From Bacteroidales bacterium (GTDB taxonomy: Bacteria > Bacteroidota > Bacteroidia > Bacteroidales > GCA-2748055), in assembly GCA_029931975.1 (NCBI GenBank), contig JAOZQY010000030.1, positions 1-44,018 of the forward strand: DNA of 44,018 nt, written 5' to 3'. Position numbers and translations under genes: made by a program. The notes below the pieces were generated by a model. The model was not told where the DNA came from. It did not search any database and was given only the letters and a program-made list of their open reading frames with translations. Shown one piece after another: positions 1 to 44,018 of the stretch (its first letter is position 1; each line of letters starts with the position of its first letter).

Positions 1-611
1 CCCCCATCAATCATGTCCTTATCAATGGAGAGCCTGAAACTGGAGTAACTACATTCTTTATTGATGAACAGATAGATACTGGCAAGATTCTCCTTCAGAA
101 ACGCATTTCCATAGCTGCCGATGAGACAGCGGGAGAGCTGCACGACAGGCTAATGGAACTGGGGGCAGGACTGGTGCTGCTTACAGTCCGGCAGATCTCC
201 GAAGGTCAGATGGAAGCAATGGTCCAGGATCATTTCCTGGATTCCGGTACATGCCTGAATAAAGCACCGAAAATATTTAAAGGGGATTGCCGTATTGACT
301 GGAATCTGGATGGACAAAAGATTTTTAACCTGATCCGCGGACTCAGTCCCCATCCGGGAGCATTTACTTTCCTGGTGAAGGAAAAGGACGAACAAGTGCT
401 ATGCAAGATCTTCTCGGCCACATTTGAGGAAAAGCCCCAGCCCAATGCTCCAGGGAGCATATCTATTGATGGAAAAGAATCCATGGAGGTTGCCGTAAAG
501 AATGGAGTAATCAGGATTCTCTCTATTCAACAGGAGGGAAAACGAAGAATGGATATTAAAGACTTCCTGGCAGGTTTCAGCCTCAGGAGCGAAGTGTCCC
601 GGTTTTCCTGA
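1..611 (+). CDS. fmt: Methionyl-tRNA formyltransferase, 5'-truncated by the window edge
   Basis: Transfers a formyl group from 10-formyltetrahydrofolate to initiator Met-tRNA in the cytoplasm. The open frame runs in from the window edge (first full codon at position 3) and begins PINHVLINGEPETGVT, followed by FFIDEQIDTGKILLQ, a block typical of the end of the Fmt N-terminal catalytic domain. About 203 residues are visible, covering the end of the Rossmann-like domain and the C-terminal OB-like tRNA-binding domain (around KAPKIFKGDCRIDW and LIRGLSPHPGAF). The stop is TGA at 609-611. Its 3' end overlaps the convergent recombinase fragment by 29 bases. The start and the formyl-binding residues lie outside the window. 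Confidence 0.93.
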   Translation, partial: PINHVLINGEPETGVTTFFIDEQIDTGKILLQKRISIAADETAGELHDRLMELGAGLVLLTVRQISEGQMEAMVQDHFLDSGTCLNKAPKIFKGDCRIDWNLDGQKIFNLIRGLSPHPGAFTFLVKEKDEQVLCKIFSATFEEKPQPNAPGSISIDGKESMEVAVKNGVIRILSIQQEGKRRMDIKDFLAGFSLRSEVSRFS

Positions 612-1050
612 GTTGTTTCAGATTCAGGTCGAGCCCTTCTGTTAACTTGTAGTAGAGGCTGAGCGCATTGATAAACTGCAGTTGATAGGAGCGCGAGTAC
701 CTTCCCGATACAAAAAATTCAAAATTATAGTCCTCAATGGCACCCATGCTAATTTGCCGTGGTTCAAGTCCTTCAAAATATTCGAAGAACCTTTTCACCA
801 TAAAAAGATAGCTTTTCCTCGATTTTTCAGAGTAGCCCTCCTTTTCCAACTGGCTGACAAAAAACTCCAGGTTAGCCCCTCTTGTTTTTTGTCCTTGTCT
901 GAAAAGGGATGAGATGGATTGCCACCACTCGGCTGACGGCCTTTTTGAAGTATTATCATTAAAAAAATCGATCCGCGTTTGACGGCCGTCAGGAGGCAAA
1001 ATCATTTTGATATGAAGGGGTTCAGCTTCAGCCATGGTTGAGAATTTCAT
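583..1050 (-). CDS. Orphan SAM-like core-binding domain of a tyrosine recombinase, no catalytic domain
   Basis: A 155-residue protein. Residues about 55-150 look like the N-terminal SAM-like, DNA-clamping domain of phage/Xer-type integrases: a helical stretch NLEFFVSQLEKEGYSEKSRK, then SYLFMVKRFFEYFEGL, and QLQFINALSLYYKLTEG near the end. The protein stops at the linker where the catalytic domain with the R-H-R-Y residues should begin. The DNA beyond the stop is the end of fmt, so no detached catalytic part lies next to it. It could be a remnant or a stand-alone DNA-binding protein. Functional recombinase activity is not expected. The domain assignment is by pattern only. Confidence 0.6.
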   Translation of the reverse strand: MKFSTMAEAEPLHIKMILPPDGRQTRIDFFNDNTSKRPSAEWWQSISSLFRQGQKTRGANLEFFVSQLEKEGYSEKSRKSYLFMVKRFFEYFEGLEPRQISMGAIEDYNFEFFVSGRYSRSYQLQFINALSLYYKLTEGLDLNLKQLRKTGTLRS

Positions 1051-1166
1051 ATAAATTTAAGCCACCTGCCGGTCAATGTAAAGTTTTGACAGTCAAAAAG
1101 ATTAACATGTTTTGAACAGTTTACTGGATTTTGATGTCTTTATGTTGAATCTAAACCAGATTAAAG

Positions 1167-1667
1167 ATGAAAACAGGAATTTTAGCCATTATCATGGCAA
1201 CCATCATCATGACAGGATGCTCAGCCTCATTATCCACAGCCAAAAAAGAGAATAATGCAGCTGAATATGCAAAAACAGCAGCCCTTATAGAGAGTGGTAA
1301 TTACCAGTTTGCTGTCCGATCCGCCACACCATCGGGAGGGAAAACTGTCCAGCTTACCTCTTCCTATACATTGGAAGCCAGGGATGGGACCTACGAAGCC
1401 TACCTCCCTTATTATGGAAGAGCTTATTCGGCAAGCTACGGAGGAGGAGATGGTGCTGTTGAATTCAGCGGGGAACCGGAGGATCTTAAGATCACCAGGA
1501 ATGACGACAAAAACAAAATTTCCGTGGCATTTACCATGAAGAACGATAAAGATCAGAACAAGGTCACCCTGAACATAGGTGCCTCGGGTTTCGGAAACCT
1601 GGTAATCACCAGCCAGAAGCGGCAAACCATCTCATATTACGGACTTACCAGTGCCTTGAAGGACTAA
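1167..1667 (+). CDS. DUF4251 lipoprotein
   Basis: A 166-residue protein with a lipoprotein signal peptide (MKTGILAIIMATIIMTGC, cysteine at 18), so it is probably anchored to a membrane facing the periplasm. The mature part contains Y-T-L-E-A-R-D-G-T-Y-E-A-Y-L-P-Y-Y-G-R-A-Y followed by a Gly-rich stretch and beta-strand-like repeats ending VTLNIGASGFGNLVITS, which matches the DUF4251 family of Bacteroidota. The biochemical function is unknown. The stop TAA (1665-1667) interlocks with the stop of the convergent glucosaminidase gene. Confidence 0.8.
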   Translation: MKTGILAIIMATIIMTGCSASLSTAKKENNAAEYAKTAALIESGNYQFAVRSATPSGGKTVQLTSSYTLEARDGTYEAYLPYYGRAYSASYGGGDGAVEFSGEPEDLKITRNDDKNKISVAFTMKNDKDQNKVTLNIGASGFGNLVITSQKRQTISYYGLTSALKD

Positions 1668-2674
1668 TGCTCGAAGCGGAACTGCATCTCCTCCTCTTCG
1701 TACTGCTCTTTGGTGGGCTCCAGTTTCAGAACCGGTTCCCGCTTCTTCCTTCTCAGGTAGATCTCCGAATTTTCTAAAGGTTGCTCACCCTCCATCATTA
1801 GGTTCTTCTTATAGAGGTGCTTTAGTTTTACACCGTAAATCTGGGAGATATCATACATGGTCTGGCCCGCTTCCACCCTGTGGATCTCATTTCCAGGGGC
1901 TGCTCTTCTCCGCTTGGGCTGCAGGTAGATAATTGTTCCCGGCTCAAGTTTTGAGTTCTTGTACAGGCTGTTATACCGGTAAATTTCGTTTTTGTACAGG
2001 CCCAGTTCAGCCCTCAGCGATTCCGGTGTATCGCCGGGCTCTGTCAGAATGTATTCAATCCGGTTATTCAACATAACAGTCCTGCTGGTCCCATGGGCCT
2101 GGTCAGCCAGGAAGGTGGTCGTATCCATGCCTTCCAGGCTTCCTTCCAACACCTGCAGGTCGAACTTATATAGTTCATTTTCCTCAATGATCCTTATCAG
2201 CAGGGTCGCATAATTCCTGGCAGTGGCATACCCGGCCGCTTTCAGACCCTTTGCCCAACCTCTGTAGTCGTGCGGGTTTAACTCAAAGAGGGAGGTATAC
2301 CTGGAAGATGTGCTAAGAAATTCAGAATGATCCATATAAGACTCATAGGCAGAGGCATAAGATCTGAAACACTCCTTCCGCTTGTCATCATCATGATAGA
2401 TCTTCTTTCCATTCCAATCATGACACTTGATGCCAAAATGATTATTTCCCCTGGTTGCCAGGGTGCTATTGCCGTTATTTGATTCGAGGCATCCCTGTGC
2501 CAGGGTGATACTGGCTGGGATTCCAACCCTGATCATCTCACGCATTGCCAGATCTGCAAAGGAACGAACATACTCCTCCCTGGTGTTCTGTCCCCGGGTT
2601 TCATTGCATAGAAGAGATAGCATAACCAGGGCAATCCCAATACTACCCGAAGGTTTCAACAGCTGCTTTCTCAT
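1664..2674 (-). CDS. Secreted glucosaminidase (GH73-like) with C-terminal LysM repeats
   Basis: A 336-residue exported murein hydrolase expected to cleave N-acetylglucosaminyl bonds in peptidoglycan. A signal peptide (about residues 1-28, ending NETRGQ) precedes the catalytic domain (about 30-175), which has the catalytic-glutamate segment SITLAQGCLESNNGNS, NNHFGIKC and a conserved FRSYASAYESYMDHSEFL. The C-terminal half carries two LysM-type modules (about 205-255 with EYILTEPGDTPESLRAELGL, and about 265-310 with HRVEAGQTMYDISQIYGVK) for glycan binding, then an acidic tail. The architecture is common in Bacteroidota cell-wall enzymes. It ends by a 4-base overlap with the DUF4251 gene. Confidence 0.88.
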   Translation of the reverse strand: MRKQLLKPSGSIGIALVMLSLLCNETRGQNTREEYVRSFADLAMREMIRVGIPASITLAQGCLESNNGNSTLATRGNNHFGIKCHDWNGKKIYHDDDKRKECFRSYASAYESYMDHSEFLSTSSRYTSLFELNPHDYRGWAKGLKAAGYATARNYATLLIRIIEENELYKFDLQVLEGSLEGMDTTTFLADQAHGTSRTVMLNNRIEYILTEPGDTPESLRAELGLYKNEIYRYNSLYKNSKLEPGTIIYLQPKRRRAAPGNEIHRVEAGQTMYDISQIYGVKLKHLYKKNLMMEGEQPLENSEIYLRRKKREPVLKLEPTKEQYEEEEMQFRFEH

Positions 2675-2825
2675 ACGGTCATTTTTATGTTGGTAAAAAT
2701 AGAAATATGCGCCCCTTTTCCTTCAGGTAGTTTTTAACAATCTCTCTATCACTAACGTCAGTTGATAACAATATCTTGTACCTTCCATTTTATCTGTAAC
2801 TTTATTATTCAAATAAATTGAAACC

Positions 2826-3308
2826 ATGAAACAGAGGGCATATACGGTCAGATTATTCGAATATGACCAACTTAAGGAACTCAAAAAAGAACAGGTTCTT
2901 TTAGTAAACAGTGCCATTAAAGCTGCCAGGGATGCCTATGCAATATACTCCCATTACCATGTAGGTGCCGCTGTTCGCCTGGCAAATGGAGAGATTGTTA
3001 TTGGCAGCAACCAGGAGAATGCTGCCTATCCCTCAGGCCTTTGTGCCGAGCGGGTGGCCATCTTCTATGCAGGGGCCCGTTATCCGAATGTTCCCATCCT
3101 CTCCATAGCCATCGTTGCCATGCACGATGAAATCATCCAGAAAGAGCCCGCAGTACCCTGTGGGGCATGCCGTCAGGTTATGTATGAGAAAGAATCCCAG
3201 GGTGATGCTCCCATGGAGGTAATTCTTTACGGCAGCCAGAAAATTCAGATCATCAAACAGGTTGCCGACCTCTTGCCCCTTCCTTTTAAGAAAGAGAGTC
3301 TTTCTTAA
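2826..3308 (+). CDS. cdd: Cytidine deaminase
   Basis: Zinc hydrolase that deaminates cytidine/deoxycytidine to uridine/deoxyuridine in pyrimidine salvage. The 160-residue protein contains the hallmark catalytic segment GLCAERVAI (zinc Cys plus catalytic Glu) and the second zinc pair in PCGACRQ. NQENAAYPSG corresponds to the substrate loop. The N-terminal 25 residues (LFEYDQLKELKKEQ) extend a little beyond small tetrameric CDAs. Its last codons lie in a palindrome shared with the convergent rluA-type gene, giving the C-terminus LPFKKESLS. Confidence 0.93.
   Translation: MKQRAYTVRLFEYDQLKELKKEQVLLVNSAIKAARDAYAIYSHYHVGAAVRLANGEIVIGSNQENAAYPSGLCAERVAIFYAGARYPNVPILSIAIVAMHDEIIQKEPAVPCGACRQVMYEKESQGDAPMEVILYGSQKIQIIKQVADLLPLPFKKESLS
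3286..3308. repeat. Palindrome holding both stop codons of cdd and the rluA-type gene
   Basis: Arms TTAAGAAAGA (3286-3295) and TCTTTCTTAA (3299-3308) are exact inverted repeats around a GAG loop. The palindrome coincides exactly with the overlap of the two convergent genes: the left TTA is the minus-strand TAA and the right TAA is the plus-strand stop. One extra T-A pair flanks it. In RNA either strand could fold into an 11-bp AU-rich hairpin, which might mark 3' ends, but there is no GC-rich stem and U-tract of a standard terminator. Confidence 0.85.
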
Positions 3309-4002
3309 AGAAGAGAGGAAAAATATCCATTTTCGGATAAGGCGCCACCACTTCAATCTTTTCTTTCTTTACCGGGTGAACAAAGGATATTTTCCTGGCA
3401 TGCAGACTGATGCCCCCGTTGGGATTGGATCTGCGGGCACCATATTTCCTGTCCCCTTTTATCACACTGCCCATGGCTGAAAGTTGCACCCTGATCTGGT
3501 GATGTCGGCCAGTCTCCAGGATCACCTCCAGTAAAAAATAGCGGTCCGAAGCTGCCACTTTCCTATAGTGAAGGCGGGCAAATTTGGATCCGCTCACCTC
3601 ATTATCGTGCGGATAACTTTTATTCTGTTTCGTGTTCCTGGTCAGGTAATGTTCAAGGATCCCGGACTCGGGTTGCGGGCAACGCTCCACGATAGCGTGG
3701 TAGATTTTTTCCACTTCCTTCTCCTTGAAGAGTGCAGCCATCCTGCTTAGGGCTTTACCGGTCTTGGCAAATACCACTGCACCACTCACGGGTCGATCGA
3801 GCCTGTGTGGGATGCCAAGGAAAACCTCCCCCGGTTTCTTATCGCGCTCCTTGATAAAATCCTTCAAAAGCCGATCCAGCGACACATCTCCAGTCTTATC
3901 TCCCTGTACAATATGGGAGACTTTTTTATTCACAATCATCAGGTGATTGTCCTCATACAGAATCGTAGCAGGGGGTTTTAAGATGTTCATTACACTATCC
4001 AC
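3286..4002 (-). CDS. RluA-family RNA pseudouridine synthase (no S4 domain)
   Basis: Converts specific uridines in rRNA or tRNA to pseudouridine. The 238-residue protein has the family signature HRLDRPVSG, with the catalytic Asp in RLDR, and the later LETGRHHQIRVQLSAMG and GDRKYGA motifs of the RluA fold. It starts directly with YEDNHLMIVNKK, so the N-terminal S4 RNA-binding domain of RluC/RluD is absent. This resembles short single-domain RluA-like enzymes. The target nucleotide cannot be assigned from sequence. It shares its final 23 bases with cdd and ends FFKKDSLS. It lies 16 bases downstream of panB on the same strand and is probably co-transcribed with it. Confidence 0.9.
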   Translation of the reverse strand: MDSVMNILKPPATILYEDNHLMIVNKKVSHIVQGDKTGDVSLDRLLKDFIKERDKKPGEVFLGIPHRLDRPVSGAVVFAKTGKALSRMAALFKEKEVEKIYHAIVERCPQPESGILEHYLTRNTKQNKSYPHDNEVSGSKFARLHYRKVAASDRYFLLEVILETGRHHQIRVQLSAMGSVIKGDRKYGARRSNPNGGISLHARKISFVHPVKKEKIEVVAPYPKMDIFPLFFKKDSLS

Positions 4003-4018
4003 TATTTACCAGGCACTA

Positions 4019-4834
4019 TTAATACTGTTCATTTTCATTGGGGAAAGAGCAGGAACGAACATCGCTAATATAGTTCTGTACGGCTCCTTTTATCTCCATC
4101 TGCAGATTATGGTATCGCCTCAGGAAGCGGGGTGAAAACTCCTGGGTAATGCCCAGCATATCATGTAAAACCAGTACCTGTCCATTGACATCGGCACCTG
4201 CTCCAATTCCTATGGTTGGAATTTTAATGGCCCTGGTCACCTCACCGGCCAGCTTAGCAGGGATTTTCTCAAGCACCACCGCGAAACATCCCGCTTCGGC
4301 AAGGATCTCAGCATCTGTTTTTAACTTCTCGGCCTCCTCCTTACCAGTGGCCCGAACTACATAAGTTCCGAATTTATGAATGGCCTGGGGGGTTAGTCCC
4401 AGGTGTCCCATCACTGGAATTCCTGCAGAAAGAATACGCTCAATGGACTCCTTGATCTCAATACCACCCTCCATCTTTATGGCGCTTGCTCCCGTTTCCT
4501 TCATTATCCGGATGGCCGATGCCAGCGCCTCCTTGGAATTTCCCTGGTAGGTGCCAAAGGGCAAATCAACAACCACCAGTGCCCTGCTACATCCTCTTAC
4601 AACCGAAGCCGCATGATAAATCATATTATTGAGGGTAATGGGCAGGGTGGTCTCATGACCGGCCATCACATTGGAAGCTGAATCTCCCACCAGGATCACA
4701 TCAATACCTGCCTGGTCTACCAGACGGGCAAAGGAATAATCATAGGCGGTCAACATAGCTATTTTTTCCCCTTTCAGCTTCATTGCCAGAAGTACATGGG
4801 TAGTAACTCGTTTTACATTGCTGTGCAGTGTCAT
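4019..4834 (-). CDS. panB: 3-methyl-2-oxobutanoate hydroxymethyltransferase
   Basis: First committed step of pantothenate (coenzyme A) synthesis: transfers a hydroxymethyl group from 5,10-methylenetetrahydrofolate to alpha-ketoisovalerate to give ketopantoate. The 271-residue protein has the family blocks [37 protein letters not shown] (metal-binding Asp in GDS), [24 protein letters not shown] and [20 protein letters not shown]. The length is close to the usual ~264 residues. The start at 4834 gives [19 protein letters not shown]. No panC or panD is nearby. It appears to be followed by the pseudouridine synthase gene in one transcript. Confidence 0.95.
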
Positions 4835-5075
4835 GGGAATTGGGTTATTGATAAATGGTTAATCGTTATTGGTTATTGTACAAAGTTTGCAATAAATTTC
4901 CTTTTGGCAGTCAATTTGTCAGTAAACATGACATACAAAAGGCAGATATTTCAACATATTTGTGCCAATATAACAACTGAGACCGGAAATATGCGATTGG
5001 CATAATCTTAGATAGGCCTTTGGTATCGATGTAGAAATAAGATAGAAAACAGATAGAAATAAACAGATATTAGTT

Positions 5076-6995
5076 ATGAGTAAAATTATTGGAATTGATT
5101 TAGGAACAACAAACTCTTGTGTATCGGTAATGGAAGGCAACGAGCCTGTTGTAATCCCCAACAGCGAAGGAAAAAGAACCACTCCCTCAGTAGTGGCTTT
5201 TGTTGAAAACGGAGAGCGCAAAGTGGGCGACCCGGCCAAAAGGCAGGCGATCACCAACCCCACCAAAACTGTATCCTCCATCAAAAGGTTCATGGGTGAG
5301 ACCTTTGACAGGGTAAGTAAAGAAGTGGCACGTGTGCCTTATAAGGTTGTAAAAGGTGAGAACAATACACCACGTGTTCAGATTGAAGACCGCAAATACT
5401 CCCCACAAGAGATATCTGCCATGGTTCTTCAGAAGATGAAAAAGACTGCTGAGGACTACCTTGGTCACGAGGTAAAAGAGGCTGTCATTACTGTACCGGC
5501 ATATTTCAGCGACTCACAGCGCCAGGCCACCAAAGAGGCCGGAGAGATTGCCGGACTTCAGGTAAAAAGGATCATCAACGAACCTACTGCCGCATCTCTG
5601 GCATATGGGCTTGACAAAAAGACTTCAGATCTGAAAATCGCCGTATTTGACCTGGGTGGAGGGACCTTCGATATTTCCATCCTCGAACTGGGTGATGGTG
5701 TTTTCGAGGTTAAATCCACCAATGGAGATACCCACCTGGGTGGTGATGATTTCGACCAGGTGATTATCGACTGGCTGGCTGATGAGTTTAAAAAAGATGA
5801 GGGACTCGATCTGAAAAAGGATCCCATGGCTCTTCAGCGTCTGAAAGAAGCTGCTGAGAAAGCGAAGATTGAGCTTTCCAGTGCTACACAGACTGAGATC
5901 AATTTGCCTTATATTATGCCGGTTGATGGTGTTCCCAAGCACCTTGTTAAAACTTTGACCAGGGCCAAATTTGAGAACCTGGCCGACAAGCTGATCCAGG
6001 CCACCATCGAACCATGCAAGAAGGCACTGAAAGATTCAGGTCTCAAGCAAAGCGACATCAACGAAGTAATCCTTGTGGGTGGATCAACACGTATCCCTTC
6101 CATTCAGAAGGTGGTTCAGGATTTCTTCGGGAAAGCACCATCAAAAGGGGTAAACCCCGATGAGGTAGTGGCCGTTGGAGCTGCCATACAGGGTGGAGTA
6201 CTCACCGGTGAGGTGAAAGATGTACTGCTGCTCGATGTTACTCCCCTTTCACTGGGTATCGAAACAATGGGCAGTGTCAGCACCAAGCTCATCGAGGCCA
6301 ATACCACCATACCCACCAAAAAGACACAGACCTTTACCACAGCTGCAGATAATCAGCCTTCCGTAGAAATACATGTCCTGCAAGGCGAAAGGGCCCTGGC
6401 CAAGGATAACAAGACCATCGGACGCTTCCACCTGGATGGGATTCCGCCATCACAACGCGGCATTCCCCAGATCGAGGTAACTTTCGACATCGATGCCAAC
6501 GGAATCCTGAACGTAAGTGCAAAGGATAAGGGAACAGGAAAAGAACAGAGCATCCGTATTGAAGCTTCGTCCGGACTCTCCGATAGTGAAATCGAAAAGA
6601 TGAAGCAGGAGGCTAAAGAGAACGAGGAAGCCGATAAGAGTGCCAAGGAGCGCATCGACAAACTAAACGGAGCCGACAGTCTTATATTCCAATCAGAGAA
6701 GCAGCTGAAAGAGTTTGGCGAAAAACTTCCTGACGATAAGAAAGCTCCCATCGAGGAAGCCCTCAATGCTCTGAAAGAAGCACATAAATCGGAGGACCTT
6801 GCTGCCATCGACCAGGCCACTGAAACATTGAATGCTGCATGGCAAACTGCCTCACAGGATATTTACAATGCCCAGCAGTCTGCTGCGGCAGACGGACAGG
6901 CAGGTGAACAGGCAGGAGAACAGGCAGGAGAACCAGCTCCTGAAAAGGGGAATGATGATGAAGTTACCGATGTGGATTTTGAAGAGGTAAAATAG
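5076..6995 (+). CDS. dnaK: Molecular chaperone DnaK (Hsp70)
   Basis: ATP-driven chaperone that folds and protects cytoplasmic proteins with DnaJ and GrpE. The 639-residue protein has the full Hsp70 layout: nucleotide-binding domain (1-~385) with [44 protein letters not shown] and [11 protein letters not shown]; linker VLLLDVTPL; substrate-binding beta domain with [18 protein letters not shown]; helical lid; and tail. The tail ends [11 protein letters not shown], as in most bacterial DnaKs, and carries a short Gln-Ala-Gly-Glu repeat. dnaJ and grpE are not adjacent. A strong terminator follows. I could not find a convincing heat-shock operator in the 240-base upstream region. Confidence 0.98.
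6896..6931 (+). repeat. 12-bp tandem repeat in the dnaK tail
   Basis: Three head-to-tail 12-base units (ACAGGCAGGTGA once, then ACAGGCAGGAGA twice) encode QAGE x3 in the disordered C-terminal tail of DnaK. The period is a multiple of three, so copy-number change would keep the frame. Confidence 0.9.
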
Positions 6996-7016
6996 AATCT
7001 CGCTTTTAAATAACCA

Positions 7017-7051
7017 GAGGCTGTTCCGCTGTGGCGGAATGGCCTCTTTTT
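7017..7051 (+). terminator. Rho-independent terminator of dnaK
   Basis: A 13-bp stem: GAGGC (7017-7021) pairs with GCCTC (7042-7046), two U-G wobbles follow, and TTCCGC (7024-7029) pairs with GCGGAA (7034-7039) around a TGTG loop. TTTTT follows at 7047-7051. The two wobbles pair only in plus-strand RNA; on the minus strand they become A-C mismatches. It therefore reads as a plus-strand terminator 22 bases after the dnaK stop. Confidence 0.9.
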
Positions 7052-7054
7052 CGT

Positions 7055-7062
7055 TATATTTG
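7055..7062 (+). promoter_or_regulatory. Bacteroidota -7 box (TATATTTG) for the MORN-S8-xseAB unit
   Basis: Exact match to TAnnTTTG directly after the dnaK terminator and only 5 bases before the ATG at 7068. No clear -33 TTTG is seen; that region is occupied by the terminator hairpin. If it is used, the transcript would be leaderless or nearly so. Confidence 0.55.
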
Positions 7063-7067
7063 AATCT

Positions 7068-7823
7068 ATGTATAGACTAGTGCTGATATGTATATGGATG
7101 TCCGCGGCTCTCGCCCTCCAGGGACAAAATGTATTGGATAATGAAGGACGAAAAACCGGACACTGGAAAGTAGATTATCCCAATGGACATACTCTCTTTG
7201 AAGGAGAGTTTGTGGAGGGTCGCCCTGCAGGTACTTTAATTCGCTATTATGAAAATGGTGCATTACGGGCCAAAATGGAATTTGATGCAGAGCTGGACCG
7301 CAGCTATGCAATTCTTTTCTATAAAAATGGGAAACCGGCAGCTGATGGATGGTATGTAAAACAGATTAAAGATTCAGTATGGACCTACTATTCTGAGTAT
7401 GATGGTTCAGTGAGGATAAGGGAACCCTATACGAATGGAAAGCTGGAAGGTATGTCCCGGAGTTATTATAGCAACGGATTGATTTCAGAGGAGGTGGAGT
7501 GGAAACAAGATAGCAGGGAAGGAGCATGGAACCAGTATTATGCGGGCGGTGTTCCAAGGCTTTCAGGTCACTATAAAAATGGTCTGCTTCACGGAGCTTA
7601 TGAGGTGTATTTTCCCGACGGGACCATTAAAATAAGGGGAACTTACCTGGAGAATAAATCTCACGGTACCTGGTATTTTTATGATGAAAACGGAGAAGAG
7701 GTCTATGCGCTGGAATATTTACATGGGGCTCCGGCCAACAAAGAGAAATACGACATTTGGATACAGGACAGCCTGAAAAAATATGAGATCTTTACTGAAC
7801 CTGAATCCTTCGAACAACGTTAA
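7068..7823 (+). CDS. Exported MORN-repeat (YwqK-like) protein
   Basis: A 251-residue protein with a signal peptide (MYRLVLICIWMSAALALQGQ) followed by at least six copies of a ~23-residue repeat of the form Y-NG---G--- with aromatic, Gly and Asn-Gly positions, for example WKVDYPNGHTLFEGEFVEGR, RYYENGALRAKMEF and QYYAGGVPRLSGHYKNG. This is the MORN-like fold often annotated as YwqK-family antitoxin in Bacteroidota. No toxin gene is adjacent, so the antitoxin label is not supported here. It is likely a periplasmic or surface beta-sheet scaffold. It is first in a compact unit with the S8 protease, one base upstream of it. Confidence 0.8.
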   Translation: MYRLVLICIWMSAALALQGQNVLDNEGRKTGHWKVDYPNGHTLFEGEFVEGRPAGTLIRYYENGALRAKMEFDAELDRSYAILFYKNGKPAADGWYVKQIKDSVWTYYSEYDGSVRIREPYTNGKLEGMSRSYYSNGLISEEVEWKQDSREGAWNQYYAGGVPRLSGHYKNGLLHGAYEVYFPDGTIKIRGTYLENKSHGTWYFYDENGEEVYALEYLHGAPANKEKYDIWIQDSLKKYEIFTEPESFEQR

Positions 7824-7824
7824 T

Positions 7825-9450
7825 ATGAGCATGAAAATAAGAATGATCGCCATTTTGTTGCTGATATCACTGGGGACAGAGGCCCAGGAAATTGCCGATA
7901 GTGTATACTGGGTCTATTTCAAAGACAAGGCAGGGAACGGATACCAGACAGACCTGCCGGCTCAGTTTCTCTCCGATCGTTCGATAAACAGAAGGGCCAT
8001 GCAGGGATTGGCCGTAGATCAGACAGATCTGCCCGTAACAGCCTCCTATATTCAAGAGCTCAGGGATATGGGAGTGGAGATCAAATATATTTCCCGTTGG
8101 CTAAATGGGGTTGTTATGACCCCTTTGGATGAACTTACCTTTCAGGAGGTGCTGGATAAATCCTTCACCGATACCCTGCCATGGATTGCCGGGACGGACA
8201 ATCAGTTCTATCCTCAGAAAAGTGGAGAACCGAGATTCGACCAGCCCCTTGAGCCGGCTCCTGACTTCGATTATGGAGTGGCAAAAGAGCAGGTAACTTT
8301 GGTAAAAACTGAGCAACTGCACAAACTTGGCTATACCGGGAAAGGAGTCTGGATCGGGGTATTGGATGCCGGATTCTACAATGTGGATAGTCTTCCCTCC
8401 TTTGAAGCTCTTCTCGCGGAGGAAAGAATCCTGGGAACCCGGAACTACGTCAATGATATCCCCTTATTTCGTCAGAATTCAACACATGGTATGTATGTCT
8501 TATCCATCATGGCAGGTGAATGGAACGCAAATATGGTGGGAACCGCTCCACATGCCAGCTACCTGCTCTGCATGACTGAGAATCCGGATCAGGAGACCCG
8601 TATCGAGGAGATCGCGTGGATCGAAGCTGCGGAGCATGCTGACAGCCTGGGGGTGGATGTGATCAATACATCACTGGGTTATTCTGACTTCGATGGAGAA
8701 CTTTATGACTATAGCTACCGGGATATGGACGGACTTAGCTCCCATATCTCGAGGGCAGCATCACTGCTGGCATCAAGGGGAATGATCCTATGCAACAGTG
8801 CAGGCAATGAGGGAAACGATGCGTGGTTTTATATCACCGCACCGGCCGATGCTAGGGATATCCTTACAGTTGGAGCGGTGGATAGTACCGGGCTGATTGC
8901 AAACTTCAGTTCCAGAGGGCCCACCTTTGATGCACGCATCAAACCGGATGTCACCACCATGGGAAAGGCCACCGGCATACAGTACAAGAACGGGGGATTG
9001 GCCAGGGGAAACGGGACCTCTTTTTCTTCACCCGTAATGGCCGGATCCGTGGCATGCCTATGGCAAGCCTTCCCGGAACTGCCGGCCCTTGAAATGATTC
9101 ATATGATCCGGCAAAGTGGCGATCGGCATATGAACCCGGACGCCACCTATGGATTCGGAATCCCTAACATGTTACGTTCCTACCATGCCATTACCAGGGT
9201 ACCCGCTCGTTTTTCACCCGGTGAAATGGAAATCTGGCCTAACCCTGCCAGGGAAAGTGTGATGATCAGAATACCTGAAACAGGGAGGCAGGAAGTCAGT
9301 CTGTATGACCTGAGTGGAAGAATAGCTTATATGATACAAATGGAGCTGCCAGGTATGATGGAACTACCCGGAACCCTGGGTAGCGGCATCTACATCATTG
9401 AGATTCGTACTTCTGACTACTCCTATCGCAGCCGTTTAATCAAACAATAA
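7825..9450 (+). CDS. Subtilisin-like S8 serine protease with T9SS sorting domain
   Basis: Secreted protease, 541 residues from the ATG at 7825 (MSMKIRMIAILLLISLGTEA signal). The frame is open further upstream, but earlier starts would overlap the MORN gene. The catalytic triad is visible: Asp in WIGVLDAGFYNVDS, His in NSTHGMYVLS and Ser in GNGTSFSSPVMAGS, with the oxyanion Asn in CNSAGNEGN. An N-terminal region of about 110 residues (VYWVYFKDKAG...LSDRSINRRAMQ) resembles the I9-type propeptide region of related subtilases. The last ~75 residues (WPNPARESVMIRIPE, LYDLSGRI, GSGIYIIEIRT) form a type A C-terminal sorting domain, predicting type IX export and anchoring on the cell surface. Its stop overlaps the xseA start as TAATG. 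Confidence 0.93.
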   Translation: MSMKIRMIAILLLISLGTEAQEIADSVYWVYFKDKAGNGYQTDLPAQFLSDRSINRRAMQGLAVDQTDLPVTASYIQELRDMGVEIKYISRWLNGVVMTPLDELTFQEVLDKSFTDTLPWIAGTDNQFYPQKSGEPRFDQPLEPAPDFDYGVAKEQVTLVKTEQLHKLGYTGKGVWIGVLDAGFYNVDSLPSFEALLAEERILGTRNYVNDIPLFRQNSTHGMYVLSIMAGEWNANMVGTAPHASYLLCMTENPDQETRIEEIAWIEAAEHADSLGVDVINTSLGYSDFDGELYDYSYRDMDGLSSHISRAASLLASRGMILCNSAGNEGNDAWFYITAPADARDILTVGAVDSTGLIANFSSRGPTFDARIKPDVTTMGKATGIQYKNGGLARGNGTSFSSPVMAGSVACLWQAFPELPALEMIHMIRQSGDRHMNPDATYGFGIPNMLRSYHAITRVPARFSPGEMEIWPNPARESVMIRIPETGRQEVSLYDLSGRIAYMIQMELPGMMELPGTLGSGIYIIEIRTSDYSYRSRLIKQ

Positions 9451-10712
9451 TGCCAGAAGAATTCCGCTCCCTGTCAGAGTTGCTCGGACTGGTTAAAGGA
9501 GCAATAAAAAAAGAGCTTCCAGGACAATACTGGGTCATTGCCGAGATCATGGAACTCCGAGAAAACCGGCACTGCTACCTGGAACTCATTGAAAAAAACG
9601 AGGAAAATGACTCATTGGTGGCAAAGATCAGGGCCACCATCTGGGCCTCCCGTTATGGCATGCTCCGACCCTTTTTTGAAGCTTCTACCGGAACTGTACT
9701 AAAAAGCGGAATCAAGATTCTGTGTAAAGCTTCAGTTGAGTTTCATGCCCAGTACGGATTTAGCCTGAACATCACTGATATCGATCCTTCTTATACCCTG
9801 GGCGACCTGGCACGCAAGAAGCAGGAGGTGATCCTCCGCCTCCGTAGGGAAGGTGTTTTCGACATGAATAAAGAGCTGCCCTTTCCCCTTGTGCTCCAGC
9901 GCATTGCCGTGATTTCTTCAGAAACCGCAGCAGGTTATGGCGACTTCATGGATTCCCTTTTGAAGAACAGGCATGAATTTTCATTTCATACCACGCTGTT
10001 TCCGGCAGTTATGCAGGGAGATGAGGCTCCAGGGTCCATAAGCTCGGCCATGGAGCTTATTTATGAATCGGAATCCGAATACGATTGTGTGGTCATCATC
10101 AGGGGAGGCGGATCCAAAGCCGACCTGGAAAGTTTCAATCATTACGATCTGGCCTATTTCATTACCCAGTTTCCACTTCCTGTAATTACTGGAATCGGTC
10201 ATGAAAGAGATGAATCTGTTGCCGATATGGTGGCTAAACATGGCTTAAAGACACCCACTGCGGTCGCTGAGTTCCTGGTGGACCATCTGCTTGCTTTTGA
10301 ATTCAGACTCTCCGCTCTGCTCGACCGCCTCTCCTCCTCTGTCAAGAACAGGGTGCAGCACGAGTCTGCCCAGCTTCAAAGGTACCAGGGTGATGTGATG
10401 CACCTGAGCAGGGCCTTGCTGCAAAAACAAAGTGAACATCTCCTGCATACCGAACAGCACCTGCAAAGGGAGCTTGCCATGCACCTGGAAAAGCTTAGGG
10501 ATTATCTGAATCTGCTGGATAAACAAAGAGAACTGGTTGATCCTCAAAATATCCTGAAAAGAGGATATTCTATGACCCTCATGGAAGGGAAATCTCTCTT
10601 TTCAATCAAAGACATTAAACCGGGGAGCATTCTGGAAACAAGGCTCTACCAGGGAAGAATTATAAGCAAAGTTGAACACATCTCTGAAAACAATGGCAAA
10701 AGAGAAGATTAG
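9450..10712 (+). CDS. xseA: Exodeoxyribonuclease VII large subunit
   Basis: Catalytic subunit of the single-strand DNA exonuclease ExoVII used in mismatch repair and DNA damage processing. The 420-residue protein has an N-terminal OB fold (about 1-105, YWVIAEIMELRENRHCYLEL), the catalytic domain with VISSETAAGYGDFMDSL, the signature IIRGGGSKADLESFNHYDLA and GIGHERDESVADMVA..KTPTAVAEFL, then a long coiled-coil segment (about 275-360), and the C-terminal LKRGYSMTL segment. The start overlaps the protease stop by one base and the gene overlaps xseB by 20 bases, so translational coupling is likely. Confidence 0.95.
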   Translation: MPEEFRSLSELLGLVKGAIKKELPGQYWVIAEIMELRENRHCYLELIEKNEENDSLVAKIRATIWASRYGMLRPFFEASTGTVLKSGIKILCKASVEFHAQYGFSLNITDIDPSYTLGDLARKKQEVILRLRREGVFDMNKELPFPLVLQRIAVISSETAAGYGDFMDSLLKNRHEFSFHTTLFPAVMQGDEAPGSISSAMELIYESESEYDCVVIIRGGGSKADLESFNHYDLAYFITQFPLPVITGIGHERDESVADMVAKHGLKTPTAVAEFLVDHLLAFEFRLSALLDRLSSSVKNRVQHESAQLQRYQGDVMHLSRALLQKQSEHLLHTEQHLQRELAMHLEKLRDYLNLLDKQRELVDPQNILKRGYSMTLMEGKSLFSIKDIKPGSILETRLYQGRIISKVEHISENNGKRED

Positions 10713-10887
10713 TTACAGTGAGGCAGTTGCCGAAATAGAATCGATTCTTGAAAAAATCGAAGGAGGCAAGCTCGACGTGGATGAACTGACCGAGAAAGTG
10801 AACCGGGTTACAAAGCTGCTGAAGACCTGCCGCGACAGACTGCACAATACCGAGACCCAGATCAATAAGATACTGGAGGAAGGTTAG
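10693..10887 (+). CDS. xseB: Exodeoxyribonuclease VII small subunit
   Basis: A 64-residue helical protein (MAKEKISYSEAVAEIESILE, then KIEGGKLDVDELTEKVNRVTKL). The pairing of E-I-E-x-I-L-x-x-I-E-x-G with the later V-x-R-x-x-x-L is typical of XseB, which binds the coiled coil of XseA to complete ExoVII. I place the start at the ATG at 10693, 20 bases inside xseA, because the family begins at this point; an in-frame ATG at 10672 would add seven atypical residues. Last gene of the unit, 20 bases from the convergent hybrid kinase. Confidence 0.9.
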   Translation: MAKEKISYSEAVAEIESILEKIEGGKLDVDELTEKVNRVTKLLKTCRDRLHNTETQINKILEEG

Positions 10888-10907
10888 TGAGATCCAGGCA
10901 CCAGGTA

Positions 10908-13900
10908 CTATATATACAGGGCAAGCGTATCAAGAAGCTCGCTGACCTTAATGGGTTTTGAGAGGTAATTATCACAACCCGCATCGCGACTGATTTCTCT
11001 CTCCCCTGACATGGCATAGGCAGTCTGAGCAATGACAGGAAGTGTGGGACGCTCCTTTTTAATCTCCCTGGTACACTCATAGCCATTCTTTAAGGGCATA
11101 TTAATATCCATCAACACCAGGTCAATATCCTTATGTGCCCTGAACATTTCCATGGTTTCCTCCCCGTCCTTCGACCATAGGATCTCCACACCTGTATCTT
11201 TCAGAGCCTCAAAGAGAAAATAGTAGTTGGAATGATCATCTTCGGCTATTAGGATCTTCTTGTCCTCCCAGGATCTCAGGTTATTGGATGGTGTCCGGAG
11301 GGCAGCCTCATACTTCAGGGGAACCTCGTTCCGGGGCAGGATGAACCAGAATTCTGATCCCTCCCCCGACCTGGAATCTACCCCGATCCTTCCCCCCAGA
11401 ATCTCAGTAAGGTTCTTCGAAATAGCCAGTCCAAGTCCTGTCCCGCCATACAACTTGGTCTTGGTCTCGTGACCCTGCATAAAGCGGGCAAAGATTACTT
11501 TCTGTTTTTCATCACATATCCCTATTCCTGAATCTTTTACATAGAAATATATTCCCTCCGGGTGCTCCTTCAGTCCCAGGACGATCTCCCCTTCATCCGT
11601 AAATTTTACCGCATTGCTTAAGAGGTTAAGCAGTATCTGCTTCAGGCGGAATGGATCGGTATAGATGGCCAGTTCATTCAGGGGCCAGTCCCAGCTTAAA
11701 CGGATGGACAAATTCTCTTTCCCGGTCCGTCTGATATTCTGAATAAATATCAGGTGCAGCTCCTTGAAGAGCTCTTTGATAAAACACTCCGAAATATGCA
11801 CATTGACCTGTCCGGCCTCTATCTTGGCAATATCGATGATATCATCGATCAGTCGCATCAGGTCGTCAGCTCCCTGGTTGATCTGTGCAATGAAATCTCT
11901 GCGTTCTTCCGAACTCAGTTGTTCGTCTGATAATAGATCCGAAAATCCCACAATGGCATTCATGGGGGTCCTGATCTCATGCGACATGTTGGAGAGAAAT
12001 GCCGTCTTCAGTTTGTCTGATTCCTCAGCTTTAAACTTGGCTTCCAATATTTTACGCTCTGCCTCTTTTCGATCTGAAATATCCTTCAGGATTAGCACCA
12101 TGGATTCAGGGTTCCCATCACTGGCGTAGATGGCACCGGTAGAGACCTCGGCATCGAATGAGGTCCCGTCGGGACGAATTACCTGATACTCCAGGTTCTT
12201 TACATAACCATTTTTACAGGTTTCATAATAGTCCTTGATGGAGGTGCGCCAGTGCCTCTTATGGATAAAATGGAATATTTTCTTCCCTCGCACAAAGTCA
12301 GCCTCCACATTAAAGGTCTCCAAAAACGCAGTGTTAAAATCAAGAATCCGGGCACCAGGATCCACTACGATCATGGGGTCTGGGAAGGATTCAAAAACCC
12401 GTCGTTGCCGCTCCTGATTTAGCATGATCTGGTCCTGGTGTGTGCGCCTGTCAATGGCCAGGGCAATCTGGTCGCTTGCAAATTCCAGTAACTCGACATC
12501 CGATTGATTATAGATCGTATCCTCTGTATAGGACTGAACTGCAAACACCCCAATAGTTTTTCCCTCATGTTTTAAGGGAACCCCCAGCCAGCTTACACAG
12601 GGTGCTCCTACTGGTTCAATTTCGCCTTCCTGGGTCAGCTCATGTTCCCTCCGGATATCAACCAGCTGGGCCTTACCGGTCCTGATTACAAAACTGGTTA
12701 GTGTTTTCCTGGCCGGAAACTCTGTAAATGCATCTTTCTCATCCTCCATAAAAGGAAGAGTGAGTGTATCTGAATCTTCGTTATAGAGAGCCAGGAAACA
12801 GTTGGTGGTATCCACCACCCTGCCCAGGGACTCCCTGATCATTCCATAGAGCTCATCCAGAGTATGTGTACTGTTCACCGCATTGGAGATATCAAAGAGC
12901 ACCTGCCTGACCTGCTCACCCTTCTTTCGTTCATCAATATCCTCATGGATCCCTGTAAGACGGGTGGTATTGCCTTGTTCATCAAAGCTCACTGCCTTCC
13001 CCATACTTCTGATCCATAAATAGGAACCATTCTTATGCTTCAGTCGAAACTCAATCTCAAAAGAACTTTCCCGGTTCTTAATTGCTCCCTGAACCATAGC
13101 CATGGAACTTTCCCTGTCATCGGTATGCTGAAGGGAGGTCCATGTGTTAAACTCCTGCGGGAATTCGTCCGGACCATAGCCCAGCATGGAGAACCAGATG
13201 GGAGAAAAATACACCTCATCAGTCACAAGATTCCAGTCCCACAATCCCAGATTGGTTGCTGAAAGCGCCAGATTCAAGCGCTCCTCGCTTCTACTGAGCG
13301 CATCCTGCGATCTCATGGTATCTGAAATATCCCTGGCCACAGCTATGACCGAATCGATGGCTTCAGAAGGACCTATCTCGGGAAAAAGCCTCCATTCGAA
13401 GGCGGTTTCCTTTCCGGCCATATCTAATTCAAATACAATGGTTTGAGATTTTCCGCTCCTGAACACTTCATCAAGGGCCTCCTCCCACTTCTTCACCAGC
13501 TCTTCGGAAAAGATGCCCATTTCGCGAGGACTCTTGTTCATAAACTTTTCCAGGGGAATGCCGGTCTGGGACTCCACAACGCTGTTCACATAAAGATGCC
13601 TGAGGTTCCGGTCGAAATACATGATCAGATCAGGAGAATTTTCGGCCAGAGCCCTGAAGTGTTCCTGCGATTCGATCAGGGACTTCTCCAAGTTCTTCTG
13701 ATCGTCAATATTCCTGACTACCAACAAGATAAAGGGCTTGCTGTCAATCTTAACAACAGATATTGAATTAAGGGTCCAGAACTTTTCTCCGGATTTTTTA
13801 ACATTTCGCCACTCAAATGTTTTTGACTTCCCCTTAAAAGCTTTATCAATATATTCCCTTGCTCGATCAACGGTATAGCCCTCATCAGCAGCTGAGTAGA

Positions 13901-14471
13901 GATCCAAATCCAAAGAGTCCATGTCCTGGTCCGACAATCCAAACAACTCAAGAACCCGGGGATTATAATCACTGATCTTCCTGGTTTCAAAGTCGAAAAG
14001 GAGGATGCCATCATGCACTGCATTAAAAATGGACATATACCTGTCCCTCGATTCCCTCAATGCCTGCTCTGCTACCTTTCGCTGCTTGAAAACGCTGGCA
14101 TACTTTTGGGAAGAATAAACCGAAGGAACCAGCTTGTACAATTGCTCTTTCTGCACAAAGTCCCATACACCAGCCTTCAGGGTTTCAGCGGCCCTTCGGA
14201 CATTTTTCTCACCCACCAGGAAAATGAGTGGTATATCTGATAGGTAGGGTGCCATCACCTCCTCGATCATCATTCGTTGATGATCGGGCAGGTCAAAATC
14301 AGCAATGACTAAATCGGGAGGATCATCTCTTAATTTCTTTTTTATCTGTTCACGCTCCTGGCACAGGCAATGTTGCACATCAAATTTTCCCTCTTTCAGG
14401 GTTGTCAGTACATCATCACTCACATGAGCGTCCAGGGACCAAAAACAGGCATTTAGTTTCAAACCGGACAT
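10908..14471 (-). CDS. Soluble hybrid histidine kinase (REC-PAS3-GAF-PAS-HisKA-HATPase-REC)
   Basis: A 1187-residue sensor kinase with no membrane segment. Order: an N-terminal receiver-like domain (~8-125, Asp58 in VIADFD), PAS domains (~145-260, ~270-390, ~397-515), a GAF domain (~522-675), a fourth PAS (~692-805), HisKA with the phospho-His in FLSNMSHEIRTPMNAIVGFS (His831), HATPase_c (~940-1047; LLSNAVKFTDEGE, GGTGLGLAI) and a C-terminal receiver (~1072-1185; Asp1122 in LVLMDINMP, Lys1172 in YLSKP). Input is likely cytoplasmic small molecules or redox state. The N-terminal receiver could let another kinase act on it. No output response regulator is adjacent, so partners are unknown. Confidence 0.92.
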   Translation of the reverse strand: MSGLKLNACFWSLDAHVSDDVLTTLKEGKFDVQHCLCQEREQIKKKLRDDPPDLVIADFDLPDHQRMMIEEVMAPYLSDIPLIFLVGEKNVRRAAETLKAGVWDFVQKEQLYKLVPSVYSSQKYASVFKQRKVAEQALRESRDRYMSIFNAVHDGILLFDFETRKISDYNPRVLELFGLSDQDMDSLDLDLYSAADEGYTVDRAREYIDKAFKGKSKTFEWRNVKKSGEKFWTLNSISVVKIDSKPFILLVVRNIDDQKNLEKSLIESQEHFRALAENSPDLIMYFDRNLRHLYVNSVVESQTGIPLEKFMNKSPREMGIFSEELVKKWEEALDEVFRSGKSQTIVFELDMAGKETAFEWRLFPEIGPSEAIDSVIAVARDISDTMRSQDALSRSEERLNLALSATNLGLWDWNLVTDEVYFSPIWFSMLGYGPDEFPQEFNTWTSLQHTDDRESSMAMVQGAIKNRESSFEIEFRLKHKNGSYLWIRSMGKAVSFDEQGNTTRLTGIHEDIDERKKGEQVRQVLFDISNAVNSTHTLDELYGMIRESLGRVVDTTNCFLALYNEDSDTLTLPFMEDEKDAFTEFPARKTLTSFVIRTGKAQLVDIRREHELTQEGEIEPVGAPCVSWLGVPLKHEGKTIGVFAVQSYTEDTIYNQSDVELLEFASDQIALAIDRRTHQDQIMLNQERQRRVFESFPDPMIVVDPGARILDFNTAFLETFNVEADFVRGKKIFHFIHKRHWRTSIKDYYETCKNGYVKNLEYQVIRPDGTSFDAEVSTGAIYASDGNPESMVLILKDISDRKEAERKILEAKFKAEESDKLKTAFLSNMSHEIRTPMNAIVGFSDLLSDEQLSSEERRDFIAQINQGADDLMRLIDDIIDIAKIEAGQVNVHISECFIKELFKELHLIFIQNIRRTGKENLSIRLSWDWPLNELAIYTDPFRLKQILLNLLSNAVKFTDEGEIVLGLKEHPEGIYFYVKDSGIGICDEKQKVIFARFMQGHETKTKLYGGTGLGLAISKNLTEILGGRIGVDSRSGEGSEFWFILPRNEVPLKYEAALRTPSNNLRSWEDKKILIAEDDHSNYYFLFEALKDTGVEILWSKDGEETMEMFRAHKDIDLVLMDINMPLKNGYECTREIKKERPTLPVIAQTAYAMSGEREISRDAGCDNYLSKPIKVSELLDTLALYI

Positions 14472-14566
14472 CAGCTTATGTTCATTCCATGGTTAATGTT
14501 TGAAAAGTAGCTAAAAATTATTGAAACTCAATGATTTTAAATGCAATGAAATCAACTATTAGATTG

Positions 14567-14574
14567 TATTTTTG
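14567..14574 (+). promoter_or_regulatory. Bacteroidota -7 box (TATTTTTG) for the CCA-adding enzyme
   Basis: Exact TAnnTTTG 16 bases before the ATG at 14591 and 7 bases before an ATG at 14582. It lies downstream of the first in-frame ATG (14531), so it argues for one of the later starts. No clear -33 element. Confidence 0.5.
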
Positions 14575-14590
14575 TGGCAGAATGATCGAT

Positions 14591-16066
14591 ATGAACCTTT
14601 CAGACCACCTACATCACAAAGTCTTTCAGATTATTGCATCGCAAGCCACAGAAGCGGGTACCCCTGCCTATGTGATTGGAGGGTTTGTTCGCGACCTTCT
14701 TACATCAGGGGCAGACAACACACCAAAGGATATTGATATCGTGGTCCTTGGAAGCGGAATTGAGATGGCCCAAAAAGTGAAGTACACTATTAATGAGGAT
14801 GTCCCGCTCTCTGTATTTCGGAATTTTGGGACTGCCATGTTAAAATGGGGAGATACTGAAATTGAATTTGTGGGCGCCAGAAAGGAATCCTACAGGCGCG
14901 ATTCCAGGAAACCCATTGTGGAGAACGGGAGCCTTGAGGATGATCAGAACCGGCGCGACTTCACAATCAATGCCCTGGCGATCTCCCTGAATCAGGATAA
15001 TTTTGGAGAGCTACTGGATCCTTTCGAAGGACTCAAACACCTGGAAAAGAAGCTAATTACCACCCCTCTCGAACCGGGAAAGACATTTTCAGATGATCCC
15101 CTGAGGATGTTACGGGGGATTCGTTTTGCCACCAGGCTCGGATTTAGTATCGAAACCGAAACGCTGAATGCGATGTTTCAATATCGCGATCGGATCACCA
15201 TTGTTTCCCAGGAACGGATTAGCGATGAACTCAACAAGATTATCGAAACTGAACAACCGGGTAAAGGCTTTCTGCTGCTGGATCAGACCGGCTTGCTTGA
15301 ACTAATCTTTCCCGAACTGCATCAGATGAAGGGTGTGGAAGAAATCAATGAGCAGCATCATAAAGACAACTTTCTCCATACCCTGGAAGTTCTTGATAAC
15401 ATTGCCCTGAAGACAGATGACCTGTGGCTCAGGTGGGCCGCACTACTCCATGATATTGCCAAGCCCCTCACAAAGAAGTATGAAGAAGGTATCGGATGGA
15501 CTTTTCATGCACATGAGTTTGTCGGGGCCAAAATGATCCCGGGCATATTCAGAAAACTGAAACTGCCACTCAACGAAAAGATGAAATATGTGCAAAAACT
15601 GGTTCAACTACATCTCCGCCCCATTATTCTGTCGCAGGAGATCGTCACCGATTCGGCCATCAGGCGACTGATTTTCGATGCCGGGGAGGACCTGGAGGAT
15701 CTTATGACTCTCTGCGAAGCTGATATAACCTCGAAGAATCCCAGGACAGTAAAGCGGCACCTGAGGAATTTCCAGATTGTCAGAGAAAAGATCAATGAAC
15801 TGGAAGAGCGGGATTCCATCCGCAACTTCCAGCCACCCATATCGGGCGATGTTATTCAAAAAGTATTCGGCATCCCACCATCACGTCAGGTAGGCGATAT
15901 TAAAAAGGTCATCAAGGAAGCCATACTCGATGGTGAAATCCCTAATACATATGAAGCTGCCTATCAACTTATGCTAGAGGAGGGCCTGGCGATGGGCCTC
16001 ACTGTCCACCAGGAACTGAAGAGCGAGAAGAATACAGATTTACCAACAGCGGCAGATGATCGCTAA
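14591..16066 (+). CDS. cca: CCA tRNA nucleotidyltransferase with HD domain
   Basis: Adds or repairs the 3' CCA end of tRNAs. From the ATG at 14591 it is 491 residues (MNLSDHLHHKVFQIIA). The frame extends 20 codons upstream to 14531, but a promoter box falls inside that extension. Visible motifs: class II nucleotidyltransferase core VIGGFVRDLL with PKDIDIVVLG (metal-binding Asp pair), RRDFTINALAI (motif C), DPLRMLRGIRFATRLGF (motif D), and an HD-domain segment WAALLHDIAKP with HAHEFVGAKM. The HD domain suggests an added phosphohydrolase activity, as in other bacterial CCA enzymes. The tRNA gene at the right edge lacks an encoded CCA, consistent with this enzyme being required. Confidence 0.93.
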   Translation: MNLSDHLHHKVFQIIASQATEAGTPAYVIGGFVRDLLTSGADNTPKDIDIVVLGSGIEMAQKVKYTINEDVPLSVFRNFGTAMLKWGDTEIEFVGARKESYRRDSRKPIVENGSLEDDQNRRDFTINALAISLNQDNFGELLDPFEGLKHLEKKLITTPLEPGKTFSDDPLRMLRGIRFATRLGFSIETETLNAMFQYRDRITIVSQERISDELNKIIETEQPGKGFLLLDQTGLLELIFPELHQMKGVEEINEQHHKDNFLHTLEVLDNIALKTDDLWLRWAALLHDIAKPLTKKYEEGIGWTFHAHEFVGAKMIPGIFRKLKLPLNEKMKYVQKLVQLHLRPIILSQEIVTDSAIRRLIFDAGEDLEDLMTLCEADITSKNPRTVKRHLRNFQIVREKINELEERDSIRNFQPPISGDVIQKVFGIPPSRQVGDIKKVIKEAILDGEIPNTYEAAYQLMLEEGLAMGLTVHQELKSEKNTDLPTAADDR

Positions 16067-17000
16067 TCCCTCCCTTATACAGATAGCCCTCATAGCATCG
16101 TCTGGGTTTTTGCCCCCCAAATTGCAGATCTTCGGTCAACAGGGGGGAGATCTGAAGCGTAGCAACATGAACTCTGTATCGCTGCATCTTACCTGTTAGC
16201 AGGATTTGATCAATGGAACTCCATCTGCCCCTGTATTTATAAGTACCGCTCCCCCCTGACGACTTCAGTGAAGAAAGCACTTCATCCCCAAACTGAGCAT
16301 TTCTTAATGGCTCCAGGGAATAGCCCTCATAGCTTTCATTGAAATCGCCAGCTGCCATAAACAAGATCCTGCTCCTCTCATTATAAACCGAATCCATCAA
16401 GTCTGCCAGTTGCTCCGCCTGCATCCTCCTTAGCAAAGCTGATGCGCCTGCACCTCTATATTTGGAGATCAGGTGAACCAGGAAGATATCCATGGTATCA
16501 CCAGCCAGCCGGAAGCATAGATGCATGATATCACGGGTAGCAGAAACCGGGGCTCTGAAAGCAAAATACTCCCATTGAATAAGATCAATGCTCCCGCTAC
16601 GGAAGAGGCAGGCCACATCCATTCCGCGATGGTCGTGTCCCTCCTTGTGGAGGTAGCTGTACTGGTAAGGGGCCAGGATGGGATGAGCACTCAGATCTTC
16701 CAGCACCCGGGCACTCTCCACCTCGCAAAGACCCACCAGATCGGGAGGCACGCCCCCTCCCGATGCAATGATCACCTTGGCCAGAGCGGTAAGCTTCGCC
16801 TGGTACCTGAACCAGGTCCAGTGACGCAGTCCTTCAGGGGTAAACTCATCATCTCCCGGAAGAGAGTCATTTTCAGGGTAAAACAGATTCTCAACATTAT
16901 ACCACATAAAACAGAAATCACTCCCTATACCGGCCTGGGCCCGCAGGGACGTAAAGGCATGGATGCACAGTAAGAGCATGCACAAACGACTTAGGTTCAT
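15999..17000 (-). CDS. Secreted endonuclease/exonuclease/phosphatase-family protein
   Basis: A 333-residue protein with a signal peptide (MNLSRLCMLLLCIHAFTSLRAQA) and the EEP (DNase I-like) fold. Key points are FMWYNVENLF, VGLCEVES (metal-binding Glu), GMDVACLF, AAGDFNES (catalytic Asp/Asn), RWSSIDQILL and GGISDHLPLL (catalytic Asp-His). It is expected to hydrolyse phosphodiester or phosphate bonds outside the cytoplasm; the substrate (DNA, RNA, lipid or sugar phosphate) is not determined. Its 3' end overlaps the CCA gene by 68 bases, the longest overlap here. The final residues (LYSSRSSVPGGQ) after the conserved SDHLP strand are non-conserved. Confidence 0.87.
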   Translation of the reverse strand: MNLSRLCMLLLCIHAFTSLRAQAGIGSDFCFMWYNVENLFYPENDSLPGDDEFTPEGLRHWTWFRYQAKLTALAKVIIASGGGVPPDLVGLCEVESARVLEDLSAHPILAPYQYSYLHKEGHDHRGMDVACLFRSGSIDLIQWEYFAFRAPVSATRDIMHLCFRLAGDTMDIFLVHLISKYRGAGASALLRRMQAEQLADLMDSVYNERSRILFMAAGDFNESYEGYSLEPLRNAQFGDEVLSSLKSSGGSGTYKYRGRWSSIDQILLTGKMQRYRVHVATLQISPLLTEDLQFGGQKPRRCYEGYLYKGGISDHLPLLVNLYSSRSSVPGGQ

Positions 17001-17034
17001 ATGTTATGGATGTAGGAAATCTTAAAGGATCAGC

Positions 17035-18474
17035 CTAAAGTCCGATTCTTTCACAGGCCCCCAGGTCGGGGGCATCATCATCCAGCCTGTTATTCCCATT
17101 CAGGTCGAAGGGAAGCTCAACAGCATAGGCGGGCCAGGCTGCATCAATGGCAGGAGAAAGGCTATCCAGTTCATAGACTATTGGTACGGAATCGAACAAT
17201 GGATCCTCGTTATTGATAATATTGGTGATTAGCAAATCCTCCAGGTAGCGGATGCTATCTTTATGGATGCGCATCAGGCAGTGATCAATAAGGTAGTTGA
17301 GTTGCAGCCCATTATAACTTTCAATCAATAGTTCCATGGAATGAGCGCCATAAATAATGGAGTTCCTGAATGAAGCATTTTCAAATACACCATTCGTATA
17401 CACCACCATGTTTCCATCTCCATCGTAGGTGCCAAAGTAGTCGCATAACATCAGGGCTGGCAGCTGACGCATGGAGAAGCCACTGGGCCAGTAATTGGCA
17501 AAGGTACAGTGAGTAAAGCTGTAATCCCCGCCATAATTCAGGGCCAGGCAACTCCCCCCGCAATCACCCACCACCAGGTTGGTCCCTGTAACAGCAGCAT
17601 TCAATGCATAGATCCCGCTGGAACTCATGCGGTTGATAATGGTACTACTGATTTCCAGGTCGGGCATCCGACCCGATTCCGGTGATGCACTGATTAACAC
17701 CCCGATGGTTCCGTTATGGATCTCCGCATGGGAAATCAGGTTACTGTGACTGGTCTCAGAAAGATAGATGAAACCCCATTGTCCCGGAATATGCTCATAG
17801 AAAGCCTCCAACCGGTCACCGCCAAACCAGACAGGTTCTTCCAGTGTCCCATTAACCTGCAAGGAACCAGCAACATAAATACCTGCATTTTTATGAAGGT
17901 AAACCTTCACCCCCGGGTCGATACTCAGAGAAGCCAGGGTATCAACATAGAGATAATCGATGATCAGGTAGGGCTTTCCAGCCGGCCAGGTAGTACTTTG
18001 ATCTAATACCAGGCCAGCTATCATATGTACATCCTGGCCCCAGGCAACCAGGTCGATATCCTGAAAGTTCCCGTTGGACTGGAAAACAATGGAGTCCTGG
18101 ATACGTAGTATGTCCTCGGATCCATTGGGATCGAGGGTTGCCTCTACGAAGACAAACATGCTGTCGTGGGGAGCAATCTCCAGGTCCGAAAAACGAAGTC
18201 CTGATTCTCCATCCACATTGATCCTGAATACCGATGAAGCACCACCGGCCAGCGTGATGTTATCGATTCGGATAAACTGATTATGGGGATTTTTGACCTT
18301 GAAGGCCTCGGTCACAGTTCCAACAGTGGTAAAAACTGTATCAAAAAAAAGGGTGTCGATGGTAAATTCGAGCCGTGCATCCCTGTCCTCAATGTAATTA
18401 CGTTCCGGCTGACATGAAAAAAAGAGAGCTGCCGGAATTATTAACAGGAAAAGATAGTTGCGAATACTCATCAT
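17035..18474 (-). CDS. Lipoprotein with right-handed beta-helix domain
   Basis: A 479-residue lipoprotein (signal MMSIRNYLFLLIIPAALFFSC, cysteine at 21). Residues about 30-150 form an Ig-like/ASPM-like region (FDTVFTTVGTVTEAFKVKNP, a pattern seen in choice-of-anchor domains). Residues about 180-430 look like a parallel beta-helix with rungs such as GVKVYLHKNAGIYVAGSLQV, SHAEIHNGTIGVLIS and SGIYALNAAVTGTNLVVGDCG. The end DLNGNNRLDDDAPDLGACER is a calcium-loop-like closing motif common in such proteins. It is probably surface or periplasmic; the ligand is unknown. It is 34 bases upstream of the EEP gene on the same strand. Confidence 0.8.
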   Translation of the reverse strand: MMSIRNYLFLLIIPAALFFSCQPERNYIEDRDARLEFTIDTLFFDTVFTTVGTVTEAFKVKNPHNQFIRIDNITLAGGASSVFRINVDGESGLRFSDLEIAPHDSMFVFVEATLDPNGSEDILRIQDSIVFQSNGNFQDIDLVAWGQDVHMIAGLVLDQSTTWPAGKPYLIIDYLYVDTLASLSIDPGVKVYLHKNAGIYVAGSLQVNGTLEEPVWFGGDRLEAFYEHIPGQWGFIYLSETSHSNLISHAEIHNGTIGVLISASPESGRMPDLEISSTIINRMSSSGIYALNAAVTGTNLVVGDCGGSCLALNYGGDYSFTHCTFANYWPSGFSMRQLPALMLCDYFGTYDGDGNMVVYTNGVFENASFRNSIIYGAHSMELLIESYNGLQLNYLIDHCLMRIHKDSIRYLEDLLITNIINNEDPLFDSVPIVYELDSLSPAIDAAWPAYAVELPFDLNGNNRLDDDAPDLGACERIGL

Positions 18475-18519
18475 CGTTTTGTTATTAACGCAAAAATGGG
18501 GAAAATAATATGAGAATGC

Positions 18520-18527
18520 TATTTTTG
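18520..18527 (+). promoter_or_regulatory. Bacteroidota -7 box (TATTTTTG) for the amidohydrolase
   Basis: Exact TAnnTTTG 16 bases upstream of the ATG at 18544, in the 69-base divergent spacer with the beta-helix lipoprotein gene. No -33 TTTG is seen at the normal distance. Confidence 0.5.
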
Positions 18528-18543
18528 TTGCAAAGCTTCAACC

Positions 18544-20184
18544 ATGCGCACAAGCACAATGATTTCCCCGGTCCTTCTTATGATCTTATTTAGTTGCAAT
18601 GCACAGAAACAAAAGGCCGACCTGATTCTGACCAACGCAATAGTCTATACTGTTGATGAATCATTCAGTAAGGCGGAAGCCATTGCTATCAGGGACCATA
18701 AAATAATAGCCCTTGGAAGTTCCGAAGAAATCGCAAAAGGATATACAGCAGAAAAGGTTCACGATCTGCAGCGGGCCTTTGTTTACCCGGGATTGATTGA
18801 TGCACACTGTCATTTTTTCGGATACGGAATAAACCTGAATGCAGTAGATGTGGCAGGAACAAGTTCGGTGGAGGAGATTATTGAGATCTTAGAAGCATAC
18901 CAGGAAAAGAATCCCGGGGCCTGGATCACGGGAAGAGGCTGGGATCAGAACGACTGGAAGGTGCAGGAGTTCCCTGACAAAAGCATGCTGGATGCACATT
19001 TTCCCAATACTCCCATCCTGCTGAGGCGAATCGACGGACATGCCGCCTGGGCCAACTCCCTGGCACTGAAAACAGCCGATATCACAGCCAGCTCAAAAGT
19101 GAATGGTGGAACAGTCATGCTTACTGATGGTGAGCCAAATGGAATTTTGCTGGATAACGCCATCGAACTGGTGGCATCGAAAATTCCGGCTCCCACAAAG
19201 GCAGATATGATCCAGGCTCTTCAGCAGGCCCAGCTTAATTGTTTCAGCGTGGGACTGACCTCGGTGTATGATGCGGGCCTACCCCTTACCGTTGTACAAC
19301 TTATTGACTCCCTGCAGAGGGTCGGATCCCTGAAGATTCGCATGAATACATGGCTGTCTCCATCTGAAGAGAACTTCACACATTTCGTGGAAAAGGGGCC
19401 CTACCAGACCGACTATCTCTCTGTAAATACCATCAAACTTTTTACGGATGGTGCCCTGGGATCAAGAGGTGCCCGGATGATTGAGCCTTACTCTGATGAT
19501 CCCGGTAATCTTGGATTGTATGTCACCCCCCTCCCTGTTCTGGAAAAATATTGCAAACGAGCATACGCAAATAATTTTGCAGTGGCAACACACTGTATCG
19601 GTGACGCGGCCAACCGGGAAACCCTGAAGATATATGCGGCCATTCTGGGCGGTGAAAATGATCGTCGCTGGCGCATCGAGCATGCTCAGATCATCCATCC
19701 AGATGATTTTCATTATTTTGGCGATTTTGATATTATCCCCTCCGTGCAGACCACCCATGCCACTTCCGACATGTACTGGGCAGAAGACCGGGTGGGCAGT
19801 GAACGCATCAAGGGAGCCTATGCATACAAAAAGCTCCTGGAGCAAAATGGCTGGCTCCCCAATGGAAGCGATTTCCCGGTGGAAAAAATCAATCCCCTCT
19901 TTGGCTTTTATGCTGGAGTGGTCCGCAAGGACCAGACGGGTTTTCCCAAAGAAGGATTCCAGCCTGAAAATGCCATCAGCAGGGAACAGGCCATGCGTGC
20001 AATGACCATATGGGCAGCCCACTCAGGCTTTGAGGAGAATCTGAAAGGAAGCATCGAAGCGGGTAAACTGGCCGACCTTGTGATCACCAATACCGACCTG
20101 ATGACCGCACCTGAAGAAAAGCTCTTCGAAATCAAGATACAATCCACTTACTCCGGCGGAGAATTGGTATACGAAGCTGATTAG
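18544..20184 (+). CDS. Lipoprotein amidohydrolase (YtcJ/Amidohydro_3 family)
   Basis: A 546-residue metal-dependent hydrolase with a lipoprotein signal (MISPVLLMILFSC, lipid Cys at 18). The composite domain starts KADLILTNAIVYTVDESFSK. Metal and active-site points are IDAHCHFFGYG (HxH), GRGWDQNDW, RRIDGHAAWANS, LFTDGALGSRGA, ATHCIGDAANRETL, IEHAQIIHPDD and NGSDFPVEKINPL (Asp). The C-terminal GSIEAGKLADLVI strand closes the beta sandwich. Members act on amides or imides; the substrate is unknown here. The stop TAG interlocks by 4 bases with the stop of the barrel gene on the other strand. Confidence 0.9.
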   Translation: MRTSTMISPVLLMILFSCNAQKQKADLILTNAIVYTVDESFSKAEAIAIRDHKIIALGSSEEIAKGYTAEKVHDLQRAFVYPGLIDAHCHFFGYGINLNAVDVAGTSSVEEIIEILEAYQEKNPGAWITGRGWDQNDWKVQEFPDKSMLDAHFPNTPILLRRIDGHAAWANSLALKTADITASSKVNGGTVMLTDGEPNGILLDNAIELVASKIPAPTKADMIQALQQAQLNCFSVGLTSVYDAGLPLTVVQLIDSLQRVGSLKIRMNTWLSPSEENFTHFVEKGPYQTDYLSVNTIKLFTDGALGSRGARMIEPYSDDPGNLGLYVTPLPVLEKYCKRAYANNFAVATHCIGDAANRETLKIYAAILGGENDRRWRIEHAQIIHPDDFHYFGDFDIIPSVQTTHATSDMYWAEDRVGSERIKGAYAYKKLLEQNGWLPNGSDFPVEKINPLFGFYAGVVRKDQTGFPKEGFQPENAISREQAMRAMTIWAAHSGFEENLKGSIEAGKLADLVITNTDLMTAPEEKLFEIKIQSTYSGGELVYEAD

Positions 20185-20750
20185 CGTAGAACAAGATTAA
20201 TCCCCACGGCCACTATATCCCAGGATCGATCCGAAACAGGAAGGTTGTATTCCGCAAAAAGAAACATCATCTCGTTCACGTTATAACCCACATTAATTGG
20301 CACCCAGATCCTGGGATTCATCTCCAAGGCAAAACTCAAATCCGCATCGAGACCAATGGAAAGGCTAAGCTCGTAACGAGGTATGTAAGTAAAAAGTCCT
20401 GTCAGATCACACCCGAACCGATCCCATTTATGCAGTCCGCCAATCACTGAAAAATAACTCTTCCGGGCTTCATAAATCAGGTATTGCGCATCTATACCTA
20501 TGTAATCAGCGCCATTCATGAAATAGACATAACGGGCATTCAGGTCAAGGGAGTATAGCAGTCCATACCCTCCGTTAAATGCAAAAGAAGCTCCCCCTGC
20601 ATCGAAGAGTATCACATTCCTGTCCACATGCCAGGCAGGTGTTAAACCTACACTCCAGGCCCTTTCGGGAAGTGTTTTAGCAAAGTTAACAACCTGGGCA
20701 GAAAGAAGTATGGGCAGGGAGAACAGAAGCAGGAAAAGAAGTCTCTTCAT
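20181..20750 (-). CDS. Small outer-membrane beta-barrel-like protein
   Basis: A 189-residue exported protein (signal MKRLLFLLLFSLPILLSAQ) made of alternating amphipathic strands such as RAWSVGLTPAWHV, LLYSLDLNARYVYFM, YIGIDAQYLIYE and MFLFAEYNLPV, ending in a hydrophobic strand (IVAVGINLVLR). This suggests an 8-10-stranded outer-membrane barrel. The ATG at 20750 is preferred over the one at 20777, because the latter falls inside a promoter box (20777-20784). No specific family was recognised and the function is unknown. It lies downstream of TolC on the same strand but has its own promoter signal. Confidence 0.68.
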   Translation of the reverse strand: MKRLLFLLLFSLPILLSAQVVNFAKTLPERAWSVGLTPAWHVDRNVILFDAGGASFAFNGGYGLLYSLDLNARYVYFMNGADYIGIDAQYLIYEARKSYFSVIGGLHKWDRFGCDLTGLFTYIPRYELSLSIGLDADLSFALEMNPRIWVPINVGYNVNEMMFLFAEYNLPVSDRSWDIVAVGINLVLR

Positions 20751-20779
20751 TGTGACAGAATTGATTGTAGCTGTCACAA
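20750..20779 (-). repeat. Perfect 9-bp dyad over the start codon of the barrel gene
   Basis: TTGTGACAG (20750-20758) and CTGTCACAA (20771-20779) are exact inverted repeats separated by 12 bases. The dyad spans from the first base of the ATG to the edge of the -7 box, so it could be an operator. If transcription starts upstream, it could instead be an RNA hairpin at the start codon. Confidence 0.6.
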
Positions 20780-20784
20780 AAATA
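20777..20784 (-). promoter_or_regulatory. Bacteroidota -7 box (TATTTTTG on the minus strand) for the barrel gene
   Basis: CAAAAATA on the plus strand reads TATTTTTG on the minus strand, an exact TAnnTTTG, 26 bases before the ATG at 20750. It sits in the spacer after the TolC gene and overlaps the dyad at 20771-20779. Confidence 0.5.
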
Positions 20785-20803
20785 AGACTTCTTCGTTAAT
20801 CTC

Positions 20804-22162
20804 CTAAAACTGAATACCTCTACCCATGTAAAAGTCGAGGATCTTGGTATAAAAGATCAGTACATACTTGGCCGTAATCATATCGGAAGTGGACTCATAG
20901 AGCAGGTTACGTGCCTCCTGAAGTTCCAGTGAGGTGCCGGTGCCCACCAGGAAACGTTCCTCTGCAAAACGGAATGCCTCATCACTGTTGGCCACCGACT
21001 CCAGGGCTGAAACATAATTATCACTGGCTGCCACCGCCTCGGTATGATACTGCTGAAGCGTCTGTTCAAGAACCAGTATAGCATCGTCATACTGGTATTC
21101 CGCATCCTGCAGGTCCAGTTTGGCCTTATTGATATCGGTCTGCACCTGCCAGCGGTTGAAGATAGGTATGGAGAGCCCCATGGATAACTGCTTGTATTGA
21201 TTATTTCTAACCTGCTCATTGATAGGGTAATCAAGGCTTGGATTACTGGGATCAGGATCCAGGGGGTTAATGAGCCCGTCACTATAGTTTGAATAGACCA
21301 AGCCACTTGCATAAAGCTGGGGAGAACGTTGTCCCTTTTGCATGGCCAGATAGCGCTCCTTGCTCTCAACACCAAACTTCTTGCTTTTAATCTGTGGTAA
21401 ATTGAGCAGTGCATACTGAAATACAGAATCCAACTCAGGGATCAGCAAAGTGGAGGGATCGGGAAGTACAGGGGTTTCAATATCAAATCCCCTGTTATCA
21501 GTGGCATTCATCACATGCATCAGGGTCAGTTTTGCTATATCCCTGGCATTAACAGCCTGAGTAAATGCATATTTTGCTGCAGAGAGCTGAGCATTCACTT
21601 CCAGAAGTTTCCCCTTGGGTTCATTTCCAACCTCCACCAGTCTCTTCATCCGCTCCACCTGCTTCCGGGTTACTCCCACCTTAAGCTCTGCCACATCGGC
21701 CAGCTCCCGGTTCCTGAGCAAATCGAGATATCCGGTCACTACCTGGATGGTAATATCATCTACCATGGCCTTAAGGTCCTCCATACTCATCTGGTAATTG
21801 GCCTTATACATTTTCATGCTGTTTAATCCCTGCAGACCGTTAAACAGGGTCAGGTTACTCTGCATCCCCAGGTCGCCCTGACTTACATTTGCGTTTTTCC
21901 ACTCATAGGTTCCCCGGTCCAGCACACGACCGGTTCCCAGCTGGTGTTCAATCGAACCGTTCAGGTTGGGCAGTAGATTGAGCTTACTCTGACGATGGTC
22001 CTGACCCGTCGATTTCAAAACCAGCTCCTGACGCTTCACCTGCAGGTTATACTGAATGGCGTGATCGATACACTGATCGAGGCTCCAGAGCGAATCGGAC
22101 TGGCCCCATACCCCGGTCGCACTTACGAGCAGGACCATTGCTATTTGAAATATCTTCTTCAT
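20804..22162 (-). CDS. TolC-family outer-membrane efflux protein
   Basis: A 452-residue exported protein (signal MKKIFQIAMVLLVSATGVWGQ) that begins SDSLWSLDQCIDHAIQYNLQVKRQEL, the usual entry into the first TolC helix. It shows the duplicated helix-strand-helix architecture: DLGMQSNLTLFNGLQGLNS and QLSMGLSIPIFNRWQVQTDI are the two membrane-strand regions, and coiled-coil helices make up the rest. It should form a trimeric outer-membrane exit duct for substrates delivered by the HlyD-type adaptor, whose gene ends 9 bases upstream. Likely co-transcribed from the sigma-54 promoter in front of the adaptor gene. Confidence 0.93.
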   Translation of the reverse strand: MKKIFQIAMVLLVSATGVWGQSDSLWSLDQCIDHAIQYNLQVKRQELVLKSTGQDHRQSKLNLLPNLNGSIEHQLGTGRVLDRGTYEWKNANVSQGDLGMQSNLTLFNGLQGLNSMKMYKANYQMSMEDLKAMVDDITIQVVTGYLDLLRNRELADVAELKVGVTRKQVERMKRLVEVGNEPKGKLLEVNAQLSAAKYAFTQAVNARDIAKLTLMHVMNATDNRGFDIETPVLPDPSTLLIPELDSVFQYALLNLPQIKSKKFGVESKERYLAMQKGQRSPQLYASGLVYSNYSDGLINPLDPDPSNPSLDYPINEQVRNNQYKQLSMGLSIPIFNRWQVQTDINKAKLDLQDAEYQYDDAILVLEQTLQQYHTEAVAASDNYVSALESVANSDEAFRFAEERFLVGTGTSLELQEARNLLYESTSDMITAKYVLIFYTKILDFYMGRGIQF

Positions 22163-22171
22163 GGCGAAGGC

Positions 22172-23449
22172 TTAACGGTTATGTTTCAGAATCAGTTTAT
22201 CATGATCGGCGTAGTTCTGGTAGGAAGATACAATCACCTTCTCCCCTGGCTCCAGTCCCCCAAGCACCTCGTAATACCTGGGATTCTGACGGCCGATGCT
22301 GATATCACGTTTTACTGCAAATTCTTCAGACTCATCCAGCACAAAGACCCATTGTCCGCCGGTAGTTTGATAAAAACCACCTTTAGTCAGCAATACACCC
22401 TCTTTTGATTCACCCAGCTGCAACCTGATCCGGGAGGTCTGCCCGATCCGGATCTGTGCAGGCACCTCTTCGGTGAATACCATATCCACAGCAAAACGGC
22501 CGTTCTGCACCTCCGGATATACTTTAGTAATAACTCCCGTATAAGGTGTGCTGGCAAAATCACACTCACCTGTCAGCCCGCTTTGAATACGTGCAATATA
22601 ATGTTCATCGATATCGACCCTCAGTTTATAGGAATCCAGGATATTGATGGTCCCAACCCTGGTGCCATAGGTAACCACCTCACCAATCTCGGGATTCAGG
22701 GAGGCCAGCTCCCCATCAACAGACGCCTTGATATTCAGGTTCTCCATGCGGCGTTGGATAATCTCCATACTCGTCTCCATGCTCTCCACCGATTTCTCCA
22801 GCGAATTGATTTGAATAGATCTGTATAAGGAATCGTTCCTGAAATTCTCCAGGACCAGGTCGTAGAGCTCATTTGAAGATTCATAGGCCTCCCTGCTCTG
22901 GTCAAACTCCTCCCGGGAAATATGTCCCTGCTCCCTGAGCAACTTGTTGTTCTCATAGAGCCGTCGGGACTGGGTCACCGTAATATCAAGTTCGATGATC
23001 TGTTGCTTATAATTCAGCCGGGTCTGATCCATCTGAAGACGTGCCGTCCTTAGTTCATTGATGGCCCTGACAACCTGGGCCTCACTATTGGTAATTTCCA
23101 GTAAGAGGTTATCGTTGGCCAGCCGAAGAATCACATCCCCCTTCTTCACCATATTGCCCTCCTCAATCAGGATTTCCTGAACGCTTCCATTTTCCACTGC
23201 ATCCAGGTAAATGGTGGTGATAGGTTCCACGGTTCCCTGCACCGTAATATAATCCTGGAACACATCATGCTTCACCTCTTCAATGGTGATGCGTGAAACA
23301 TCCACATTGTATTTGGAACTCTTATCTCCAAAAATTATTACAGCCAGCACTGAAAGCATCAATGCTCCAAACAGGAGATACCAGATCATTTTACGTGATA
23401 AAAATCCTTTATTCTCAATTTTTCGGTCCATTCCGTCCATTTCAGTCAT
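22172..23449 (-). CDS. HlyD/RND-type periplasmic adaptor (membrane fusion) protein
   Basis: A 425-residue adaptor: short cytoplasmic N-terminus, one membrane helix (about 20-40, MIWYLLFGALMLSVLAVIIF), lipoyl-like half (AVENGSVQEILIEEGNMVKKGDVILRL), a long alpha-helical hairpin (about 110-240, including SREEFDQSREAYESS), second lipoyl half (LNIKASVDGELASLNPEIGEVV) and beta-barrel/proximal domains. It should bridge an inner-membrane transporter to TolC. The frame is open to 23596, but the ATG at 23449 is chosen because a sigma-54 promoter lies at 23478-23493, inside the longer version, and this start fits the family. Related adaptors usually neighbour MacB/FtsX-type ABC genes; none is present here. 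Confidence 0.92.
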   Translation of the reverse strand: MTEMDGMDRKIENKGFLSRKMIWYLLFGALMLSVLAVIIFGDKSSKYNVDVSRITIEEVKHDVFQDYITVQGTVEPITTIYLDAVENGSVQEILIEEGNMVKKGDVILRLANDNLLLEITNSEAQVVRAINELRTARLQMDQTRLNYKQQIIELDITVTQSRRLYENNKLLREQGHISREEFDQSREAYESSNELYDLVLENFRNDSLYRSIQINSLEKSVESMETSMEIIQRRMENLNIKASVDGELASLNPEIGEVVTYGTRVGTINILDSYKLRVDIDEHYIARIQSGLTGECDFASTPYTGVITKVYPEVQNGRFAVDMVFTEEVPAQIRIGQTSRIRLQLGESKEGVLLTKGGFYQTTGGQWVFVLDESEEFAVKRDISIGRQNPRYYEVLGGLEPGEKVIVSSYQNYADHDKLILKHNR

Positions 23450-23477
23450 TGTCAGTGTTTTTATTACGCGACAATAA

Positions 23478-23493
23478 TGCACTTTTTGTGCCA
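23478..23493 (-). promoter_or_regulatory. Sigma-54 (RpoN) promoter of the hlyD-tolC pair
   Basis: Read on the minus strand this is TGGCACAAAAAGTGCA, which matches the -24/-12 consensus TGGCAC-N5-TTGCA at all fixed positions but one, with GG and GC at the exact required spacing. Predicted transcription would start near 23467, leaving a leader of about 18 bases before the ATG at 23449. The divergent gene encodes an NtrC-type sigma-54 activator. Confidence 0.8.
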
Positions 23494-23539
23494 AATAATA
23501 TAAAATTCTGTCGCTCTGGAATTTAGCTTTATCCGGTCG

Positions 23540-23590
23540 AAAATAGGAACAAAAAAAGTGTTCGATTTTGGGATCTATATGTTCGTTTTC
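23540..23590. promoter_or_regulatory. Candidate upstream activating sites for the sigma-54 regulator
   Basis: GTTCGATTTT (23560-23569) and GTTCGTTTTC (23581-23590) are near-identical direct repeats 21 bases apart, about two helical turns. AAAATAGGAAC (23540-23550) is an imperfect inverted copy. They lie roughly 75-125 bases upstream of the predicted sigma-54 start, the usual distance for activator binding. This is inference from spacing and similarity only. Confidence 0.35.
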
Positions 23591-23710
23591 GTACACTAAG
23601 CTGTGGTATTTTACTATCTTTATATATATATATAGCTGACTTTGTGTTATTTAAATAATAAGGCATCTTTTTTGAGAAACTATTAGCTTAAATGACCATA
23701 AAAATGAAAG

Positions 23711-25087
23711 ATGGAACAAAAAATTGGTAGAATTCTGGCAGTGGATGACAATGAAGACATCCTGTTTGCACTGAAGTTGTTGTTGCGCCCTCATGTTGAA
23801 CTTATCGAAACCCTGTCCGGTCCGGAACGGATTCCTGAAACAATGAAAAAACAGGATTGGGACGTCATCCTGCTTGATATGAATTTCACCAAAGATGCCA
23901 TTAGCGGACAGGAAGGCTTCGATGCCCTTTCGCAGATCCTGGAGATCGACGACCAGGCGGTAGTGGTTTTTATCACCGCCTATGGTGATGCTGAAAAAGC
24001 AGTAAAAGCCATCAAAATGGGGGCTACAGATTTTATCCTGAAACCGTGGCAAAACGAAAAAATACTGGCTACCATCAACTCGGCCATAAGCCTGCGACGT
24101 ACCAGGATCCAGGCTCAGAACCTGAAACTCAAGCAGCAGGAGATTAGCGCTGTTCTGGACCAGCCCTATACCGATTTCGTGGGCCAGTCGCCTGAAATGT
24201 ACGAAGTATTTAATACCATTAAAAAAGTGGCCGCCACAGATGCCAACGTGCTGATCCTGGGTGAAAACGGAACAGGAAAGGAACTTGTGGCCAGGGCACT
24301 CTACCGGAACTCGCTACGTAAAAATGAAGTCTTTATAAGTGTGGACCTGGGGTCTATTCCGGAGACGCTTTTTGAGAGTGAACTGTTCGGTCATGAGAAA
24401 GGTGCATTTACCGATGCCCATAAGATGAAACAGGGCCGCTTTGAAATTGCTTCCTCGGGCACTCTGTTCCTGGATGAGATCGGCAACCTGACCTACCCCC
24501 TGCAGTCAAAATTGCTTACCGTGCTTGAAAGGCGCGAAATCATGCGGGTGGGCTCCACCAAACCCATTCCCATTGACGTACGTATGATCTGTGCCACCAA
24601 TAACAATATTCACCAGGATGTGGCTGATGGGATTTTTCGTCAGGACCTGCTCTACCGCATTAATACCGTAGAGGTCCATCTGCCCGCACTCCGGGACCGC
24701 ACAGGTGATGTTCCCCTGCTGGCTGATCATTTCCTGAAAATTTACAGCAGAAAATACAGAAAACCCATACGAAATATCCAGTCCTCAGCGATCAAGAGGC
24801 TGAATCAGTATGCCTGGCCGGGCAATGTCAGAGAGTTGCAGCACTCCATAGAACGCGCAGTGATTATGTGCGAAGGAAGCAGCCTGGGGCCGGACGATTT
24901 CATACTTTCTTCCAGTGTAAAAAGCAGCGGGGGCCTGGAATTGGATTCCTATAATCTGGAAGATATCGAGAAAACAATCATTGAGAAGGTTCTGAAAACG
25001 AACCAGGGAAATGTGACCCAGGCAGCTACACAGCTTGGACTTACCCGGACCTCACTCTACAGAAGAATGGAAAAGCATGGCCTTTAA
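23711..25087 (+). CDS. Sigma-54-dependent response regulator (NtrC family)
   Basis: A 458-residue activator: receiver domain (~6-125; DDNED acidic pocket, phospho-Asp56 in DVILLDMNF, Lys111 in LKPW), AAA+ domain (~155-385; Walker A GENGTGKE at 184-191, ESELFGHEKGAFTDA, Walker B TLFLDEIG at 251-258, arginine-finger region RQDLLYRINT), and a Fis-type helix-turn-helix (QGNVTQAATQLGLTRTSLYR). The sigma-54-contacting loop reads GAFTDA instead of GAFTGA. The gene overlaps the kinase gene that follows by 11 bases and is divergent from the hlyD-tolC unit, whose sigma-54 promoter it probably activates. Confidence 0.95.
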   Translation: MEQKIGRILAVDDNEDILFALKLLLRPHVELIETLSGPERIPETMKKQDWDVILLDMNFTKDAISGQEGFDALSQILEIDDQAVVVFITAYGDAEKAVKAIKMGATDFILKPWQNEKILATINSAISLRRTRIQAQNLKLKQQEISAVLDQPYTDFVGQSPEMYEVFNTIKKVAATDANVLILGENGTGKELVARALYRNSLRKNEVFISVDLGSIPETLFESELFGHEKGAFTDAHKMKQGRFEIASSGTLFLDEIGNLTYPLQSKLLTVLERREIMRVGSTKPIPIDVRMICATNNNIHQDVADGIFRQDLLYRINTVEVHLPALRDRTGDVPLLADHFLKIYSRKYRKPIRNIQSSAIKRLNQYAWPGNVRELQHSIERAVIMCEGSSLGPDDFILSSSVKSSGGLELDSYNLEDIEKTIIEKVLKTNQGNVTQAATQLGLTRTSLYRRMEKHGL

Positions 25088-26429
25088 ACAGTTTCGCTTC
25101 AATATTGTACTGAGGGTACTGTTGCTTACCGCCACCTGCCTTGCCCTGTTCATTACACTGAACAGCACCTTCACCTTTACGCCCATCCTGGTAGTGGGAC
25201 TAATCATCTACCAGGTATGGTCGCTTATTAAATATGTGGACCGTACCAACAGGGAACTGGCTGGCTTCCTGGAGTCGATCCGCTATTCCGAATTCACCCG
25301 AACCTTCCAGATCAGCGACGGCGGAAGCTCCTTCGATGAACTCAATACGGCCTTCAACGATGTAATGAAAGATTTTCAGCAGGTGAGGTCAGAGAGAGAG
25401 GAGCATTTCCATTACCTGCAAAGCATAGTGCAGAGTATCGATGTCAGTATATTGGCCTACCAGCGCGACGGTACCGTTGAGATGATCAATCCGGCAGCCA
25501 AGAAACTGTTCCAGATAAACAGCCTGCGAAACATCAACTCCCTGCGATCGTTAAGTGAGAAACTGGCCACAACACTGCTGGCCCTCAATCCGGGCGAGAA
25601 CCAACTGGTGAAGGTACAGGATGACGAAGATATCCTTCAACTGGCCATATTTGCCACAGAGTTCAAGGTTAAGGACAAGGTGATCATTCTCAGTACCATC
25701 AAGAACATTCAAAATGTACTGGAGGAGCAGGAAACTGCAGCCTGGCAAAAACTGATCCGCGTACTAACACATGAGATCATGAACTCAATTGCCCCCATTT
25801 CATCGCTCTCCTCCACCGTGGAAAATATGGTCAAACCTTATACTTCTGGCCAGAAAGAGATGCAGGATGTGGATAAGGAAACGATCATTGAAATCCAGGG
25901 AGCGCTGCAAACTATCAACAAGCGAAGTACCGGTCTGATGAATTTTGTGGAGACCTATCGCAGCCTGACCAAAATTCCGGAGCCCAACTTCTCAATAGTG
26001 AAAATGGACGAAGTGATGAACAATGTTCATACTCTGATGAAAAAAGATGTGGAGCGAAAAAACATTTCCATATCCTGCTCTGTGGAGCCCAATACCATAG
26101 AAGTTCAAATCGATGAGCAGATGATCGAACAGGTATTGATCAACCTGATTAAAAACTCTGTACAGGCTCTGAAAGGAGTCCTGAATGCACAGATTGAGAT
26201 CAGGGGCTTCTATAACAAACGGGGAAGGCCCACCATCCAGGTAATAGATAACGGCCAGGGAATCCTGGTGGATGTAATTGATAAAATCTTCATTCCCTTC
26301 TTTACCACCAAGCAGAGCGGATCAGGGATCGGACTAAGTCTCTCCAAACAGATCATGAGGCTTCATGGAGGTACTATTACAGCACAATCGAAACCTAACG
26401 AAGAGACCATCTTCTCCATGACCTTCTGA
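25077..26429 (+). CDS. Membrane histidine kinase (NtrY/PAS type), partner of the sigma-54 regulator
   Basis: A 450-residue sensor with two closely spaced N-terminal membrane helices (about 9-28 and 33-52) and almost no periplasmic loop, suggesting it senses the membrane or cytoplasm. A linker (~55-110) and a PAS-like domain (~115-205, SIDVSILAYQRDGTVEMINP) follow. The kinase core has the phospho-His in VLTHEIMNSIAPISSL (His232), N box LINLIKNSVQAL, VIDNGQGI and GSGIGLSLSKQIMRLHGG. The start ATG at 25077 overlaps the regulator's last codons (ATGGCCTTTAA), a coupled arrangement. The longer upstream start would lie deep inside the regulator gene. Confidence 0.93.
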   Translation: MAFKQFRFNIVLRVLLLTATCLALFITLNSTFTFTPILVVGLIIYQVWSLIKYVDRTNRELAGFLESIRYSEFTRTFQISDGGSSFDELNTAFNDVMKDFQQVRSEREEHFHYLQSIVQSIDVSILAYQRDGTVEMINPAAKKLFQINSLRNINSLRSLSEKLATTLLALNPGENQLVKVQDDEDILQLAIFATEFKVKDKVIILSTIKNIQNVLEEQETAAWQKLIRVLTHEIMNSIAPISSLSSTVENMVKPYTSGQKEMQDVDKETIIEIQGALQTINKRSTGLMNFVETYRSLTKIPEPNFSIVKMDEVMNNVHTLMKKDVERKNISISCSVEPNTIEVQIDEQMIEQVLINLIKNSVQALKGVLNAQIEIRGFYNKRGRPTIQVIDNGQGILVDVIDKIFIPFFTTKQSGSGIGLSLSKQIMRLHGGTITAQSKPNEETIFSMTF

Positions 26430-26505
26430 CAGATTTTCTATATCTTGTTTGCCGGAATACAATGATCTTCCATCTGGTTCCGTTTAAGGATTAGAAAAAA
26501 CCTGA

Positions 26506-28026
26506 ATGATGAAGATTAAACTAACTCTTGCCTTTGTCTCCCTGTACACCCTGCTGAGCAGCCAGCTAAACGCCCAGTCGAAGACCTGGCTGAACGTGGA
26601 AACCGGTCCGCAATGGAGCCTGATAAAAGTGACTGATCCCAATGGATACTTTGAGCAGGCCAATGTGGGTTCTTACATGGCTGGAGTTACAGTGGGCCAG
26701 GAAGTTTTGCCCAATCTCGTACTTAGCACAGGGCTTCTGTACATGCCTCATAATGACGGGATTAATATGATCGATGACCGCCCACACCAATCCAGCTGGA
26801 AAGCCTCCAGCTCGTTTATGATACCGATCCGGGCCGAATACATCATCCAGCCCACCGAATACCCGCTATGTTTCAGCCCCAGGATTGGATATCTCTTCAA
26901 TATGGATTCACAACCCGATGAACTTTACACAGCAAACAGCAATATCTCCTCCCCCGATGGCGAGGCGCTCTCCTACCAGCTTGAGCAGGTTTTTGATCAA
27001 GCCTCTACCCATCTTCTGGAATTGGGTATGGGGGCTAATTTCAGGTTCCCCAACTCCTGGCAAATCTCCTTGAATATTTCCTATATGTCTGCTCCATTCG
27101 ACTCAGAATCAACGCGCCTCACTCTGGAGTATACTGATTCCCAGGGAAATCTCACCTCCACAGCTTATACTTCCAAAGGCAATGCCTTCTATTCCAACCT
27201 GACTCTTAATATTCCAATCAGCAATATATGGCAAAACAAAAACTACAGGATTCGTAGACGTATCGAAAATTCGGTTTACAAGGGGAAAGCCTTAGAAAAG
27301 AGAGGACAGGTTTACCTGGGAGCTGAGATTGGCTCCTTATGGAGATTTTTTTCCAGCAATAATCCGGCCATTGGGCCTCGTCCTTTGGAGGGGCGGGGAC
27401 TTTTCCGCTATGCCAACCTGCATACCGGAATCTATGCAGGCTACATGCTCAGCAATGAATTAGGCATCGATATTGGGGCCATCTATCAGCGATCCAGCAC
27501 ATTCTATGCGGTAATGTACGACCATGAAGTAGATTTTGTAGTCAAAGAGTCGGCACCTCTTTACCTGGAGATCCCTGTAAGACTCAGGTATTTTTACAAT
27601 GTATACAAGAATAAGGTTCATGTGGCCATCTATGGAGGAATGTCTCTGCTTACACATTTTTCCTCAGGAATTTATAAGCAGGGCAGTGGTGATTTTTCTT
27701 ACCTCCCCCCTTGGGGTGCCACACCAGTACCGGCAAGCACAAGTTACGCGGCCTCCGGTGTAAACAAATTTGCACCGGTAATACGCCTGGGGACAGGCCT
27801 TGAATATACACTCCCCCTGGAGTTTCCATTGATTGCTACCCTGTATTTGAACTATATGCATGGATTAATGGATACAGGTCAAATCGAGATTACCGGAAGC
27901 ATTCCTGAAACACCGGCAATTACCACCATCGCTTACAGGGGAAGTGGATGGAGCCTGGATCTGGGTGTGAAAATTCCCTTCCGGTTTGGAGGAGGAAAGT
28001 GCGGAGAACTACCTGCAAGAGAATAG
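26506..28026 (+). CDS. Outer-membrane protein built of two related beta-barrel halves
   Basis: A 506-residue exported protein (signal MMKIKLTLAFVSLYTLLSSQLNAQ). Residues ~27-245 and ~268-495 look like two tandem copies of one porin-like module: each opens with a matching strand (WLNVETGPQWSLIK versus VYLGAEIGSLWRFF), continues with a GSYMAGVTVGQEVLPNLVLSTG or LHTGIYAGYMLSNELGIDIG strand pair, and has an IRAEYIIQPTE or VRLRYFYNVYK strand later. A short basic linker (NYRIRRRIENSVYKG) joins them. The C-terminus continues GGGKCGELPARE past the last strand, which is atypical. Function is unknown. It lies 76 bases after the kinase gene. Confidence 0.75.
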   Translation: MMKIKLTLAFVSLYTLLSSQLNAQSKTWLNVETGPQWSLIKVTDPNGYFEQANVGSYMAGVTVGQEVLPNLVLSTGLLYMPHNDGINMIDDRPHQSSWKASSSFMIPIRAEYIIQPTEYPLCFSPRIGYLFNMDSQPDELYTANSNISSPDGEALSYQLEQVFDQASTHLLELGMGANFRFPNSWQISLNISYMSAPFDSESTRLTLEYTDSQGNLTSTAYTSKGNAFYSNLTLNIPISNIWQNKNYRIRRRIENSVYKGKALEKRGQVYLGAEIGSLWRFFSSNNPAIGPRPLEGRGLFRYANLHTGIYAGYMLSNELGIDIGAIYQRSSTFYAVMYDHEVDFVVKESAPLYLEIPVRLRYFYNVYKNKVHVAIYGGMSLLTHFSSGIYKQGSGDFSYLPPWGATPVPASTSYAASGVNKFAPVIRLGTGLEYTLPLEFPLIATLYLNYMHGLMDTGQIEITGSIPETPAITTIAYRGSGWSLDLGVKIPFRFGGGKCGELPARE

Positions 28027-28040
28027 GATGAGGCCGGCAT

Positions 28041-28060
28041 AAACCATCCGGTGGGTTTTT
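28041..28060 (+). terminator. Weak candidate terminator after the double-barrel gene
   Basis: AAACCA (28041-28046) can pair with TGG(G)TTT (28052-28058) with one bulged G, and the arm runs into a TTTTT tract (28056-28060). The stem is short and only moderately stable. Confidence 0.3.
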
Positions 28061-28061
28061 C

Positions 28062-28069
28062 TATCTTTG
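28062..28069 (+). promoter_or_regulatory. Bacteroidota -7 box (TATCTTTG) for the MutS-like gene
   Basis: Exact TAnnTTTG 18 bases before the ATG at 28088. No clear -33 TTTG at the usual spacing. Confidence 0.5.
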
Positions 28070-28087
28070 AGAGAAAGCAGATAATTG

Positions 28088-29875
28088 ATGACCAGAGAAG
28101 AACTTCGTAACAAGTACAGAGATAGAATTACACATTTCGGGGAAGCCATACACCTGCAAACAAAGCGGATTAAGCTCTTTTCGCTGGCCAGGCTTATTGT
28201 CCTTGTTGCTCTGATCTGGTTGCTTGTGCTGGGAATACAGGACAACAAACTTCTCTTTTATTTGCTTTCACTGGCCATGCTTATTATCTTCCTCGCCCTG
28301 GTCAGCATTTTCAATAAATACAAGGGACATCGGGAGCTGCTCAGACAATTGAAATTGTTGAACGAAAGAGAGCTGGCCTGCCTGGATCATGATTTTTACA
28401 ATCTTCCCGACGGGTCTGAACATGCAGATGCTTCACACCCCTGGTCGCACGACCTGGATCTCTTTGGACAAGGGTCACTGTTCCAGTACCTTAACCGCAC
28501 CTCTACCATGGAAGGCAAGCGGCAACTGGCGGACTTTCTCACCACGGAACCCGCAGCAGCTGAATCCATCGAGCAACGACAAAAGATCATTGCAGATTTA
28601 AAGGAGCGGATCGATTTCAGACAAAACTTCACCGCCAGCGGTCACCTCGTTGATGAGAATCCGGGCGACCTGGAGGATATCTCCCGCTGGCTCGATTCCA
28701 GAACCTACATAAGCAAATACCGCTGGCTTTATTACCTGGCATTGGGGGCCAGCCTCCTGTCACTGATCGTTATCATCGGGGGACTATTTGACACCTCGCG
28801 CTTCTGGTTCCTGCTGTACCTGTTTGTTTTGAACATGTTGGTGCTCTCTCCCTTCCTTCTGCGCACACAAAAATACCAGGGAGTGATCTCAAAAAAACAT
28901 AATTTGCTCGAAGGTTATGCCGGTCTTTTAAAGCAGATGGCTCTTAGCTCATTTACCCATCCTGAGCTTCAGGAAAGAAGCCTGAAGGCCAGGAAAGGGA
29001 GGCGGGAAGTTGCCAGACTATCAAAGCTACTTCAGATTTTCGACCAGCGTCTAAGCATGCTGGTCGGGGTGATTCTGAACGGATTCTTCCTCTTTGATTT
29101 TATCATGCTTCACCTGCTGGAACAATGGAAGAAAAAGAATCAAAAGGATATCCTGGAGTGGATTGAAATCACAGGGTGGAGCGATGCTATGATCAGTCTG
29201 TCCGGGTTTGCATGGAACCACCCTGAGCATGTGATGCCAAAAATCCATGAGAAAGCGGAAGACATGGAATTTGAAGGAATCGGACATCCCCTGATCCCGC
29301 TTAGCAAACGAGTTGCCAACGATCTCCAGATTCAATCAGAGAAAGTGGTGGTGGTAACCGGGGCCAATATGGCCGGGAAATCCACTTTTTTGCGTTCACT
29401 GGGGGTCAATATGGTTCTGGCATACACAGGTTGTCCAGTGTGTGCCACAAAGTTCCGCTGCGGATTTATGGGGCTGCACTCCAGCATGCGTACGGCCGAT
29501 TCCCTTAAGGATGAAGAATCCTACTTTCTGGCCGAGATCAAAAAACTGCAGCAGATTGTTCTGGAGATGGAGAGTGGAAAGCCCATGCTGATCCTGTTAG
29601 ATGAAGTGCTCAAGGGAACAAATACCACCGACAAAAAGCTGGGCTCGGTGGGACTGATTAAAAAAGCCATCAAGTACCCGGTGCGTTGCTTTATCGCCAC
29701 CCATGACCTCTCACTGGGGGAACTTGAGAAAGAGCATAAGGGCAATGTGATTAACTACTGTTTTGAGAGTTATATCGAAGATATGGAGCTCACCTTTGAT
29801 TATAGCATCCGCAAAGGGATTGCCACCAATATGAATGCCTCCTTCCTGATGAAGAAAATGGGAATTGTGGATTAA
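28088..29875 (+). CDS. MutS-like ATPase with transmembrane segments
   Basis: A 595-residue protein combining a MutS-type lever/ATPase half with membrane segments. Two N-terminal hydrophobic helices (about 36-75) and a second hydrophobic hairpin (about 205-250) suggest anchoring in the inner membrane. The C-terminal ATPase has Walker A TGANMAGKST (about 423-432), Walker B ILLDEVLKGTNTTDK and the switch FIATHDLSLG. The mismatch-recognition domain I of MutS is absent, so it is not the housekeeping mismatch-repair MutS. Its role is unknown. An ATG at 28088 directly follows an in-frame TTG. The symporter pseudogene starts 11 bases downstream. Confidence 0.87.
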   Translation: MTREELRNKYRDRITHFGEAIHLQTKRIKLFSLARLIVLVALIWLLVLGIQDNKLLFYLLSLAMLIIFLALVSIFNKYKGHRELLRQLKLLNERELACLDHDFYNLPDGSEHADASHPWSHDLDLFGQGSLFQYLNRTSTMEGKRQLADFLTTEPAAAESIEQRQKIIADLKERIDFRQNFTASGHLVDENPGDLEDISRWLDSRTYISKYRWLYYLALGASLLSLIVIIGGLFDTSRFWFLLYLFVLNMLVLSPFLLRTQKYQGVISKKHNLLEGYAGLLKQMALSSFTHPELQERSLKARKGRREVARLSKLLQIFDQRLSMLVGVILNGFFLFDFIMLHLLEQWKKKNQKDILEWIEITGWSDAMISLSGFAWNHPEHVMPKIHEKAEDMEFEGIGHPLIPLSKRVANDLQIQSEKVVVVTGANMAGKSTFLRSLGVNMVLAYTGCPVCATKFRCGFMGLHSSMRTADSLKDEESYFLAEIKKLQQIVLEMESGKPMLILLDEVLKGTNTTDKKLGSVGLIKKAIKYPVRCFIATHDLSLGELEKEHKGNVINYCFESYIEDMELTFDYSIRKGIATNMNASFLMKKMGIVD

Positions 29876-29886
29876 GCCTCTGCTTT

Positions 29887-30905
29887 ATGGGTCAAGAAAT
29901 CGATGCTTTTTCCTCTCCAGACACCATCTCCGTAATCGAGCGGTTCATCACCGGTTTTTCGGACCTGGCGTGGGGGACCCCGCTGCTGGTGCTCTTGCTG
30001 GGGGGTGGACTCTTCTTCCTGCTCTACTCAAGGCTGCTCCCCTTCCGTTACTTTCGTCACGCCATTACCATCCTGCTGGGTCGCTATGACGATCCCAACG
30101 AGCCGGGTGAAATAAACCATTACCAGGCACTCTCCACAGCACTGGCAGCCACCGTGGGGATGGGCAACATCACGGGGGTGGCACTGGCCATCATCATGGG
30201 CGGACCGGGTGCCATTTTCTGGATGTGGGTCAGTGCCTTGCTTGGAGTAACAACCAAGTACTTCACCTGCACCCTGGCAGTGATGTTCAGGGGACGTGAC
30301 TCCAATGGGAAGTTGCAGGGAGGACCCATGTATGTGATTGTGGAGGGACTGGGACAAAACTGGAAACCCCTGGCCATCTTCTTCTCGCTTATGGGAATGA
30401 TCGGCGTGCTGCCCATGTTCCAGGTGAACCAGCTAACCCAGGTGGTCCGCGATGTGGTGCTGATCCCCAATCAGGTGGAAGCAGGATTCACCTCCGATTT
30501 GATCTCCGGACTGGTCGTGGCCTTTCTGGTGGGAGTGGTCATCTTCGGGGGAATAAAAAGAATCGGTAAAGTCACTGGACGTTTGGTTCCCATTATGGTA
30601 GCCCTCTACGTGGTCTTGGTGCTCTTTATTATCTTCTCCAACACGGAAAACATTCTGCCCAGCTTTGCCCTGATCTTCCGGGATGCCTTCACTGCCCAAT
30701 CGGTGTTGGGCGGATCACTGGGGGCCCTGGTCATAACAGGAGTCAGACGGGCCGCCTTCTCCAATGAAGCAGGTATCGGAACCGCCCCCATGGCTCATGG
30801 CGCAGCAAAAACCAATGAACCTGTAAGGGAAGGACTTGTGGCTTTCCCCATGTGCTGCGGGCTTCAAAAGACTACTTCAAACGCGTAAAAAGCAATTCGA
30901 TCTAA
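29887..30905 (+). pseudogene. AGCS-family sodium:alanine symporter with internal deletion
   Basis: The frame from 29887 encodes 333 residues of a sodium:alanine/glycine symporter: ALAATVGMGNITGVALAI, GGPGAIFWMWVSAL, LQGGPMYVI and ITGVRRAAFSNEAGIGTAPM, up to EPVREGLVA. After that the frame turns into FPMCCGLQKTTSNA and stops at 30886-30888. An out-of-frame segment just before (PHVLRASKDYFKRVKSNSI, stop TAA 30903-30905) looks like the natural symporter C-terminus. Its TAA would interlock with the convergent gene's stop as CTAA, like neighbouring pairs. About 100 or more residues, covering the last membrane helices, are missing, so transport activity is unlikely. Confidence 0.75.
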
Positions 30906-32290
30906 GGTGCAAGTTTCTTCACACTTCGGATAAACTGCCTGTATGAAGAGGGTCTGGCTACAATGGTCCGCTCCCTATCCAGCAGAAAAAGTGAAGGGGT
31001 GGCATAGATGTGGTAGTCGGAACTTGCCTTTCCGTACCAGCCCAGGGGATCATGGGCATTGATCCACTTCGGATCCAGCTGCTCAACAAAATGCTCAAAA
31101 GCTGCCAGGGAAGTATCGATGGAGATACTAAGCACCTCCACACCGAAATTTTCTTCTGAAAGGTACCACTCATGCAGCTCAGGCATCATCTCCCGGCAAT
31201 GATCGCAGCTACTGGCCCAGAAGACCACCAGCACGTAAGCATCTGAAATATCTGACAGCTGATAATTCCTCCCTGTCATATCACGTATCACAATATCGGG
31301 TGCAGTCTCCCCGGGAGCCAGCTTTTTATATCCTTCCATCCTGGAGAGAATCAGTTCCACAATATCCGATTCACAGGCCTCATCAAGATAGTTGTCGGCA
31401 ATATGCATCTGAACCTGCTCCATATCCAGCGACTCAAAGCCCTCCAGCAGGAAGTCCACCACAAATGCACGAAGCTCCTTTTGGTTGGATACATTCACCA
31501 TAATATGGTCCACTGCCTTTATAAATTCCTTCTCCTGTTGTTCCCTCGAAAGCGTATCCGCCTTGTATAGAGAGAGATAATCAATCAGCTTAAAGGTGTA
31601 GACCGGGGCATAGAGCAGCAGGGGATCATCAATGGCTGCATGATCAAAAAAACACTGCTTCAGGGTATCGATGCGCTGCAGATGCTTCATCTCACCCGGA
31701 ATAAGCGGGGACCTGAAGGCGTTCATAATCCGGACTGCATAGAGCTCGGGATAGAGACTGGTAATGGAATCCATATAGTGTATACGTCCCCCCTGCAGTT
31801 CATTGTATCGCCTTGCCTCGGCATCATATTCATCCTCCCCGGTGGGGGCTGGATATAGCTGCCTGTATACAGTCATCAGCCGCTCTTCATACTCCATCTC
31901 AAAATTCATAAACCCGGTATATACCTGGTTTTCAACAGAACCCTCAAAATAGGGCAGCGGCCCCCCATCCCTTGAAGAAACAATGATCTCAATATTCTCC
32001 CTGTTAAAAATAAACTCCACAAACCTGTTCTGGGTCCTGATACCTTCCGCTCTGTCGGCATAAATAATCCTGTAAATGCCACTGGGGGAGTCTTCGGAGA
32101 GAATGAAATAGAAAGAACCGGATCGCGTATCCATACTGTCCACCACCCTGAAGCGATCGCCATAATAGGAGGCCAGCAATACCGGTCCCTCTTCAGCATT
32201 TTCAATGCTACCCTGGATTACCCATGATTGGCCATGAAGAGCGATCAGGCAATACAACAATAAGCCCGTAATAAAAAATACACGTTTCAT
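30902..32290 (-). CDS. TlpA-like thioredoxin-fold protein with DUF4369-like N-terminus
   Basis: A 462-residue exported protein (signal MKRVFFITGLLLYCLIALHGQ). The N-terminus (~20-130; WVIQGSIENAEEGPVLLASY, FVEFIFNRENIEIIV) matches the DUF4369-type beta domain found before thioredoxins in this phylum. A helical middle (~135-320) precedes a TlpA-type thioredoxin domain (~325-462; LAPGETAPDIVIRDMTGR, active site FWASSCDHCREM, cis-Pro region IYATPSLFLLD). The CxxC (CDHC) indicates periplasmic disulfide reduction or exchange. I use the ATG at 32290 because the signal peptide starts there; an ATG six codons upstream is possible. Confidence 0.87.
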   Translation of the reverse strand: MKRVFFITGLLLYCLIALHGQSWVIQGSIENAEEGPVLLASYYGDRFRVVDSMDTRSGSFYFILSEDSPSGIYRIIYADRAEGIRTQNRFVEFIFNRENIEIIVSSRDGGPLPYFEGSVENQVYTGFMNFEMEYEERLMTVYRQLYPAPTGEDEYDAEARRYNELQGGRIHYMDSITSLYPELYAVRIMNAFRSPLIPGEMKHLQRIDTLKQCFFDHAAIDDPLLLYAPVYTFKLIDYLSLYKADTLSREQQEKEFIKAVDHIMVNVSNQKELRAFVVDFLLEGFESLDMEQVQMHIADNYLDEACESDIVELILSRMEGYKKLAPGETAPDIVIRDMTGRNYQLSDISDAYVLVVFWASSCDHCREMMPELHEWYLSEENFGVEVLSISIDTSLAAFEHFVEQLDPKWINAHDPLGWYGKASSDYHIYATPSLFLLDRERTIVARPSSYRQFIRSVKKLAP

Positions 32291-32380
32291 TTTAGCTGAA
32301 ATCACCATGAAATTAATAAAATGAATTATAGTATAGCCTATATAAAACTATATGAACCAATAATGGCCCTAACTTGTCTT

Positions 32381-33391
32381 ATGAATATGAATGCGCAAGA
32401 AAAAACATGGATAGAGGTAGTCAGTGAATATAATAAGCCGGATGTGGGCAAAAGTATCTGGCAGATAGTAAATTCCCTGGGGCCCTATCTGCTTCTCTGG
32501 GTGGCCATGTATTACAGCATTGGTTTTTCCTACCTGCTTACCCTTGGCCTCGCTGTTTTAGCTGGCGGATTCCTGGTCCGCATGTTCATCATCTTCCATG
32601 ATTGTGGTCATGGCTCATTCTTTCGGAGTAAGAAAGCCAATAAGATCGTTGGAACCATTCTGGGGAGTCTTTCATTTACGCCCTATGCCCGTTGGCACCT
32701 GGACCATTCCATTCATCATAAGACAGTGGGAAATCTTGACAAGCGGGGTAGTGGAGATGTCTGGACCCTTACCGTGGAGGAGTATGCTCAACTCTCCCCC
32801 CGGAAAAAGTTTGCCTATCGTGTCTACCGGAATCCCATCATTCTTTTTGGGATCGGCCCCTTCCTTCTTTTTGTAATCTGGTTTCGCTTTACCCGCAAGG
32901 GGATGGGAAGGGATGAAAAAATCAGCATCCATATAACCAACCTGATCATTCTGCTGTTCTCCACAGCAGGAATCCTACTGATGGGCTGGAAATCCTTTCT
33001 TATGATCCAGGTTCCCGTAATCTATGTTGCTACCACTGCCGGGGTTTGGTTATTCTATGTTCAGCACCAGTTTGAAGATGTGATCTGGAGCAGAGAGGAA
33101 GAATGGGATTACATGAGAATGGCCATGGAAGGAAGCTCCTTCCTGAAGTTTCCCAGGCTTCTGCAATGGTTTTCCGGAAATATTGGCTATCATCACATCC
33201 ATCACCTCAGTCCCAAGATACCCAATTACAACCTGGAACGCTGTCACAAAGAGAACCAGATGTTTTCCAATATCAAAGGGGTCACTTTTGTTTCCAGCAT
33301 TCGCACCCTGTCGCTTCGCCTCTGGAACGAGCAGTCCGGCCAGCTGATCAGCTTCAGGCAGTTCAGAAAATTGTTTCCCTCCACCGGCTAA
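32381..33391 (+). CDS. Membrane fatty acid desaturase
   Basis: A 336-residue integral-membrane di-iron desaturase that introduces a double bond into acyl chains, adjusting membrane fluidity. The three His boxes are present: FHDCGHGSFF, HLDHSIHHKTVG and GYHHIHHLSP, with hydrophobic pairs of helices around 25-70 and 155-215. The frame is open from ATG 32321, but the ATG at 32381 (MNMNAQEKTWIEVVSEYNKP) is preferred, because the 20 extra residues resemble non-coding AT-rich spacer and family members begin near KTW. The choice is not certain. The electron donor is not encoded nearby. Divergent from the TlpA-like gene. Confidence 0.88.
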   Translation: MNMNAQEKTWIEVVSEYNKPDVGKSIWQIVNSLGPYLLLWVAMYYSIGFSYLLTLGLAVLAGGFLVRMFIIFHDCGHGSFFRSKKANKIVGTILGSLSFTPYARWHLDHSIHHKTVGNLDKRGSGDVWTLTVEEYAQLSPRKKFAYRVYRNPIILFGIGPFLLFVIWFRFTRKGMGRDEKISIHITNLIILLFSTAGILLMGWKSFLMIQVPVIYVATTAGVWLFYVQHQFEDVIWSREEEWDYMRMAMEGSSFLKFPRLLQWFSGNIGYHHIHHLSPKIPNYNLERCHKENQMFSNIKGVTFVSSIRTLSLRLWNEQSGQLISFRQFRKLFPSTG

Positions 33392-33439
33392 ATAGTTTCT
33401 GGTATTTGTATCTTGCATTAAACCTCAAACACTGTGTAA

Positions 33440-34228
33440 ATGAAAAACCTTCTTATACTCCCCATCCTCCTGGTGCTGGTATACGCCTGCAATCCAAACA
33501 GAAACCAGGATGTAAGTGCCGAAGCCGAAAACTGGGTCCAGCTCTTTAACGGGCAGGACCTGGACGGATGGACCATCAAAATGGCCAAACACCCTCTTGG
33601 AGAGAATTTCAATAATACCTTCCGTGTGGAAGACAGTATGTTGGTAATACGCTATGACCAGTATGAAACCTTCGACGGGGAATATGGACATATCTTTTAT
33701 AATAACCCCTACTCCCACTACAAACTGCGGTTAGAGTACCGCGCTGTGGGAGAACAGGTAAGCGGTGGAGCAGGATGGGCCATGAAGAACAATGGTGTGA
33801 TGTTTCACGCACAGTCGCCCGAATCAATGCTCCTTGAGCAGGAATTCCCGGTAAGTCTGGAGGCACAGCTGCTCGGGGGACTGGGAGACGGACCCCGGTC
33901 AACCGGCAACCTCTGCACTCCTGGAACCAACGTGATAATGGATGGTGAATTGATTACCGCACACTGCACCAACTCAAGCTCAGAAACTTTCGACGGGGAG
34001 CAGTGGGTCACCTTGGAGCTGGTGGTATATGGCGATAGTATTATTCACCACCTGGTCAACGGCGATACGGTTTTGACCTACGAAAAGCCACAGATAGGCG
34101 GGGGCTCCATTCCGGAAGGATATCCATTCCCGGAAGGCACCAATGTCGGTTCAGGATTCATTGCCCTGCAGGCCGAGAGTTCTCCCTTCGATTTTCGGAA
34201 AATTGAACTGCTCGAGCTGAGCAAATAG
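33440..34228 (+). CDS. DUF1080 (3-keto-disaccharide hydrolase-like) lipoprotein
   Basis: A 262-residue lipoprotein (MKNLLILPILLVLVYAC, cysteine at 17) with a concanavalin-like beta sandwich. It opens WVQLFNGQDLDGWTIK and contains YGHIFYNNPYSHYKLRLEYR, GVMFHAQSPESM, LEAQLLGG, WVTLELVVYGDSIIHHLVNG and SGFIALQAESSPFDFRKIEL, the standard DUF1080 run. Family members bind or cleave glycosides, including 3-keto-sugars, at the cell surface. The substrate here is not determined. No sugar-utilisation operon (SusC/D) accompanies it. Confidence 0.87.
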   Translation: MKNLLILPILLVLVYACNPNRNQDVSAEAENWVQLFNGQDLDGWTIKMAKHPLGENFNNTFRVEDSMLVIRYDQYETFDGEYGHIFYNNPYSHYKLRLEYRAVGEQVSGGAGWAMKNNGVMFHAQSPESMLLEQEFPVSLEAQLLGGLGDGPRSTGNLCTPGTNVIMDGELITAHCTNSSSETFDGEQWVTLELVVYGDSIIHHLVNGDTVLTYEKPQIGGGSIPEGYPFPEGTNVGSGFIALQAESSPFDFRKIELLELSK

Positions 34229-34297
34229 CTTTGCAGGCCGAAGGTCATCCCTGCAGGCTGTGCTTGCCGGAGATAAAATGCCCATACACCAGGAATA

Positions 34298-36289
34298 ATG
34301 AGCTATCGTACTTTAAACAAATCTGAAATAACAGCCCTTCAACACCAGGGCTGTTTTTCTTCCGATTGGTCAAAAATAAAAGTAAGCGATCCTTTTTCAA
34401 CAGCCTCTGTTTTTCAGGTCCGTTTCGTGGGTGAAGTCAAATTGGGGAAACTGGGTGGATCCATCAAGACCAATGAAGGAGAAATTAAAACATCGGGCCT
34501 TTACTATTGTACGCTCGACACCTGTGAGATTGGCAACGATGTCCTGATCGACAATGTACAACTGGTGAAGAATTACAGGGTCATGGATCGCGTGCTTATC
34601 GAACATGTCCATTCCATCTCGGTGAGCGCTTCCACATCATTCGGAAATGGTGAGGAAATTGAGGTGCTCAATGAAGGAGGAGGCAGAGAGTTGGTAATGT
34701 TTGACAGGCTCACAGCCCAGCTTGCCTATATCCTGGTCAGCTACAGGCACGATCCCGCTCTCATCGGATCCATCAACAAAATGATTACAGCATATGCCAG
34801 GGAAAGGAGGTCCGGGACCGGAACCATCGGAACCGGGACCGAAATCATCAATGCCGGTACCATCAGCGAGGTAAATATTGGAGCTGGCGCTATGATCAGG
34901 GGATTCACTTTGCTAAAAAACGGTACTATTGCTTCCAACATGGAGGCCCCGGTATATGTGGGCGAAAATGTGATCGCTAAGAACTTCATCATATTATCAG
35001 GCGCTAAAGTCGATAGTGGAGCACTTGTAGAGAAAAGTTTCGTGGGACAGGGAGTGGAGATCGGAAAGCAATTCTCCACTGAAAACAGTGTTTTCTTTGC
35101 TAACTCCGAAGCATTTCACGGAGAAGCTGTGAGTATATTTGCCGGTCCATATACAGTCACCCACCACAAATCCTCCCTGCTGATTGCAGGGATGTATTCA
35201 TTCTATAATGCGGGCAGCGGGACCAACCAGAGCAACCACATGTACAAACTTGGACCGGTGCACCAGGGGATCCTGGAAAGAGGATCCAAAACAGGGTCCT
35301 TTGCCTACCTTCTTTGGCCCTGCCGGATTGGTGCATTCTCTGTGGTTATGGGGAAAAATCTGGCCAGTTTTGATACCAGCGATTTTCCTTTTTCCTATAT
35401 CAATGTGGATCATGAGAGAAGCATCCTGACACCGGGCATGAACTTTTTCACCGTAGGAACCCGTCGTGACAGTGAAAAATGGCCCCAACGGGATAAACGG
35501 AAAGATCCTGAAAAGCTTGACCTGATCAATTTCGATTTCCTTAGCCCCTATATTGTTCAAAAGGTCATTGGCAGCCTGGATATCCTGCTTGCTCTTTACG
35601 AAAAGGCTTCCCCAAAACAGGAGTCCGTATATTATAAAGGGGTCAGGATCAAACGATTGATGCTAAAATCGACCCGTAGGTACTATGAAATGGCACTCAA
35701 CATTTTTGTGGGGAACCAGGTACTCAAGAAGCTGCTTAACATCAAGGAGAATCCTTCTATGGATAGCATTCAAAAGGAATTCTCCTCCGGCAATCAAAAC
35801 AAATCCGGAAAGTGGATCGACATGGCGGGGATGATAGCCCCTGAACAAGCCATTCTGAAGCTTCAAAATGATATCACATCCGGCAGTCTAAACAAGCTGG
35901 AAGATATCACATCCCGACTCGAACAAATACATGCCTCATATGAAGATGATGTTTGGGACTGGACCACCAGTATTCTTGCAGAACGCTTTAGCATCGATGT
36001 GAAACAGATCACCACCGATCAACTACTCGAGCTGGTTTCCATGTGGGAGCTTGTTACCATTAAGCTGGATAAGATGATACTGAATGATGCGTCGAAAGAG
36101 TTTGATGACAGCAGTAAAATTGGCTTCGGTATTGACGGTGACACTGAAGTGTGCAAAAATGACTTCGAAGCTGTCAGAGGAAGATTTGAAGAAAACAAGT
36201 TCATCATCGGGATCAATGAAGAGATCACTCAGACCGAAAAAAGGGCAGCCGAACTGAAAGAAATGATCAATGGTATCAAGGATCAGTGA
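34298..36289 (+). CDS. DUF4954-family hexapeptide-repeat protein
   Basis: A 663-residue cytoplasmic protein (no signal peptide). Residues about 70-300 carry irregular left-handed beta-helix hexapeptide repeats (ISEVNIGAGAMIRGFTLLKN, APVYVGENVIAKNFIILSGA, ALVEKSFVGQGVEIGK), as in LpxA-type acyltransferases and sugar-nucleotide enzymes. A conserved central block (LWPCRIGAFSVVMGKN) is followed by a helical C-terminal third. This matches DUF4954, a family of unknown function common in Bacteroidota. The size and fold suggest a nucleotide-sugar or acyl transferase role, but that is only inference. It ends 13 bases before the convergent secreted protein gene. Confidence 0.82.
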   Translation: MSYRTLNKSEITALQHQGCFSSDWSKIKVSDPFSTASVFQVRFVGEVKLGKLGGSIKTNEGEIKTSGLYYCTLDTCEIGNDVLIDNVQLVKNYRVMDRVLIEHVHSISVSASTSFGNGEEIEVLNEGGGRELVMFDRLTAQLAYILVSYRHDPALIGSINKMITAYARERRSGTGTIGTGTEIINAGTISEVNIGAGAMIRGFTLLKNGTIASNMEAPVYVGENVIAKNFIILSGAKVDSGALVEKSFVGQGVEIGKQFSTENSVFFANSEAFHGEAVSIFAGPYTVTHHKSSLLIAGMYSFYNAGSGTNQSNHMYKLGPVHQGILERGSKTGSFAYLLWPCRIGAFSVVMGKNLASFDTSDFPFSYINVDHERSILTPGMNFFTVGTRRDSEKWPQRDKRKDPEKLDLINFDFLSPYIVQKVIGSLDILLALYEKASPKQESVYYKGVRIKRLMLKSTRRYYEMALNIFVGNQVLKKLLNIKENPSMDSIQKEFSSGNQNKSGKWIDMAGMIAPEQAILKLQNDITSGSLNKLEDITSRLEQIHASYEDDVWDWTTSILAERFSIDVKQITTDQLLELVSMWELVTIKLDKMILNDASKEFDDSSKIGFGIDGDTEVCKNDFEAVRGRFEENKFIIGINEEITQTEKRAAELKEMINGIKDQ

Positions 36290-36302
36290 TCCCTGGATAT
36301 TT

Positions 36303-38585
36303 TTATCTTCTTCTGGCACCTGCCGAGGAACGGCTTGAACCAGACCTGGAAGGCGATGCCGACCGGGTAGATGGCCTCGTTGTAGATGGCCTGCTCTGCT
36401 GGTACTGTGGCTTGCTCCGCTGGTATTGCTGCGAACGTGCTACTCCCTGACTCCTGGAATGATAATCCCTGCTCGCATTACTCGCACCCGACGATCCCGG
36501 CCTGGTATAGCTATTGGATGAGCGGTTCGACTGGGAGGGTTGCTGCCTGGTCGATGGCTGCTGACCTTTCGATGGCCTGTTCTCCCTGGAGGCTCCACTG
36601 CCATTCTCTACCCTGCTAAAGTCATTTCCATCCTTACGATATATATTGCCATTCCTGTCGGAATAGACATTATTGGGCCTGTTGGCTGGTTGTGTTGAAG
36701 GCCTGGAGCGATCGGCGCTTGCGACCCTGTTTCCTGTCCTGGCATCATAGGTATTGTTCCCGGTCCTCCTGACCCCCTGGGCACGATTGTTATATACATT
36801 ATTGGTGGGCCTGGGCTTGTGGGAATAAGGGGTAGGTCTGCCATAAGAAGAGCGCCTGCCTGCATGATACCCGGCACGATATCCCCTTGAATAGCCATGG
36901 TGATAGCCATAATGGTAGCCATATCTGTAACCGGTAGGTCCCCACCAGCCACGATAGGGTGATCCCCAACCATAGGTCATCCAGCCATAGGATGCCCCAA
37001 ATGAAAATCCCCATCCTGTATAGGGATTCCAGTGAACACTATAACCATAGGTAACCGGTCTGGGATAGTAATAAGCCCCATACCAGGGTCTGTAATAGTA
37101 TCCCGTACCGTAATAAACACAACCCCTGTAGGAGTAAGAATGTACATAGCCGGGGGTATATCCCACATAGACCACCTCGGGGGTGGAATCGTAGATGTAG
37201 ACATACTTCACATTGTATACGGGCGATTCGGGTGGAATTTCCTGAATGCTGCCGGGAACCTCCGTGCTCACGATCCATGGTCCGCTTGGAGAATCCGATT
37301 CAAACCAGATGGCATTGTCGCAACAAAAGTAGCGTTTGTCAATAAGCAATACCGATTTATCTGTATTGATGGCATATTTCATTTGAGTATCCCCAACCTT
37401 CTCAAACTTTGGTTTCCCATCATAGCTCACTTCCAGTTTGGCCTCTGCGCGGTCCACCTCAGCGGTCTGGGGAATCTGGTTCTCCAACAGCGCCTCCCTG
37501 GCCTCCTGGGTTCCTGCAATACTCGAACGTACCGAGCCCATATCGGAGTCGGCCGGAATGGTAGAAAACCCCTCCGGAATGTTTTCCGGATCCACAAAGG
37601 CCCAGGGTCCGTCTGTAAGCGACTTGGAACTGTACCAGCGTCCTGCCACCAGGATATAGTACTCCTGGGAATCAATATTCATCAGGATATCATCGGCCGT
37701 ATTGGACATAAAAAGAATGGAAGTCCCTTCGACAGGCTCAAATTCAGGCTCACCGTCTGACTGTATAAGTTCTGCCGGAGAGGTCCTTAAAACCAGGGCC
37801 GGGATCACATCCTCCTCCACAATGGTTTCCTCCTCTTCTGCAGAAGTTTCAGTGCTTTCATTCTCCTCACCCATGGCCTCCTCAGCAATCTGCTTAAGTT
37901 TTTTAGGAACTTTACTGGTCGCTTTCCATGTATCGAAATTATCAGAGACATACCACTGCTTGCCTCCATTGATATAGTAAGTTCCTTTCTTTGTGTCCCT
38001 TACAATAAAATAGGGTGTGTTCAGAACCCGTTCATAGTTGGTTTTATCAAGCTCCTCAAACAGCGGATCTCCATCCACCATGATCAGCATGGTGGGAGAA
38101 GTGGCAAATATGATTTCAGGGGCTACATTGTTCAGATTACCCGATAGTTCAATTTGTACCTCCGTCATATCAAGATCGGCCAGCAGCTGATCCAGAGATA
38201 GCTCCATCTGCCAGTTTGGCACTTCTTCCTCCAGGAAATCACTCAAAGTCTGTATCTTATCTGCATTCACATCCGGGAATTTGGCTGCAGTAACCTCCAT
38301 ATTTAACAGCCGAACCGTACGATCATCCATGTCCGTGGATATCTGGCAGTCGAACCACATGGCCCCAAAAACAGGTGTGGTCTGCTCCTTGGTCGTTACC
38401 GAAACGGCAGCTCTTGATTCCATGTTATTGGCAGAAAGTGATTCTACCTGGGGTTGATAAATGATAACTGTTGTCCCCTCCTTTTCAATAAGCCGGGGCC
38501 AGATAATGTTCTCCTCTGCAGCAGCGTTTGCAAAGAAGCACGCCATAATAGTTAAGCTAATTCCTATGCGGTTCCAATTCTTCAT
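36303..38585 (-). CDS. Large secreted protein: three GPW-type modules, Tyr/Gly-rich region and basic tail
   Basis: A 760-residue exported protein (signal about 1-23, ending ANAAA). Three related modules lie at about 155-235, 260-350 and 380-455. Each pairs a strand like ATSPTMLIMVDGDPLFEELD with a WY/WF-x-S---GPW segment (QWYVSDNFDTW, RWYSSKSLTDGPWAF, IWFESDSPSGPWIVS). Next comes a Tyr/Gly-rich segment (about 456-590; YGTGYYYRPWYGAYYYPRP, VHWNPYTGWGFSFGASYG) and a Ser/Arg/Gln-rich, low-complexity, basic C-terminus ending SSAGARRR. Similar proteins have been labelled carbohydrate-binding family V/XII-like. The function is unknown; an adhesive or cell-wall-associated role is a guess. Confidence 0.75.
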   Translation of the reverse strand: MKNWNRIGISLTIMACFFANAAAEENIIWPRLIEKEGTTVIIYQPQVESLSANNMESRAAVSVTTKEQTTPVFGAMWFDCQISTDMDDRTVRLLNMEVTAAKFPDVNADKIQTLSDFLEEEVPNWQMELSLDQLLADLDMTEVQIELSGNLNNVAPEIIFATSPTMLIMVDGDPLFEELDKTNYERVLNTPYFIVRDTKKGTYYINGGKQWYVSDNFDTWKATSKVPKKLKQIAEEAMGEENESTETSAEEEETIVEEDVIPALVLRTSPAELIQSDGEPEFEPVEGTSILFMSNTADDILMNIDSQEYYILVAGRWYSSKSLTDGPWAFVDPENIPEGFSTIPADSDMGSVRSSIAGTQEAREALLENQIPQTAEVDRAEAKLEVSYDGKPKFEKVGDTQMKYAINTDKSVLLIDKRYFCCDNAIWFESDSPSGPWIVSTEVPGSIQEIPPESPVYNVKYVYIYDSTPEVVYVGYTPGYVHSYSYRGCVYYGTGYYYRPWYGAYYYPRPVTYGYSVHWNPYTGWGFSFGASYGWMTYGWGSPYRGWWGPTGYRYGYHYGYHHGYSRGYRAGYHAGRRSSYGRPTPYSHKPRPTNNVYNNRAQGVRRTGNNTYDARTGNRVASADRSRPSTQPANRPNNVYSDRNGNIYRKDGNDFSRVENGSGASRENRPSKGQQPSTRQQPSQSNRSSNSYTRPGSSGASNASRDYHSRSQGVARSQQYQRSKPQYQQSRPSTTRPSTRSASPSRSGSSRSSAGARRR

Positions 38586-38710
38586 AAGGGTCGGATATAT
38601 GGTTTAAGGCAAGTTAGTTATTTTATCATAGATGCTGATAGAAGAATTGACGCAGTTTTTGCATCAATTTTAAGCATTCAGGATACTGAATCATCCTAAA
38701 CCCCGGACCA

Positions 38711-39416
38711 ATGAAGGCATACCCCATTGCCCTGCTTTTTCCGTTCCTGATCCTATTCGTCTCAACTACTTCCCTCTCCCAGCCGGCCGTATATGATAAA
38801 CTATATCTGCATACAGATCGAGACTACTATTTCCTGGGCGACACCATCTGGTTCAAGTCTTACTACCTGGATGGCCAGACCCATTGTCTTCTGCCAGGGA
38901 TCTATAACATGCATGCCGAATTGATTGATAAGAAGGGGGAGAAAATTCATCTCGGTAGAAGCATTGCCGTCATTGGGGAGATCCTGAATCAGAAGGGAGC
39001 AGTTGTAAGCACCTAGGCTCCATACTTCTCGATGAGGTCACCGTAACCAACAAATACACCCCGGTTTCTGACGGGCATTTCCGGCTCTATGCAAAACCCA
39101 GGGACTCCTTTAAAATAACCGAAAAAGACTACAACTACCTAACTGTGTTTGGCTACCTGCAGGCCCATGTTTCCGGATTAAGGGGACCCACGATCAGCTT
39201 CACTGCAGGAGCTTCTTCAAAACTCCTGTCACTGGATGGAAATCAGGTGGAGAGGCAACATACGACAAATACGTCCAGGGAACCCTGTCGGAACGGATCA
39301 TGGGCTTCTCCTCTTACAAAGTGATTGTGGAGGGGATTACCAATACCGGGGAAGTGTGCCTGGGCAACTCTGAGATTCTGGTTGCCAGCGAACATGCAAA
39401 GCTACTCACCAAGTAA
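38711..39416 (+). pseudogene. Remnant of an MG2/TonB-plug family protein
   Basis: Three pieces of one gene lie in three different frames. Piece 1 (38711-39016) has a signal peptide and YDKLYLHTDRDYYFLGDTIW, the start of the macroglobulin-like MG2 proteins of Bacteroidota. Piece 2 (39016 to about 39250) reads SILLDEVTVTNKYTPVSDGH then TVFGYLQAHVSGLRGP and LLSLDGNQVE, a TonB-plug-like block. Piece 3 (about 39249-39416) reads YDKYVQGTLSERIMGFSSYK then VIVEGITNTGEVCLG and ends in its own TAA. Intact relatives are about 800-1000 residues, so most of the interior is gone. The natural ends seem preserved, and the 3' end overlaps the convergent pseudogene by 15 bases. Confidence 0.72.
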
Positions 39417-39841
39417 GTACTCATAGGGCAGAAAGTCAGCGATCCGTTGCTTGGACATTGTCCCGGTCCACAAAATGGCTGTAGGATCAAAAAAGCCATC
39501 CTGCTCAAAATAGACCTTGTTCTCCAGGAAGTTGATATAACTAAGATAAGGGTAATACTGTATCGTAAGATCTTCAGGATATTGGATGAACTTCCTTCCC
39601 AGGGAATCCTCTACTACTATGTGTTTATACATGAGCCGCTTCTCACTGGTGAATCTCCCCGGGAGTCAGTGGTGGTCCCCACAAATGTGCCATCAAAATA
39701 GACTGAAGCAAAATCGATGGGCTCCCGGGTCTCCTGATCAAGAACCTTTCCCTGGATTAGTTGTCCGAATCCTTCCATGCATAGATGGAGAAACAGGATT
39801 ATCAGGAGTGTTTTGCTTATAATTCGTAACTGAGAAAGCAC
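39402..39841 (-). pseudogene. Remnant of a carboxypeptidase-regulatory-like domain protein
   Basis: The 5' part (39841 down to about 39660) encodes a signal peptide (LLIILFLHLCMEGFGQ) and the start of a CarboxypepD_reg-like domain (IQGKVLDQETREPIDFASVY, FDGTFVGTTTDSRG), then shifts frame into DSPVRSGSCINT and stops. The other frame continues as FTSEKRLMYKHIVVEDSLGR, YPEDLTIQYYPYLSYINFLE and WTGTMSKQRIADFLPYEY with its own TAG at 39402-39404, which looks like the true C-terminus. The middle (probably 200-300 residues, judged from relatives) is missing. The product should be non-functional unless this is an assembly error. Confidence 0.72.
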
Positions 39842-39903
39842 GGTACAAATGTCTCAAAAATCAGACCAAAAGAGTCAGGAGGACTTTTCTCATAAAATGT
39901 GAT

Positions 39904-40782
39904 CTATTCAATCACTATCTCAGTGGTAGCACTAATCCAGGATGAGCTTCTCTTGTCCCAAATGCGGACCAAAAGGCTAAGCGGATTTGCAAGCTGCGAA
40001 CCGGTAAGGATGAAATTAGGAGCGATTTGGGAATATGCCTCCTCGGTATCAAGCATGGAATCACCAAAAAGATCGGGTTCATCCAGGATCACATTTCCTT
40101 CCGCATCCTTGACCACCATACTCAAACCCAGGTGCACCTGCCCCTCTTCTTCGGCAAAACCTTGCAGACCTTCAAAAATGAGGTAAAGGTTCTCATTAAA
40201 TCCCGCCTGACCATGAGTAATGGTATGGCCCTTCTGCTGCGAAAACAGATAGATCTCTCCAAAACTTACATGGTCGCTTTTCACTGAGATTTTCTCGTTA
40301 TGGACAACATCAAAGTCCATGTTTGCCCTGAAGCTACCATTGCCCTTTCTGTCACTGATATTAACGTTCAGGGTGTAGTTCACACCGGTCTGAATGGGAT
40401 CGGCAACAGTGATCTCTGAATACAATTGCAAAGGTGAAATATCGATCCCGTCCTTATGGTCTTCATACATATCGCGGATAAATAGTGCTGTATCACCCTG
40501 GTCGTTGATTACGATAATCTCCATTTTCGGAAAGGCACTCTTACCCTCCTTTTCAAATCCTTCCACCCCATCGAAATTCACATAAAATGTCTCCCCGTAT
40601 ATAAAGTTATTTCGTTTTATGATATTCTCTCCATCCGACAGGTAGACCTCTTCGCAGGAGAGCCCATCTCCCCTGGTAGTTAAGCCGGTGATTAAATCCT
40701 TTTCGATGGATTGGGAGAAATTACAGGCATTGAATGTCATAAACAGAACTGCAAGTACAAGTCCCCTCGTTGTAAACTGCAT
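39904..40782 (-). CDS. Putative lipoprotein with two related beta domains
   Basis: A 292-residue protein with a lipoprotein-type signal (MQFTTRGLVLAVLFMTFNAC, cysteine at 20). Two related domains follow: YGETFYVNFDGVEGFEKEG with KMEIIVINDQGDTALFI, and FNENLYLIFEGLQGFAEEEG with GLSMVVKDAEGNVILDE. Each also has a later strand set (NYTLNVNISDRKGNGSFRAN; LSLLVRIWDKRSSSWISAT). I do not recognise a named family. It is likely a membrane-anchored beta-sandwich protein facing the periplasm or surface. The frame extends five codons upstream to 40797; the signal peptide reads better from 40782. Confidence 0.72.
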   Translation of the reverse strand: MQFTTRGLVLAVLFMTFNACNFSQSIEKDLITGLTTRGDGLSCEEVYLSDGENIIKRNNFIYGETFYVNFDGVEGFEKEGKSAFPKMEIIVINDQGDTALFIRDMYEDHKDGIDISPLQLYSEITVADPIQTGVNYTLNVNISDRKGNGSFRANMDFDVVHNEKISVKSDHVSFGEIYLFSQQKGHTITHGQAGFNENLYLIFEGLQGFAEEEGQVHLGLSMVVKDAEGNVILDEPDLFGDSMLDTEEAYSQIAPNFILTGSQLANPLSLLVRIWDKRSSSWISATTEIVIE

Positions 40783-40934
40783 GGTATGTGCAAGCATAAG
40801 TTTTTCTTTTGATTATACTATCAAGTTAAGAATTTTAGCACAATTCCCTACATGAAACTGAATTTGGATTTATTCTGTGTAGTTTTACGTGCATGTCAAT
40901 AACCACTTTAAACTAAAACCCAAAACCCTTACCC

Positions 40935-41375
40935 ATGAAAAAAATCTACACCCTTTGGCTGATCATTCCCTTGCTGTTTGGAAGTTGTACCCAGGAAAAG
41001 AACTCCCCCATGGAAGGAGCATGGAAATTGGCCTTTGAACATGAAGTAAAGGGAGAGAATTCCACACTTCTATATCCTGGAACATCCCGGGGAAGTGAAA
41101 TAAAAATGTGGTCGGGCGATCGCTGGGCACTTGTGGGAGTATTTATTGAGGATTCGATTGTTACAGATAATTTTGGAGGAGGAAAGTTCACACTGGACGG
41201 CACTAAATACCAGGAGATTGTTAAGTACCACAGTGCCAAGGAATACCTGGGGCAGACCGTTAAACTATATCTTGAAATCCGGAACGACACCCTCACCCAA
41301 ATCTGGCCTGTGGATGAACAGGGAGAACCGGTGAAAAGTCATTACTACATAGAGAAGTGGGTGAGGATGAAATAA
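40935..41375 (+). CDS. Small lipoprotein, lipocalin-like/DUF4488-like
   Basis: A 146-residue lipoprotein (MKKIYTLWLIIPLLFGSC, cysteine at 18). The mature part begins MEGAWKLAFEHEVKG and continues SEIKMWSGDRWALVGVF, GGGKFTLDGTKYQEIVKYH and VKLYLEIRNDTLTQIWPVD. This strand pattern resembles small barrel lipoproteins of the lipocalin-like type common in Bacteroidota. The ligand and role are unknown. It stands alone between a minus-strand lipoprotein gene and the TetR gene. Confidence 0.7.
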   Translation: MKKIYTLWLIIPLLFGSCTQEKNSPMEGAWKLAFEHEVKGENSTLLYPGTSRGSEIKMWSGDRWALVGVFIEDSIVTDNFGGGKFTLDGTKYQEIVKYHSAKEYLGQTVKLYLEIRNDTLTQIWPVDEQGEPVKSHYYIEKWVRMK

Positions 41376-41439
41376 TTCGTTGCTTGATAAATGGCATGAA
41401 CAAATCTCAGTTTGTATGATTCATTCCAGCAAATTTTTG

Positions 41440-41447
41440 TAAATTTG
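41440..41447 (+). promoter_or_regulatory. Bacteroidota -7 box (TAAATTTG) for the TetR gene
   Basis: Exact TAnnTTTG 29 bases before the ATG at 41477. A TTTG at 41411-41414 could be the -33 element, but the 25-base gap is longer than usual. Confidence 0.5.
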
Positions 41448-41476
41448 ACCTTTCATCCATAAGGGTCAATTATACA

Positions 41477-42079
41477 ATGTCATCCAGCAGCGTAAAATCC
41501 AGGATCGTCGGCGCAGCAGCAAAATTCTTCTCGCAATTTGGTTTTCATAAAACCACAATGGGGGATATTGCACGAAAGATTCATAAGGTAAAAGGATCCA
41601 TATACTATTACTTCGATAGCAAAGAAGAATTATATAACGAGGTCCTGAAACAGGAACTTTCAGTTATTGAACGACAACTTGATGAAGTAATAGATTCGGA
41701 AAGCAATCCTATTGAGATTTTGAAAGCCTATGTAAAAACCAGGCTCAGGTTGTTATATGAAGCTAAAAATTATCATGAGACTATTAGAGCTGATTTCATT
41801 GAGCCGTATGGATTTGTAGATAATGTAAGAAAGGATTTCCAGGAATATGAACGGTCTCAGCTTCTGAAAATTCTCTCGTCGGGCAAGGAGGAAGGGCTCA
41901 TGGAATTCTCTGACCTAAATTCAACGGCCAACCTGATCCTGATGTTGCTAAAAAGTATTGAAATCCCCCTCTTCTTGCATGATGAGTATAAGGAATATCA
42001 TAGATCCATAGATGAATTGATTTCTATGCTCTCAGCAAATCTGCAACGAAACATTAACTACCAAAGCTCTCTTGGCTAA
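41477..42079 (+). CDS. TetR/AcrR-family transcriptional regulator
   Basis: A 200-residue regulator. The N-terminal helix-turn-helix (about 8-55) has the classic run AAAKFFSQFGFHKTTMGDIA, then VKGSIYYYFDSKEELYNEVL. The C-terminal ligand-binding half (about 60-195) is helical and unrecognised. Such proteins repress neighbouring genes until a small ligand binds. The acyltransferase gene 26 bases downstream is the obvious candidate target, so regulation of lipid or envelope modification is plausible but unproven. Base composition is more AT-rich than the preceding 40 kb. Confidence 0.9.
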   Translation: MSSSSVKSRIVGAAAKFFSQFGFHKTTMGDIARKIHKVKGSIYYYFDSKEELYNEVLKQELSVIERQLDEVIDSESNPIEILKAYVKTRLRLLYEAKNYHETIRADFIEPYGFVDNVRKDFQEYERSQLLKILSSGKEEGLMEFSDLNSTANLILMLLKSIEIPLFLHDEYKEYHRSIDELISMLSANLQRNINYQSSLG

Positions 42080-42105
42080 ATGAACATTAAAGTAAGCGCA
42101 CTAAT

Positions 42106-42660
42106 ATGGAAACACTTTCTGGTAAAGTTTTAGATAGATTAGGTTGGAAAATCACTGGTGAATTTCCTGATATAAAAAAGTCAATAATCATTTTCGCACC
42201 TCATACGGCTCATATTGACGCTTTCTATGGGAAGCTTGGAATAACTGAAATGGGGATCAATTACAAATTTCTCTCGAAAAAAGAACTTTTCTTTTTCCCC
42301 ATGAACCTGGTAATGAAAAAATTCGGATCCATTGCGGTTAGAGGGGTAAAAAATCAAAACGCCATATACCAAATTGCTGAACTTTTAAATAATTCCGATG
42401 AATTACATATCGTGATATCCCCTGAAGGGTGGATTAAAAAAGTATCAGATTGGAATAAAGGTTTCTATTATATGGCTCTCAAAGCTAAGGTTCCCATTAT
42501 TGTAGCATCTCTTGATTATTCAAAAAAGGAAATGGGTGTTAAAGGTGTCATTTATGATCTTGAAGATTACGATTCTGTTATAAACCAAATAAATACCTGG
42601 TACAAAGATGTATCAGGCAAATGTCCTGAACAGTTTGTTCTGCAATCAGCAGGCAGTTAA
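42106..42660 (+). CDS. PlsC-like acyltransferase
   Basis: A 184-residue member of the 1-acyl-glycerol-3-phosphate acyltransferase superfamily, which moves acyl chains onto glycerophosphate or related acceptors at the membrane. The catalytic HX4D motif is in APHTAHIDAF. The acceptor-binding region is SKKELFFFPMNLVMKKFGSI followed by AVRGVKNQNAIYQIAELL, and ISPEGWIKKVSDWNKGFYYM corresponds to the usual PEGTR block with Trp-Ile replacing Thr-Arg. No membrane helix precedes the motif. It is short compared with PlsC (~245) and resembles compact Bacteroidota relatives. Likely co-transcribed with TetR. AT-rich. Confidence 0.82.
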   Translation: METLSGKVLDRLGWKITGEFPDIKKSIIIFAPHTAHIDAFYGKLGITEMGINYKFLSKKELFFFPMNLVMKKFGSIAVRGVKNQNAIYQIAELLNNSDELHIVISPEGWIKKVSDWNKGFYYMALKAKVPIIVASLDYSKKEMGVKGVIYDLEDYDSVINQINTWYKDVSGKCPEQFVLQSAGS

Positions 42661-42734
42661 TGGACAGGGGGGGGCTTGCTATGAAGCAATCTCAAATATG
42701 ATACGTACTTCATTACATTTATAATACCGCTCAC

Positions 42735-43796
42735 TTATATTATGTCATCGTCGGGGAAGAAGGGACCGAAGATATATTCAAATAACCTAAAGCCGGGATT
42801 TGTGTTCCATTCCAGAAGCACGGGTTTACCAGAAGCGTCGATACAAACATCCCAACCAACAAAACGATTATAAGGAAATTTTCCGTGTGCTTTGATACAG
42901 GCCTGTAAAACTTCCTGAAACATTGGCACTTTTAGATCTGCAAAGAAGTATCCACTGTTCTTATGCTGCTCTCCCATATCAAAGCCCAATTCATCATAGG
43001 CTCTATTTGAAGGTTTTCCATCAGTGTCAAAATAGATTAACTGACCACCCGCAGAGAGATTATCAACCTTTAATCCATCTACACCAAATCTTAATGCTGC
43101 GAATTTAACAACCACGGATCCATCGTTTTTTATAAAGGTGCCAACCCTGATAGTATTCACGCTGCCAGAATACAAATCGTTAATAGGCTTGTACTGTTTT
43201 ACAAGAGGTTGAATAACATAGCTCCTTCCATGTTTTAGACTCTCAATCTTAAACTCCGAAGAATGAATCATTCGAACCTGCTTCCCCTGCAGTCCCTGAT
43301 CCTCTTTTACTACGATGATAGCATCATACTCCTGCAAGGCCTGTTCTACTTGTTCTTTTTTTTGAGATTCGAAATCCGCATTCAGAAATATCCCTGAAAT
43401 ATATACGAATAGGGGTTTAAGTGCGAAATCGCCAAAAATCTGGTAGTCAAACGTTTTATAATCACTGATATGAACAGAAGAAGCTGAACTGATCTGAGGT
43501 ACTAAGACATAGCGAAAATAGTCATCAGGTAGCCACCCCTCAATAAACTGCCCCCTGATTTCAGTATAGAGTGCCAGATAGGGCCAGAAGGCTTTACTAC
43601 CAAAGCGCTTCTTGGCATACTGCTTTATAGATCTCTTGATCTGTCTGTTAATTACTTTCTTTCCCTTCCTTTTAATGACTTCTCTTCTGGTTTTATGTGC
43701 TTCAAATCTTGAATAAATCATTTTACACTTCAGAACATAATGATACAATGACTGTACAAGATTGAAATATCTACTACCAGCTTCTGCTCTACCCAT
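42735..43796 (-). CDS. ATP-grasp protein, sugar-transfer-associated type
   Basis: A 353-residue protein. The N-terminal ~60 residues are strongly basic (THKTRREVIKRKGKKVI-type run). The rest fits the ATP-grasp fold: AIIVVKEDQGLQGKQVR (nucleotide loop), YVIQPLVKQYKPINDLYSGS, VNTIRVGTFI, FAALRFGVDGLKVDNLSAGG and the metal-binding end GWDVCIDASGKPVLLEWNTN. This pattern matches ATP-grasp proteins found in polysaccharide or exopolysaccharide loci, which likely form amide or ester links to sugars. No glycosyltransferase is within the window, but the locus may continue outside. The AT-rich composition matches the two preceding genes. Confidence 0.8.
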   Translation of the reverse strand: MGRAEAGSRYFNLVQSLYHYVLKCKMIYSRFEAHKTRREVIKRKGKKVINRQIKRSIKQYAKKRFGSKAFWPYLALYTEIRGQFIEGWLPDDYFRYVLVPQISSASSVHISDYKTFDYQIFGDFALKPLFVYISGIFLNADFESQKKEQVEQALQEYDAIIVVKEDQGLQGKQVRMIHSSEFKIESLKHGRSYVIQPLVKQYKPINDLYSGSVNTIRVGTFIKNDGSVVVKFAALRFGVDGLKVDNLSAGGQLIYFDTDGKPSNRAYDELGFDMGEQHKNSGYFFADLKVPMFQEVLQACIKAHGKFPYNRFVGWDVCIDASGKPVLLEWNTNPGFRLFEYIFGPFFPDDDII

Positions 43797-43942
43797 AGCC
43801 TCACTATTTATGTCTCTGTCTAAGGTAAGCTTTTTGAATCCATCTTTGTATAATTATGGCTAATAAATATTTCTATTTTCTCTTAATACTCAGATGCTTT
43901 CAAAGGCTCGGGTTGCCTCTGGTAAGCTTGGGCAGTAGTATG

Positions 43943-43976
43943 AAAACAAAAACCCGACCGGAGATCCGATCGGGTT
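43943..43976 (-). terminator. Rho-independent terminator of the minus-strand tRNA
   Basis: Arms AACCCGACCGG (43951-43961) and CCGATCGGGTT (43966-43976) around AGAT. In minus-strand RNA all 11 positions pair, one as G-U. In plus-strand RNA that position is a C-A mismatch. Reading leftward the stem is followed by TTTGTTTTC (43950-43942). The orientation and the 10-base distance from the tRNA end (43987) fit tRNA termination. Confidence 0.88.
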
Positions 43977-43986
43977 GATTTTGTTG

Positions 43987-44018
43987 TGGGAACTACTGGA
44001 TTCGAACCAGTGACCCCC
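43987..44018 (-). tRNA. tRNA, 3' part only (T arm and acceptor strand), truncated by the window edge
   Basis: Read on the minus strand: a GGGTC variable-loop end, T stem ACTGG / CCAGT closing the loop TTCGAAT (44006-44000), acceptor strand AGTTCCC (43994-43988) and discriminator A (43987). The next bases are CAA, so CCA is not encoded. The anticodon is outside the window. The GGGGGTC before the T stem resembles valine tRNAs, but identity is not established. Confidence 0.85.

Follow-up and report, generated by a model that had tools for sequence, protein, structure and literature searches.

The window analyzed here is a 44,018-nucleotide stretch of DNA from a Bacteroidales bacterium (contig JAOZQY010000030.1 of assembly GCA_029931975.1). 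It contains an hlyD-tolC gene pair, a divergent gene pair predicted to encode a two-component system and, between them, an intergenic region with candidate control elements, as listed below.

20181–20777, minus strand: gene of a small barrel-like protein (reading by eye; no Pfam match)
20804–22162, minus strand: gene of a TolC-like outer-membrane channel, 9 bp after hlyD (Pfam OEP)
22172–23440, minus strand: hlyD, gene of an HlyD/MacA-like periplasmic adaptor, with its start at 23440 or 23431 (Pfam HlyD_3; TIGR01730; start codon conservation)
23467, minus strand: predicted start of transcription (+1), 12 bases beyond the −12 C (from spacing)
23478–23493, minus strand: −24/−12 (sigma-54) promoter, TGGCACAAAAAGTGCA (sequence; conservation before orthologous hlyD)
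23559–23574, no strand: candidate operator site 2, a degraded copy with the good half CGAACA (direct repeat; conserved block)
23580–23595, no strand: candidate operator site 1, palindrome TGTNCG-N4-CGNACA (conserved; centre about 120 bp upstream of the predicted +1)
23615–23622, plus strand: candidate −7 box (TAnnTTTG-like) of the regulator gene, TATCTTTA (conserved block; 19 bp from operator site 1)
23711–25087, plus strand: gene of an NtrC-type response regulator, the proposed activator (receiver, AAA+ with GAFTDA loop, Fis-type HTH)
25077–26429, plus strand: gene of a sensor histidine kinase (Pfam HATPase_c, for which the frame was given from 25083; hydropathy)

The adaptor exceeded the cut-off of TIGR01730 (139.9 bits against 94.9) and the channel that of PF02321 (162.1 bits against 22). 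Among 22 relative loci, 7 encode a homologue of the small barrel-like protein after tolC; several of the 22 end before that point. On the opposite side of the window locus, a gene for a barrel-type outer-membrane protein (26506–28026) comes after the kinase gene, and homologues occupy the same place in L036, L038, L040, L041, L042 and L045. Three more distant relatives carry a frame of 97 to 99 amino acids between hlyD (or an ATPase gene) and tolC (L044, 10022–10315; L046, 2133–2426; L047, 9282–9581), which is missing from the window operon.

The initial annotation had assigned to the hlyD-tolC pair a near-perfect sigma-54 promoter. The sequence confirmed that TGGCACAAAAAGTGCA, read on the minus strand from 23493 to 23478, has the exact GG-N10-GC spacing (TGGCAC-N5-TTGCW context) and matches the consensus TGGCACNNNNNTTGCW at 15 of 16 positions; it matches the fuller −24/−12 consensus, TGGCACGNNNNTTGCW, at 14 of 16. 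Comparable matches are no more frequent in the window than in shuffled sequence, with 2 found against 1.67 expected when at most one mismatch was permitted and 22 against 22.19 when two were permitted. The looser pattern TGGCA-N7-TGCW occurs 143 times genome-wide (63 forward and 80 reverse). By count alone, the bare motif is at chance level, and it is position and conservation, rather than the number of motifs, that raise the hlyD element above chance.

Conservation was examined in relatives of the adaptor gene. Of 24 loci, 17 (L032 to L048; 56 to 94 % identity; titled Bacteroidota, Bacteroidales, Bacteroidia or Bacteroides MAGs) had upstream sequence and showed hlyD followed by tolC or a contig end before tolC, giving 18 loci together with the window; L053 (no upstream sequence), L054 (a C-terminal piece) and L055 (21 % identity) were left out. 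TTGGCA-N7-TG precedes hlyD in 17 of the 18 loci, and the remaining one, L039, has the GG-N10-GC variant TGGCATAATAGTGGCA. The −12 GC is changed in five loci (GT in L041 and L043, GG in L044, GA in L047 and L048), all of which keep GG and the −12 G. The initial annotation expected the GG and GC positions to persist in relatives with the same gene order; this held for GG and the −12 G, but the GC was lost in L041, whose hlyD is 81 % identical. An alignment of 13 sequences showed conservation of the promoter, of two blocks upstream of it and of a box ahead of the regulator gene, while much else was variable. In the more remote loci L049 to L052 (42 to 43 % identity), tolC stands first in the gene order and is itself preceded, as read by eye, by TGGCAC-N5-TTGG in L049, L051 and L052 and by TGGCACACCCTTGGCA, with GG-N10-GC spacing, in L050. 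One could still argue from the shuffled-sequence frequencies that the −24/−12 match arose by chance and that an ordinary promoter drives hlyD. Retention of the element, or its variant, in every compared locus while the spacer diverges, as well as the 75 composite sites found against none with a control pattern (see below), makes this explanation barely credible. A sigma-54 promoter reading into hlyD-tolC, opposite the NtrC-type regulator gene, is thus well supported by the comparative data.

In-frame ATG codons of hlyD corresponding to 23440 and 23431 are present in all 18 loci, whereas an ATG at 23449 is present in 10, so that one of the first two is most likely the start. Matches to full-length orthologues set in at residue 1 when the frame is counted from 23431. 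The leader from the predicted +1 would measure 27 or 36 bases, respectively. The initial annotation had the +1 about 18 bases before the ATG at 23449, which is arithmetically right, but 23449 is probably not the start. The longer frame that it described, open to a GTG at 23596, does exist.

The initial annotation had also recognized in the divergent gene the matching kind of activator, with its kinase behind it. The receiver, AAA+ and Fis-type domains of the regulator all exceeded their Pfam cut-offs (PF00072, PF00158 and PF02954), but its loop reads GAFTDA, and the strict GAFTGA hexapeptide is absent. This substitution was found in all 19 regulators read (the window and 18 loci; L049 also has a regulator homologue, which is outside this set), and we therefore describe the protein as one that works like an NtrC-type activator with a loop variant. 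The kinase has a hydrophobic N-terminus that, by hydropathy, leaves no room for a sizeable periplasmic loop, an arrangement typical of membrane-stress sensing kinases. RpoN itself is present in the genome as a 483-amino-acid frame (PF04552, 178.5 bits). The genome contains eight PF00158 matches including the window regulator, four of them weak. The loops of its other activators read GAFTGA in C220 and C199 and GAFTDA in C147. On C147 (G000:C147:13818–18811; L113, 3819–8812), the second GAFTDA activator and kinase-like frames lie divergent to a MacB/FtsX permease gene, and no window-type operator was found within 230 bp of that permease gene.

Closer inspection of the intergenic region revealed candidate binding sites for the regulator. 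Operator site 1 (TGTTCGTTTTCGTACA, 23580–23595) is an imperfect palindrome, and its counterpart in L035 has the perfect form TGTACGAATTCGTACA. Site 2 repeats it directly at a spacing of 21 bp, which probably places both sites on the same face of the helix. The sites lie about 120 and 100 bp upstream of the predicted +1; activators of sigma-54 promoters usually bind roughly 80 to 150 bp upstream. In the 4.76-Mb genome, TGTNCG-N4-CGNACA occurs in only two places, and the reversed control pattern in none. The operator and the wider regulon to which it leads are absent from the initial annotation and are the larger finding.

The same region carries the conserved box TATCTTTA, which resembles the −7 consensus TAnnTTTG given in the accessible part of PMC9723704 and is likely the primary-sigma −7 box of the regulator gene. 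Its distance of 19 bp from operator site 1 suggests that the regulator gene is autoregulated. This closeness would also fit palindromes that repress the regulator gene while the hlyD promoter is activated in some other manner. Since unlinked ATPase, permease and repeat-protein genes are also preceded by this operator, with its distance to TTGGCA hardly varying, we regard repression as the sole role of the palindromes as highly improbable, though autorepression may occur in addition to activation.

Alternatively, the sigma-54 promoter could be real and the palindromes bound by one of the genome's other activators, given the eight PF00158 matches and the location of the C220 and C147 activators near permease genes. 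The palindrome, however, lies in the intergenic region shared with the window regulator gene, in relatives as in the window. In addition, the recognition helix LTRTSLYRRMEK is confined to the window regulator among the genome's activators with an HTH read, the helices of C220, C147 and C199 being unlike it. The helix is identical in 16 of the 19 regulators (the window and 15 Bacteroidota loci of like gene order) and altered in L050, L051 and L052, whose upstream repeats differ too: inspection by eye revealed no window-type palindrome in these three upstream regions, but GTGT...ACAC repeats instead. Binding by another activator is accordingly an improbable reading of these data, and the window regulator is the proposed occupant of the palindromes.

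Outside the window, the second palindrome of the genome (C296:26880–26895) starts 143 bp upstream of the ATG that opens the gene of a 227-amino-acid ABC ATPase; after it come a second half site and TTGGCACATCTATTGT, containing a −24 box. No permease, adaptor or channel homologue was detected by BLAST in 17 kb around this site. A strict search for the composite of palindrome and promoter returned only the hlyD and C296 sites in this genome, and the list of its regulon members is a minimum. A permease orthologue on C137 (812 amino acids, 73 % identical to the G004 query, with domains of the MacB core and FtsX types) is preceded by two sites 21 bp apart, each deviating in one outer palindrome letter, and then by TTTGGCACTGCTATTGAG. 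The permease gene on C111 has two sites 20 bp apart, one letter off, with GTGGCACAATTTCTGAG; that on C220 has one near-palindrome with GTGGCACGAAAACTGTG and another activator gene nearby; and that on C100 has a near-palindrome with only a weak TGGTAAGGCCTTTGT. No such operator was found within 230 bp of the two C54 permease genes. One near-palindrome and TTTGGCACGGAATATGAT also precede a gene on C121 that encodes a protein with ExWMTxPF repeats (WM protein). MacB/FtsX-type permease genes are expanded in this genome (11 matches at E values below 1e-15), and no window-type ATPase or adaptor homologue was found around the seven permeases on C137, C111, C220, C147, C54 and C100.

We then considered the composite (palindrome, N60 to N90, TTGGCA) in 28 genomes of the family, the own genome included. 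It was found at 75 sites in 25 genomes, whereas the reversed control pattern yielded none. Judged by the downstream frames, 68 of the 75 sites precede hlyD (18), the ATPase gene (18), a MacB/FtsX permease gene (8) or a gene of a WM protein (24, of which 22 were assigned by BLAST and 2 by motif). The seven others comprise two in L077, where two overlapping TTGGCA were paired with one palindrome, one each in L146, L147 and L157, a second site in L121 before a cut-off frame resembling the WM family, and one in L078 that points toward the regulator gene and lacks the −12 TG; G012, one of the 25 genomes, has only sites outside the four classes. Distances were nearly fixed within each class (98 bp for the ATPase, 97 to 98 bp for the permease, 107 to 109 bp for hlyD and 108 to 111 bp for the WM genes). 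In ungapped alignments, information was concentrated in the two elements: 1.67 bits for the palindrome, 1.54 for the promoter and 0.73 for the spacer at hlyD (16 of 18 sites, 107 bp); 1.52 for the operator, 1.70 for the promoter and 0.86 for the spacer at the ATPase gene (17 sites); and 1.50, 1.38 and 0.80, respectively, at the WM genes (15 of the 22 BLAST-class sites, 110 bp). The −12 C is not conserved in the ATPase, permease and most WM promoters. The 28 genomes and the hlyD-relative loci probably overlap (e.g., L037 and G013:C389), and the family and locus counts are therefore not independent.

The WM proteins were represented by 29 distinct frames collected from the loci under the requirement of at least two [EDQ]xWM motifs, which renders W and M invariant by construction. 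Of 113 repeats, 111 have the preceding E, 80 the following P and 73 the following F. Each protein has 2 to 8 repeats, most commonly spaced by 19, 18 or 16 residues, and the N-termini, read by eye, look like signal peptides. The WM protein of the own genome had no Pfam or NCBIfam match at an E value of 0.001 and no PDB match at an E value of 1, and two further members had no Pfam match over the cut-off. Two WM genes share a contig in L067, L094 and L096, and G003:C683 carries two composite sites about 620 bp apart. Among 295 genomes of the class, a WM protein was found in four, the own genome and three with weak matches (E value of ~5e-4), and we therefore treat the WM protein as limited to the bacterial family of the own genome. 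A more far-reaching idea is that WM proteins are the very reason for the regulon: as secreted precursors whose 16- to 19-residue repeats would be periplasmic peptides exported by the HlyD-TolC/FtsX pump, or as a kinase ligand reporting pump performance, they would make it a chromosome-dispersed sigma-54 export and sensing loop with a new protein family. We put this forward as speculation that is rather unlikely to be correct.

A survey was also made at the level of the order, and the reading of a single regulon throughout the order was rejected. The composite matched in 75 of 393 genomes (6 of them from the own family) and the reversed pattern in 9 of 393, as read by eye from the table. Of 24 order-level sites inspected (L162 to L185, a part of all), 6 stand before pump genes and 11 before genes of small exported-looking proteins, the other 7 before neither. 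In L180 and L183 (G365 and G274), the small exported-looking proteins carry a different, EEEYIDDIPFDT-like repeat that may be distantly related to the WM repeat; no Pfam match exceeded the cut-off in the initial 110 residues of a protein of this type. Those following composite sites in L171, L172, L179 and L184, from other families of the order, recall TonB C-terminal domains as an impression only, and the first 110 residues of the L171 protein likewise had no Pfam match over the cut-off.

The shared operator-promoter arrangement before the hlyD, ATPase, permease and WM genes suggested that the HlyD-TolC pair is probably part of a MacAB-TolC-like pump whose genes are scattered and belong to a common sigma-54 regulon under the adjacent NtrC-type regulator. 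Gene order in relatives links the dispersed ATPase to the adaptor. A homologue of the C296-type ATPase is encoded between hlyD and tolC in L044 (81 % identity) and L046 (80 %) and after hlyD in L051 and L052 (70 % each). Large permease-like frames, recognized by eye, follow hlyD in L049 and L050, and no examined relative carries a C137-type permease gene in the hlyD operon. From co-regulation together with these gene orders, we infer that the ATPase and permease probably work with the adaptor and channel as a single machine.

A different reading accepts the promoter and the regulon but takes the co-regulated set for a general envelope-stress response, with HlyD-TolC using another inner-membrane partner. 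With 11 MacB/FtsX-type permease matches, the genome offers other partners; at the order level, some sites stand before genes of other small exported-looking proteins; and sigma-54 in Flavobacterium psychrophilum covers chaperones and exported proteins, as far as the accessible part of PMC9723704 goes. These points have to be set against the ATPase homologue encoded between hlyD and tolC or after hlyD in four relatives and against the equal shares of hlyD and the ATPase gene among the composite sites. We consider a separate partner unlikely, while allowing it an appreciable chance.

Collectively, we favor a model in which two genes of a tripartite ABC exporter lie in the window along with their control region. 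In this model, the membrane kinase (25077–26429) would phosphorylate the NtrC-type regulator (23711–25087) in response to a signal that may be envelope stress or a peptide. Regulator dimers would bind the palindrome at 23580–23595 and the weaker site at 23559–23574 and assemble into an AAA+ ring, which upon DNA looping would remodel the sigma-54 polymerase at 23493–23478. Transcription of hlyD-tolC, probably together with the small barrel gene, would then start at about 23467. Matching two-part control regions precede the genes of the ABC ATPase (C296), the MacB/FtsX permeases (C137 and C111) and the WM protein (C121), so that a single signal could jointly induce the scattered genes of adaptor, channel, motor, permease and repeat protein; the same switch before all of them makes them readable as one system. 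The chance-level frequency of the bare motif, the variable −12 C, the GAFTDA loop and the permease and WM operators of the own genome that are one palindrome letter off speak against the model. So do the strict search with its two own-genome sites, the C54 and C147 permease genes that show no such site within 230 bp, the seven family sites outside the four classes and the absence of a C137-type permease gene from the hlyD operon of the examined relatives. On balance, we hold the model as a whole to be likely.

If it is correct, the operator and sigma-54 promoter work like a shared address, bringing together pump genes that neighborhood alone would not join in this genome, and this address names an apparently secreted repeat family, without Pfam, NCBIfam or PDB match in our scans, as a co-regulated partner. 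The cargo and the signal of orphan exporters would thereby become directly testable. The data also suggest that sigma-54 promoters of Bacteroidota respond to activators with a GAFTDA loop. The GAFTGA-requiring survey of PMC12316311 omits this class; in its accessible part, it calls GAFTGA invariant and keeps only activators containing it.

Several known systems resemble the proposed exporter in part. The darobactin exporter DarBCD (NF038008, NF038010 and NF038007) came closest in NCBIfam for the adaptor and the ATPase, whose top matches were DarC and DarD, while the permease matched ADOP first and DarB second; all scores fell below the curated cut-offs (DarB, 123.9 of 700 bits; DarC, 186.8 of 450; DarD, 274.5 of 375), and, unlike in DarBCD, the pump genes are scattered here. 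The macrolide/peptide efflux pump MacAB-TolC is similar in the MacA-like adaptor, the permease with MacB-type periplasmic core and FtsX domain, and the TolC-type channel. It differs in that the ATPase and permease are here encoded by separate genes on separate contigs, with no ATPase-permease fusion and scores of 223.7 and 49.8 bits against the MacB equivalog (PRK10535) cut-off of 966, and in the sigma-54 promoter with its own operator. In ZraSR-type envelope-stress systems, too, the sigma-54 activator belongs to a two-component pair and its targets include a small exported protein; their regulon is not known to contain a pump, and the window pair missed the NCBIfam cut-offs for ZraR and ZraS (324.1 of 760 and 97.5 of 479 bits). 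In a search of largely open-access literature by terms other than the repeat motif, we found no report of the operator, the scattered regulon or the WM protein. In F. psychrophilum, −24/−12 promoters, one of them tested by mutation, serve chaperones, motility and exported proteins (PMC9723704, accessible part). That regulon resembles the present one in placing such promoters ahead of genes for envelope stress and for exported proteins of unknown function, and Table 2A of that paper, which presents selected promoters, names chaperones, motility and others but no HlyD, TolC or ABC pump. Finally, sigma-54 promoters are statistically enriched before COG0577 FtsX-type permease genes in Bacteroidia, which PMC12316311 claims as first evidence of its kind; its main text does not mention HlyD or TolC, and its accessible part names neither an activator nor an operator for these permeases, both of which are proposed here. 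Relative to this known link between sigma-54 and FtsX, as far as it is described there, the probable novelty lies in one operator-promoter module placed before both the genes of a probable tripartite exporter and those of a family of repeat proteins.
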